Source: Paracoccaceae bacterium
GTDB lineage: Bacteria > Pseudomonadota > Alphaproteobacteria > Rhodobacterales > Rhodobacteraceae
Direction of reading: 5' to 3'
NCBI GenBank assembly: GCA_020441385.1
Contig: JAGRMG010000057.1
Coordinates: forward strand, 1 to 43,644
Length of the DNA: 43,644 bases
This document shows, piece by piece, positions 1 to 43,644 of this stretch. The position numbers and the translations under genes are program-made. How positions within the stretch are numbered: position 1 is the first letter of the stretch; each line of letters opens with the position of its first letter. The notes beneath the pieces were generated by a model, which worked only from the letters and a program-made list of their open reading frames with translations, was not told the DNA's origin and did not search any database.

Positions 1-525
1 GGAACGCTGTGCGCCACTGCCACCAGCATGCATCTGGCGCGGCAGTCCTATGGCGCGATCCCCACGGTGCCGGTATCGCCGCCGGATTTCGCCGGGGCGC
101 GGCCCGGCGCGTTTTCCATCACCGCCGGCCATCATTCCCTGCCGATGTTCGGCAATTTCGTGGAGGTGGCGCTGCCGCCCGGCGAGACTTCCGATCCGGG
201 GCCCACGACCCTCTGGATGCGCACGCCGCCGCTTCTGGCGGGCGAGGTGCCCTCGCCGGTGCAGAGCCTGTGCCCGCTGGCCGATTGCGGCAATGCCATC
301 TCGCGCAATGCCGAACTGGACGAGATCGGGTTCATGAACACCGACCTGACGCTTCAGGTGCATCGCGAGCCCGAATCGGACTGGCTGGCGTCGCAGGCGG
401 TGTCGCATTGGCACGGAAGCGGCATCGGCATGTCGCACGCGGTCCTGAGCGACCGGGCCGGGCCGGTGGCGGTGGCCATGCAGACACTGGTGCTGCGCCC
501 GGTGCGGGGCGGGGCGGCGGGCTGA
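1..525 (+). CDS. Acyl-CoA thioesterase (TesB-like), 3' part
   Basis: The reading frame is open from base 1, so the N-terminus lies outside the window; an internal ATG at 28 is not needed. The visible 174 residues match the C-terminal hotdog half of TesB-like/4HBT_3 acyl-CoA thioesterases: a PLxDxGN-type segment (PLADCGNAIS), then a FMNTDLTLQVHREP strand, a Trp-containing helix (SDWLAS) and a G-x-G-x-S-x-A-V-L-x-D turn followed by a QTLVLRP strand. These enzymes hydrolyse acyl-CoA thioesters in the cytosol; the chain-length preference cannot be read from sequence. The stop is TGA at 523-525. No gene follows on the same strand for about 255 bases. Family assignment is by pattern recognition; the exact subfamily is uncertain. 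Confidence 0.7.
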   Translation, partial: GTLCATATSMHLARQSYGAIPTVPVSPPDFAGARPGAFSITAGHHSLPMFGNFVEVALPPGETSDPGPTTLWMRTPPLLAGEVPSPVQSLCPLADCGNAISRNAELDEIGFMNTDLTLQVHREPESDWLASQAVSHWHGSGIGMSHAVLSDRAGPVAVAMQTLVLRPVRGGAAG

Positions 526-780
526 CCCGGTCGGCGTCATGGGCGCGCCGGCCCCGGGTGATGCGTGCCACAATGATGCGTGCCACAATGATGCCACAAT
601 CGCCGGTGTTGGGTGCGACGAGAGCCGCCCACCAACATGTTGACACGCGAGCTTGCGGAATTCCGGTATCGGCCTGCCTTATTCGGGTTTAATTTTTGGA
701 ATCCATGTGTTAGCGTCGACCCGAGCAGTTCAATACGCCAGCCGGAAAATCGGCGGCAAGAGGCAGACAGAGGCAGTATC
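526..780 (+). promoter_or_regulatory. Long leader/intergenic region before the carboxypeptidase, weak promoter candidate
   Basis: 255 bases without a convincing gene. It holds a 15-bp tandem repeat (558-598) and a TTGACA hexamer at 640-645 that is a good -35 match. About 19 bases further on lies only GGTATC (665-670) as a weak -10. If used, this would give a 5' leader of roughly 100 nt before the GTG at 781. The reading frame of the downstream gene stays open back to an ATG at 613, but residues coded there look like no protein and precede the signal peptide, so I treat it as leader. Confidence 0.3.
558..598. repeat. 15-bp tandem repeat, 2.7 copies
   Basis: Unit ATGATGCGTGCCACA occurs at 573-587, with one mismatch (first base G) at 558-572, and again as a shortened unit ATGATGCCACA at 588-598 that lacks four bases. 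The array sits between the thioesterase stop and the carboxypeptidase promoter region. Such short arrays arise by slippage; nothing ties it to a function. Confidence 0.85.
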
Positions 781-2214
781 GTGCAGGTTCCGCGCATCGC
801 AGCGGCCCGTTCCGGGCTGATTGTCCTCACCGCAATCTGGATCTGCGTCCTGAGCCCGCTGGCGGTGGCTGCGGCGCCCTATGCGGCCATGGTCATGGAT
901 GCGCGCACGGGCGAGGTTCTGCATTCGCGTAATGCCGACGCCAGGCTGCATCCGGCCTCGCTGACCAAGATGATGACGCTTTACATCGCCTTCGAGGCGA
1001 TCCGTAACGGCGAGATCACGCTGGATACCGAGGTCCGGGTTTCCTCTCACGCCGCCTCCGAGCCGCCTTCGAAGCTGGGCCTCAGATCGGGGCAGCGGAT
1101 CGCGCTGCGCTATCTGATCCGGGCTGCGGCGGTGAAATCGGCCAATGACGCGGCAACGGCGATCGGCGAGGCGATCAGCGGCAGCGAGGCCGCCTTCGCG
1201 CGGCGCATGAACGCCACCGCGAAGGCGCTGGGCATGACGCGCACGACCTTCCGCAACGCCAACGGGCTGACCGAGAGCGGGCATCTGTCCTCGGCCCGGG
1301 ACATGACCGTCCTGGGGCGTCATCTGCTTTATGACTATCCGCAATACTACAACCTGTTCTCGCGGCGTTCGACCCATGCCGGGATCAAGACGGTCAGCAA
1401 CACCAACCGGCGCCTGCTGGACGCCTATCGCGGCGCGGACGGGATCAAGACCGGCTACACGCGGGCAGCGGGGTTCAATCTGGTGGCCTCGGCGCAGCGC
1501 GGCGAGGAACGGGTGATCGCCACCGTGTTCGGCGGCACATCGACCGCGTCGCGCAACGCCCAGGTGGCCGAACTTCTCGATCTGGGGTTCCGCCGGGCGC
1601 CGTCGCGGGCGCCGCTGCGCAAGCCCGCGGTACCGCCCGTCTATGCCGGTGGCGACGGTTCCAGCGCCGTGGCCGATGCGGGCGCGGTCCGCAACAGCCT
1701 GCGGCCGAGGGCGCGTCCGGCGGTGCCGGTGCGGGTGGCCGAAGCCGTCGCGGCCGCGGCCAGCGAGGATCAGGCCCGGATCCAGGCGGGAATCGACGCG
1801 GCCATCGCGGCCGCCCGGCCGGCGGTGCCCGAAGGCGCGCAGGTGGCCGCGAGCGATCCGGTGCAGAGCGTCCCCCGCCCCGAGGCGCGGCCCGCCGATA
1901 TCGTGCTGGCCTCGGCCGAGGCGGTGCGGCGCGAGGCGCCGGCCCGCGAGGTCGTCACCCGCGTCTCGACCTCGGGCGGACAGCACTGGGGCATCAATGT
2001 CGGCCGCTATTCCAACCGCTACCAGGCCGAGAAGGTGCTTTTGCGCACGGCGCTCGCAGAGATGTCGACGCTGGACGGCAGCTTGCGCAAGGTGGTGCAG
2101 TCGCCGCGCGGTTTCGATGCCAATTTCATGGGCATGAGCCGGGAACATGCCGATCTGGCCTGCCGCCGGTTGCAGGCGCGCAACGTCACCTGCTTCATGA
2201 TCGGACCGTCCTGA
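781..2214 (+). CDS. D-alanyl-D-alanine carboxypeptidase (PBP5/6 type) with C-terminal SPOR domain
   Basis: Low-molecular-weight penicillin-binding protein of the peptidase S11 family, expected to remove the terminal D-Ala from peptidoglycan stem pentapeptides in the periplasm. I chose the GTG at 781 (477 aa): it follows a purine-rich AGAGGCAG stretch and places a signal peptide at residues 1-31 (hydrophobic core, cleavage near AVAAA-P). The three active-site boxes are all present: SLTK (Ser60, Lys63), SAN (120-122) and KTG (223-225). Residues ~290-395 are an Ala/Pro/Arg-rich linker. The last ~80 residues (from GQHWGINVGRYS) form a SPOR domain with its terminal CFMIGP strand, which in other proteins binds denuded glycan at the division septum. 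The stop is followed by the dispersed hairpin element at 2250-2306, and the next gene is convergent. Confidence 0.9.
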   Translation: MQVPRIAAARSGLIVLTAIWICVLSPLAVAAAPYAAMVMDARTGEVLHSRNADARLHPASLTKMMTLYIAFEAIRNGEITLDTEVRVSSHAASEPPSKLGLRSGQRIALRYLIRAAAVKSANDAATAIGEAISGSEAAFARRMNATAKALGMTRTTFRNANGLTESGHLSSARDMTVLGRHLLYDYPQYYNLFSRRSTHAGIKTVSNTNRRLLDAYRGADGIKTGYTRAAGFNLVASAQRGEERVIATVFGGTSTASRNAQVAELLDLGFRRAPSRAPLRKPAVPPVYAGGDGSSAVADAGAVRNSLRPRARPAVPVRVAEAVAAAASEDQARIQAGIDAAIAAARPAVPEGAQVAASDPVQSVPRPEARPADIVLASAEAVRREAPAREVVTRVSTSGGQHWGINVGRYSNRYQAEKVLLRTALAEMSTLDGSLRKVVQSPRGFDANFMGMSREHADLACRRLQARNVTCFMIGPS

Positions 2215-2249
2215 GGCGGGTTGACCTGCCGGATCGCGCGGCGATCGGG

Positions 2250-2306
2250 GCCGGGTGGGGGCCCTGCCCCCACACCCCCGGGATATTTGCGGTCAGAAGA
2301 AGGGTC
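2250..2306 (+). repeat. Dispersed intergenic hairpin element, copy A
   Basis: A GC stem-loop (GGGGGC 257-262 / GCCCCC 266-271 in the 2000s, loop CCT) is followed by ACACCCCCGGGATATTTGCG and then a GAAGAAG-type tail. The same arrangement occurs at 15051-15100 (inverted) and 35167-35220. Here it sits between the convergent carboxypeptidase and kinase genes, where it may act as a transcription terminator. Elements of this look are, from memory, common in Rhodobacterales intergenic DNA. Confidence 0.75.
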
Positions 2307-2318
2307 GGGGATGCGGCG

Positions 2319-3851
2319 TCAGGGCGGCGCGGCGGCGTTCGTGCGCCGCAGGATTTCGCCGACCGTCGCCGATACCGGACCCGACGAATCGATCCGGGCC
2401 CAGGCGATGCGGCCCGGATCGCGTGCGAGCTGGCGCTCGAGCACCTCGACCGTGGCGTCGGACGGGCCGCCGCGCCGGTCGCGCACGCGCGCGCGCAGCG
2501 CCGCAGGCCCGGCCTCCAGCCAGATGCAGGTGGGCGCCACGTTCGTGCCGGCCAGCGCCGCGGCGATCGCGGTGCGTCTTTCTTCGCGGTCGAACACCGC
2601 ATCGGCGACGACGCTGGCGCCCGATTTCAGGACTGCGCGCGCGCGTTCGGTCATGGCGGCGTAGACCTTTCCGGAGATCTCGTCGCGATATGCACCGGGC
2701 GGCAGCCGGGTATCGCCGGACACGCCGAAGAGCGCCTTGCGGGTGCGGTCGCTTTCGACGATCCGGGCGCCCGGCGGGGCGCCGACATGGGCCGCCAGCG
2801 CCTCGGCCACCGTGGTCTTGCCGGTGCCGCTGCGCCCGCCGATGACGATGGCGCGGACCGGCGCCGGCCTCAGCAGGGCGCGGGCGAGATCGAAGTAGCG
2901 CCGGGCATCGGCGGCATGATCGGCCGCCTTCGGGCCGCCGCGTTCGGCCTGGGTCGCGATCACGTGGGCGCGGACCTCGGCCCTGAGCGCCATCAGGAAG
3001 GGCAGCAGCGCAAAGCCGTCATCCTCGCCCATGGCGTCGAACCAGCGGTTGGCGGTCAGGGCGGCCAGATCGTGCAGGCCGCGGGCCCACAGGTCCATCA
3101 GCAGGAAGGCGAGATCGTAGAGCACGTCGACATTTGCCAGCCGGTCGCTGAATTCGATGCAGTCAAACAGCGTGGGCCGGCCCTGGAACATGCAGATGTT
3201 GCGCAGGTGCAGATCGCCGTGGCAGCGCCGCACCCAGCCCTGCGCCTCGCGCGCATCCAGCGTGGCGGCGTGCCGCTCAAGCGTGTCGCGAAACGCGCTG
3301 TCGAGCGCGTCGGCCTCGGGCGGCGCGAACACGGTGCTGGTGGCCAGGCCGGCGCGGTTGATGTCGAGCACCTCCGCAATGTTGGCCGCGCCGCCGCCCT
3401 GGTGCACGACCGGCGCGCCGGCATGGAACCCGGCGATTGTTGCCGCCAGCCCTTCCATCAGGCCGGGGGTCAGCCTGCCCTCGCGCGCCATGTCGCTGAA
3501 CAGCGCGTCCGCGCCGAACCGGGCCATTTCCACCACCGCATCGACCAGCGCGCCGGGGCCGTCGAATTCCAGCCCGCCGCCGCGCGCGCGGGTGATCCGG
3601 CGCACGCGCAGGTAGAGTGCGGGCGCCTGCGGGGCATTCAGCTCCAGTTCCCTCTCGCAGGTGGCCAGGCGCGCCTTCAGGGTCGAGAAATCGGCATAGG
3701 GCAGACGGATCGCGCGTTTCAGCTTGAAGGCGCGCTCGCCCGCCAGGAAGACGGTCGAGATATGGGTTTCGATCACCTCGACCGGCGCGCCGCCATGGGT
3801 TTCGGGGTTGGCGAGGAATGCGCGCACGCGCGCCTGGTCGTTGCCGCTCAT
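2319..3851 (-). CDS. Bifunctional aminoglycoside-phosphotransferase-like / P-loop kinase fusion protein
   Basis: 510-aa two-domain protein. Residues ~1-325 resemble the APH/choline-kinase fold: an AFKLKR nucleotide-binding Lys near 42-46, the catalytic loop CHGDLHLRN (HGD at 211-213) and the metal-binding Asp of LFDCIEF (Asp230). Residues ~330-510 are a separate P-loop kinase domain of the AAA_33/zeta-toxin-like type with Walker A GGRSGTGKTT (338-347). Proteins with this architecture are commonly annotated as 'bifunctional aminoglycoside phosphotransferase/ATP-binding protein'; I know of no established substrate, and the APH half does not by itself imply drug resistance. The gene is convergent with the carboxypeptidase and lies 30 bases downstream of ccoS on the same strand, so it might be read through from the cco operon. 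Start ATG is at 3849-3851; no strong Shine-Dalgarno is obvious. Confidence 0.8.
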   Translation of the reverse strand: MSGNDQARVRAFLANPETHGGAPVEVIETHISTVFLAGERAFKLKRAIRLPYADFSTLKARLATCERELELNAPQAPALYLRVRRITRARGGGLEFDGPGALVDAVVEMARFGADALFSDMAREGRLTPGLMEGLAATIAGFHAGAPVVHQGGGAANIAEVLDINRAGLATSTVFAPPEADALDSAFRDTLERHAATLDAREAQGWVRRCHGDLHLRNICMFQGRPTLFDCIEFSDRLANVDVLYDLAFLLMDLWARGLHDLAALTANRWFDAMGEDDGFALLPFLMALRAEVRAHVIATQAERGGPKAADHAADARRYFDLARALLRPAPVRAIVIGGRSGTGKTTVAEALAAHVGAPPGARIVESDRTRKALFGVSGDTRLPPGAYRDEISGKVYAAMTERARAVLKSGASVVADAVFDREERRTAIAAALAGTNVAPTCIWLEAGPAALRARVRDRRGGPSDATVEVLERQLARDPGRIAWARIDSSGPVSATVGEILRRTNAAAPP

Positions 3852-3881
3852 CCGGATTGGCCCCTTTCGCTTCCGTCCGGC

Positions 3882-4040
3882 TCAGGGCTTGGGATGGTCG
3901 TCCCACTGGCCCGAGAGAATGCGGCGGCTGTTGCCCTCCGGGTCGTCGTACTGGTCGGTCCTGAGCGTGTAGAAGAAGGCCCAGAGACCAAGCCCGCCGA
4001 GGATCAGCGAGACCGGGATCAGCAGGGCGAGAATGTTCAT
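3882..4040 (-). CDS. ccoS: Cbb3-type cytochrome oxidase assembly protein CcoS
   Basis: A 52-residue protein beginning MNILALLIPVSLILGG: one N-terminal membrane helix (about residues 3-24), then the typical short cytoplasmic tail with the LRTDQYDDPEGNSRRIL segment that marks CcoS/FixS. CcoS is needed for haem and copper incorporation into the cbb3 catalytic subunit CcoN. The start is four bases after the ccoI stop, preceded by a GAGGTGACGGC ribosome-binding stretch, so it is the last gene of the ccoGHIS operon. The position after ccoI and the length are both normal for the family. Confidence 0.93.
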   Translation of the reverse strand: MNILALLIPVSLILGGLGLWAFFYTLRTDQYDDPEGNSRRILSGQWDDHPKP

Positions 4041-4044
4041 GCCG

Positions 4045-6225
4045 TCACCTCAGGCGCAAAGCGTTCAGCGATACCGTGATCGAGGATATGGACATCGCCA
4101 GCGCGGCAATCAAGGGGGTCGCCAGCCCGGCCACCGCCAGCGGCACCGCGATCACGTTGTAGAGCGTGGCGATGCGGAAGTTCTCGCGGATGCGCGAGGT
4201 GGCCTTCGTCGCGGTGTCGCAGGCCTGCGCGATGGGCGACAGATCCCGGCCCAGCAGCACGATGTCGGACGCCACGCGCGCGGCATCCAGCGCCGATGCG
4301 GGCGAGATCGACACATGCGCCGCCGCAAGCGCCGCGGTATCGTTCAGACCGTCGCCCACCATCAGCACGCGCCGGCCGCGCGCCGACAGATCGGCGATGC
4401 GCGCCGCCTTGTCCTGGGGCAGCGCCTCGGCCAGCCATTTGCCGATGCCGAGCCGTTCGGCCAGCGCCCCCACCGCGCCCGCGCCGTCGCCCGAGATCAG
4501 CAGCACCTCCTTGCCGGCGGCCTGCAATTCGCGCACCGCCCGTTCCGCGCCGGGGCGCAGGCCATCGCAAAAGAGCAGGGCCTGCGGCGCGCGCTGCCCG
4601 ATCTGCAGCCAAGCGGCGGTCTGCGCCCCCTGCGCCGCGCCGACCCAGGCGGCGCGGCCCAGGCGCACCCTCTGGCCGCGCAGCATGCCTTGCGTGCCGT
4701 ATCCCGGCGCTTCGGCGATGTCGGTCACGTCGGCGGGCCGGATGCCGGCGGCGCGGGCGGATCTGGCGAGCGCGACCGACAGCGGGTGCGCAGACGCCTG
4801 CGCCAGCGCCAGCGCGACCCCGAGATCGGCGCGCGTGAGATCGCCCAGGTTGGTGCATTCCGGGATACCCGATGTCAGCGTGCCGGTCTTGTCGAACACC
4901 ACCGTATCGACCTGGGCCAGCCGCTCGAGCGCGGTGGCGTCCTTGATCAGCAGCCCCTTGCGGAACAGCCGCCCCGAGGCGGCGGTGGTCACGGCCGGAA
5001 CCGCGAGGCCCAGCGCGCAGGGGCAGGTGATGATCAGCACGGCGGCGGCGATGTTCAGCGCGGTGCGCATGTCGCCGGAATAGAGCAGCCATCCCAGAAA
5101 GCTGAGCGCCGAGAGGATATGCACGCCCGGCGCGTAAAGCCGCGCGGCGCTGTCGGCCAGCGACGTATAGCGCGACCGCCCGCTTTCGGCGATCGCCACC
5201 AGATCGGCCATGCGGTGCAGCGAGGTATCCTGCCCCACCGCCGTCGCGCGGACGGTGAGCGGGCCGGTCAGGTTGACCTCGCCGGCACTGACCGCGCGGC
5301 CCGGCTCGGCAAAGACCGGGAGCGTTTCGCCGGTCAGCAGCGAGCGGTCGAGTTCCGAGCGCCCGGAGACGATTTCGCCATCGACCGGCATCCGCCCGCC
5401 CGGCCGGACCAGAACCAGATCGCCCACGGCAAGTTCGGCGACGGCGATCTCTTCTTCGCCCCCGTCGCTCAGGCGCAGGGCGCGGGGCACTTCCAGCGCG
5501 GCCAGTTCCTGCGCCGCCGACCGGGCCATGGCGCGGGTGCGATGATCGAGATAGCGCCCGGCAAGCAGGAAGAAGGTCAGCGCCAGAGCCGCGTCGAAAT
5601 AGGCGTGTTCGCCCGACAGCGAGGTTTCCCAGAGCGACGTTGCCAGCGCCAGCACGATGGCCAGCACGATCGGCACATCCATGTTCAGCCGGCGCGCCGA
5701 CAGGGCGCCCCAGGCGCTGCGAAAGAACGGTTGCGCCGAAAACGCGATGGCGGGCAGGGCGATGGCGGCGGAAATCCAGTGGAACAGGTCGCGGGTGGCA
5801 TCGCCCGCCCCCGACCAGACCGAAACCGACAGCAGCATCACGTTCATCGAGGCAAAGCCCGCGACCGCCAGGCGCATCAGCAGATCGCGCCCGGCGCGGT
5901 CGTTCTCGGTTGCCGAAAGGGTACCCGGGTCCAGTTCGTGCGCCTCGTAGCCGATGCCTTCGAGCACCGCGATCAGGTCGGCGGCGCGCAGGTCGGGCGC
6001 GGCCTCGATCATCGCGCGCTTGAGCGTCAGGTTGACCCGGGCGCCGATGACGCCGGGCTGGGCGTTCAGGGCACCTTCCACGGCGCTGATGCAGCTCTGG
6101 CAGTGGATCGAGGGCAGCGACAGCGCGATGCGCGCATCCCGGACCGTCTGCCGAACCGCCTCCTGCGGCGTTGCCAGGCAGCCCGGGCAGGCCGCGCCAG
6201 AGGGTGGCCGAAGCTGGGCCGTCAC
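4045..6225 (-). CDS. ccoI: Copper-translocating P1B-type ATPase CcoI/FixI
   Basis: 726-aa heavy-metal P-type ATPase that, in the CcoI group, delivers copper for the CuB centre of cbb3 oxidase. Visible features in order: an N-terminal Cys pair (ACPGC, 13-16), one HMA domain with CQSC (42-45), eight expected membrane helices, the TGE actuator loop (298-300), the intramembrane ion motif CPC (401-403), the phosphorylation motif DKTGTLT (Asp445), the SAHPLS nucleotide-binding His-Pro pair, and the hinge GDGLNDTAAL. It starts with GTG (6223-6225) 9 bases after the ccoH stop and is followed after 4 bases by ccoS. Context separates it from the CopA copper-export group, as does the position after ccoH. 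Confidence 0.95.
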   Translation of the reverse strand: MTAQLRPPSGAACPGCLATPQEAVRQTVRDARIALSLPSIHCQSCISAVEGALNAQPGVIGARVNLTLKRAMIEAAPDLRAADLIAVLEGIGYEAHELDPGTLSATENDRAGRDLLMRLAVAGFASMNVMLLSVSVWSGAGDATRDLFHWISAAIALPAIAFSAQPFFRSAWGALSARRLNMDVPIVLAIVLALATSLWETSLSGEHAYFDAALALTFFLLAGRYLDHRTRAMARSAAQELAALEVPRALRLSDGGEEEIAVAELAVGDLVLVRPGGRMPVDGEIVSGRSELDRSLLTGETLPVFAEPGRAVSAGEVNLTGPLTVRATAVGQDTSLHRMADLVAIAESGRSRYTSLADSAARLYAPGVHILSALSFLGWLLYSGDMRTALNIAAAVLIITCPCALGLAVPAVTTAASGRLFRKGLLIKDATALERLAQVDTVVFDKTGTLTSGIPECTNLGDLTRADLGVALALAQASAHPLSVALARSARAAGIRPADVTDIAEAPGYGTQGMLRGQRVRLGRAAWVGAAQGAQTAAWLQIGQRAPQALLFCDGLRPGAERAVRELQAAGKEVLLISGDGAGAVGALAERLGIGKWLAEALPQDKAARIADLSARGRRVLMVGDGLNDTAALAAAHVSISPASALDAARVASDIVLLGRDLSPIAQACDTATKATSRIRENFRIATLYNVIAVPLAVAGLATPLIAALAMSISSITVSLNALRLR

Positions 6226-6234
6226 GATACCCCC

Positions 6235-6693
6235 CTAGCCATCGACGTGCAGCACGATGCGCTGGGTGAACTCGGTGCCGTCCGCGGCCCGTGCCTTCAG
6301 GCGGATGTTCCAGTTGCCGGGCGCCAGTTCGGCGGGGGCGACATAGGCGGTGCCGTCGAATGCGAAACCGGGGGTGAAATCGTCGGCCATCTCGGTCGGG
6401 CGGCCCACGGTGGCGTTCAGTTCGGCGGCCTTTACCGGGGCGCCCGAGGCATCGGTGATCGCCAGGCTCAGCAGCCCGCCGCCGGTCTGTGCCGCCAGCC
6501 GCCAGCCCAGCGCCTCCTGCGCCTCGCGGCGGGCGTCGAATTCCTGGCTGGCGACATAGGAATTGGCGACCTCCAGCCCCGGAAAGGTGCGCACCGCGCT
6601 GACCGCCAGCGCGATATTGGCCGCGATGATCACGCCGAAGGCGGAAACGAACACGATTGCCGCGTGACGGCCGGTGAACTGGCGTTCGGACAT
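6235..6693 (-). CDS. ccoH: FixH/CcoH family cbb3 oxidase assembly protein
   Basis: 152-aa membrane protein. The start is the ATG at 6691-6693 (MSERQFTGRHAAIV), four bases after the ccoG stop; upstream in-frame codons overlap ccoG and are not protein-like. One N-terminal membrane helix (about residues 10-33) is followed by a periplasmic Ig-like FixH domain containing VGRPTE and a terminal strand FTQRIVLHVDG. CcoH interacts with cbb3 subunits during assembly or stabilises the complex. It is translationally coupled to ccoG, and ccoI follows nine bases after its stop. Confidence 0.92.
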   Translation of the reverse strand: MSERQFTGRHAAIVFVSAFGVIIAANIALAVSAVRTFPGLEVANSYVASQEFDARREAQEALGWRLAAQTGGGLLSLAITDASGAPVKAAELNATVGRPTEMADDFTPGFAFDGTAYVAPAELAPGNWNIRLKARAADGTEFTQRIVLHVDG

Positions 6694-6697
6694 GGGC

Positions 6698-8128
6698 TCA
6701 GTCCCCTTTCCCGTTGAAGGTCGTATCCTTGTAGGCCCGCTCGCCGCTGGCCAGATCCTCGACCCAGATGCGCAGGTCGGTCCGCCCGGACACCGCCGGA
6801 GCCGACCCCTTGGGTGCAACCACATATACCCGTTGCAGCAGGGCCGTGTCAGCAGGAACCGGCACGATTCCGCCGTCCCGGCCTTCCAGGCTCAGCTCCA
6901 GCGCCGGATCGCCCGCGATCGAAAGCTGGAACGGGCGTTCCTCGCCATGCTTGTTGCGCAGCCGCACGTCGTAGGTGTCGCGGATCGAACCGTCCGACAG
7001 CGTGACGAAGGTCGGGTTGCGCACGGGCGCCACGGTCACTTCGATATCCGAGCGGATGAACAGGGCAAAGACCAGGGCAATTCCGAACAGCGACCAGAGC
7101 GCGGTGTACATGATGGTGCGCGGCCGCAGGATGTGTTTCCATACGCTCCTGGGCGGCTGGCCGGCGCGTTCGCGCGCCTCGTCGGAAAGCGCCATGTAGT
7201 CGATCAGCCCGCGCGGCTTGCCGATCCGGGCCATCACGTCGTCGCAGGCGTCGATGCACAGCGCGCAGGTGATGCATTCCAGCTGCTGGCCGTCGCGGAT
7301 GTCGATCCCCACCGGGCAGACATTGACGCAGGCCATGCAGTCGACGCAATCGCCCTGTTCGGCGCCCGCCTTGACCGCCGGTGAATGCTTGCGCGGCTCG
7401 CCGCGCCACTCGCGGTAGCCCACGACCAGCGTGTCCTCGTCCATCATCGCGGCCTGGATGCGCGGCCAGGGACAGGCGTAGATGCAGATCTGTTCGCGCG
7501 CGAAACCGCCGAAGAAGAAGGTGGTGAAGGTCAGGATCGCCATGGTCGAATAGGCGATGGGGTGGGCGTTGCCGGTGACCAGATCGCGCGCCAGCGTCGG
7601 CGCGTCGGCGAAATAGAACACCCAGGCCCCGCCGGTCGCCAGGCCGATCAGCAGCCAGAGCGTCCATTTCGTCAGCCGCAGCCGCGCCTTGCGGAAATCC
7701 AGCTTTTTCTGCCGGTGCAGGCGCAGTTGCGCGTTGCGGTCGCCCTCGACCCAGCGTTCGACCAGCAGGAACAGGTCGGTCCACACCGTCTGCGGGCAGG
7801 CATAGCCGCACCAGACCCGGCCCAGCGCGCTGGTGAACAGGAACAGCCCTAGCCCGGCCATGATCAGCAGGCCGGCGACGAAATAGAACTCGTGCGGCCA
7901 GATCTCGATCCAGAAGAAATAGAAGCGCCGGTTGGCCATGTCCAGCAGGACCGCCTGATCGGGCAGGCTTGGCCCGCGGTCCCATCTGATCCAGGGGGTG
8001 AGATAGTAGATGCCCAGCGTCACCGCCAGAATGAACCACTTGAGGTTGCGGAACGGCCCCGACACGCGGCGGGGAAACACCGGTTCGCGCGCGGCATAGA
8101 GGGGCTGGGAGGAATTGGAATCGCTCAA
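6698..8128 (-). CDS. ccoG: Cytochrome c oxidase accessory protein CcoG (RdxA/FixG)
   Basis: 477-aa polyferredoxin-like membrane protein involved in copper handling for cbb3 oxidase. It has several membrane helices, a CGYACPQTVW motif after helix three, two ferredoxin-type cysteine clusters (CVDCMACVNVCPVG and CITCALCIDACDD), and a C-terminal Ig-like FixG domain. I chose the TTG at 8126-8128 (LSDSNSSQPLYAAREP): it is preceded by GGAG nine bases upstream. The in-frame ATG at 8195-8197 lies inside the FNR box (8191-8204), so it cannot be the normal start if that box works. It is first in the ccoGHIS operon; no ccoNOQP genes are present in the 8 kb I can inspect on either side. Confidence 0.93.
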   Translation of the reverse strand: MSDSNSSQPLYAAREPVFPRRVSGPFRNLKWFILAVTLGIYYLTPWIRWDRGPSLPDQAVLLDMANRRFYFFWIEIWPHEFYFVAGLLIMAGLGLFLFTSALGRVWCGYACPQTVWTDLFLLVERWVEGDRNAQLRLHRQKKLDFRKARLRLTKWTLWLLIGLATGGAWVFYFADAPTLARDLVTGNAHPIAYSTMAILTFTTFFFGGFAREQICIYACPWPRIQAAMMDEDTLVVGYREWRGEPRKHSPAVKAGAEQGDCVDCMACVNVCPVGIDIRDGQQLECITCALCIDACDDVMARIGKPRGLIDYMALSDEARERAGQPPRSVWKHILRPRTIMYTALWSLFGIALVFALFIRSDIEVTVAPVRNPTFVTLSDGSIRDTYDVRLRNKHGEERPFQLSIAGDPALELSLEGRDGGIVPVPADTALLQRVYVVAPKGSAPAVSGRTDLRIWVEDLASGERAYKDTTFNGKGD

Positions 8129-8190
8129 GGGGATTCGCTCCGGCTTTGGGATGCTGCTGCGCCTTCTTGCAGATGCAACGCATGTTAACT

Positions 8191-8204
8191 TTGACATGTG
8201 TCAA
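8191..8204. promoter_or_regulatory. FNR/FnrL-type binding site upstream of ccoG
   Basis: TTGACATGTGTCAA is a perfect TTGAC-N4-GTCAA dyad, matching the FNR/FixK consensus TTGAY-N4-RTCAA. Its centre (8197.5) lies about 69 bases upstream of the TTG start of ccoG. A class II arrangement (centre at -41.5) would put the transcript start near 8156 and leave a leader of about 28 nt. This fits oxygen-limited induction of cbb3 assembly genes. It also lies about 230 bases upstream of the divergent RTX-protein gene, which may or may not respond. Confidence 0.8.
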
Positions 8205-8432
8205 TAATCACATCCCGCAAGTAGGTTTGACGCGGCATCGCGCCAGCGTGACCCTCGGTCGCAGCGCCCCGCGCCATCGGTTGCGTCATGGTCGTGTCTC
8301 ATATTGACCCGGAATCGCGTTTCCGACAGGCTGGCACCGGCCGCGATGCGCCCTTGCCGGATCGTCGGCGAAGCGGGCGCGGCCATGGCAAGACGGCCGG
8401 ACAAAGCGCGATACTTGAAGGAGAATTTCGAA

Positions 8433-10481
8433 ATGCGAGATTACATACGCGACCCGCTGGGCGACGAGGATACCCCGTTCTCCGAATGGAGCGACGACAT
8501 CAACGGGTTTCTCGCCTACGACCGCGGCAAGGACAGCTATCACCTGGCCTCGGACTACAACTGGGGCGCAAGGGGCGAGGACGCCAATCAGCAGGTCTAT
8601 GCCATCGCGGATGGAGAGATCGCCCATATCGCGACCGATTATGGCGGCCATGGCGATGCCGTCGTGATGTTTCACACCCTGTCGAGCGGGCGGCAATTCA
8701 CCACGGTCTATGGCCATCTGGACAGTACGGCAACGCGGGGGGCCGTCAGCTACGCCGACCAGTTGGGCACCCTGCACGACTGGGATGCCGACCACCTGCA
8801 TTTCGCCGTTGCCGAAGGCCACACGCTGGGCGCGCTCACCGGCTCCACCGACCGGGCAACCCGCGACACCCGGGCGACGGGCGCGGACGGTGTCGAATAT
8901 GTCGATGTCGCCGTTGCCGCCGAAACCGTGCGCTTCTACGACCCCGACGGCTTTCTTGCCGCCTATCTCAACCCGGTCGGCACGGGGCCCAGCGATGTGA
9001 ACACGGTGTCCGGGCTGATGCTGGTGGATTCGCGGGGGGGCGTCTACCGGACCGACGTCCTGACGCGGGCAACCGAGCTTCTGGCCGACTATTCGATGAC
9101 CTTCACCGATATCGCGATCACCCCGAACGGGCGCGTCTATGCCAACACCTTCAGCGCGCTCTACGAACTCGATCTCGACGCGGGCACATCCGAGCGGATT
9201 TTCGTGATGGAGGACAGCGCCAACGGTCTGGCATCCGATGACGACGGCCGGCTCTACATCGGCTATCTGAGCGACGACCGGATCGACATCCTCGACCCCG
9301 GCACCGGAACGATCGGCGGCCAGATCGAATTGCCCGCAGGGACACGCTCGGCCGGCGATATCCACATCGTCGGCGACAGGCTCTACTACACGACCTCCGC
9401 GCGCGATATCCTGACCGTGGATCTGGCCAGCGGCGCGGTGCTGAACACCGCCGATCACGGGCTGGGCGCGGCATACGGGCTGCATTATGTCGACGAGCAG
9501 ATGTATGCGTTCTCCGGGCGCGACCTCTATACGATCAACGCGTTCACCGGCGCCACGGCCGACCTTGCCCGGCTCGAGGTCGAAGGCTCGATCTATGGCG
9601 CGGCCACGGTGCCGTCGAGCACGATAACCGGCTCCGACGCCGACGATGTGCTGGTGGCGTGGTTCGGTGATCTCGAACTGTCGGGGCTTGGCGGCGACGA
9701 CCGTATGACCGGCAGCGCATTCGTCGACCGGATGAACGGCGGATCGGGCAACGACACGCTGCGCGGCAATGGCGGCGACGATCTGGTCGAGGGCGGAAGC
9801 GGCGCCGACATCCTGAACGGCGATGCCGGCAACGACACCATCTTCGGCTGGCAGGCACCCGACGAAGGCAGCCTGACCGCAGGGGCCGCGGCGCGGGCCG
9901 ACGATGCGGCGACCACCGATCTGCGCGACGTGATCTATGCCGGGGACGGCGACGATCTGGTCGATGGCGGCTACGGCAACGACCTGATCTATGGCCAGGG
10001 CGGCAGCGACACGCTCGCGGGGGGCTTTGGCGCCGACGAGTTGCAGGGCCAGGACGGCGACGATGTCATCACCGGCTCGGCCTATGGCGACATCGTGTTC
10101 GGCAACGCGGGCGACGATTTCGTCAACGGCGGCTTCGGGCACGACCTGATCAATGGCGGTTCGGGGGCGGACAAGTTCTTTCACGCCGGCGGCGATGCCG
10201 ACGCCATTCTGGGCCACGGCAGCGACTGGGTGCAGGACTATTCCGCCGTCGAGGGCGATATTCTGGTGTTCGGCGGCGCCGCCTCGGCCGCCGATTTCCA
10301 GGTCAACACCACGCACACGGCCAGCCGCGAGACCGGCGAACGTTCGGGCGACGACGACGTGCAGGAGGCGTTCGTGATCTACCGCCCCACCGGCCAGATC
10401 CTGTGGGCGCTGGTGGATGGGGCCGGGCAGGACAGCATCAACCTTCAGATCGGGGCCGAGGTGTTCGACCTGCTGGGCTGA
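8433..10481 (+). CDS. M23-peptidase-like / beta-propeller / RTX calcium-binding protein
   Basis: 682-aa acidic protein, start ATG 8433 with AAGGAG ten bases upstream; codons upstream of it in the same frame are not protein-like. Residues ~30-135 look like an M23 (LytM) metallopeptidase: HLASD (His37, Asp41 as HxxxD), TVYGHLD (His95) and HLHFAV (His121, His123) supply all expected zinc/catalytic residues. Residues ~165-400 form repeated strand motifs (LYIGYLSDD, LYYTTSARD, LYTINAFTG) suggesting a WD/NHL-like propeller. From ~400 onward are RTX nonapeptides such as GGSGNDTLRG, GGSGADILNG and GGYGNDLIYG, which bind calcium. It has no Sec signal; RTX proteins usually leave by type I secretion through a C-terminal signal, but no ABC exporter lies in this window. 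Substrate and activity are inferred, not known. Confidence 0.8.
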   Translation: MRDYIRDPLGDEDTPFSEWSDDINGFLAYDRGKDSYHLASDYNWGARGEDANQQVYAIADGEIAHIATDYGGHGDAVVMFHTLSSGRQFTTVYGHLDSTATRGAVSYADQLGTLHDWDADHLHFAVAEGHTLGALTGSTDRATRDTRATGADGVEYVDVAVAAETVRFYDPDGFLAAYLNPVGTGPSDVNTVSGLMLVDSRGGVYRTDVLTRATELLADYSMTFTDIAITPNGRVYANTFSALYELDLDAGTSERIFVMEDSANGLASDDDGRLYIGYLSDDRIDILDPGTGTIGGQIELPAGTRSAGDIHIVGDRLYYTTSARDILTVDLASGAVLNTADHGLGAAYGLHYVDEQMYAFSGRDLYTINAFTGATADLARLEVEGSIYGAATVPSSTITGSDADDVLVAWFGDLELSGLGGDDRMTGSAFVDRMNGGSGNDTLRGNGGDDLVEGGSGADILNGDAGNDTIFGWQAPDEGSLTAGAAARADDAATTDLRDVIYAGDGDDLVDGGYGNDLIYGQGGSDTLAGGFGADELQGQDGDDVITGSAYGDIVFGNAGDDFVNGGFGHDLINGGSGADKFFHAGGDADAILGHGSDWVQDYSAVEGDILVFGGAASAADFQVNTTHTASRETGERSGDDDVQEAFVIYRPTGQILWALVDGAGQDSINLQIGAEVFDLLG

Positions 10482-10499
10482 GGCGGCGTTGCCGCTCAG
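10478..10499. terminator. Compact hairpin holding both stop codons of convergent genes
   Basis: CTGAG (10478-10482), one bulged G, CGGC (10484-10487), loop GTT, GCCG (10491-10494), CTCAG (10495-10499). The stem contains the TGA of the RTX gene (10479-10481) and the stop of the LysR gene (complement of 10496-10498). There is no T-run, so termination in either direction is an inference from position. Confidence 0.5.
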
Positions 10500-11371
10500 G
10501 CCTGCGCCGCCTGCCGGCGCAGCCAGGCGATGAAGGTGCGCGCCACCGGGCGCAGCGGCCCGGGGCGCGTCACGATGTGATAGCCCAGTTCGTCGCTGTC
10601 GCGAAACAGCAGCCGCAGCCGCCCCGAGGCGATGTCGCGGCCCACCGATGTGTCGGTCGTCACCACCACGCCCTGTCCGGCGCGGGCCGCCTGCAACACC
10701 ATGTCGCCGGGCATGTGGACCATGCCGCCGCGAAGCGTGCCCGCGACGCCGTGCCGTTCGAGCCAGTCGGCGGCTTCGGACGTGCCGATCTGTTGCAGCC
10801 AGGGCAGATCGAGCAGTTGCGCCGGATCGGTGATCTGGCCCGCCCCGATCAGCGACGGTGCGGCCACCACGACCATGTGCGTCGGCATCAGGGGCTCGAC
10901 CGCAAGCCCGGGCCAGTCGCCGGCCCCGAACCGCACGGCAACGTCGATGCCGCCAGCCGCCAGCGCCACCACCTCCGAGGTCGGGTTCAGCATCAGGTCG
11001 ATTCCGGGGTGGCGCCGGCGGAAATCGGCCAGCCTCGGCAGCAGCCAGTTGCCCGCAAATGCCGGCGTTACCGTCACCTGCAACGGGCGGTCGGCATCGG
11101 CCTGGGTCAGTTCCTGCACCGCGGTGGCGATGGCGCCGAATCCCAGTTCCAGCGCGTGCGCCAGGTGCGTGCCCTGTTCGGTCAGCACCAGCGCCCGCCC
11201 CGAGCGGTCCAGCAGCGCCACGTCCAGGTGTTTCTCAAGCGCGCGCAACTGCTGGCTTATGGCAGCGTGGCTGACATTCAGCGCCGCACCCGCCTTCTGG
11301 AGATTGCCGGTCTCGGCAAACGCGGCAAAGGCCCGCAAGGCGGGGAGAGGCGGCATGTCACGCCAGTTCAT
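10496..11371 (-). CDS. LysR-family transcriptional regulator (GcvA-like)
   Basis: 291-aa regulator. The N-terminal winged helix-turn-helix is clear (residues ~5-65: PLPALRAFAAFAETG, then the recognition helix SHAAISQQLRALEKHL), followed by a periplasmic-binding-protein-type co-inducer domain with the usual LysR core (PLQVTVTPAFAGNWLLPRL). The PPLPALRAF start and sequence style are those of GcvA-like LysR proteins; the ligand cannot be told. The start is the ATG at 11369-11371; upstream in-frame codons run into the operator region. It is divergent from a small ORF, and palindromes at 11372-11438 separate the two, as expected for autoregulated LysR genes. Confidence 0.88.
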   Translation of the reverse strand: MNWRDMPPLPALRAFAAFAETGNLQKAGAALNVSHAAISQQLRALEKHLDVALLDRSGRALVLTEQGTHLAHALELGFGAIATAVQELTQADADRPLQVTVTPAFAGNWLLPRLADFRRRHPGIDLMLNPTSEVVALAAGGIDVAVRFGAGDWPGLAVEPLMPTHMVVVAAPSLIGAGQITDPAQLLDLPWLQQIGTSEAADWLERHGVAGTLRGGMVHMPGDMVLQAARAGQGVVVTTDTSVGRDIASGRLRLLFRDSDELGYHIVTRPGPLRPVARTFIAWLRRQAAQA

Positions 11372-11438
11372 ATGTAATTCCAGCTTACATGTAAGATATG
11401 CAATTGTCTGGTATTTCCAGCCCCGAGGATACATGTAT
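11372..11438. promoter_or_regulatory. Operator region with repeated TACATGTA palindromes between LysR gene and small ORF
   Basis: Three overlapping or adjacent dyads: ATGTAA-N7-TTACAT at 11372-11390, the perfect 12-mer CTTACATGTAAG at 11384-11395, and the perfect 10-mer ATACATGTAT at 11429-11438. The shared core TACATGTA recurs with 44 bp spacing, about four helical turns, so sites would face the same side of the DNA. LysR proteins bind such paired sites as tetramers; binding by the adjacent regulator is inferred. Confidence 0.55.
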
Positions 11439-11468
11439 GAAGCATCACTTCAACACGGAGTCACCGAG

Positions 11469-11612
11469 ATGCTGAACATATTCGCACAAAGCCTGCTGAC
11501 CGCGACCGGCAATCGCGTGCATCGCGACGACGAAATCCGCAAGCCCCGCCCCCGGCGGGTCTGGCGCCGCAAGGGCGCGGCTTCGCCCGCCCGCACCCAA
11601 GCGCCGCGCTGA
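11469..11612 (+). CDS. Small hypothetical protein (47 aa)
   Basis: Short ORF starting at ATG 11469 with GGAG eight bases upstream. The product starts MLNIFAQSLLTATGNRVHRD, then is strongly basic (KPRPRRVWRRKG) to the C-terminus. I do not recognise the family; it is not the DUF1127 type of small basic protein. Support for a real gene: a good ribosome-binding site, a divergent LysR gene with paired palindromes upstream, and a strong 14-bp stem-loop 21 bases after the stop. It would be the obvious regulatory target of the LysR protein. Codon usage is not informative at this length. Confidence 0.45.
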   Translation: MLNIFAQSLLTATGNRVHRDDEIRKPRPRRVWRRKGAASPARTQAPR

Positions 11613-11632
11613 ACGCCGGTTTCCCCGCCGGC

Positions 11633-11666
11633 GCGCCGCCCGCGACACGCCGGTCGCGGGCGGCGC
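11633..11666. terminator. 14-bp perfect stem-loop between small ORF and pobA
   Basis: Arms 11633-11646 and 11653-11666 are fully complementary (core GCCGCCCGCGAC / GTCGCGGGCGGC) with the six-base loop ACGCCG. It lies between the 3' ends of two convergent genes and probably terminates or insulates both transcripts. No U-run follows on either strand. Confidence 0.6.
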
Positions 11667-11702
11667 CCTGACCCCGACGCAGGCAGCCCCCGGCATCCGC
11701 CC

Positions 11703-12966
<1,264 letters not shown>

Positions 12967-13830
12967 ATGGCCGGCGCGCGCGACAGCATCCGCAACTACA
13001 ACCTGTTCGGCGAAACGGGCGAAATGCCCGACGTGGTGCATTGCGAAACCATCCAGACCCGCTCGCGGATGCACAACTGGGAACTGCGCCCGCATCGCCA
13101 TGCAAGGCTGCACCAGTTCCTGCTGATCGAGAGCGGCGGGGGCATGGCCGACCTCGACGGGCGCGCCATGGCCCTGGATGCGGGCGACGCGGTCAACATC
13201 CCCCGGGGCCATGTCCACGGCTTTGCCTTTCGCGCCGATACCGAGGGCTGGGTGGTCACGCTGACATCGGATCTGCTCGACCAGGCGCTGCACCCGGGCG
13301 CCGGGCTGCGCCCGCTTCTGGGCGCGGCGCGCATCGTGCCCTCCGACCGCGACCTGCGCCGGCTGTTCCAGCGCATCTTCGCCGAATATGCCGGGCACGG
13401 CTTTGCGCGTGCCCAGGTGCTGCGCTCGCAGGCCGGTTCGCTGATCGGGCTGATGGCGCGCGCCATCGCGGCCGACAGCGGCGGCGGCGAGACCGGCCGC
13501 GCCAACCCGCTGTTTTGCCGCTTCGAGGCGCTGGTGGAACAGCAGTTCCGCACGCGCCAGCCGGTCGCCTCCTATGCCGCGCAGCTGGCGGTCTCGGCGA
13601 CGCATCTGAACCGCGTCGTGCGCCGGGCCACCGGCGGCCCGGCCTCGGCGCTGATCGCCGAACGCATGCTGCGCGAGGCGCGCCGCCTGCTGATCTACAC
13701 CAATCTCGGCGCGGCCGAGATCGCCTATGACCTCGGCTTCAGCGACCCGGCGCATTTCAGCCGCGCCTTTGCCCGCGGCACCGGCCTGCCGCCACGCGAT
13801 TTCCGCCGCCGGATGGAGCGGGGCGGTTGA
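12967..13830 (+). CDS. pobR: AraC-family regulator, probable PobR
   Basis: 287-aa transcription factor starting at ATG 12967 (an in-frame ATG at 12931 would add 12 residues). Residues ~15-130 form a cupin-like ligand-binding domain with the motif RPHRHARLHQFLLIESGGG and a second strand pair IPRGHVHGFAF. The C-terminal ~100 residues carry two helix-turn-helix motifs; the second contains the AraC signature AEIAYDLGFSDPAHFSRAF. Divergence from pobA makes 4-hydroxybenzoate the likely inducer, as in the AraC-type PobR described for other bacteria. This is the AraC type of PobR, not the IclR type of Acinetobacter. Confidence 0.85.
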   Translation: MAGARDSIRNYNLFGETGEMPDVVHCETIQTRSRMHNWELRPHRHARLHQFLLIESGGGMADLDGRAMALDAGDAVNIPRGHVHGFAFRADTEGWVVTLTSDLLDQALHPGAGLRPLLGAARIVPSDRDLRRLFQRIFAEYAGHGFARAQVLRSQAGSLIGLMARAIAADSGGGETGRANPLFCRFEALVEQQFRTRQPVASYAAQLAVSATHLNRVVRRATGGPASALIAERMLREARRLLIYTNLGAAEIAYDLGFSDPAHFSRAFARGTGLPPRDFRRRMERGG

Positions 13831-13946
13831 ACCGCGGCTGAACCGGGCGGCCGGGCCGTGCCCGCGACGGCGCCGCCGGGCGGACCTTGCCAAGCCGCCG
13901 GTTCCGGGCAAACCTGCAACGCGAAACCGAAAGAAGGACATCCGCC

Positions 13947-15044
13947 ATGCTGAACGGAATTCGCATCCTCGAGGTCGAGGGGCTGGGCCCCGGCCCGTTC
14001 GCGGCGATGCTGCTGGCCGATCTGGGCGCCGATGTGATCGTGGTCCACCGCAAGGGCGGCGCGCCGTTGCCGGGCATGCCGGAAAGATCGCTGATCGACC
14101 GCGGCAAACGCTCGATCGCGCTCGACCTGAAGGATGCCGGCGACATGGCCGCCTTCAAGGCGCTCGTCGCCACCGCCGACGGGCTGATCGAGGGCTTCCG
14201 CCCCGGCGTGATGGAACGCCTTGGCCTTGGCCCAAAGGATTGCCACGCGATCAATCCCGCGCTGGTCTATGGCCGCATGACCGGCTGGGGCCAGGACGGG
14301 CCGCTTTCGCATGCCGCCGGCCACGATCTGAACTATATCGCGCTGTCGGGCGCGCTGTGGTATGCCTCGCCCCCGGATGCGGCGCCGCTGACGCCGCCGA
14401 CGCTGGTGGGCGATATCGGCGGGGGCGCGATGTATCTGGCGGTCGGCCTGCTGGCCGGCCTGCTCGATGCCCGCGCGCATGGGCGGGGCCGCGTGGTCGA
14501 TGCGGCGATCGTCGATGGCTCGGCGCACATGATGAACCTGCTGATGAGCCTCGGGCAGTCGGGCAGCCTGTCCATGACCCGGGGGCAAAGCCTGCTGGAC
14601 GGGCCGCACTGGTGCCGCAGCTATGCCTGCGCCGATGGCGGCCATGTCGCCGTGCAATGCCTCGAGCCGAAATTCTACGCCGAGTTCCTGCGCCTTCTGG
14701 ACCTGGCCGACGATCCCGATTTCGCGCGCCAGCACGACAGGGCGCTCTGGCCCGCGCTGGGCGACCGGCTGGCGGCGATCTTCGCCGCGAAGCCGCGCGA
14801 CCACTGGGCGGCGCTGTTTTCGGGCTCGGACGGCTGCGTCGCCCCGGTCCTGTCGCCGCGCGAGGCGATGGCACACCCCCTGAACGAGGCCCGCCAGACC
14901 TGGCACGACCCCGACGGCGTGTTGCAGGCCGCCCCGGCGCCGCGGTTTTCCGGCCGCCCGCCCTGGCGGCCCCCCGAAATCCCCGAGAGGGGCCAGCATA
15001 CCGAAACCATCCTGGCCGAACTCGCCGAAAATCCGGGCGCCTGA
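13947..15044 (+). CDS. CaiB/BaiF family (class III) CoA-transferase
   Basis: 365-aa protein starting at ATG 13947 with AAGAAGGA upstream. It begins with the family hallmark EVEGLGPGPFAAMLLADLGA (about residues 9-28) and contains NPALVYGRMTGWGQDGP and the DIGGGAMYLAVGLLAGLLDA helix followed by HGRGRVVDAAIVDG, where the catalytic Asp is expected. Class III enzymes move CoA between carboxylic acids or, in the racemase branch, epimerise 2-methylacyl-CoA; the sequence looks nearer to alpha-methylacyl-CoA racemases. It lies 116 bases downstream of pobR on the same strand, so a role with aromatic or branched acids is possible but unproven. Confidence 0.85.
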   Translation: MLNGIRILEVEGLGPGPFAAMLLADLGADVIVVHRKGGAPLPGMPERSLIDRGKRSIALDLKDAGDMAAFKALVATADGLIEGFRPGVMERLGLGPKDCHAINPALVYGRMTGWGQDGPLSHAAGHDLNYIALSGALWYASPPDAAPLTPPTLVGDIGGGAMYLAVGLLAGLLDARAHGRGRVVDAAIVDGSAHMMNLLMSLGQSGSLSMTRGQSLLDGPHWCRSYACADGGHVAVQCLEPKFYAEFLRLLDLADDPDFARQHDRALWPALGDRLAAIFAAKPRDHWAALFSGSDGCVAPVLSPREAMAHPLNEARQTWHDPDGVLQAAPAPRFSGRPPWRPPEIPERGQHTETILAELAENPGA

Positions 15045-15050
15045 CCCGCA

Positions 15051-15100
15051 TGGCTTCTTTCTGGGCCAAATACTCCGGGGTCCGGGGCAGAGCCCCGGGC
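15051..15100 (-). repeat. Dispersed intergenic hairpin element, copy B (inverted)
   Basis: Read on the minus strand: a 7-bp GC stem (CCGGGGC at 15082-15088 with GCCCCGG at 15092-15098, loop of 3), then ACCCCGGAGTATTTGGCCCA and a GAAAGAAG tail. Same order of parts as copies at 2250 and 35167. It lies between two plus-strand genes in antisense orientation, so it is not simply a terminator for the gene before it. Confidence 0.75.
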
Positions 15101-15187
15101 GACAGGATGCCACGCCCGGCGGGCTTGCACATTCGCCGGCGGCGCGATGAGATGCCCGCGTCATGTGCAACCGCGAGGGGCGACCGG

Positions 15188-15676
15188 ATGAGCGATGCAG
15201 GCGAGATCCGCGAAGGCGAGGTGGCGCTCGGATTCGATCCGGGCGAACGGGCGCAGGCGGGCGTCACGTTCATCGGACATATCCGCTCGGACTGGGCGCG
15301 CGGCAGCGCGCCGCGCAACGTCACCCGGGCGCGCGAGGCCGGCGGCGGCAACGCGCGGATCGAACTGGACCCAGCCTATGCGCCCGGGCTTCGGGGGCTT
15401 TCGGTCGGGCGCCCGGTCTGGGTGCTTTACTGGATGGACCGTGCCCGCCGCGACCTGATCCTGCAATCGCCGCGCCACCATGTCGAACCGCGCGGCGTGT
15501 TCACGCTGCGCTCGCCGGTTCGGCCCAACCCGGTGGCGATGGCGGCGGTCACGATCACCGCGCTGGACATGCAGGCCGGGGTGATCGGCATCGACGCCAC
15601 CGACGCCTTCGACATGACCCCGGTCATCGACATCAAGCCGTGGATGGGCGGCATCGACATTCCGCCGGAGCAGTGA
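15188..15676 (+). CDS. trmO: tRNA (N6-threonylcarbamoyladenosine37-N6)-methyltransferase TrmO
   Basis: 162-aa protein of the TsaA/VirR (UPF0066) family, which methylates N6 of t6A37 in some ANN-decoding tRNAs using SAM. Visible family motifs: the first strand FIGHIRSDW (residues 28-36), the LRSPVRPNPVAM box (107-118) that is the family signature, and the end segment DMTPVIDIKPW (142-152). The ATG at 15188 is chosen because family proteins start shortly before the GxI-x-S/T strand. It stands alone, 143 bases after the CoA-transferase; a stem-loop directly follows its stop. Confidence 0.88.
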   Translation: MSDAGEIREGEVALGFDPGERAQAGVTFIGHIRSDWARGSAPRNVTRAREAGGGNARIELDPAYAPGLRGLSVGRPVWVLYWMDRARRDLILQSPRHHVEPRGVFTLRSPVRPNPVAMAAVTITALDMQAGVIGIDATDAFDMTPVIDIKPWMGGIDIPPEQ

Positions 15677-15680
15677 TCGT

Positions 15681-15713
15681 GCCGGCCTGACCCGCCGGCC
15701 GCGTCAGGCCGGC
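15681..15713. terminator. Perfect 11-bp stem-loop between trmO and cupin gene
   Basis: GCCGGCCTGAC at 15681-15691 pairs exactly with GTCAGGCCGGC at 15703-15713; loop of 11 bases. It starts five bases after the trmO stop and contains the stop of the convergent cupin gene (complement of 15704-15706). Probably a shared terminator, although no U-run follows. Confidence 0.6.
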
Positions 15714-16114
15714 GAGGGGGGGCGCGAATAATCCGCGTCCGCGACCTTTTCCAGCCAGTCGGTCTGGACCCCGTCCAGCGCCTCCTGAATGGCCAGATGC
15801 ACCATGGCGCAGTCCGGCGCGGCGCCATGCCAGTGTTCTTCGCCCGGCGGGATCCACACGGTATCGCCGGCCCGGATCCGGCGCGGCGCGCCGCTGCGCA
15901 GGCCGACCAGGCCACTGCCCGACAACACATGCAGGGTCTGGCCCAGCGGATGCCGGTGCCAGGCCGTCCGGGCGCCCGGCTCAAAGCCCACGCGCACCGC
16001 GCGCACCCGCGCCGGTTCGGGCGCCTCGATCACCGGATCCTGCCAGACCCGGCCGGTGAACCAGTCCGGATTGGCAACCTTGCTGGGGCGCGAGCCGACC
16101 TCGAAGATATCCAT
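15704..16114 (-). CDS. Cupin-domain protein
   Basis: 136-aa single-cupin protein starting at ATG 16112-16114 with AGGAAAGGG upstream. The first cupin motif is GARTAWHRHPLGQTLHVLSG (two His and a Gln in the metal-binding positions) and the second is IPPGEEHWHGAAPDCAMVHL (His for the fourth ligand). The N-terminal segment with WFTGRVWQDP resembles small cupins annotated as carboxymuconolactone decarboxylase-associated or (R)-mandelonitrile lyase-like. A metal-dependent enzyme or sensor role is likely; the substrate is unknown. The upstream gene on the same strand is the MFS permease, 78 bases away. Confidence 0.8.
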   Translation of the reverse strand: MDIFEVGSRPSKVANPDWFTGRVWQDPVIEAPEPARVRAVRVGFEPGARTAWHRHPLGQTLHVLSGSGLVGLRSGAPRRIRAGDTVWIPPGEEHWHGAAPDCAMVHLAIQEALDGVQTDWLEKVADADYSRPPSPA

Positions 16115-16192
16115 GCCTGATCCCTTTCCTCGCATGTAGTCACGCGCGCATCCGTGCGCCTGGCCCCATTCCTGCGCCGGTGCGCGCGCGTG

Positions 16193-17392
16193 TCAAGCCG
16201 CCGTCCGGCCCAGCGGGCGCTGCAACAGGGCGATGGCCGCCCCCAGCAGCAGAACCCCCGCCGCCGCCAGCAGGCTGTGGCCGATATCGCCGGTCAGATC
16301 GCCCAGCAGCCCCGCCGCGTAGGGCCCGGCCGTCTGGGCCACCGCGAAAACCACCGTGAACAGGCTGATGGACGCGCCCCAGCTTGCGGCCGGCAGGTTG
16401 TGGCGGGTAAAGCTGGTGACGGCGCCCGGCGCCATGAACACCGCCAGCCCGAACACGATCGCCGAAACCATCTGGCTGACGTTACCGGGCACCGCCACCG
16501 GCAGCGCCGATCCCGCGGCGATGCAGGTCAGCACCATCGCCAGCGGCAGCCCCGAGCGGAACCGCGCAAACACCGCCCGCCAGACGAAGGGCGAGACGCA
16601 CAGGCACAGCCCCAGCAGCACCCAGGCCGCCGCGATGGCCGCACCGGATGCGCCCTGTTGCGTCATCCAGGCACTGAGAAACGTCAGATACACGATATAG
16701 CCCAGCCCGAAGCCGGCATATCCGGCGAGTTCCGGCAACATCCGCCGCACCGGCAGCCTCGGCCGCGCCGCCCGGGCCTGGTGCGGCTGGCGCAGGCTTT
16801 CACCGGCCCACAGCGCCAGCGGCAGAAAGGCAAGGCTGGTCAGGCCGATCAGCGTCCAGCCCAGCGGCCAGGATGCCGGCCCGCGCAGATCGAGCAGCAC
16901 CGGCAGCCCCGCCCCCGCCAGCACGATGCCCAGCCCGCCGCCGAACCCGAACAGCAGAGCGATCGCCAGCGCGTTGCGCCTTGCGTCGTCGGGAAACAGC
17001 TGCGCCGCCAGCGCGCCGCCGGTCGAAAACGCTAGCGCCCCGAAGGCGCCCGCCAGAAAGCGCCACAGCGACTGCCACCAGAGCGCGGGGTCGTATCCCG
17101 TGGCCAGCAGCGAAACGCTGGTGGCGATCAGCCCGAAGCCGAACAGGCGCGACGGGCTGATGCGGCCGATCAGGATCATCGTCAGCACCGCCCCGACGAT
17201 GTATCCCAGCGCGTTGGCCGTGTTCAGCCAGCCGGCCTGGGAATAGCTCCAGCCCAGGTCGGATTTCATCGCCGGCAGCAGCAGCCCGTAGGCAAAGCGC
17301 GCGAATCCGTTGGTGATGCAATTGCCAAGGCACAGGCCCAGCAGCACCAGCCACGGGTACCGCGGGGACGGGGGCGTTTGCGGCGCGTGCAT
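16193..17392 (-). CDS. YbfB/YjiJ-type MFS transporter
   Basis: 399-aa inner-membrane permease with about 12 membrane helices. The N-terminal helix motif GNCITNGFARFAYGLLLPAM and the following LGWSYSQAGWLNTANALGY are hallmarks of the YbfB/YjiJ branch of the major facilitator superfamily, for which no general substrate is established. The start ATG 17390-17392 has AAGGAGA nine bases upstream. It is divergent from pheS and may be cotranscribed with the cupin gene. Confidence 0.85.
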   Translation of the reverse strand: MHAPQTPPSPRYPWLVLLGLCLGNCITNGFARFAYGLLLPAMKSDLGWSYSQAGWLNTANALGYIVGAVLTMILIGRISPSRLFGFGLIATSVSLLATGYDPALWWQSLWRFLAGAFGALAFSTGGALAAQLFPDDARRNALAIALLFGFGGGLGIVLAGAGLPVLLDLRGPASWPLGWTLIGLTSLAFLPLALWAGESLRQPHQARAARPRLPVRRMLPELAGYAGFGLGYIVYLTFLSAWMTQQGASGAAIAAAWVLLGLCLCVSPFVWRAVFARFRSGLPLAMVLTCIAAGSALPVAVPGNVSQMVSAIVFGLAVFMAPGAVTSFTRHNLPAASWGASISLFTVVFAVAQTAGPYAAGLLGDLTGDIGHSLLAAAGVLLLGAAIALLQRPLGRTAA

Positions 17393-17465
17393 CGCGATCT
17401 CCTTGCGTCGGGCCGGGTTGGCGCGCGGCCGAGTTAACGCGGAACGCGGCGGCGGCACAATGGGC

Positions 17466-17484
17466 GACGCCGCGCCGCGGCGTC
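17466..17484. other. Stem-loop upstream of pheS
   Basis: GACGCCGC (17466-17473) pairs perfectly with GCGGCGTC (17477-17484) around a three-base loop. It lies about 110 bases before the pheS start, in the divergent region between the MFS gene and pheS. It could belong to a pheS leader; I found no Phe-rich leader peptide, so attenuation is not supported. Confidence 0.4.
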
Positions 17485-17591
17485 TTGGCGCTGTTGCAGC
17501 CGCGCCAGCCGCGCCGGCCCGGGCATCGCGCCACCCTTGCGTTCACGCCTTTCTGTGATAGCAGGGCGGGATCACGCACCGGGGGGCCGTC

Positions 17592-18665
17592 ATGGACGAT
17601 CTGAAAGGGAAATATCTGGGGCAGATCGCCGATGCGGCGGACGAGACCGCGCTTGAATCGATCCGCCTCGCCGCCATCGGCAAGAAGGGCGAGATCAGCC
17701 TGAAGATGCGCGAACTTGGCCGCATGACCCCCGAGGAACGCCAGGTTGCCGGCCCGGCGCTGAACGCCCTCAAGGACGAGATCAATTCCGCCCTGGCGGC
17801 AAAGAAGGCGGCGCTGGGCGATGCCGCGCTCGACGAACGGCTGCGCGGCGAATGGCTGGACGTGACGCTGCCCTCGCGGCCGCGGCGGGCCGGCACGCTG
17901 CATCCCGTGAGCCAGGCCGGCGAGGAACTGACCGCGATCTTCGCCGATATGGGCTTTTCCGTGGCCGAGGGCCCGCGCATCGAGACCGACTGGTACAATT
18001 TCGACGCGCTCAACATCCCCGGTCACCATCCGGCGCGGGCCGAGATGGACACGTTCTACATGCACCGCGCCGCGGGCGACAACCGCCCGCCCAACGTGCT
18101 GCGCACCCATACCAGCCCGGTGCAGATCAGGGCGATGGAGGCGCAGGGCGCGCCGATCCGCATCATCTGCCCGGGCGGCGTCTACCGCGCCGATTACGAC
18201 CAGACCCACACGCCGATGTTCCACCAGGTCGAGGGGCTGGCGCTGGATACCGACATATCCATGGCCAACCTGAAATGGGTGCTGGAAGAGTTCTGCCGCG
18301 CCTTCTTCGAGATCGACGATGTCGAACTGCGCTTCCGCGCCAGCCATTTCCCGTTCACCGAACCCTCGGCCGAGGTCGATATCCGCTGCTCCTGGGCGGG
18401 CGGCGCGCTGAGGATCGGCGAGGGCGACGACTGGATGGAAATTCTCGGCTCGGGCATGGTGCACCCATCGGTCATCGCCGCCGGCGGCATCGACCCCGAG
18501 GTCTACCAGGGCTTTGCCTTCGGCATCGGCATCGACCGGCTGGCGATGCTGAAATACGGCATCCCCGACCTGCGGGCGTTCTTCGATTCCGACCTGCGCT
18601 GGCTGCGCCACTACGGCTTTGCCTCGCTCGACGTGCCGACGCTCAGGGGGGGGCTGTCGCGCTAG
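17592..18665 (+). CDS. pheS: Phenylalanine-tRNA ligase alpha subunit
   Basis: 357-aa catalytic subunit of the class II (alpha-beta)2 phenylalanyl-tRNA synthetase. It has the N-terminal coiled-coil tRNA-binding arm (residues ~10-85), then motif 2 around [13 protein letters not shown], the [17 protein letters not shown] segment and motif 3 [22 protein letters not shown] near the C-terminus. Length is normal. The ATG at 17592 follows a GGGGGG-rich stretch. In most bacteria pheT follows directly; here about 1.8 kb of other genes separates pheS from pheT. Confidence 0.96.
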
Positions 18666-18689
18666 ACGACAGACAGACAAGGGACACGG

Positions 18690-18968
18690 ATGCTGTTTTC
18701 GCACGATCACCGCCATGCCGGCCCGAGGTCGCAGCGCATCTACGCGCTGTTCGAGATCGTCTATACGCTGGTCGATTTCGGCGCCGCCTTTCTGTTTCTC
18801 GTCGGGTCGGTCATGTTCCTGTACGACGACTGGACGCATTTCGGCACCTGGCTGTTCATCATCGGATCGGTTCTGTTCTGCGCCAAGCCGACCATCCGCC
18901 TGCTGCGGGAACTGAAACTCGCCGCCATCGGCGATACCGAGGATCTGGCCAGGCGGCTGGGGCGGTGA
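18690..18968 (+). CDS. YrhK-family membrane protein
   Basis: 92-aa protein starting 24 bases after the pheS stop. Two membrane helices are visible (about residues 24-45, LVDFGAAFLFLVGSVMF, and 52-66, WLFIIGSVLFCAKPTIRLL), the shape and core of the YrhK domain. Function of the family is unknown. Spacing suggests cotranscription with pheS. The region after it carries the hairpin cluster at 19017-19097. Confidence 0.75.
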   Translation: MLFSHDHRHAGPRSQRIYALFEIVYTLVDFGAAFLFLVGSVMFLYDDWTHFGTWLFIIGSVLFCAKPTIRLLRELKLAAIGDTEDLARRLGR

Positions 18969-19016
18969 GGGAGATTGACTTGACCATTTCCCAATCGGCA
19001 GGTCGAAGGACAGAGG

Positions 19017-19097
19017 TTCGCGCCCGGCCCGAGGGTGGGCGCATTTCGCGCCCGCCCTGGGGGGCGGGTCGGGCGCGAACCGGGGCTGGCGCCCCGG
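19017..19097. repeat. Hairpin cluster with TTCGCGCCCG repeats, first locus
   Basis: The decamer TTCGCGCCCG is at 19017-19026 and 19045-19054, and its complement CGGGCGCGAA at 19070-19079, so 19045-19079 folds into a perfect 10-bp stem. A second stem, CCGGGG (19080-19085) with CCCCGG (19092-19097), follows directly. The same 10-bp arms reappear at 29390-29424 and 29506-29515. It could terminate the pheS-yrhK transcript. Confidence 0.7.
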
Positions 19098-19166
19098 AGG
19101 GACGGTGGGATGGAACGGCACCAGACTTGGATAATCCTGAGCGGCGGCTTGAGCAAGTGAAGCTAG

Positions 19167-19652
19167 TTGCATGGGAAACTCACCTGGTCTGACTGGAATT
19201 GGATTTGGCTGTTGTTGACTGAAGCCTTCGAATTACTTGACGGCCTGGGACCGGTTTTGGCTTTGGCTGGCGCTGTCTGGTTGTTTTTCCTACAGCGCCG
19301 TTCGGACAGAGCCATGGAAGAGCGGTTGGAACGCCGCAAGGTCTTTTTGAACTTTCTTGGTACGAACGCTGCGTTGTCCATGTCTGTCAATTCTGAAGAA
19401 AGCGTATTCCGCGACTCATTCGCGCGTGCGTCGGCAGCGGCAGATCAAGTACATCTCGTCGCAACGAGCAGCGAACTTTTGGCTGAGGTTGACCGGTTTC
19501 GAGAAATCGCCACGAAACTGCGTCACCATCACGAATCCAAAGAAGATGCGAAATTCAAGAATGATCAAGACCAGTGGCATAAATGCCATGAGTCCGTGCG
19601 GAAAAGAATGAGGGCGGAGTTGTTGGACAAGACGATAGGCAAAAGAACATGA
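19167..19652 (+). CDS. Hypothetical single-pass membrane protein (161 aa), lower GC
   Basis: The frame opens directly after an in-frame TAG (19164-19166), so the TTG at 19167 is the first possible start; the product begins MHGKLTWSDWNWIW. One long hydrophobic segment (residues ~12-43, including LGPVLALAGAVWLFFLQ) is followed by a charged cytoplasmic region (RRSDRAMEERLERRK) and a mixed helical tail with a HHH-E-K-rich stretch. I do not recognise it. Base composition is unlike its neighbours: two 60-base lines counted by hand (19321-19380 and 19561-19620) give 52% and 50% GC, while neighbouring genes look well above 60%. This suggests transfer. Its TGA stop overlaps the ATG of the pheT-start duplicate (19649-19662). 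Confidence 0.65.
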   Translation: MHGKLTWSDWNWIWLLLTEAFELLDGLGPVLALAGAVWLFFLQRRSDRAMEERLERRKVFLNFLGTNAALSMSVNSEESVFRDSFARASAAADQVHLVATSSELLAEVDRFREIATKLRHHHESKEDAKFKNDQDQWHKCHESVRKRMRAELLDKTIGKRT

Positions 19653-19662
19653 AATTCACCCT
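19649..19662 (+). repeat. Duplicate of the pheT start (left direct repeat)
   Basis: ATGAAATTCACCCT here is identical to the first 14 bases of pheT at 20457-20470, 808 bp downstream. The frame reads M-K-F-T-L as in PheT, then diverges and stops within 12 codons. The two copies exactly flank the MntA/HepT module, as a target-site or recombination duplication would. Confidence 0.75.
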
Positions 19663-19755
19663 TCCCCCCTATGAAGGGCCATAGCGATACCGCCACCGTC
19701 TTTCCAAACGCCGTCGCCGCTTGATTTCCCCCCGCGTCTGTCCGACATTCCGGTC

Positions 19756-20049
19756 ATGGACAAGGCCGCCGTCATATCCGCCATCCGCGCCCTGCGCCCG
19801 GCCTTCGAGGCCGAGGGCGTAAGCCATGTGTACCTGTTCGGATCGGTCGCCCGGGACGAGCAAGGCCCGGCTTCGGATGTCGATCTGTTCTTCGACCACA
19901 AGCTGACCAAATTCGGCCTGATCGAATATTCCGGCCTCAAGCGCTTTGCCCGCGAGCATCTGCCCTTCGACGCCGATTTCATCGAGCGCAGTTGCCTGCA
20001 TCCCGCCATCCGTCCCGAGGCCGAAGCTCAGGCGATCCGGGTATTCTGA
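19756..20049 (+). CDS. MntA-like nucleotidyltransferase (antitoxin)
   Basis: 97-aa minimal nucleotidyltransferase. The family signature is intact: LFGSVARDE (Gly29-Ser30) followed by SDVDLFF with Asp41 and Asp43, and a third acidic strand FDADF (Asp74). In characterised MntA/HepT pairs the MntA enzyme AMPylates the HepT toxin on the Tyr of its HEPN motif and so neutralises it. The stop overlaps the hepT start (TGATG at 20047-20051), giving translational coupling. It lies inside the segment bracketed by the pheT-start repeats. Confidence 0.85.
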   Translation: MDKAAVISAIRALRPAFEAEGVSHVYLFGSVARDEQGPASDVDLFFDHKLTKFGLIEYSGLKRFAREHLPFDADFIERSCLHPAIRPEAEAQAIRVF

Positions 20050-20399
20050 TGCCCGGTCGCGACCGCAACCTGCTGCGCATCGACGACATGCTCGCGGCCA
20101 TCGACGTGGTTGAAACCGTTCTTCGCGAAACCGGCGGTGCGGTGCGGCAGTCCGACCGGGTGCGGGTTTTCGCCATCGAACGGGCGTTCGAGATCGTGTC
20201 GGAGGCGTCGCGGCGGCTGGATGACGACCTCAGGGCAAGCGAACCCGGCATACCGTGGAGTGACATCGCGGGGATCGGCAACATACTCCGTCACGATTAC
20301 GACGACGTGAATTTCGCGCTGCTGATGGGAACCGCCACCGACGATCTGCCGCTATTGCGTTCGGCGCTGTTGCGAATGCGCAAGTGCTGCGAAGACTGA
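20049..20399 (+). CDS. HepT-like (DUF86/HEPN) toxin with atypical active site
   Basis: 116-aa all-helical protein of the DUF86/HepT family, normally a HEPN ribonuclease toxin paired with MntA. The start ATG (20049) overlaps the mntA stop. The family's C-terminal motif is recognisable as IGNILRHDYDDV (76-87), but the canonical arginine of R-x4-H-x-Y is Gly77 here; His82 and the AMPylation-target Tyr84 remain, and an Arg (81) sits directly before the His. So it may be an RNase-dead or divergent-mechanism form. The other helices (IDDMLAAIDVVETVL, FAIERAFEIVSEASRRL) are typical. Confidence 0.8.
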   Translation: MPGRDRNLLRIDDMLAAIDVVETVLRETGGAVRQSDRVRVFAIERAFEIVSEASRRLDDDLRASEPGIPWSDIAGIGNILRHDYDDVNFALLMGTATDDLPLLRSALLRMRKCCED

Positions 20400-20456
20400 G
20401 ACTTTCCATTCGCGACCGCCTGCGCTACTGACGCCGCGAACAAGGGATGCCGCGCA

Positions 20457-20470
20457 ATGAAATTCACCCT
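20457..20470 (+). repeat. Right direct repeat (native pheT start)
   Basis: First 14 bases of pheT, ATGAAATTCACCCT, matching 19649-19662. Confidence 0.75.
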
Positions 20471-22853
20471 CTCCTGGCTGAAGGACCACCTCGACACCAC
20501 GGCGACCGTGGACGAGATCGCCGAGGCGCTGACCGATCTCGGGCTCGAGGTCGAGGCCGTCACCAACCCCGCCGACCGGCTGCGCGCGTTCACGCTGGCG
20601 CGCGTCAAGTCCGCCGAGCAGCACCCCGACGCCGACCGGCTGCGGGTCTGCATCGTCGAGACCGACGAAGGCGAGCGTCAGATCGTCTGCGGCGCGCCCA
20701 ACGCGCGCGAAGGCATCATCGTGGTGCTGGCCAAGCCCGGCGATTATGTGCCGGGCATCGACACCACGCTTTCGGTGGGCAGGATCCGGGGCGTCGAGAG
20801 CCACGGCATGATGGCCTCCGAACGCGAACTGGAACTTTCGGATGAACATGACGGCATCATCGAACTGCCCTCGGGCGAGGTCGGTGAACGGTTCGTCGAC
20901 TGGCTGGCCGACAATTTTCCCGAAAAGGTCGATCCGGTGATCGAGATCGCGATCACCCCGAACCGGCCCGACGCGCTGGGCGTGCGCGGCATCGCGCGCG
21001 ACCTGGCGGCGCGCGGGCTGGGCACGCTCAGGCCGCGCGACCACGACCCGGTGCCGGGCGATTTTCCCTGCCCGATCCCGGTTGCGATCGACGAGGATAC
21101 CGCCGACGGCTGCCCGGTCTTCGCCGGCCGGGTGATCCGGGGTGTCAGGAACGGCCCCAGCCCGCAATGGTTGCAGGACCAGTTGCGCGCCATCGGGCTG
21201 CGGCCGATCTCGGCGCTGGTCGATATCACCAATTTCATGACCTACGATCGCAATCGCCCGCTGCATGTGTTCGATGCCGACAAGGTGGCCGGCGGCCTGC
21301 GCGTGCATCGCGCCCGGGGCGGCGAGACCATCATGGCGCTGGATGACAGGGAATACACCTTCGCGCCCGGCATGATCGTCATTTCCGACGACAACGGCCC
21401 CGAAAGCATCGCCGGCATCATGGGCGGCGCGGCGACCGGCGTGAGCGATCAGACCGAGAACGTCTTTGTCGAGAGCGCCTATTGGGATCACGTCCAGATC
21501 GCGCTGGCGGGCCGGGCGCTCAAGGTCAGCTCCGACGCCCGCTACCGCTTTGAACGCGGCGTCGATCCCGAGTACACCATCGCCGGGCTGGAACACGCCA
21601 CCCGCATGATCGTGGACCTGTGCGGCGGCGAGGTGTCCGAACTGGTGATCGCGGGCGATGTGCCGAACCATTCACGCTCGTACCGGCTGAACCCCGCGCG
21701 GGTGCAAAGCCTGGTGGGCATGGACATCCCCGAAAGCGAACAGCGCCAGACCCTGACCCGGCTGGGCTTTCGCCTCGAAGGCAGCCAGGCGCATGTGCCG
21801 AGCTGGCGGCCCGATATCCAGGGCGAGGCCGATCTGGTCGAGGAAGTGGCGCGGATCGCGTCGCTGACCCGGTTGCAGGGCAGACCGCTCAAACGGCTGA
21901 GCCCGGGCATTCCCAAACCGGTGATGACCCCGCACCAGCGCCGCCTTCAGGCCGCGCGGCGCACCGCCGCGGCGCTGGGCTACAACGAATGCGTCAGCTA
22001 TTCCTTCATCGACCGCGAGGCGGCGGCGCTGTTCGGCGGCGGCGGCGATGCCACCATGCTGGAAAACCCGATCTCGTCGGAGATGACGCATATGCGCCCG
22101 TCGCTGCTGCCGGGGCTGTTGCGCGCGGCGGCGCGCAACCAGGCGCGCGGCTTCATGGATCTGGCGCTGTTCGAGGCCGGGCCGGCCTTTCATGGCGGCG
22201 AGCCGGGCGAACAGCACACGCTGGTCAGCGGCCTGCTGGTCGGGCGCATCGCACCCAAAGACGTGCACGGCACCGCGCGCGCCGTCGATGTGTTCGACGC
22301 CAAGGCCGATGCCGAGGCGGTCCTGGCGGCCATCGGCGCGCCCGCCAGGGCGCAGATCCGGCGCGGCGCGCCGGACTGGTGGCACCCGGGCCGGCACGGC
22401 ATGATCTGCCTGGGCCCGAAGAAGGTGCTGGCCGTGTTCGGAGAGCTGCACCCCCGGGTGCTGAAGGCGATGGACGTGAAAGGCCCGGCCATGGGCTTTG
22501 TCGTCTGGCCCGACGAGGTGCCGCTTGCCCGCCGGACCGGCGCGGGACGCAGCGCGCTCGAGTTGCGCGACCTTCAGGCGGTGGAACGCGATTTCGCCTT
22601 TGTCGTCGATGCCGATGTCGAGGCGCTGACGCTCGTCAACGCCGCCGCCGGGGCCGACAAGGCGCTGATCGAGGATGTGCGCGTGTTCGACGAATTCATC
22701 GGCGGATCGCTGGGTGCGGGCAAGAAGTCGCTGGCGGTGACGGTGCGCTTGCAGCCCCTGGACAAGACGCTCACCGAGAAGGAGATCGAGGCGGTTTCGG
22801 CGCGAATCGTGCAGAAGGTCGGCAAGGCCACCGGCGGCGTGCTGCGCGGCTGA
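20457..22853 (+). CDS. pheT: Phenylalanine-tRNA ligase beta subunit
   Basis: 798-aa beta subunit. Domains in order: the N-terminal MKFTLSWLKDHL segment, the EMAP/OB-type tRNA-binding domain (~40-150, with HPDADRLRVC and IVCGAPNAR), B3/4 editing domain, B5 domain (~400-475), the catalytic-like core with RPSLLPGLLRAAARNQ, and the C-terminal ferredoxin-fold anticodon-binding domain ending KEIEAVSARIVQKVG. Length is normal, so it is intact despite the accessory DNA in front. The start has a weak AAGGGATG upstream. Being separated from pheS it probably needs its own promoter or long read-through; I see no strong promoter in 20400-20456. Confidence 0.96.
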   Translation: MKFTLSWLKDHLDTTATVDEIAEALTDLGLEVEAVTNPADRLRAFTLARVKSAEQHPDADRLRVCIVETDEGERQIVCGAPNAREGIIVVLAKPGDYVPGIDTTLSVGRIRGVESHGMMASERELELSDEHDGIIELPSGEVGERFVDWLADNFPEKVDPVIEIAITPNRPDALGVRGIARDLAARGLGTLRPRDHDPVPGDFPCPIPVAIDEDTADGCPVFAGRVIRGVRNGPSPQWLQDQLRAIGLRPISALVDITNFMTYDRNRPLHVFDADKVAGGLRVHRARGGETIMALDDREYTFAPGMIVISDDNGPESIAGIMGGAATGVSDQTENVFVESAYWDHVQIALAGRALKVSSDARYRFERGVDPEYTIAGLEHATRMIVDLCGGEVSELVIAGDVPNHSRSYRLNPARVQSLVGMDIPESEQRQTLTRLGFRLEGSQAHVPSWRPDIQGEADLVEEVARIASLTRLQGRPLKRLSPGIPKPVMTPHQRRLQAARRTAAALGYNECVSYSFIDREAAALFGGGGDATMLENPISSEMTHMRPSLLPGLLRAAARNQARGFMDLALFEAGPAFHGGEPGEQHTLVSGLLVGRIAPKDVHGTARAVDVFDAKADAEAVLAAIGAPARAQIRRGAPDWWHPGRHGMICLGPKKVLAVFGELHPRVLKAMDVKGPAMGFVVWPDEVPLARRTGAGRSALELRDLQAVERDFAFVVDADVEALTLVNAAAGADKALIEDVRVFDEFIGGSLGAGKKSLAVTVRLQPLDKTLTEKEIEAVSARIVQKVGKATGGVLRG

Positions 22854-22906
22854 ACCGCAGCGCACCTCGCACAGGGGCGGGCCGGAAGCGGAAATCGTTT
22901 GGAATC

Positions 22907-22932
22907 AAGGCTGTCCCCGCGGGGACAACCTT
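22907..22932. terminator. Stem-loop after pheT
   Basis: AAGG-c-TGTCCCC (22907-22918) pairs with GGGGACA-a-CCTT (22921-22932) around a two-base GC turn, with one internal mismatch. It starts 54 bases after the pheT stop. No U-run, but the stem is strong and the position fits the end of the pheT transcript. Confidence 0.6.
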
Positions 22933-22976
22933 GGGTTGAATATCTGGCTGCGCCTGCGCCATCCGTCGCGGGTGTT

Positions 22977-23004
22977 TTGATTCGCCGCGCAGGTGCTGTA
23001 TAGG
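22977..23004 (+). promoter_or_regulatory. Probable sigma70-type promoter of rlmN
   Basis: TTGATT (22977-22982), 16-base spacer, TATAGG (22999-23004). The ATG of rlmN lies 35 bases after the -10 box. Confidence 0.6.
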
Positions 23005-23038
23005 GGCGCTCTGTTCCCCGTTCCCCGAGAGGCCCCCA

Positions 23039-24259
23039 ATGCCCGCCGCCGTACCGATCACCCAGGATGTCGTGACGATCCCCCGCGAGACGGCCGAGGG
23101 GCCGCTCAACCTTGTCGGGCTGACGCGCGAGGCGATGCGCGAGGCGCTGATCGCCGCCGGCACGCCCGAACGTCAGGCGAAGATGCGGGTGGGCCAGATC
23201 TGGCAGTGGATCTACCAGTGGGGCGTGCGCGATTTCGCTTCGATGACCAACCTGGCCAAGGCCTATCGCGCCGAACTGGGCGAACGCTTCGTGATCGCGG
23301 TTCCCGAGGTCGTCGACCGCCAGCTCAGCAGCGACGGAACCCGCAAGTACCTGGTGCGCATTGCCGGCGGTCACGAGGTCGAGGTGGTCTATATCCCCGA
23401 AGAGGGGCGCGGCACGCTGTGCCTGTCCTCGCAGGTCGGCTGCACCCTGACCTGTTCGTTCTGCCATACCGGCACGCAGAAGCTGGTGCGCAACCTGACC
23501 GCCGCCGAGATCGTCGGCCAGGTGATGATGGTGCGCGACGATCTGGGCGAATGGCCGGTGCCGGGCGCGCCCAGGGACGAAACCCGCCTGCTGTCCAATG
23601 TCGTGCTGATGGGCATGGGAGAGCCGCTGTACAATTTCGAAAACGTGCGCGACGCCATGAAGATCGTCATGGACGGCGAGGGGCTGCAACTGTCGCGCCG
23701 CCGCATCACGCTGTCCACGTCGGGCGTCGTGCCCGAGATCGCGCGCGCCGCCGAAGAGATCGGGTGCCTGCTGGCGGTGTCCTTCCATGCCACCACCGAC
23801 GCGGTACGCGACTGGCTGGTGCCGATCAACAAGCGCTGGAACATCGCGCAACTGCTCGAGGCGTTGCGCGCCTATCCCAGGCTGTCCAATTCCGAACGCA
23901 TCACGTTCGAATACGTCATGCTGGACGGAGTCAACGACAGCGACGAGGATGCCCGCCGGCTGGTGCAACTGATCGCCGGCATTCCCGCCAAGATCAACCT
24001 CATCCCGTTCAACGAATGGCCCGGCGCGCCCTACAGGCGGTCGCCGGACAAGCGTATCCGCGCATTCGCCGACATCATCCACAAGGCCGGTTACGCCAGC
24101 CCGATCCGCACGCCCCGGGGCGAGGACATCATGGCCGCCTGCGGCCAGTTGAAATCGGCCACCCGGCGCGCCCGCATGTCGCGCCGCCAGATCGAGGCCG
24201 AGGCAGGCGCGCGGATCGACCCGCCGCGCCGGGCGGGGGGCAGCGACGAAAAGGGGTGA
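23039..24259 (+). CDS. rlmN: 23S rRNA (adenine2503-C2)-methyltransferase RlmN
   Basis: 406-aa radical-SAM enzyme that methylates C2 of A2503 in 23S rRNA and A37 in some tRNAs. The 4Fe-4S motif is [13 protein letters not shown] (CxxxCxxC); the N-terminal RlmN domain contains [17 protein letters not shown], and [14 protein letters not shown] and the [23 protein letters not shown] segments are standard. The catalytic second Cys is expected near [18 protein letters not shown] (AACGQL). Start ATG 23039; a promoter lies at 22977-23004. Confidence 0.95.
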
Positions 24260-24317
24260 AACCCTCGCGCCGCGGCGCTAACCTCGCGGTGACAGCGCGT
24301 TTCGAAAGGACATCCCC

Positions 24318-24704
24318 ATGATGCGTTTCCTGATTTCCACCGCCGCCCATCTGGTCGGCAATGCCGTCGGCCTGCTGCTGGCCGCCGCATTGCTGAGCGG
24401 CTTCACCATCGCGCCGCTGGCGCTGGTGATCGTCGTCGTCGTGTTCACGGCGGTCGAGGTCGTCGCCTCGCCGCTGATCACCAAGGTTTCGCTCAAGAAG
24501 ATGCCCTCGCTGATGGGCGGGGTGGCGCTGGTCACGACCTTCGTGGGGCTGTGGGTCACGGAGATCTTCGTTGACGGCTTTCAGATCGGCGGCTTGTCGA
24601 ACTGGCTGGCGGCGACGCTGCTGGTCTGGCTGGGCGCGCTGATCGCCGGGGTTCTTTTGCCGGTCTACGTGTTCAAGAGCCTGCGCGAAGAGCGCCGGAA
24701 CTGA
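24318..24704 (+). CDS. Small holin-like integral membrane protein
   Basis: 128-aa protein, almost entirely hydrophobic with about four membrane helices (e.g. LVIVVVVFTAVEVVAS, SLMGGVALVTTFVGLWVTE, WLAATLLVWLGALIAGVLLP) and a basic C-terminus. It resembles bacterial proteins annotated as 'phage holin family' (superfamily IV), although no phage genes are nearby, so a housekeeping membrane role is more likely. The start could be 24318 or the adjacent ATG at 24321; an AAAGGA lies 9 bases upstream. Confidence 0.65.
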   Translation: MMRFLISTAAHLVGNAVGLLLAAALLSGFTIAPLALVIVVVVFTAVEVVASPLITKVSLKKMPSLMGGVALVTTFVGLWVTEIFVDGFQIGGLSNWLAATLLVWLGALIAGVLLPVYVFKSLREERRN

Positions 24705-24817
24705 GAACGGGGCGCCCCCGGCAGGGCTGCCCGGAAATTTCCCAAATCGCGATACATTTCGGCCCCGATCAACAGTCAGTTTCGATTCTGCGAACAAACA
24801 CGCAGGAGAAGAGACGC

Positions 24818-25027
24818 ATGGCACGCCTGGATACTGGCAGCACGATGATCGAGGCCCCGATCCTGGATTTGATCAAGCGGGAACGGGCCAAGGCGCTTTC
24901 GCCGCGGGAATGGAAATTCCGGCTGGCGGGCCACGGCCTCGCGATCAAGGACGTCAAGGGCGGGCAGGTCGTGACCAAGCTGCCCCAAGGCGTCGAACTG
25001 GGCGTGCTGCCAACGCATCTGATCTGA
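24818..25027 (+). CDS. Small conserved-looking hypothetical protein (69 aa)
   Basis: ATG 24818 is preceded by CAGGAGAAGAGACGC, a strong ribosome-binding site. The product is soluble and mixed: MARLDTGSTMIEAPILDLIK at the start, then REWKFRLAGHGLAIKDV and GGQVVTKLPQGVELGVLP. I recognise no domain. The moderate hydrophobicity pattern and good start signal favour a real gene. It is convergent with the LOG gene, 21 bases away. Confidence 0.65.
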   Translation: MARLDTGSTMIEAPILDLIKRERAKALSPREWKFRLAGHGLAIKDVKGGQVVTKLPQGVELGVLPTHLI

Positions 25028-25048
25028 CCGGGGCGCCGGCTCTGTGCG

Positions 25049-25912
25049 TCAGGGTCGGTCCGTCGGGGCGGTGCGGCCGGGAATGTCCTCGCGCGGGGGC
25101 GCGGGCTGCCAGGTGCGGATCATCTCGATCGCCTCGGCGGCGGTTTCCACAAAGCGGAACAGGTCCAGATCCTCGCGCGAAATGGTGCCGGCCTCGGCCA
25201 GCCCGTCCCAGTTGACGATGCGTTCCCAGAACTCGCGGCCGAACAGCAGGAACGGCACCCGTTCCATCCGGCCGGTCTGGATCAGGGTCAGCGATTCGAA
25301 CATTTCGTCAAGCGTCCCGAAGCCGCCGGGAAACACGCAGATGGCGCGCGCGCGCATCAGGAAATGCATCTTGCGGATCGCGAAATAGTGGAAGTTGAAG
25401 CACAGGTCGGGCGTGACATGGGCGTTGGGCGCCTGTTCGTGCGGCAGCACGATGTTGAGCCCGATCGAAACGCCGCCGGCCTCGGCGGCGCCGCGGTTTC
25501 CCGCCTCCATCACGCCGGGGCCGCCGCCGGTGCAGATGACGAATTCGCGCCCTTCGCGTTGCAGCGACATCTCGGTGATCAGGCGGGCGAATTCGCGCGC
25601 CTCCTCGTAATATCGCGACAGGCCGGCCAGGGTCGGCGTGCGGGCGGTATCGCGCAACTCGGGCGCGGGGATGCGGGCGCCGCCGAACAGGACCACCGTG
25701 CTTTCGACCCCGCGCTGGTCAAGCAGCATCTGCGGCTTGAGCAGTTCCAGTTGCAGGCGCACCGGGCGCAGCTCTTCTCGGCACAGGAAATCGTCGTCGG
25801 CAAAGGCCAGCCGGTATGAGGGCGCGCGCGTCTGGGGCGTGTCGGGCACCTCGCGGGCGGTGGTGCGGTCGGTATGGGCATCCCGGAACGGGCTTGGTCG
25901 GTCGTCTTTCAT
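25049..25912 (-). CDS. LOG-family / TIGR00730 Rossmann-fold protein
   Basis: 287-aa protein with the two LOG motifs: FVICTGGGPGVMEAGNRGA (about 124-142) and the nucleotide-binding PGGFGTLDE (195-203). LOG proteins hydrolyse nucleoside 5'-monophosphates (cytokinin riboside 5'-monophosphate phosphoribohydrolase) or act on related AMP-like substrates. This is the longer bacterial type with a ~70-residue N-terminal extension containing LQLELLKPQMLL. The start ATG 25910-25912 has no strong Shine-Dalgarno. A -10-like TATAGG on the minus strand lies about 35 bases upstream, in a palindrome shared with the divergent dehydratase gene. Confidence 0.85.
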   Translation of the reverse strand: MKDDRPSPFRDAHTDRTTAREVPDTPQTRAPSYRLAFADDDFLCREELRPVRLQLELLKPQMLLDQRGVESTVVLFGGARIPAPELRDTARTPTLAGLSRYYEEAREFARLITEMSLQREGREFVICTGGGPGVMEAGNRGAAEAGGVSIGLNIVLPHEQAPNAHVTPDLCFNFHYFAIRKMHFLMRARAICVFPGGFGTLDEMFESLTLIQTGRMERVPFLLFGREFWERIVNWDGLAEAGTISREDLDLFRFVETAAEAIEMIRTWQPAPPREDIPGRTAPTDRP

Positions 25913-25945
25913 CAAGCGGCTTCCCTGCTTGCGCGTCTGTCCCAG

Positions 25946-25955
25946 CCCTATAGGG
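25946..25955. promoter_or_regulatory. Symmetric TATAGG/-10 palindrome between LOG and dehydratase genes
   Basis: CCCTATAGGG is a perfect 10-bp palindrome reading TATAGG in both directions, midway between divergent starts at 25912 and 26018. A TTGCGC at 25929-25934 on the plus strand is 14 bases from it, short for a -35. Use as an overlapping bidirectional -10 is inferred. Confidence 0.35.
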
Positions 25956-26017
25956 TTCGCCGGGGCAAGGCCAGTGGCGAAGGGCCGGGGCGGCACCGGC
26001 AGGCGGAGGTTTCGAAA

Positions 26018-26944
26018 TTGGACTGGAAGGCGGAAATCGAGAATGCGGCGCGCCGGATCGCGGATCATGTCCAGCGCACGCCGGTGCTGACGACCCGGGG
26101 ATTCGGCCTGCCCGGCCCGGTCGAGATGAAACTCGAACAGCTTCAGCACACGGGCAGCTTCAAGCCGCGCGGCGCGTTCAACACGCTGCTGTCGGGCCCG
26201 GTGCCCAGGGCCGGGCTGGTGGCGGCCTCGGGGGGCAATCATGGTGCCGCGGTGGCCTATGCGGCCCGCCGGCTGGGCCATGGCGCGGCGATCTTCGTGC
26301 CGGAAATGGCCGGTGCCTCCAAGATCGGGCTGATCCGGCGCCTGGGCGCGGATCTGACCGTGGTGGCGGGCGAATACGCCAACGCGCTGCACATGGCGCA
26401 GGAATACGAGGCCCGGACCGGGGCGATGCAGATCCATGCCTATGACGCGCCCGCCACGGTGGCCGGGCAGGGCACCTGCATGGCCGAATGGGAGGGCCAG
26501 GGCCTGGCCGCCGATACGGTGCTGATCGCGGTCGGCGGCGGCGGGCTGATCGCCGGTGCGCTGGCCTGGCTGCAAGGGGCGCGCAAGGTGGTGGCGGTCG
26601 AGCCGGAAACCTCCTGCGCGCTGCATGCCGCGCTGGCGGCGGGCGAACCCGTCGATGTCGAGGTCTCGGGCGTTGCCGCCAATGCGCTGGGCGCGCGGCG
26701 GATCGGGTCGATCTGCCTCGATCTGGCCCGGGCGCAGGGCACCCGGTCGGTGCTGGTGGGCGATGATGCGATCACGGCGGCGCAGCGCGCGCTGTGGCAG
26801 GAACGGCGGCTGCTGGTGGAACCGGCCGGCGCCACCGCGCTGGCGGCGCTGATGTCGGGCGCCTATGTGCCCGGGCCGGACGAACGCGTCGCGGTGCTGG
26901 TCTGCGGTGCCAATATCGCGCCCGACCCGCTGGAGCGGGGCTGA
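26018..26944 (+). CDS. Threonine/serine dehydratase (PLP, fold type II)
   Basis: 308-aa single-domain PLP enzyme without the C-terminal ACT-like regulatory domain of biosynthetic IlvA. PLP lysine is Lys49 in GSFKPRGAFN; the substrate loop is ASGGNHGAAVA and the phosphate-binding Gly loop is VGGGGLIAG. Likely deaminates L-Ser or L-Thr to 2-oxo acids, or acts as a related racemase/dehydratase. I chose the TTG at 26018 because GGAGG ends eight bases upstream and the protein then starts DWKAEIENAARRI, the usual family start; no ATG lies nearby in frame. Confidence 0.85.
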   Translation: MDWKAEIENAARRIADHVQRTPVLTTRGFGLPGPVEMKLEQLQHTGSFKPRGAFNTLLSGPVPRAGLVAASGGNHGAAVAYAARRLGHGAAIFVPEMAGASKIGLIRRLGADLTVVAGEYANALHMAQEYEARTGAMQIHAYDAPATVAGQGTCMAEWEGQGLAADTVLIAVGGGGLIAGALAWLQGARKVVAVEPETSCALHAALAAGEPVDVEVSGVAANALGARRIGSICLDLARAQGTRSVLVGDDAITAAQRALWQERRLLVEPAGATALAALMSGAYVPGPDERVAVLVCGANIAPDPLERG

Positions 26945-26981
26945 GCGCCGGGCCGGGCGCGCAATGCCGGCCGCTGGCCGA

Positions 26982-27010
26982 TTGCGCGCCGTCCCGTCCC
27001 GGTCTATAGC
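26982..27010 (+). promoter_or_regulatory. Probable promoter of dapD
   Basis: TTGCGC (26982-26987), 17-base spacer, TATAGC (27005-27010), 33 bases before the dapD ATG. Confidence 0.55.
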
Positions 27011-27043
27011 CCGTGCAGAGCCGAAGAACGAGAGGGACGCCCC

Positions 27044-27871
27044 ATGTCGAACGCCCGGTTGGAAGCCGCCATCGAAGCCGCCTGGGAGAAGCGTGACACC
27101 ATCACGCCCGCGACCGGGGGCGAAACCCGCGAGGCCATCGAGGAGACGCTGAACGCGCTGGACGGCGGCACCCTTCGGGTGGCCGAACGCGGCGGCGACG
27201 GGCAATGGCATGTCAATCAGTGGGCCAAGAAGGCCGTGCTGCTGGGCTTTCGCATCAAGGACATGGAAAGCCAGGACGGCGGCCCGCAGGGCGGGCACTG
27301 GTGGGACAAGGTGGACAGCAAGTTCCGCGGCTGGGGCGACGGCGAATGGCGGGCGGCGGGGTTTCGCGCCGTGCCCAACTGCATCGTGCGCCGGTCGGCC
27401 CATATCGCGCCCGGCGTGGTTCTGATGCCCTGTTTCGTCAATCTGGGCGCCTATGTGGACAGCGGCACCATGGTCGATACCTGGGCCACGGTGGGCAGTT
27501 GCGCGCAGATCGGCAGGAACGTGCACCTTTCGGGCGGTGTCGGCATCGGCGGCGTGCTGGAACCGATGCAGGCCGGGCCGACGATCATCGAGGACAACTG
27601 TTTCATCGGCGCGCGTTCGGAAGTGGTCGAGGGCGTGATCGTGCGCGAAGGCTCGGTGCTGGGCATGGGGGTGTTTCTGGGCCAGTCCACCAAGATCGTG
27701 GACCGCGAGACCGGCGCGGTCAGCTATGGCGAGGTGCCGCCCTATTCGGTGGTCGTGGCCGGTTCGATGCCCTCGACGGGCGGCGTCAGCCTCTATTGCG
27801 CGGTGATCGTGAAACGGGTCGACGAGAAGACCCGCTCCAAGACCGGTATCAACGAACTGCTGCGCGACTGA
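27044..27871 (+). CDS. dapD: 2,3,4,5-tetrahydropyridine-2,6-dicarboxylate N-succinyltransferase
   Basis: 275-aa enzyme of the succinylase branch of lysine/meso-diaminopimelate synthesis; transfers succinyl from succinyl-CoA to tetrahydrodipicolinate in the cytosol. N-terminal helical domain (1-~100, including [11 protein letters not shown]), then a left-handed beta-helix of hexapeptide repeats ([46 protein letters not shown]) and the C-terminal INELLRD tail. Length is normal for alphaproteobacterial DapD. Start ATG 27044 with GAGAGGGA upstream. The flavodoxin-like gene follows 29 bases later and may be cotranscribed. Confidence 0.96.
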
Positions 27872-27900
27872 CGGCGGCGCTCGGACCCGGGGGCGCGCGC

Positions 27901-28386
27901 ATGGCGTCGCTGCTGATCGTCTGGCACTCGCGCACCGGCGGCAGCCGGCAGATGGCCGAGGCCGCCGGCGGGGCCGCCCGCGACGAGACCGCGACCGTGC
28001 TGAAGCGCGCGGACGAGGCCGGACCGGATGACCTGCTGGAGGCGGACGGCTATATTTTCTGTGCGCCCGAGAATCTTGCCGCGCTGACGGGGATGATGAA
28101 GGAGTTCTTCGACCGCTGCTACTATCCGGTTCTGGGCCGGATCGAGGGCCGGCCCTATGCCCAGATGATCTGCGCCGGATCCGACGGAGAGGGCGCCGCG
28201 CGCCAGGCCGCGCGCATCGCCACCGGCTGGCGTCTGAAAGAGGTCCAGCCGCCGCTGATCGTCTGCACCCATGCCCAGACCCCGGAACAGATCCTTGCCG
28301 CCAAGACCATCCCCGAGGCCGATCTCGCCCGCTGCCGCGAACTGGGCCGGGGCATGGCGGCGGGGCTGGCCATGGGCGCGTTCTGA
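27901..28386 (+). CDS. Flavodoxin-fold / NAD(P)H-dependent oxidoreductase-like protein
   Basis: 161-aa protein with the flavodoxin-like nucleotide loop IVWHSRTGGSRQMAEA (residues 6-21, the T/S-x-T-G FMN phosphate site) and the second flavin loop CAPENLAALTGMMKEFFDR. It lacks a long C-terminal extension. It probably binds FMN and reduces or carries electrons; the partner is unknown. It lies 29 bases after dapD and is often, from memory, a dapD neighbour in Rhodobacterales. The ATG at 27901 has no strong Shine-Dalgarno but is the natural start of the fold's first strand (MASLLIVW). Confidence 0.8.
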   Translation: MASLLIVWHSRTGGSRQMAEAAGGAARDETATVLKRADEAGPDDLLEADGYIFCAPENLAALTGMMKEFFDRCYYPVLGRIEGRPYAQMICAGSDGEGAARQAARIATGWRLKEVQPPLIVCTHAQTPEQILAAKTIPEADLARCRELGRGMAAGLAMGAF

Positions 28387-28527
28387 GCGAGGGCGCCGCG
28401 CGCGGCCGAACATCGAGCCGCCGCCCGAGGCATCGCCGGCACACCGATGCGCGCGCCGAACGGAACGCTTGCGATTTTCGTCCCCGTCGAAACAGTATAT
28501 ACGGCACCGAAACGGATTGGCCGCTGC

Positions 28528-28872
28528 ATGACTCGAAAGTTGACAGAACCGGCGCGCCAGCAGGTCTATACCCTGCTGGTCCAGATCGGCCGCAGGGCTG
28601 GGGACGGCCTGCCCAAAGGTGCGACCGGGGCCGCGCTGATGATCTATGCCAGCGGCGTGGACGAGGCCGAGGCGGTGCGCGAGACGGTGGCGGTTCTGAA
28701 ACAGGCCGAGACCGCGCCGCTGGATGTGACCGGCTATGGCACACTGGCCGAGCGCGAGGCCGAGGGCCACGAGATCGACGCCGGGGAACGCGCGCTGATG
28801 CAGCGGGCACTGGATGAAAACGCCGTGATCGTGGCGCAGATGACGCCGTTCTTCGATCATCAGAAGGGCTGA
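28528..28872 (+). CDS. Hypothetical protein (114 aa)
   Basis: I chose ATG 28528 (MTRKLTEPARQQVYTLLVQI); the frame is open further up to 28447, but that part reads like promoter DNA, with a TTGCGA at 28469 and a TATATA at 28496. The product is helical and acidic, with conserved-looking segments ALMIYASGVDEAEAVRETV and GYGTLAEREAEGHEI. I do not recognise a domain; it looks like a soluble cytosolic protein. No convincing Shine-Dalgarno precedes the ATG. It is convergent with arfB, 24 bases away. Confidence 0.65.
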   Translation: MTRKLTEPARQQVYTLLVQIGRRAGDGLPKGATGAALMIYASGVDEAEAVRETVAVLKQAETAPLDVTGYGTLAEREAEGHEIDAGERALMQRALDENAVIVAQMTPFFDHQKG

Positions 28873-28896
28873 GCGCCGCCGTTCGCCCGGGCCGTT

Positions 28897-29316
28897 TCAG
28901 TCGTCTTCGACCGGGCCGCGCAGCGTCTTGATCTGGCCGCGCGCCTTCTTGGCCCTGAGGCGGCGGCGTTGGGATCCGCGCGTCGGCTTGGTGGCGATGC
29001 GCCGTTTCGGGGCGATCAGGGCGCGCGCGACAAGCTCGGCCAGCCGTTCGCGGGCGATCTCGCGGTTGCGGGCCTGGCTGCGGGTTTCGTCGCACTGGAT
29101 CACCAGCGCGCCCTCGCTGGTCCAGCGCCGCCCGGCCAGCCGTTTCAGACGGGTCTTGACCGGGCCGGGCAGCGCGGGCGAGCGCGCCGCCTCGAAGCGC
29201 AGTTCGACGGCCGTTGCGACCTTGTTGACGTTCTGGCCGCCCGGCCCCGAGGCGCGCACGAAGCTTTCGCTGAGTTCCCAGTCCTGGATGGCGATATCGT
29301 CGCTGATGCGCAGCAT
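28897..29316 (-). CDS. arfB: Alternative ribosome-rescue factor ArfB
   Basis: 139-aa peptidyl-tRNA hydrolase of the RF1-like GGQ family. GGQ is at residues 26-28 inside ASGPGGQNVNK, and the C-terminal tail is strongly basic (KPTRGSQRRRLRAKKARG), which in ArfB enters the empty mRNA channel of a stalled ribosome. It lacks the codon-recognition domain of true release factors. It frees ribosomes stalled on non-stop mRNA. The start ATG 29314-29316 lies at the end of a ~480-base region with hairpins and its own upstream terminator, so arfB must have a separate promoter there. Confidence 0.93.
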   Translation of the reverse strand: MLRISDDIAIQDWELSESFVRASGPGGQNVNKVATAVELRFEAARSPALPGPVKTRLKRLAGRRWTSEGALVIQCDETRSQARNREIARERLAELVARALIAPKRRIATKPTRGSQRRRLRAKKARGQIKTLRGPVEDD

Positions 29317-29389
29317 GGGCCGAACCTACTCTTTTTCAATCTCAAGTCCGCTGCATCGGCCTGCTGGCCCCGGATCGCCCGCGATCCGG

Positions 29390-29515
29390 TTCGCGCCCGG
29401 CCCCGCCCCCGGGGCGGGCGCGAAATGATCGTTATGGTGCAGTTGGTTGCGCCGATTTGTCTGTCCGGGCGGATCTGCCGGGTTCGGCGGCGCCCGCCCC
29501 GGGACCGGGCGCGAA
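29390..29515. repeat. TTCGCGCCCG hairpins, second locus
   Basis: TTCGCGCCCG (29390-29399) pairs with CGGGCGCGAA (29415-29424). A second stem uses GCGCCCG (29490-29496) and CGGGCGC (29506-29512), and CGGGCGCGAA recurs at 29506-29515. The arms are identical to those at 19045-19079, 10 kb away, pointing to a dispersed REP-like element. Confidence 0.7.
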
Positions 29516-29559
29516 CCACTGTTGCGCCCGCTTCTCGCGGACGGTCGGCGCGCGCGATC

Positions 29560-29589
29560 AAAAAGGGCCACCCGCATGGCGGGCAGCCC
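29560..29589 (-). terminator. Rho-independent terminator, minus strand
   Basis: Read on the minus strand: GGGCTGCCCG, loop CCATG, CGGGTGGCCC, then five T (29564-29560). A 10-bp stem with two G-T pairs plus U-run is the best intrinsic terminator in the window. It ends the transcript that contains the short ORF at 29664-29720, not arfB. Confidence 0.8.
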
Positions 29590-29663
29590 TCTCGAAAGTT
29601 GTCGGAGACGGGCCGGTCAGACCGACACCGGTCGTTCGGATGGCGCAGCCGCCACGGGTTGCC

Positions 29664-29720
29664 TCAGCGGGCCGCCCTCCGAATTGTTCCGGCACCTCGC
29701 TCCAATACCTTTCTTGACAC
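29664..29720 (-). CDS. Very short ORF (18 aa) with strong Shine-Dalgarno; leader peptide or sRNA-encoded peptide
   Basis: GTG at 29718-29720, preceded at seven bases by AGGAGG (complement of 29728-29733, within AAAAGGAGGTGG). Product: MSRKVLERGAGTIRRAAR, basic. The spacer TGGTCC between Shine-Dalgarno and GTG is complementary to GGACCA (complement of 29750-29755), so a hairpin could hide the ribosome site. The intrinsic terminator lies about 75 bases after its stop. An overlapping second frame through the same segment also stays open to 29558 and codes YWSEVPEQFGG-like sequence from a GTG at 29767, so either frame, or a non-coding RNA, is possible. Confidence 0.35.
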   Translation of the reverse strand: MSRKVLERGAGTIRRAAR

Positions 29721-29794
29721 TGGACCACCTCCTTTTCCGTTGTTGAACCTGGTCCGAATCGTGCCACGGATCGCCCGGAACGCCAAACGAAATC

Positions 29795-30424
29795 TCACGC
29801 GGCGCGATTGGACGGGTCCAGCCGTTGCACGATCGCCCTGAACGGGATCAGCGCGAGCATCGCCAACGCCAGTTTCACCGACCAGTCGGCCACCGCCAGC
29901 GACATCCAGAGCGGCAGCACCGGGCCGGCCCCGAGCAGCGGCAGCGTTTCGTTGGCCCAGGCCACGTCGTTGCCCGGTTCGATCCAGGCCAGCTGGGCGG
30001 AAAAGGCGACCGTGAAGAAGATCGCCGTGTCGAGCGAGGATCCCGCCAGTGTCGAGACCAGCGGCGCGCGCCACCACACGCCGCCGCGCAGGGCCGAGAA
30101 GATGCCGACATCGAGCAGTTGCGCCGTGAGAAAGGCCAGCCCCGATCCGATGGCGATGCGCAGCGTCACCAGCGGGCCGAACTCGCCCGCGATCTGCGTG
30201 CCGATGAACGAGCAGATCACCCCGACGACGAACCCGGCGAGCACCACCCGGCGGGCGGCGGGGGCGCCGTAGAGGCGATTCATCAGGTCGGTGACGAGAA
30301 AGGCGAACGGATAGGTGAAGGCGCCCCAGGTCAGCCATTGGCCGAACAGGAACTGCACCAGGATGTTGGAGGCCACCACGATGGCGGCCATGGCGACGAT
30401 GCCGGGAATATGTGCGCGTTGCAT
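29795..30424 (-). CDS. Queuosine precursor transporter (VUT/YhhQ family)
   Basis: 209-aa inner-membrane protein with about six helices. The family core is visible: YPFAFLVTDLMNRLYGAPAARRVVL (residues ~38-62), where T-D-x-x-N-x-x-Y-G is the signature, and later SSLDTAIFF. Members import queuine or preQ0/preQ1 for tRNA modification. I chose ATG 30422-30424 (MQRAHIPGIVAM); an in-frame TTG at 30445 would add seven residues. I checked the upstream region for a preQ1-I riboswitch motif and saw none. The gene upstream on the same strand ends or starts 94 bases away. Confidence 0.88.
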   Translation of the reverse strand: MQRAHIPGIVAMAAIVVASNILVQFLFGQWLTWGAFTYPFAFLVTDLMNRLYGAPAARRVVLAGFVVGVICSFIGTQIAGEFGPLVTLRIAIGSGLAFLTAQLLDVGIFSALRGGVWWRAPLVSTLAGSSLDTAIFFTVAFSAQLAWIEPGNDVAWANETLPLLGAGPVLPLWMSLAVADWSVKLALAMLALIPFRAIVQRLDPSNRAA

Positions 30425-30517
30425 GTCTTGGGCCCGTTTTGACAAGGTTGCGGCGACTTGTCCCGCCGGGTGGGGGCGGGCAGGGCGCGCATAGCGCCTG
30501 CGGCGCCCTTGCGCAAG

Positions 30518-31408
30518 TCAATCCGGCAGCGCGTATTCGACGATCTCGGTGCGCTGGAAGAACAGGAAATTGTCATCGCTGATCATCGTCGCGCGCAAGG
30601 TATTGCCGGAATCGCGCCAGATCGCCACCCCTTCAAGGTTGTCATGGGTCCAGAACCCGCTTTGCAGCAGCGTGGTCTCGTCCTGCGGGCGGTCGTCGCG
30701 AATGTCCCACCGGCGCAGCCGCGAGCGGAACCCCCAGATGCCGAAATCGCGTTCCAGCAGATAGAAGCGGCCATCGGGGCCGAAATCGGCGCCCACGGGC
30801 AGGAACCCGTCGCGCGCCTGAAGCGTGAAGGGCACCGACCAGCGGGTTCCGTCCCAGCGGTAGACCGGGATTTCGCCGCGCCGGTTGGGCCGGTTCTCGG
30901 GCATCGTGTAAAGCCGGCCGAGCGGGTCGATGGCCAGCGCCTCGAACGATCCGTTCCTGGGCAGGGCGAGAAAGTCGCGCGGCCGGCTCAGAACCCGGGC
31001 CGGCGCGTCGGGGGTGGCGTAACGCGCGACCCGGTGCACGCCCTCGAAGGATACGAACAATGTACCGTCCGGGGCGATGGCCAGCCCCTCGGCATCGGCG
31101 ATGCGCCCGCTCAGCGGTGCGCCGGTGCTGGACCTGAGGCGGATCGCGCGCAGGATCCGGATGCCGCCGATCCGCCCGTTTTCGCGGGCGATGCGCGCAA
31201 AGATCAGGGTTCCGTCGCGGTCGCTGATGGCGGTCAGGCCGGTGCCGTTGGCCGAGATCTCAAGCCCCGACCAGCCGCCGAACCAGGGCAGGTCGCGCTG
31301 CCACACGAAGCTGCCCAGCAGCCGGGCCGCCGGCGGATCGGCAGGGGCGGCGGGCCGGGCCAGGCCGATCGCAGTTGCGGCTATTGCGACTGCAAGACCG
31401 AAACGCAT
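30518..31408 (-). CDS. Esterase-like activity of phytase family protein (secreted)
   Basis: 296-aa protein with a signal peptide (MRFGLAVAIAATAIGLARPA, cleavage near AAPA-D). The mature part is rich in beta strands: GGWSGLEISANGTGLTAISD, IADAEGLAIAPDGTLFVSFEG, GSFEALAIDPLGRLYTMPE, GADFGPDGRFYLLERDF, HDNLEGVAIWRD. This repeated pattern is the beta-propeller of the 'esterase-like activity of phytase' (DUF/phytase-like) family. Periplasmic phosphoesterase or esterase activity is suggested by the family name only. Its start overlaps the last 28 bases of mepA, implying coupled translation. Confidence 0.8.
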   Translation of the reverse strand: MRFGLAVAIAATAIGLARPAAPADPPAARLLGSFVWQRDLPWFGGWSGLEISANGTGLTAISDRDGTLIFARIARENGRIGGIRILRAIRLRSSTGAPLSGRIADAEGLAIAPDGTLFVSFEGVHRVARYATPDAPARVLSRPRDFLALPRNGSFEALAIDPLGRLYTMPENRPNRRGEIPVYRWDGTRWSVPFTLQARDGFLPVGADFGPDGRFYLLERDFGIWGFRSRLRRWDIRDDRPQDETTLLQSGFWTHDNLEGVAIWRDSGNTLRATMISDDNFLFFQRTEIVEYALPD

Positions 31409-32259
31409 TGTCCGGGCAGATCGGCCAGCACGTATTCGCGGCGTTTCTTCGGCGGCGGCGCGTTGGGGTCGCGCGGTTTCGGCGGCGGCGGCTTGAGAAT
31501 GTCGTTGACCCATTTCTGCGCCTCCGCGCAGCCGTCGCCGGGCGGGGGCGGTGCCTGCTCGACGCAGCCGCGCGCACCCTTCGGGCAGTTCAGCCGCACA
31601 TGGAAATGATAGTGATGCCCCCACCAGGGCCGGATCTTGCGCAGCCAGCGGCGGTTGCCCTTCTCGTCGTTGCACATCTGCACCTTGGCGCCGGGAAAGA
31701 CGAAGATGCGCGCGACGCGCCTGTCCTTCGCGGCGGCCCGCAGGATGGCGTGATGCTGCGGTGTCCAGTTGGCGTTGACATAGGCGCCCTTGGCGCGGCG
31801 CATGGAGATGGACGATATGTTCTCGCGGTGCTGGCGTGTCATGCGCAGGTCGTTGGCGGGCAGCATCCAGATGTCGGCGTCCAGCCCGATCTGGTGGCTG
31901 CGGTGGCCCGAGATCATCGGCCCGCCGCGCGGCTGGCTGATATCGCCGATGTAAAGCCCGCTCCAGCCGCGCTGGCCGGCGGCGAAACGGCTCAGATCCT
32001 CGATGAAGGCGATGGTTTCGGGATGGCCCCAGTTGCGGTTGCGCGACAGGCGCATCGCCTGCCAGGTCGGGCCGGTTTCGGGCAGTTGCACGGCACCCGC
32101 GATGCAGCCCTTGGCATAGCCGCCAAAGGCGGCGGGGCTTTGATGCGATCCCTGTTTCTGGGCGCCGAATAGCTGCTTGGCCAGCGGCTCGGCCAGCGCC
32201 GGCGCGCTTTGCATCGCAAGGCAGCAGACAAGGACGATGGTCAGGCGCGCAAGGCTCAT
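31381..32259 (-). CDS. mepA: Penicillin-insensitive murein endopeptidase MepA
   Basis: 292-aa periplasmic LAS-type zinc endopeptidase that cuts D-Ala-mDAP cross-links in peptidoglycan. Signal peptide at residues 1-23 (ending APALA-E). The zinc/active-site motifs are ISGHRSHQIGLDADIWML (HxxxxxxD) and the second His cluster GHHYHFHVRLNCP. Six Cys, as usual for MepA disulphides. The C-terminal ~60 residues are Pro/Lys rich (KPPPPKPRDPNAPPPKKRRE) before the final strand with C. Its ATG (32257-32259) overlaps the TGA of the upstream MFS gene (ATGA), and its end overlaps the phytase-like gene. Confidence 0.92.
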   Translation of the reverse strand: MSLARLTIVLVCCLAMQSAPALAEPLAKQLFGAQKQGSHQSPAAFGGYAKGCIAGAVQLPETGPTWQAMRLSRNRNWGHPETIAFIEDLSRFAAGQRGWSGLYIGDISQPRGGPMISGHRSHQIGLDADIWMLPANDLRMTRQHRENISSISMRRAKGAYVNANWTPQHHAILRAAAKDRRVARIFVFPGAKVQMCNDEKGNRRWLRKIRPWWGHHYHFHVRLNCPKGARGCVEQAPPPPGDGCAEAQKWVNDILKPPPPKPRDPNAPPPKKRREYVLADLPGQCVSVLQSQ

Positions 32260-33653
32260 GCCGGATGCTCTCCTTCTGGTTTGACCCAGACTAGCAGAAC
32301 CAGGCCGACGGCGAAAAGGGCGATCAGGGGCGTGGCGCCCAGGCGCTGGCTGCCGCTCAGGTCGGTGGTGACCGCGATCAGCGCCGGCGCCAGGAACGTG
32401 GTGGCCTTGCCCGACAGCGCATAGAGGCCGAACGCCTCGGTCATGCGCGCCGGGTTGCCCTGCCGGCACAGCATGTTGCGGCTGGCCGATTGCAGCGCGC
32501 CGCCCGCCGCGCCGATCAGGATGCCGGCGACGTAGAACAGGATGTCGGGCAGCGCCGAGCCCTCGGCCAGGGCGATGCCCATGACCGACACGGGCGAGAG
32601 CGACACGATCAGCCCGGCGGTGCCCATCAGGATCAGGCAGCAGGTCACGATCACCGGCATCGGCCCGAAGGCGCGGTCGGCATAGCCGCCGATCCAGGCG
32701 AACAGCGCGCCGCTGATCGCGGCGATGATGCCGAAGATGCCGATCTGCATGATCGACCAGTGCAGCACCCCCAGCGCGTAGATGCCGCCGAACGTGTACA
32801 TGCCGTTCAGCGCGTCGCGATAGAACATGGACGAGCCGAGATAGGCCAGAAGCGAGGGATGGCGCGGCAGCCCGGCGATGGTGCGGCCCAGATCGCGCAG
32901 GGCCGGGCCGATCCGGGCGCCGTTGCCCGGCATTCCGGTGTCGTCGCGCACCCAGAGGAAGAACGGGATCATGAACACCGCGTACCAGATCGCGGTGAAG
33001 GGCCCGACCGCGCGGCTGTCGGCGCCGGTGGCGGGATCGAGCCCGAGAACCGGCGCGATGCCGGCCATGGTCAGCCCGTTGTCGCCGGCCTGGAACGCCG
33101 CCAGCATGATCGCCAGCGCGATCACCCCGCCGAGATAGCCGAACCCCCAGCCCGACCCGGAAATCCGCCCCAGTTCGGATTTCGGACCCAGCGAGGGCAG
33201 ATAGGAATTGGTGAAGATGGTGGCGAACTCCATGCCGACGAAGCCGATGCCGAAGAACGCGAGCGCGCGCAGCGCGGAAAAGTCCTGCGGCGCCGACCAC
33301 CATGTGCCCCAGGCGCCGATCACATAGGCCGCCGAGAACAGCCAGATCCACGGCATGCGCCGTCCGGTGCTGTCGGCGATCGCGCCCAGGACGGGGGCGA
33401 GAACCGCGATGGTGATGCCCGTCACCGTCAGACCGTAGCCCCAGAGCGCCTGCGCCTGGGCGTGGGCCGCCGTCCCGGCCATGCCGCCGGCCATGAAATG
33501 CCGGCTGGCGGTCTGGGCGAAATAGGGGCCGAAGATGAAGGTCAGCATCAGCGTGTTGTAGGGCTGGCTGGCCCAGTCGAAGAACCACCAGCCCCAGACG
33601 CGCCGCCCTGCCGGGGTTGTGGCCCCCGGCCGCTGTTCCGATATGCCGGTCAT
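32256..33653 (-). CDS. UMF1-type MFS transporter
   Basis: 465-aa permease with 12 predicted helices. The first helix motif [20 protein letters not shown] is the hallmark of the UMF1 (Atg22-like) branch of MFS, together with [16 protein letters not shown] and [17 protein letters not shown]. Export of amino acids or other small molecules is proposed for relatives; no substrate is evident. The start is ATG 33651-33653. The gene overlaps mepA by four bases, so it heads a three-gene chain with mepA and the phytase-like gene. It is divergent from ttcA. Confidence 0.86.
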
Positions 33654-33815
33654 GTGCCGTCCCCGTTTCCTGCCGCGATAAGACAGGGGTTTGGCGCGGC
33701 TGGCAAGACCCCCGCGTTCGGCGGCTGTGGGCCGTCGGGTCTGGACGGGGCGGGGCGTGCGTCAAACGTCGCGAGGCGGGTCCGGCCCCCCTTTTCGCGG
33801 GCAAGGGTTTGCTCT

Positions 33816-34742
33816 ATGCCGTCGGCCATGTCTCAAGAGGCCGACGATATCCATCCCCTGTTTCACGGCGCCCCGCGATCGACGGAGTTCCGCAAGCTGC
33901 GCAAGCGGATCGTGCGCAGCGTCCGCGAAGCGGTCGACCGGTACGCCATGGTGCAGGGGCGCAATCCGCGCTGGCTGGTCTGCCTGTCGGGCGGCAAGGA
34001 CAGCTATACCCTGCTCGCGGCCCTGCACGAACTTCAATGGCGCGGGCTTCTTCCGGTCGACCTGCTGGCCTGCAACCTCGATCAGGGCCAGCCCGGCTTT
34101 CCGGCGACGGTGCTGCCGAAGTTTCTCGAACAGATGGGCGTGGCGCACCGGATCGAATATCAGGACACCTATTCCATCGTGCTCGACAAGGTTCCCTCCG
34201 GGCGCACCTTCTGCGCGCTCTGTTCGCGGCTCAGGCGCGGCAATCTCTATCGCATCGCGCGCGAGGAAGGGTGCAGCGCCGTGGTGCTGGGCCATCATCG
34301 CGACGACATCCTGGAAACCTTCTTCATGAACCTCTTTCACGGCGGGCGGCTTGCGACGATGCCGCCCAAGCTCGTCAATGAGGAGGGCGATCTTTTCGTC
34401 CTGCGCCCGCTGGCCCATGTCGCCGAGGCCGATTGCGAACGCTTCGCGCGGGCGATGAACTATCCGATCATCCCATGCGATCTGTGCGGCAGCCAGGACG
34501 GGCTGCAACGCCGGCAGGTCAAGCAGATGCTCGACAATTGGGAGAAGAACAGCCCCGGGCGCAGGCAGGTGATGTTCCGCGCGCTGATGAATGCGCGCCC
34601 CTCGCACCTGCTCGACCCTGGCCTCTGGGATTTCACGCAGCTTTCGCTGAGCGAAGGCAGGAACGATCCGCACCCGCCCCGGCTTTTGCCGGATGGCGGG
34701 GGCGCGCGGGACCGGGCCGCCGGCCCGCCGGACCTTGCCTGA
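33816..34742 (+). CDS. ttcA: tRNA 2-thiocytidine(32) synthetase TtcA
   Basis: 308-aa PP-loop ATPase that thiolates C32 in some tRNAs through a 4Fe-4S cluster. The PP-loop is SGGKDS (58-63); the cluster ligands are CALC (Cys133, Cys136) and a Cys of CDLC (221-224). Other TtcA landmarks: [31 protein letters not shown] chose ATG 33816 because AAGGG lies nine bases upstream; an ATG at 33828 is also possible. The last ~35 residues (after FTQLSLSEG) are a variable Pro/Arg tail. Confidence 0.92.
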
Positions 34743-34857
34743 GGCCGGAGGCGTGCGGCCCGGCCCCGCGCGACGTGCAGAGGCGCGCCGTGCGCGGCGG
34801 TCTTGCCCTTCGGGGCGGTGCCGCTTAGGTGATAGGCGGTCTTGAGAAGGAAAGCCG

Positions 34858-35145
34858 ATGCAGTCGCTGTTTCAAATCCTGATGCTGATCCTGGACGTGG
34901 TGTGGTTCTTCATCCTGGCGCATGTGATCATGAGCTGGCTCATCAGTTTCCAGGTGCTGAACGCGCGCCAGGAATTCGTCGGCCAGATCTGGTACGGGCT
35001 GAACCGCATCCTCGAACCGCTCTACCGCCCGGTGCGGCGCATCCTGCCGCCGATGGGCGGGCTGGACCTGGCGCCGCTGGTGGTGTTGCTGGGCATCTAC
35101 GCGCTGCGCATCATCCTGGTGAACAACATCGCGTTCTTCTACTGA
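34858..35145 (+). CDS. YggT-family membrane protein
   Basis: 95-aa protein with two membrane helices (residues ~5-28 and ~72-92) joined by the family segment FVGQIWYGLNRILEPLYRPVRRILPPMGGLDLAPLVVLL-like region (key residues L-x-P-h-h-x-P-h-R, P-P-x-G-x-D). The YggT family is implicated in cytokinesis or osmotic stress in some bacteria but has no firm biochemical role. ATG 34858 has GAAGGA upstream. The dispersed hairpin element copy C follows its stop. Confidence 0.85.
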   Translation: MQSLFQILMLILDVVWFFILAHVIMSWLISFQVLNARQEFVGQIWYGLNRILEPLYRPVRRILPPMGGLDLAPLVVLLGIYALRIILVNNIAFFY

Positions 35146-35166
35146 CGCTGCGCGCCTGCCCCGGCC

Positions 35167-35220
35167 GCCGGGGGTTTTCCACCCCCGAACCCCCGGAGGA
35201 TATTTTCAGCCAAGAGAAGG
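35167..35220 (+). repeat. Dispersed intergenic hairpin element, copy C
   Basis: CGGGGG (35169-35174) pairs with CCCCCG (35182-35187) around TTTTCCA, followed by AACCCCCGGAGGATATTTTC, then AGCCAAGAGAAGG. Same order as copies at 2250 and 15051. It lies 20 bases after yggT, so may terminate it. Confidence 0.75.
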
Positions 35221-35242
35221 AACAGCCGTGCGAGGCCGCGCA

Positions 35243-35289
35243 TGCCGGTCTTGCCGGCACGGCGAGGGTGTGAAACCCTGCCGGCAAGA
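35243..35289 (+). promoter_or_regulatory. Two mutually exclusive hairpins upstream of recQ
   Basis: TGCCGG (35243-35248) can pair with CCGGCA (35254-35259) across TCTTG. The same right half is part of TCTTGCCGGCA (35249-35259), which pairs perfectly over 11 bp with TGCCGGCAAGA (35279-35289); inside it GGGT/ACCC forms a further stem. The two folds cannot coexist. The distal arm ends 32 bases before the recQ ATG. No gene-specific leader peptide is evident. Confidence 0.55.
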
Positions 35290-35320
35290 GCAGAGTCAGG
35301 ACCACGACAGACGAGGCAGC

Positions 35321-37420
35321 ATGTTTCCCGCAGAGTCCCTGTTGCGCGAGGTATTCGGATTCGATGCCTTCCGCCCCGGCCAGGCCGGGATCGTCGCGGC
35401 GGTGGCGGCGGGCGAGAACGTGCTGGCGATCATGCCGACGGGGGGTGGAAAATCGCTGTGTTTCCAGCTGCCCGCCCTGATGCGCGGCGGCGTGACGGTG
35501 GTGATTTCGCCGCTGATCGCGCTGATGCGCGACCAGGTGCGCGCGCTTCGGGAGGCCGGGGTGGAGGCGGGCGCGCTGACCTCGGGCAATACCGGGGAGG
35601 AAAGCGAGGCGGTCCATGCCGCGCTCGAGGCGGGGCGGCTGAAACTTCTCTACATGGCGCCCGAACGGCTGGCCTCGGGCGGGGCGGTGGCGATGCTGCG
35701 GCGGATCGGGGTCGGGCTGATCGCCGTGGACGAGGCCCATTGCGTCAGCCAGTGGGGCCACGATTTCCGCCCCGACTATCTGCGCATCGGCGAGTTGAGG
35801 CGCGCCCTGGGCGTGCCGCTGGCCGCCTTCACCGCCACGGCCGATGCCGAGACCCGCGAGGAGATCGTCGACAAGCTGTTCGGCGGCGGCGCGCCGCGCG
35901 TCTTCCTGCGCGGGTTCGACCGGCCCAACATCCACCTGGCCTTTGCCGTCAAGGACGGGCCGCGGCGCCAGATGCTCGATTTCGCCGGTGCCCGGCGCGG
36001 CCTTGCGGGCATCGTCTATTGCGCCACCCGCGCCAAGACCGAGACGCTGGGGCGCGCGCTGCGCGAGGACGGACACGCCGCCTGCCACTATCACGGCGCC
36101 ATGGAGGCCGGCGCGCGGCGCGACGTCGAGGCGCGGTTCGCGCGCGAGGACGGGCTGATCGTGGTCGCGACGGTGGCTTTCGGCATGGGCATCGACAAGC
36201 CCGACATCCGCTGGGTCGCGCATGCCGACCTGCCCAAGAGCATCGAGAGCTATTATCAGGAGATCGGGCGGGCCGGGCGCGACGGCGCCCCGGCCGAGGC
36301 GCTGACGCTGTTCGGCCCCGAGGACATCCGCCTGCGCCGGAGCCAGATCGACGAGGGGCTGGCCCCGCCCGAACGCCGCGCCGCCGATCACGGGCGGCTG
36401 AACGCGCTGCTGGGCCTGGCCGAGGCGCTGGGTTGCCGCCGCCAGGCGCTGCTGGCCTATTTCGGCGAATCCGCCCCGCCCTGCGGCCATTGCGACCTGT
36501 GCGACAGCCCGGCCGAGCGGTTCGACGCCACCGACGCGGTGCGCAAGGCGTTGTCGGCGGCGCTGCGCACCGGCGAACGCTTTGGCGCGGGCCATCTGAT
36601 CGACATCCTGACCGGCACCGCGACCGACAAGGTGCGCGCCCGCGGCCATGACGAATTGCCGACCTTCGGGGTCGGGGGCGAATTCGACCGCCGCCAGTGG
36701 CAGGCGGTGTTCCGCCAGATGATGGGGCGCGATCTGATGCGCCCCGACCCGGACCGTCACGGCGCGCTGCGCATGACCGATGCGGCCCGTCCGATCCTGC
36801 GCGGCGAGGCCGCAATCGAGCTGCGCCGCGACAGCATCCGCAAGGCCGACCGCCGCCCGGCGGTCAGGGCGCTGGTGTCGGAGGACGATGCGCCGCTGTT
36901 GTCGGCGCTGAAGGCGAGGCGGCGGGCGCTGGCCGAGGCGGCGCGGGTGCCGGCCTATGTGATCTTTGCCGACCGCACCCTGATCGAGATGGCCGAGACC
37001 CGTCCGGGCACGCTGGACGCCATGGCGCGCATCAACGGCGTCGGCGCCAAGAAGCTCGAACGCTATGGTGCGCTGTTTCTCGAGGTGATCGCCGGCGCCG
37101 TCGAACCGGTGCATCCGGCCCGGCGCAAGCTGGCCGGGCGCGACGCCGGGCTGTTGTATGACCGGCTGCTCGAGGCGCAGGCGGGGCTGGTGCGGGGCGC
37201 GGATGGCGGCGGCAAGCCGTTGTCGTGCTCGGCGTCGCAACTGGCCCGGGTGGCGCAGCTGCGCCCGGGCGATGCGCGCGGTCTGGAACGGCTGCTGGGG
37301 GATCGCCGCGCCGAACGCTTCGGCGCGGCGTTTCTGGAGGTGCTGCGCGGGGCGGATCAGGGCGGCCCCGGCATCGCGCCCACGGCCGGTATCGCGCCCG
37401 CGAAACGCATGCGGCGATGA
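35321..37420 (+). CDS. recQ: ATP-dependent DNA helicase RecQ
   Basis: 699-aa 3'-5' superfamily 2 helicase for recombination and fork repair. Walker A is MPTGGGKS (38-45), Walker B DEAH (137-140), followed by the RecQ loop QWGHDFRPDYLRIG; the second RecA domain has GIVYCATRAKTE and QEIGRAGRDG. The zinc-binding region includes CRRQALLAYFGESAPPCGHC and DLC. A winged-helix RQC domain follows, then HRDC (~ residues 525-600) with TLDAMARINGVGAKKLERYG, and a second, weaker HRDC-like block near the C-terminus (LARVAQLRPGDARGLERLL). ATG 35321; longer in-frame starts lie in the hairpin leader. Confidence 0.95.
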   Translation: MFPAESLLREVFGFDAFRPGQAGIVAAVAAGENVLAIMPTGGGKSLCFQLPALMRGGVTVVISPLIALMRDQVRALREAGVEAGALTSGNTGEESEAVHAALEAGRLKLLYMAPERLASGGAVAMLRRIGVGLIAVDEAHCVSQWGHDFRPDYLRIGELRRALGVPLAAFTATADAETREEIVDKLFGGGAPRVFLRGFDRPNIHLAFAVKDGPRRQMLDFAGARRGLAGIVYCATRAKTETLGRALREDGHAACHYHGAMEAGARRDVEARFAREDGLIVVATVAFGMGIDKPDIRWVAHADLPKSIESYYQEIGRAGRDGAPAEALTLFGPEDIRLRRSQIDEGLAPPERRAADHGRLNALLGLAEALGCRRQALLAYFGESAPPCGHCDLCDSPAERFDATDAVRKALSAALRTGERFGAGHLIDILTGTATDKVRARGHDELPTFGVGGEFDRRQWQAVFRQMMGRDLMRPDPDRHGALRMTDAARPILRGEAAIELRRDSIRKADRRPAVRALVSEDDAPLLSALKARRRALAEAARVPAYVIFADRTLIEMAETRPGTLDAMARINGVGAKKLERYGALFLEVIAGAVEPVHPARRKLAGRDAGLLYDRLLEAQAGLVRGADGGGKPLSCSASQLARVAQLRPGDARGLERLLGDRRAERFGAAFLEVLRGADQGGPGIAPTAGIAPAKRMRR

Positions 37421-37520
37421 AAAACCGCCGGGCCGGATGCGGCGGGCTATTGCCTTTGCGCCGTTCGGTCCGGCAGGATGCCGGCAAGGGCGCAACGGGG
37501 CAGGACAGGGGCTGGCGGAC

Positions 37521-38762
37521 ATGACCCGCAGGGTTGCCATCATCGGTGCCGGCATCGTCGGCGTAGCCACGGCGATCTGGCTGCAACGCGACGGTCACGA
37601 TGTCGTTCTGATCGACCGCGCCGGTCCGGCCGAGGGCGCCAGTTACGGCAATGGCGGGGTGCTGGCGGCGGCCTCGGTGGTGCCGGTCACGGTGCCGGGG
37701 CTGTTCTGGAAGGCGCCGAAAATGCTGCTGTCGCGCGATCAGCCGCTGTTCCTGAAATGGCGGTATCTGCCGCGGCTGGCGCCCTGGCTGGTGCGCTATC
37801 TCGCCCATGCCAATGCCGCCGACGCCACCCGCATCGCCGCCGCCCTGGCCCCGATCCTCGCCGACAGCCTGGCCGATCATCAGGCGCTGGCCGACGGGAC
37901 GGGGGCCGAGAAGTGGATCGTGCCGTCGGACTATGTGTTCGTCTACGACGATCGCGCCCATTACGAGGGCGACGCCTTCGGCTGGGGGTTGCGGCGCGCC
38001 AACGGCTTTGCCTGGGACGAGCTGGAGGGCGAGGCGTTTCACGCCTACGACCCGGCCTTCGCCCGCGAACTGGGCTTTGCCGCGCGGCTGGGCGGTCACG
38101 GCCATATCAGCGATCCGGGGCAGTATGTGCGCGATCTGGCGCGCCATGTGGAACGCGGCGGCGGCCGTATCGTGATAGCCGCGGCCGAGGATATCGTGCG
38201 CGAGAACGGCCGCGTTTGCGGGGTGCGCGCGGGCGGGCAGACCATTGCCTGCGACGCGGCGGTGATGGCCGCCGGCGCCTGGTCGGGGCCGCTGATGGGC
38301 AGGCTGGGCCTGAAGGTGCCGCTGGAGAGCGAGCGCGGCTATCACGTCGAGCTGTGGGAGCCGACGGTGATGCCGCGTTCCCCGGTGATGGTGGTGTCGG
38401 GCAAGTTCGTCGTCACGCCGATGGACGGGCGCTTGCGGCTGGCCGGCGTGGTCGAATTCGGCGGACTGGAGGCCGAAGCCTCGCGCGCGCCGTTCGAATT
38501 GCTGAAACGCGGCATCGCGCGGGCGCTGCCGGGGCTGGGCTGGCGCCATGCGACCGAGTGGATGGGCCATCGCCCGGCGCCGTCGGATTCGATTCCGGTG
38601 ATCGGCGAGATCCCCGGGCTGGCCGGGGCCTATGCCGGGTTCGGGCATCATCATGTGGGGCTGACCGGCGGGCCCAGGACCGGACGGTTGCTGGCGCAGC
38701 TGATCTCGGGGCGCAAACCAAATGTTGACCTGGGCGCCTATTCGCCGGCACGGTTCACCTGA
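37521..38762 (+). CDS. DadA-type FAD-dependent amino-acid dehydrogenase
   Basis: 413-aa flavoprotein of the DAO/DadA family. The N-terminal FAD motif is AIIGAGIVGVATAIWLQRDG (residues 6-25), then the family strand GPAEGASYGNGGVLA; the C-terminal FAD segment is GFGHHHVGLTGGPRTGRLLAQL. It oxidises a D-amino acid (or a related substrate such as a proline derivative) to the 2-oxo acid and passes electrons to the respiratory chain. The TRAP operon starts 84 bases later on the same strand, so the transporter probably supplies its substrate. ATG 37521; DadA-like enzymes with WKAPKMLLSRDQPLFLKW in this place belong to the broad DadA group. Confidence 0.85.
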   Translation: MTRRVAIIGAGIVGVATAIWLQRDGHDVVLIDRAGPAEGASYGNGGVLAAASVVPVTVPGLFWKAPKMLLSRDQPLFLKWRYLPRLAPWLVRYLAHANAADATRIAAALAPILADSLADHQALADGTGAEKWIVPSDYVFVYDDRAHYEGDAFGWGLRRANGFAWDELEGEAFHAYDPAFARELGFAARLGGHGHISDPGQYVRDLARHVERGGGRIVIAAAEDIVRENGRVCGVRAGGQTIACDAAVMAAGAWSGPLMGRLGLKVPLESERGYHVELWEPTVMPRSPVMVVSGKFVVTPMDGRLRLAGVVEFGGLEAEASRAPFELLKRGIARALPGLGWRHATEWMGHRPAPSDSIPVIGEIPGLAGAYAGFGHHHVGLTGGPRTGRLLAQLISGRKPNVDLGAYSPARFT

Positions 38763-38804
38763 AGCGCGGCGAACAGACCGCGCCGGTCGACGATCAACGG
38801 CGAC

Positions 38805-38829
38805 AACGAACGAAGAAAACGAACGAAGA
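38805..38829 (+). repeat. 12-bp direct repeat in front of dctP
   Basis: AACGAACGAAGA at 38805-38816 and again at 38818-38829, one base apart, ending 16 bases before the dctP ATG and next to the AAAGGGAGAAAG ribosome site. Confidence 0.8.
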
Positions 38830-38845
38830 CAAAGGGAGAAAGACA

Positions 38846-39820
38846 ATGAGGACACTGACGCATCTGATGGCCGCCACGGCGCTGGGCGCGACTGCCGCCC
38901 TGCCCGCGATGGCCGACAAGTGGGATATGCCGCTGGCCTATGCCGCATCCAACTTCCATTCCGAAAACGCCGCGGAATTCGCCAAATGCGTGACCGACGG
39001 CACCGGCGGCAATCTCGAGATCGTCACCCATCCGTCGGGGTCGCTGTTTGCGGGCAACGAGATCAAGCGCGCGGTGCAGACCGGCCAGGCCAATATCGGC
39101 GAACGCCTGCTGTCGGCGCACCAGAACGAGAAACCGATCTACGGCGTCGATTCGATTCCGTTCCTGGTCTCGTCCTTCGACGAACACGAAAAGCTGTGGT
39201 CGATCGCCGAGCCGGCGGTCGCCAGGGCGCTGGCGGACGACAACCTTCATTACCTCTATTCGGTGCCGTGGCCGCCGCAGGGGCTTTATGTCAACAAGCC
39301 GGTCGAATCGGTGGCGGATCTGAAGGGGGTCAAGTTCCGTTCGTATTCGACGGCGACGGCGCGCATGGCGGAACTGACGGGCATGCTGCCGGTGCAGGTC
39401 GAGGCGGCGGAACTTTCCCAGGCGCTGGCCACCGGCGTCGCAGAAAGCTTCATTTCCTCGGGCGCGACCGGCTATGACCGCAAGGTGTGGGAACAGCTGA
39501 GCCATTTCTACGAGGTCGACGCCTGGCTGCCGCGCAACGCGGTGTTCGTCAACCAGGACGCCTGGAACGGCCTGGACGACGCGACCAGGACGGTGGTCGA
39601 GGGCTGCGCCGAGGAGGCCCAGGCCAGAGGTCTGCAAATGTCCAAGGACTATACCGACTTCACGCTGAACGGCCTGAAGGAGGGCGGCATGAAGGTCGGC
39701 CGCGCCGGTGAGGCCCTGATGAAGGAACTCAAGGCGATCGGGGCGACCATGACCGACGAGTGGCTGGAAAAGGCCGGCGACGAGGGCCGCGCCATCGTCG
39801 AGAAATACAAGAGCATGTGA
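38846..39820 (+). CDS. TRAP transporter substrate-binding protein (DctP family)
   Basis: 324-aa periplasmic binding protein with a signal peptide (residues 1-23, ending PAMAD). The DctP fold shows the ligand-carboxylate Arg in GVKFRSYSTATARM (Arg165) and the usual LHYLYSVPWPPQGLYVNKPV hinge strand. TRAP systems import organic acids by the membrane ion gradient. ATG 38846 has GGGAGAAAG upstream. It is followed by small and large permease genes, with 63 bases to dctQ. Confidence 0.92.
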   Translation: MRTLTHLMAATALGATAALPAMADKWDMPLAYAASNFHSENAAEFAKCVTDGTGGNLEIVTHPSGSLFAGNEIKRAVQTGQANIGERLLSAHQNEKPIYGVDSIPFLVSSFDEHEKLWSIAEPAVARALADDNLHYLYSVPWPPQGLYVNKPVESVADLKGVKFRSYSTATARMAELTGMLPVQVEAAELSQALATGVAESFISSGATGYDRKVWEQLSHFYEVDAWLPRNAVFVNQDAWNGLDDATRTVVEGCAEEAQARGLQMSKDYTDFTLNGLKEGGMKVGRAGEALMKELKAIGATMTDEWLEKAGDEGRAIVEKYKSM

Positions 39821-39883
39821 TGCGAGACCGGGCCGGAGAGCGTGCTTTCCGGCCCGATATTTTCCCGCGAGAGGGGGCATGAC

Positions 39884-40414
39884 ATGGCGGCTGCGCGCAC
39901 GCTGCGGCGGTTTCTCGATTTTCTCTACCGGCTGGGCGGTGTGATCGCGGCGTTGTTTCTGGTCGCGATTCTCGTGCTGATCGTGTTGCAGATGCTGGCG
40001 CGCTGGACCGGCCAGGTGTTTCCCGGCGCCACCGATTACGCCGGTTACTGCATGGCCGGCGCCTCGTTCTTCGCCTTCGCCTATGCGCTGAATCACGGCG
40101 CGCATATCCGGGTGTCGCTGATGCTGACCGCGCTGGGCGAACGGCGCTGGTGGGGCGAATTGTGGTGTTTCCTGATCGGGACCGCCATCACCACATGGCT
40201 GGCCTGGTTCGCGCTCAGGGGAACCTGGATGTCCTGGCGCTGGAAGGAACTCAGCCAGGGTTTGGACGCGACACCGATGTGGATCCCGCAGCTGTCGATG
40301 TCGGCGGGCACCGTGCTGCTGGCAATCGCGTTCTGGGATCATCTGGTGCGGCTGGTATTCCTGGGCGGGCACGGCATCCGCGCCGATATCGTCGAACAGA
40401 GCCATGCGGAGTAG
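39884..40414 (+). CDS. TRAP transporter small permease (DctQ family)
   Basis: 176-aa membrane protein with four helices and the DctQ pattern in the second half of helix 1 to loop (LIVLQMLARWTGQVFPGATDYAGYCMAGASFFAFAYALNHGAHIRV). ATG 39884 has GAGAGGGGG upstream; four in-frame codons further up are not used. It partners dctM and the periplasmic binding protein. The SnoaL-like gene starts three bases after its stop. Confidence 0.9.
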   Translation: MAAARTLRRFLDFLYRLGGVIAALFLVAILVLIVLQMLARWTGQVFPGATDYAGYCMAGASFFAFAYALNHGAHIRVSLMLTALGERRWWGELWCFLIGTAITTWLAWFALRGTWMSWRWKELSQGLDATPMWIPQLSMSAGTVLLAIAFWDHLVRLVFLGGHGIRADIVEQSHAE

Positions 40415-40417
40415 CAG

Positions 40418-40849
40418 ATGAGCGAGCCCGACAGCATCCGCAAACGCCGCCTGCGCGAATTCCTCGACCGCGTCTGGTCGGCCGGCGAGGGCGATGCGGC
40501 CGACGAGTACCTGGCCGAGAGCTATACCATCCACAACGATCCCGGCGACCCATGGGAGGGCCGCACGCTGAGCCGCGAGGGGTTCAGGGAACGGCTGACG
40601 GCCTCGCGCGCCGCCGCCCCGGATCAGAAGTTCGACCCGGTCCGCATGGTCGAGAGCGGCGACACGATCGCCGTCGCCTGGCGCTGGAGCGGCACCCATA
40701 CCGGCCCCGCCCCCGGCCTGCCGCCGCCCACCGGGCGGGCGCTGGCGATGACCGGCGCGACCTTCTATTTCTTCGATGGCGACGATCGCCTGACCGGGCA
40801 CTGGCAGATCGCCGACCGGCTCGGCATCTACCGCCAGATCACGGGCTGA
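40418..40849 (+). CDS. SnoaL-like / ester-cyclase-type polyketide-cyclase-fold protein
   Basis: 143-aa NTF2-fold protein. N-terminal helices (RKRRLREFLDRVWSAGEGDA) precede the conserved Y-x-I-H-N (SYTIHNDPGDPWEG) and the second half strand HWQIADRLGIYRQIT; length and order fit SnoaL/ester cyclase proteins. The family contains cyclases, hydrolases and non-enzymatic binders. It is inserted between the two permease genes of a TRAP operon with spacings of 3 and 5 bases, so its product should act on, or sense, the transported compound. Confidence 0.8.
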   Translation: MSEPDSIRKRRLREFLDRVWSAGEGDAADEYLAESYTIHNDPGDPWEGRTLSREGFRERLTASRAAAPDQKFDPVRMVESGDTIAVAWRWSGTHTGPAPGLPPPTGRALAMTGATFYFFDGDDRLTGHWQIADRLGIYRQITG

Positions 40850-40854
40850 GGGCG

Positions 40855-42168
40855 ATGGAACAACTCCTTCCCATCGGCATCTTCCTGTTCGTGCTGTTCC
40901 TGCTGCTGGGTTCGGGCGTCTGGGTCGGGCTGGCGCTGATGGGGGTGGCCTGGGTGGGCATGGAACTGTTCACGTCGCGCCCGGCGGGGGATGCGATGAT
41001 CACCAAGGTCTGGTCGTCGTCCTCGTCCTGGACGCTGACGGCGCTGCCGCTGTTCATCTGGATGGGCGAGATCCTGTACCGGACGCGATTGTCCGAGGAC
41101 ATGTTCCGCGGCCTGTCGCCCTGGATGGCGCGGCTGCCCGGCGGGCTGGTGCATACCAATATCGTCGGCTGCGCGGTGTTCGCGGCGGTGTCGGGGTCGT
41201 CGGCGGCCACCCTGACCACGGTCGGCAAGATGTCGATTCCCGAACTGCGCCGGCGCAACTATCCCGAACATATGGTGATCGGCACGCTGGCGGGGGCGGC
41301 GACGCTGGGGCTGATGATCCCGCCGTCGCTGACGCTGATCGTCTATGGCGTGACGATCAACGAATCGATCACCAAGCTGTTCATGGCGGGCGTCTTTCCC
41401 GGCCTCGTGCTGGCGGGCATGTTCATGGCCTATGTCGGCATCGTTTCGGCACTGTCCAGGGATTTCAACCCGACGCCCGAGCCGCGGATGAGCGTTGCGC
41501 AAAAGCTGAAGAACTCGCGGTTCCTGCTGCCGGTGATCTGTCTGATCCTGGTCGTGATCGGGTCGATGTATCTGGGCTGGGCCACGGCGACCGAGGCGGC
41601 CGCCTTCGGCGTCATCGGCGGGCTGGTGCTGGCCGCCGGCCAGGGCTCGCTGAGCTGGGCGACCTTCAGCGACAGCCTGATGGGTGCGGTGCGCACCAGC
41701 GCTATGATCGCGCTGATCCTGGCCGGGGCGGCGTTCCTGTCGCTGTCCATGGGCTTTACCGGCCTGCCGCGCGGGCTGGCCGACCTGATCGCCGGATTCG
41801 AGCTCAGCCGGTTCGAACTGCTGATGGCGCTGCTGGTGTTCTACATCGTGCTGGGCATGTTCCTGGACGGCATCTCGTCGGTGGTGCTGACCATGGCGGT
41901 GGTCGAGCCGATGATCCGGCAGGCCGGCATCGACATCATCTGGTTCGGCATCTTCATCGTCGTGGTGGTGGAAATGGCGCAGATCACGCCGCCGATCGGG
42001 TTCAACCTGTTCGTGTTGCAGGGCATGACGGGGCACGAGATGACGTTCATCGCGCGGGCCGCGATCCCGATGTTCCTGATCATGGTGGCGATGGTCTTCG
42101 TGCTGATCTTCTTTCCCGACCTCGCCACCTGGCTGCCCGACAATATCCGTCAGCGGCCGGGGGGATGA
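40855..42168 (+). CDS. TRAP transporter large permease (DctM family)
   Basis: 437-aa protein with about 12-13 helices and the typical TRAP core: VSGSSAATLTTVGKMSIPEL (substrate/ion site helix hairpin), GTLAGAATLGLMIPPSLTLI and the mirrored FLDGISSVVLTMAVVEP and MAQITPPIGFNLFVLQGM repeats. DctM carries out the ion-coupled transport step. ATG 40855 is five bases after the SnoaL stop. The operon ends with the palindrome at 42188. Confidence 0.93.
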   Translation: MEQLLPIGIFLFVLFLLLGSGVWVGLALMGVAWVGMELFTSRPAGDAMITKVWSSSSSWTLTALPLFIWMGEILYRTRLSEDMFRGLSPWMARLPGGLVHTNIVGCAVFAAVSGSSAATLTTVGKMSIPELRRRNYPEHMVIGTLAGAATLGLMIPPSLTLIVYGVTINESITKLFMAGVFPGLVLAGMFMAYVGIVSALSRDFNPTPEPRMSVAQKLKNSRFLLPVICLILVVIGSMYLGWATATEAAAFGVIGGLVLAAGQGSLSWATFSDSLMGAVRTSAMIALILAGAAFLSLSMGFTGLPRGLADLIAGFELSRFELLMALLVFYIVLGMFLDGISSVVLTMAVVEPMIRQAGIDIIWFGIFIVVVVEMAQITPPIGFNLFVLQGMTGHEMTFIARAAIPMFLIMVAMVFVLIFFPDLATWLPDNIRQRPGG

Positions 42169-42187
42169 CCGCCGCGTCGCGCACCTC

Positions 42188-42312
42188 AAGCCGCTTCGAA
42201 GCGGCTTTGCCGGGCGCACCCGCAGCGTCGGCGCCACGACGTCCGCGCCCGCCCCGGCGCGGCTGCGCCGGCGCTGGCGGCAGGGCGCCGCAAGCCGTTT
42301 CGAAACGGCTTG
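42188..42312. repeat. Pair of near-identical long palindromes
   Basis: AAGCCGCTTCGAAGCGGCTT (42188-42207) and a 22-base perfect palindrome at 42291-42312 whose inner 20 bases differ only in the C/T and A/G next to the central TTCGAA. Each could form a 9-10-bp stem without loop (needs a small turn). The first follows dctM by 20 bases, the second precedes the next gene by 10. Confidence 0.75.
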
Positions 42313-42322
42313 CCCGCCGCCG

Positions 42323-43237
42323 ATGCTGATCCTTGCCGCCCGTCACGCGCGGGCCTGCCTGGTGGTCGGCCTGCTGGCCGGGCTGCTGCTGCCCGGGCTG
42401 GCCGCCTGGCTCAGGCCGTATCTGCCGCAGATGGTCGCGGCCTTGCTGTTCCTGACCGCCCTGCGCATCGGCCCGCGCGAGGCGGTGCACAGTCTGCACG
42501 CGCTGGGGCGCACCGCGCTGGCGGTGCTGGTGCTGCAACTGGCGCTGCCGCTCGCCCTCGTGGCGCTGCTGGTGCTGGCCGGGCTGTCGCTTGGGCCGCT
42601 GGCGGCGGCGATGGTGCTGGTCCTGTCGGCGCCCTCGATCAGCGGAGCGCCGAACTTCACCCTGATGACGGGCCACGACCCGGCCCCGGCGCTGCGGCTG
42701 CTGGTGCTGGGCACCGCGCTGGTGCCGCTGACCGCGCTGCCGGTGTTCTGGGCGCTGCCGGTTCTTGGCGATCCGGCCGCGGTGCTGGGCGCCGCGGGCC
42801 GGCTGATGGCGGTGATCTTCGGCGCCACCGGCCTGGCCTTCGCGCTGCGCCTCGTTTTGGCGCCGCGGCTGCGGCCGCAGGTCGTGACCGCGCTCGACGG
42901 GGCGACCGCCATCGCCCTTGCGGTGGTGGTGGTGGCGCTGATGTCGGCGCTCGCCCCGGCGCTGGCGCGTGATCCGCTGGCCGTGCTGGGCTGGCTGGCC
43001 GCCGCATTCGCGGTCAATTTCGGCTTCCAGCTTGCCGCCTTCGCACTGATCCGGCAGCGCAGCGCCGATGCGGTGGCGCTGTCGATCATCGCCGGAAACC
43101 GCAATATCGCGCTGTTCCTGGTGGCGCTGCCGCAAGCGACCACCGACCCGCTGTTGATCTTCATCGGCTGCTATCAGATACCCATGTATCTGACGCCCGT
43201 CTTGCTTGGGAGGTTCTATGGCGCCGCCCCCGCCTGA
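42323..43237 (+). CDS. BASS (bile acid:sodium symporter)-like transporter
   Basis: 304-aa integral membrane protein with about ten hydrophobic segments (LVVGLLAGLLLPGLAAWL, AVLVLQLALPLALVALLV, VVTALDGATAIALAVVVVA and others) and a mid-protein SAPSISGAPNFTLM loop like the unwound helix crossings of BASS/ASBT proteins. The Na+-coupled uptake of organic anions is the family role. ATG 42323 has a poor Shine-Dalgarno. Its end overlaps pxpB by 20 bases, so substrate may be 5-oxoproline-like. Confidence 0.6.
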   Translation: MLILAARHARACLVVGLLAGLLLPGLAAWLRPYLPQMVAALLFLTALRIGPREAVHSLHALGRTALAVLVLQLALPLALVALLVLAGLSLGPLAAAMVLVLSAPSISGAPNFTLMTGHDPAPALRLLVLGTALVPLTALPVFWALPVLGDPAAVLGAAGRLMAVIFGATGLAFALRLVLAPRLRPQVVTALDGATAIALAVVVVALMSALAPALARDPLAVLGWLAAAFAVNFGFQLAAFALIRQRSADAVALSIIAGNRNIALFLVALPQATTDPLLIFIGCYQIPMYLTPVLLGRFYGAAPA

Positions 43238-43644
43238 GCCCGGCTTTCCGGCGATCCGCACCGCCGGGCTGAACGGCATGCTGGTCAGTTTCGCCGACAG
43301 CATGAGCGAGCCCGCGAACCGCGCCGCGCTTGCGTTTCGCGCCGCCCTGAACCGGGCGGCCCCGGACGGGGTCGAGGAAACCGCAAGCTCGCTCGTCTCG
43401 GTGTTTCTGCGCTTCGATGCGGCGCGGCTGAAGCGCGCGGATCTGCGCGCCCGTCTCGCCGATCTGCTGGCCTCGCGCGACTGGTACGGCGCGCCGCTGC
43501 CCCCGGGGCGCAGGCTATGGCGCATTCCCACGATCTATGGCACCGATCTGGCACCCCAGCTGGACGAGGCGGCGGCCGGGGCCGGGCTGAGCGCCGAACA
43601 GGCGATTCACGATCTTGGCGCGGCGCGGGTGCGGGTGCTGAGCA
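43218..43644 (+). CDS. pxpB: 5-oxoprolinase subunit B (KipI/PxpB), 5' part
   Basis: Truncated by the window end after 142 residues; the frame is open to the last base. The start ATG 43218 has GGGAGG six bases upstream and overlaps the transporter's end. Early residues IRTAGLNGMLVSFADSMSEPANRA and later GVEETASSLVSVFLRFD, SRDWYGAPLPPGRRLWRIPTIYG match the allophanate-hydrolase-subunit-1/KipI family. With PxpA and PxpC it would form ATP-dependent 5-oxoprolinase; pxpC is expected just beyond the window. Confidence 0.8.
   Translation, partial: MAPPPPEPGFPAIRTAGLNGMLVSFADSMSEPANRAALAFRAALNRAAPDGVEETASSLVSVFLRFDAARLKRADLRARLADLLASRDWYGAPLPPGRRLWRIPTIYGTDLAPQLDEAAAGAGLSAEQAIHDLGAARVRVLS

Follow-up and report, generated by a model that had tools for sequence, protein, structure and literature searches.

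A duplicated pheT start in the variable pheS-pheT spacer of a Paracoccaceae bacterium, probably a scar of gene swapping

Genes and features between pheS and pheT

The window, that is the whole stretch of 43,644 nucleotides that was analysed, carries the genes for both subunits of PheRS, with several features between them. Along the window, the order is pheS, yrhK, a 121-bp palindromic repeat, orf161, the left copy of a 14-bp repeat, an mntA-like gene, a hepT-like gene, a leader, pheT and rlmN. All features for which a strand is implied below are on the forward strand. The left edge of the spacer is formed by pheS (17592–18665), encoding PheRS alpha (PF01409, 2e-96, and PF02912), and the right edge by pheT (20457–22853), encoding PheRS beta and identified by its Pfam domains and by full-length PheT matches in relatives. 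PheRS is an alpha2beta2 enzyme, and pheS and pheT are therefore expected to stay coupled. The GC content is 67–69% for these two genes, 63% for the mntA- and hepT-like genes, and 51% for orf161.

The first cargo gene (18690–18968) is yrhK-like (PF14145, 1e-21). It lies between pheS and orf161, was absent from the original prediction, and is a recurrent cargo of pheS-pheT spacers, with matches in roughly 25 of the surveyed relatives. It is followed by a GC-rich, REP-like palindromic repeat (18990–19110, arms at 19015–19031 and 19065–19081); eight more matching stretches are found on other contigs, and one in this contig at 29386–29427. Next is the low-GC gene orf161 (19167–19652, 161 amino acids), which has no Pfam match and no match on plasmids. 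AlphaFold predicts an all-helical protein (pLDDT 88), with a long, TM-type N-terminal helix followed by a helical bundle. An iterated profile search identified members of the orf161 family in 10 spacers. The family is divergent, with an N-terminal hydrophobic helix and a charged DRxxELRxERR stretch.

The mntA-like gene (19756–20049), encoding an antitoxin-type nucleotidyltransferase (PF01909, 6e-10), is preceded by a leader, CCGACATTC (19719–19755), and followed by the hepT-like gene (20049–20399), encoding a toxin-type HEPN protein (PF01934, 1e-16). As in class I HepT/MntA systems (PMC7641770), the MNT gene is directly upstream of the HEPN gene, and the MntA motif GSX10DXD is present (GSVARDEQGPASDVD, within 19756–20046). 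Unlike in those systems, the HepT RNase motif RX4HXY (PMC7641770) is not intact, with GNILRHDY, Gly for Arg, both here and in the homologue from genome G370, and both window proteins score below the NCBIfam equivalog cut-offs (25.7 bits for MntA and 18.4 bits for HepT, cut-off 60 for each). Both genes pass the Pfam thresholds, but because of these two differences the pair is best described, from its sequence, as HEPN/MNT-like rather than as a confirmed HepT/MntA system. As originally predicted, the 808-bp unit is a module of foreign type. The window gene at 20049–20399 and its G370 counterpart may define a HepT-like subfamily of putative toxins, with GNILRHDY in place of RNxxxHxY. For hepT, only distant relatives were found on plasmids, and no solved structure matched either protein by sequence. 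None of the defence-system models matched the cargo set, and the sole defence-type match of mntA is to the PADLOC candidate PDC-S09.

The G370 locus (L074), from another genus, consists of pheS, an mntA-like gene, a hepT-like gene, a promoter and pheT. The two encoded proteins are 49% (mntA-like) and 44% (hepT-like) identical to those of the window, the mntA leaders can be aligned, and in both loci the promoter begins right after the hepT stop. The G370 mntA (4311–4601) has an early in-frame TGA next to an open hepT homologue, which could reflect either a sequencing error or a pair lacking its antitoxin.

The first 14 bases of pheT, ATGAAATTCACCCT, occur twice. The right copy (20457–20470) is the true pheT start, and the left copy (19649–19662) lies 808 bp away. 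In agreement with the original prediction, the left copy keeps the reading M-K-F-T-L in a short frame, with a stop at codon 12, and the TGA of orf161 overlaps its ATG (ATGA). Allowing up to 2 mismatches reveals no third copy in the window, and the 3.7-Mb genome has no further exact copy.

A variable junction with two architectures

The survey covered 183 pheS-pheT loci, from 182 relatives and the window. The counts given below are approximate, as the use of two collections means that some species are represented twice (L123 and L232, for instance), and as roughly half of the loci from whole genomes were picked for carrying ATGAARTTYACNCT. Where pheS is in reach (n = 147), the pheS-pheT spacer ranges from −4 to 3425 bp, with a median of 816 bp. 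In the same loci the rpmI-rplT spacer, just upstream, is invariably 13–23 bp (n = 78). The interval between rplT and pheS is variable as well (118–2979 bp), so that pheS has variable regions on both sides.

The cargo includes ASCH, class-I glutamine amidotransferase, alpha/beta hydrolase, arginine deiminase/DDAH, BLUF, cupin, META and YrhK proteins, and many unnamed ones. The junction thus combines constant core-gene borders with diverse cargo, as do integrase-free hotspots of horizontal gene transfer. No integrase or transposase was identified among the window genes, nor among the cargo Pfam families listed (25 of 32). The cargo of one genome (G331) differs from that of its congener (G419) by about 950 bp, indicating turnover within one genus. 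As a separate observation, ASCH is the commonest named cargo, accounting for 15 of the 98 scanned proteins; it is found in the spacers of L045, L051, L075 and others, in several cases directly 5' of pheT.

In other alphaproteobacterial families, 14 of the 18 genomes with both genes in reach have a spacer of 9 nt or less, including eight with a 4-nt overlap, and one of the 18 has a spacer of 727 bp. Since elsewhere in Alphaproteobacteria the two genes mostly overlap or lie directly next to each other, the open, cargo-filled junction looks largely like a trait of Rhodobacteraceae, and not an ancestral one. I found no description of variable pheS-pheT cargo in Rhodobacteraceae in the open-access literature.

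Between hepT and pheT, I identified a conserved pheT promoter, gCTTtCCCC-N-cGCTA (20401–20430), that was not part of the original prediction. The motif was seeded by eye, and its exact form is consequently not independent of my reading; it was however trained, by expectation maximization (EM), without the window, whose score is a held-out test. With both strands of the window considered, the site at 20401–20430 scores highest, at 14.8 bits against 9.6 for the runner-up. In about two thirds of the relatives, the motif is found 33–60 nt upstream of pheT.

Classified by this promoter and by a cargo gene of 100 amino acids or more abutting pheT, 171 relatives fall into 107 with the promoter only, 36 with the abutting gene only, 7 with both and 21 with neither. 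The two features avoid each other (Fisher 2e-15), and 22 of the 36 promoterless abutting genes overlap pheT by a 4-nt ATGA. In the window, the right copy has the promoter and no abutting gene, while the left copy has a promoter score of −12.8 and the 161-residue ORF abutting it at −4. The window therefore carries both architectures in series, coupled at the left copy and autonomous at the right. A stretch near the left copy, CTTCCCC...GCGATACC, resembles the promoter by eye, but was rejected as a promoter relic because its score with the trained motif is negative.

Origin of the repeat

Several lines of evidence indicate that the left copy is probably a genuine relic of a pheT start. In 178 upstream regions from relatives (∼237 kb in total), exact matches to the first bases of the genome's own pheT reach at most 9 nt, in one region. 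This makes a 14-nt match by chance unlikely, as originally proposed, and leaves chance a small share of the probability. With a pheT-start profile trained without the window, the left copy ranks second in the window behind pheT itself (13.7 bits, next best 9.1), in an alignment spanning 19649–19696. The pheT similarity of the 40 bases past the 14-mer exceeds that of 1998 of 2000 shuffles, and of 2985 of 3000 random window positions. When the first 14 positions are removed from the profile, the left copy is not singled out. The first 14 nt of the probable relic are firm, and it likely extends to about 48 nt, with 19663–19696 as its probable decayed continuation, suggested by the profile alignment, the shuffles and a MAFFT alignment.

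The pheT-start profile was also used to look for other such relics in spacers, 239 kb in all. The top match is in L109 (uncultured Rhodobacteraceae isolate 2-1044), with 60 nt in frame, MKPLLSWLYNHPGTMAS, at 17.1 bits. Its first bases are the ATGA in which a cargo gene ends, 1095 bp upstream of pheT, and the gene nearest pheT in L109 is found standing alone in L169, as the last gene before leader and pheT. When the 906 spacer ATGA sites are ranked by a 56-nt score, L109 is first and L075/G331 second; both sites end cargo genes, as do 33 of the 906 (p about 0.001). If only the first 11 nt are scored, the window comes first by a wide margin. Sites that end genes are, taken together, not shifted towards pheT (Mann-Whitney 0.2–0.4), and relics would thus be rare exceptions. 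From its sequence, L109 is a good further candidate, and L075/G331 (MRFGVAWPKG) a weak one. In L109, MKPLLSWLYNHPGTMAS is also the PheT-like N-terminus of an orphan membrane-type ORF of 177 codons (2897–3427), whose gene start was possibly born from a pheT relic; no relatives of it were found in 375 genomes, in a search run without a positive control.

I consider it likely that the window represents an orf161-pheT spacer allele spliced upstream of an mntA-hepT-promoter-pheT allele, with the left copy of the repeat as the scar of the former pheT start. In coupled alleles, the last cargo gene abuts or overlaps pheT (ATGA), which lacks a promoter of its own, and in autonomous alleles the conserved promoter, about 45 nt upstream of pheT, follows the cargo. 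The left part of the window would then be a coupled allele, pheS-yrhK-orf161, joined by ATGA to a truncated pheT of which 14 exact bases, or about 48 decayed ones, are left. The right part, mntA-hepT-promoter-pheT, would be an autonomous allele joined downstream of it, so that pheT would now be transcribed from its own promoter, behind a toxin-antitoxin-like pair. This reading is based on relatives in which each half occurs by itself or in similar surroundings: for the right half G370, and for the left half L189, L191 and L196, where the stop codon TGA of an orf161-family gene lies within the start of the real pheT, whose first 14 nt are identical (ATGAAATTCACCCT). The incoming DNA may have recombined by homology in pheT (or in pheS/yrhK) at one end, with an illegitimate joint at the other, somewhere in 19663–19718, and homology-facilitated illegitimate recombination (HFIR) is a likely route. 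Three observations weigh against the splice: past its 14 bases the left copy is weakly pheT-like, orf161 is only 12–23% identical to its family members, and pheT, compared with its nearest relatives at 75–84% identity, shows even identity and no mosaic block.

The original prediction proposed instead that cargo had integrated at the pheT start and regenerated it, in a novel, site-specific style. The repeat is indeed direct and exact, and it brackets mntA-hepT, as would a target-site duplication made by a transposon or integrase. However, insertion between the copies would have left the ancestral pheT leader in front of the left copy, and the promoter instead adjoins the right one, with no good score near the left. 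The repeat is also non-recurrent, bordering cargo in none of the 178 other upstream regions, an outcome that the original prediction had itself named as refuting it and that speaks against a general style of integration. No mobility gene was found among the window genes or the cargo families listed. I therefore regard this mechanism as extremely improbable. The associated proposal that cargo entered repeatedly is borne out to the extent that accessory genes stand directly against the pheT start in 36 relatives, but not in its repeat-based regeneration, and the module does not appear locked in place, as the congener of one relative has lost its cargo or never had any.

Chance, with the end of orf161 and the mntA leader happening to spell a pheT start, would account for the weak similarity past 14 nt. 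CCCTTCCC is moreover similar to promoter sequence in G370, and the earlier reader could choose among many loci and kinds of repeat. Against this, besides the 9-nt maximum elsewhere, the match starts exactly at a cargo-ending ATGA, as do the junctions of orf161-family genes with the real pheT in three relatives, and coincidence appears improbable. A Campbell-type single crossover, or a tandem duplication including a short 5' part of pheT, with subsequent decay of the truncated copy, would likewise end with pheT truncated on the left and intact on the right. It requires a longer original duplication, almost all of which is gone, and the circular donor of a Campbell-type event has left no sign, with no mobility genes among the cargo families listed and orf161 absent from plasmids; I consider this very improbable. 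An assembly artefact was also considered, and is unlikely because assemblers usually work with words longer than 14 bp. The splice of two alleles is retained, and the repeat is most likely a scar left when genes were swapped, rather than the mark of a novel type of integration.

Implications and comparison with known systems

These observations indicate that Rhodobacteraceae have opened the pheS-pheT junction and filled it with changing accessory genes, with pheT toggling between translational coupling and a new promoter. More generally, the chances appear about even that whole spacers behave as alleles and are swapped when the synthetase genes on either side recombine, with pheT kept expressed by ATGA coupling or by a new promoter, and with failed exact replacements leaving pheT-start relics, as in the window and L109. 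The junction offers a natural experiment in how essential operons tolerate insertions, and the pheT-start relics a directly testable footprint of integrase-free cargo exchange.

Integrase-free hotspots between recombining core flanks are a general phenomenon (PMC5635113). As in these, the locus described here has a fixed core-gene pair, diverse and fast-changing cargo, and no recognised mobile element. It differs in that the site falls between the genes for the two subunits of a single essential enzyme, and in having two alternative ways of expressing pheT. A second parallel is found in the T6SS immunity-gene arrays of V. cholerae, for which HFIR has been proposed (PMC5361080, which cites de Vries and Wackernagel 2002 and Prudhomme 2002). 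In both cases a new module would have displaced an older one and settled next to what remains of it, with one end anchored by homology and the other illegitimate, as proposed for the arrays, and with intermediates present in relatives. In the arrays the remnant is a whole immunity gene, whereas here it would be a gene start, and the anchors would be essential synthetase genes.

Follow-up and report, generated by a model that had tools for sequence, protein, structure and literature searches.

Comparative evidence for a small RNA gene with a reading frame of conserved length, a divergent homologue of the CC2171 RNA

The window analysed here, the whole 43,644-nucleotide stretch of contig JAGRMG010000057.1, carries on its minus strand a compact unit (Table 1) that includes: (i) promoter-like boxes separated by a spacer of 17 nt, (ii) an extended Shine-Dalgarno (SD) sequence that shares one base with the start codon of a short open reading frame (ORF), and (iii) an intrinsic terminator, the hairpin of which lies about 70 bases beyond the ORF stop. 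The unit is flanked by arfB, which encodes an alternative ribosome rescue hydrolase, and by a gene for a Vut_1/queuosine precursor transporter. With the transcription start deduced from the boxes, the RNA likely extends from about 29750 to 29560 (about 190 nt). The predicted fold has a z-score of -4.8 for 29760-29560 and -3.4 for 29748-29560. In the counts below, "family" denotes the bacterial family of the source organism of the window, presumably Rhodobacteraceae-like, while "class" and "phylum" denote wider samples.

Table 1. Minus-strand unit of the window and its neighbouring genes.
Feature	Position	Strand	Remarks
Whole unit	29786-29560	-	promoter boxes through U5
-35-like box TTGGCG	29781..29786	-	family consensus TTTGACA at equal distance
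-10-like box CACGAT, weak	29758..29763	-	family form CANNCT after CTGTGG
GGACCA	29755-29750	-	read from sequence
SD segment AAAAGGAGG	29736-29728	-	read from sequence
TGGTCC, between SD segment and GTG	29727-29722	-	read from sequence
Extended SD AAAAGGAGGTGGTCCAG	29720..29736	-	complementary to 16S rRNA 3' end
18-codon ORF VSRKVLERGAGTIRRAAR, GTG start (29720), TGA stop	29664..29720	-	length conserved in relatives
Anti-SD GGCCCGTCTCC, 3' arm of conserved helix 1	29604..29614	-	family alignment helices
Intrinsic terminator, GC-rich hairpin (29593-29561) and U5 (29564-29560)	29560..29593	-	sequence and structure
arfB, neighbour outside the RNA	28897..29316	-	downstream, same strand, in 36/45 family loci
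Vut_1/queuosine precursor transporter, neighbour outside the RNA	29795..30445	-	upstream in 40/45 family loci

The weak promoter boxes, the extended SD, the GTG, the 18-codon ORF and the U5-tailed terminator noted in the preliminary description of this DNA are all present as it had them. The promoter assignment extends to relatives, with TTGAC placed 56-85 nt 5' of the start codon in 29/45 family loci compared to 2.7% of random 30-mers. A CACA-N5-TGTG dyad lies between the -35 and -10 boxes of 10/45 family loci and is a possible operator. Just 3' of the -10 region, six of the 45 loci (e.g., L011, L012, L050, L051, L053 and L075) have TGTGGATAA, which is taken here to be a DnaA-box-like 9-mer.

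A DNA search with the unit finds matches in 15/61 genomes. The 20-base core formed by the ribosome site and start, AAAGGAGGTGRTCCAGTGTC, is recovered with up to two mismatches from 192/248 family genomes, compared to 4/248 for a reversed-pattern control. With up to one mismatch, the core occurs in 49/385 genomes of the class and in 30/299 genomes of the phylum, where all 30 are among the 86 genomes inside the class and the 213 genomes of other classes give no match (0/213). The search of relatives with a covariance model, which the preliminary description had proposed, was run with a model built from 43 loci on the 56 family genomes negative for the core pattern. Matches at E up to 0.1 are found in 42/56 of these genomes, many of them weak, and only the 31/56 at E 2e-10 or better are counted. 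As a rule, there is one copy per genome. The stem, SD and terminator, the conservation of which had been suggested as a further check, are all conserved in relatives. The recurrence of the core against its reversed control, the placement of TTGAC and the fold z-score argue against a chance arrangement. Judged by these comparisons, the unit is a real and strongly conserved small RNA gene with a promoter and terminator of its own, as first surmised from the window copy.

The closest known RNA is CC2171 (RF01867), which is described in Rfam as an sRNA and nothing more. At the curated gathering score of 75 bits the window has no CC2171 match; below it, the unit scores 35.6 bits (E 2.9e-6) and is collinear over the entire model (1-159 of 159). 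A whole-model match is similarly found in 12 of the 14 family loci tested (L002-L015). Outside the family, 20 loci were compared with the model: 6 score above the threshold, 12 score below it at the matching place, and L024 and L046 give no match. The threshold is also exceeded at L085, L118 and L119, one of them from Methylobacterium bullatum. The CC2171 loci outside the family, with undoubted members from other orders among them, have the 5' segment, the start codon, the ORF and the terminator in common. The unit shares with CC2171 the first 30 positions, which are near-identical (CAACAA..AAGGAGGUG.UCCAGUGUC), the order of the model with a terminator at the end, a similar length, and the start codon and short ORF that above-threshold members have at the corresponding place. 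By contrast, the middle helix of the model is mostly unpaired in the window copy, the family ORF starts VSR..LERGVGT where CC2171 members have MSHCH, and the SD helix of the family uses a 3' anti-SD. A helix of codons 3-5 with the pre-terminator segment shows covariation at loci outside the family, where z is -5.2 compared to -1.1 for the reversed control, and none at family loci, where z is 0.0 compared to -4.4. Since the match spans the whole model yet scores under the curated 75, the unit is, by sequence comparison, a homologue and divergent branch of CC2171 rather than a member by the score of Rfam itself. Matches to togavirus and RcsR1 models at the terminator fall under their respective thresholds and are set aside. 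The literature searched, mostly open-access, gives no function for CC2171; the Caulobacter RNA appears by name just as a table entry, and the name is absent from the available part of a report on Caulobacter Hfq RNAs (PMC11005374).

The preliminary description had likened the complement of the SD to the 16S 3' end, and this resemblance amounts to about 17 nt of complementarity. A 16S 3' end was found in 3/37 relatives, with the sequence GCGGCTGGATCACCTCCTTTCT, and GAAAGGAGGTGATCCAG is its complement over about 17 nt; the same search of the draft genome of the window gave no match. Compared to the 16S complement, the SD of the window has one G-U pair and an A in place of the first G (a mismatch). 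Each of 37 genomes has between zero and three copies of the 13-nt SD core, and some of these copies are the 16S gene itself. A second 13-nt core in the genome of the window falls inside a coding frame, presumably ClpA/B-like, and was rejected as another such site. Most loci found by the covariance model retain only about 12 nt of the match, approximately AGAAAGGAGGTG; thus, the full 16S match is not obligatory. In the Sinorhizobium meliloti member, the 16S-complementary stretch is interrupted by an inserted base.

The ORF is exactly 18 codons long in 40/45 family loci, with lengths of 12, 20, 20, 26 and 26 in the others, and likewise in 23 of the 30 loci recovered by the covariance model without a core match (24 if L088 is read from GTG; L087 and L094 of the 30 duplicate L013 and L014). 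The earlier remark that the unit codes for almost nothing understates this conservation. Starts and stops are interchanged: GTG 43 and ATG 2, with TGA 24, TAG 12 and TAA 9, in the 45 family loci, and ATG 18, TTG 7 and GTG 5 in the 30 model-found loci. TGG, the single non-stop codon of the form T[AG][AG], is found at codon 19 in 0 of 62 distinct loci, a set conditioned on 18 codons, compared to 10.6 expected (Fisher p 2e-9), and Trp is similarly absent from codon 19 of all eight longer ORFs left out of this test. The synonymous excess of the reading frame is 1.46, compared to 0.95 and 0.98 for the two alternative frames. Thus, comparison of the loci shows the ORF to bear marks of translation, with the interchange of starts and stops, the avoidance of TGG and the synonymous excess indicating selection on start, length and stop. 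The peptide itself is hardly constrained, as codons 13-18, the last six, vary freely and the predicted pI ranges from less than 5 up to 12. The search for a conserved peptide within the family and between orders found only start, stop and length to be kept, and between orders the peptide differs while the RNA helices and ORF length persist; with its sequence drifting among loci, the peptide was rejected as a conserved product. A kept length with a changing peptide suggests, as far as alignments can tell, that being translated matters rather than the peptide. Immediately past the stop, family loci have a mini-hairpin of the form RGG-CARN-CCY (window 29664-29655; alignment A2 columns 88-100), the outer pair of which is A-U in 17 loci and G-C in 17, and the S. 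meliloti and L046 loci also have hairpins with a CAGC loop close to where the ORF ends.

RNAalifold predicts six helices for 43 family loci, with 96.2% of alignment cells paired, 16 pairs with two-sided changes (7.0 in shuffled alignments) and a covariation of 0.281 (0.195 shuffled; at most 0.105 slid). Helix 1 joins the SD to the 3' anti-SD and helix 2 joins the start region to codons 5-7; both have changes on one side only, which for the SD helix follows from the invariance of the SD. The SD/anti-SD pairs can form in 41 to 43 of the 43 family sequences. The preliminary description had envisaged a ribosome site hidden by pairing of GGACCA with the TGGTCC that precedes the GTG. Both segments are present in the window, while the upstream GGACCA arm is found in 1/45 family loci and 0/31 others; it also falls at or before the likely transcription start and, as a feature of the window copy only, was dropped as the hiding arm. 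The broader notion of a hidden site finds a better candidate in the conserved 3' anti-SD, with which the SD is predicted to pair in 34/39 family loci, although in the window copy both ensemble and minimum free energy predictions leave the SD free and pair the anti-SD with codons 6-7. Predicted SD pairing in the family is 0.83, compared to 0.62 with a shuffled body, whereas outside the family it is lower than in shuffled controls (0.56 compared to 0.70). Permutation tests with reversed controls lend weak support, for family loci, to pairing of the SD with the pre-terminator segment (z -2.7, with +2.0 for the reversed control); at loci outside the family, three out of the four pairings tested score beyond their controls. 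Pairing of codons 2-5 with the pre-terminator segment is no better than permuted controls in the family and was discarded. As the SD of the window is predicted to be free and that of loci outside the family is less paired than controls, a hidden SD or switch may be a family trait at best and is not clearly predicted for the window copy.

The S. meliloti member (record CP090106.1) was found by a search of a plasmid collection with a distant member and matches CC2171 with 34 bits. It encodes MSNEISDLVMDMGEVKESRQPSA, a peptide of 23 aa and pI 4.18. The small protein SEP1 of S. meliloti has the same length and pI, is conserved in Rhizobiaceae and, in the available part of the report, has the highest translation efficiency (TE) of 54 non-annotated translated small ORFs (PMC10117765). 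From the equal length and pI, the S. meliloti member is very probably SEP1, which was published as a small protein and differs in peptide from the window. The name CC2171 is absent from the available part of that report, and no link of CC2171 to SEP1 was found in the mostly open-access literature searched. If the two are the same, the very high TE disfavours a strongly hidden ribosome site.

Taken together, comparison shows for the family branch of CC2171 a promoter, an SD that matches 16S rRNA, an ORF of selected length, conserved helices and a terminator. The unit is somewhat more probably than otherwise a small RNA that is translated and that owes its function to the passage of ribosomes rather than to the peptide, with the output step being inferred. 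A ribosome would bind the strong SD, traverse the 18 codons and halt at a fixed place. Its passage would open the SD/anti-SD and start helices and bare the C/U-rich 3' anti-SD arm, and the helices would close again without initiation. The RNA would thereby report initiation capacity, the output may be the bared anti-SD arm or an altered RNA stability, and the peptide would be a by-product of translation.

Other readings account for parts of the same evidence. The unit could be a plain mRNA for a small protein, in which a peptide of 18-35 aa is the product and the structure is incidental, as the selection on start and stop, the in-frame synonymous excess and the detection of SEP1 as a tagged protein by Western signal and by one peptide spectrum (PMC10117765, in the part available) would be consistent with. 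A peptide that is barely conserved in the family, differs between orders and spans so wide a pI range, in an RNA that keeps its helices and ORF length, makes this quite unlikely. Still more improbable is a 30S decoy or 16S guide, in which the 5' segment would bind the 16S tail and titrate small subunits or help them mature, with the ORF serving merely to clear the ribosome. The long 16S complementarity and the rarity of the 13-mer are in its favour, but the match is shortened in most model-found loci while ORF length is still held in the family, the S. meliloti match is interrupted, and for ribosomes to be titrated by the RNA of a single gene, this RNA would have to be very abundant.

Within the family, the unit might instead be the 5' leader of arfB and act as a ribosome-dependent attenuator, in which the small ORF determines whether transcription ends at the terminator or continues into arfB; both the role and this mechanism are unlikely, though less so than the two readings above. 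The same-strand position of arfB in most family loci points this way, as do a gap from terminator to arfB of under 40 nt in 12/36 loci (shortest 14), which leaves scant room for a promoter, and an SD-like motif at just 6/34 arfB starts. By contrast, the gap in the window is 246 nt. In 7/34 loci (control 1.8%), the arfB ATG is preceded at 5-10 nt by a -10-like TANNNT, which suggests that arfB may be leaderless and transcribed from its own promoter. Covariation is absent between the terminator arm and the segment past the stop (z +1.7), and an antiterminator formed by the two was rejected; other arrangements yield weak predicted pairing only. Neither arfB nor Vut is present near any of the 31 loci outside the family, and the next ORF there, picked by codon-position GC rather than annotation, is on the opposite strand in 11/31, with which the S. 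meliloti annotation agrees; since neighbours differ between family and outside loci, a class-wide leader of one gene was discarded. In one genome from a different family of the class, the CC2171 RNA of locus L027 (1353-1529) lies about 1.2 kb from a tmRNA gene (2723-3020), another ribosome-rescue gene. Leader-derived RNAs have precedents. UpsM of Rhodobacter sphaeroides is similar to the unit and is, as far as the available text describes it, a small RNA that results when transcription terminates inside an mRNA leader, with a small ORF close by; it differs in its mraZ locus and in a small ORF that spans the terminator, in R. sphaeroides only, and the available description does not mention an extended SD (PMC5089854). 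In the duf1127 attenuator of S. meliloti, according to the part of the report available, early codons of an upstream ORF (uORF) mask the ribosome binding site, and the RNA and uORF translation count rather than the uORF peptide; unlike the unit, it is of the Rho type, lacks an intrinsic terminator and precedes the regulated gene (PMC12218461).

The preferred reading, of an RNA whose translation rather than peptide is its function, may be extended to the class only tentatively, and the extension is more doubtful than not. An alphaproteobacterial RNA would sense free initiating ribosomes: its 5' end would read the single-stranded 16S tail, one or a few ribosomes would translate a defined number of codons (18 in the family), and this act, not the peptide, would set the state of the anti-SD arm, which would act on other mRNAs or, in the family, on arfB. 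As judged from the available part of the SEP1 report, the unannotated S. meliloti ORF with the most efficient translation is probably that of the CC2171 RNA, which would already have been observed in this way. The comparison makes CC2171 testable as a translated RNA with a fixed ORF length and a free peptide, the branch of which in this family has a constant position ahead of a gene for ribosome rescue.
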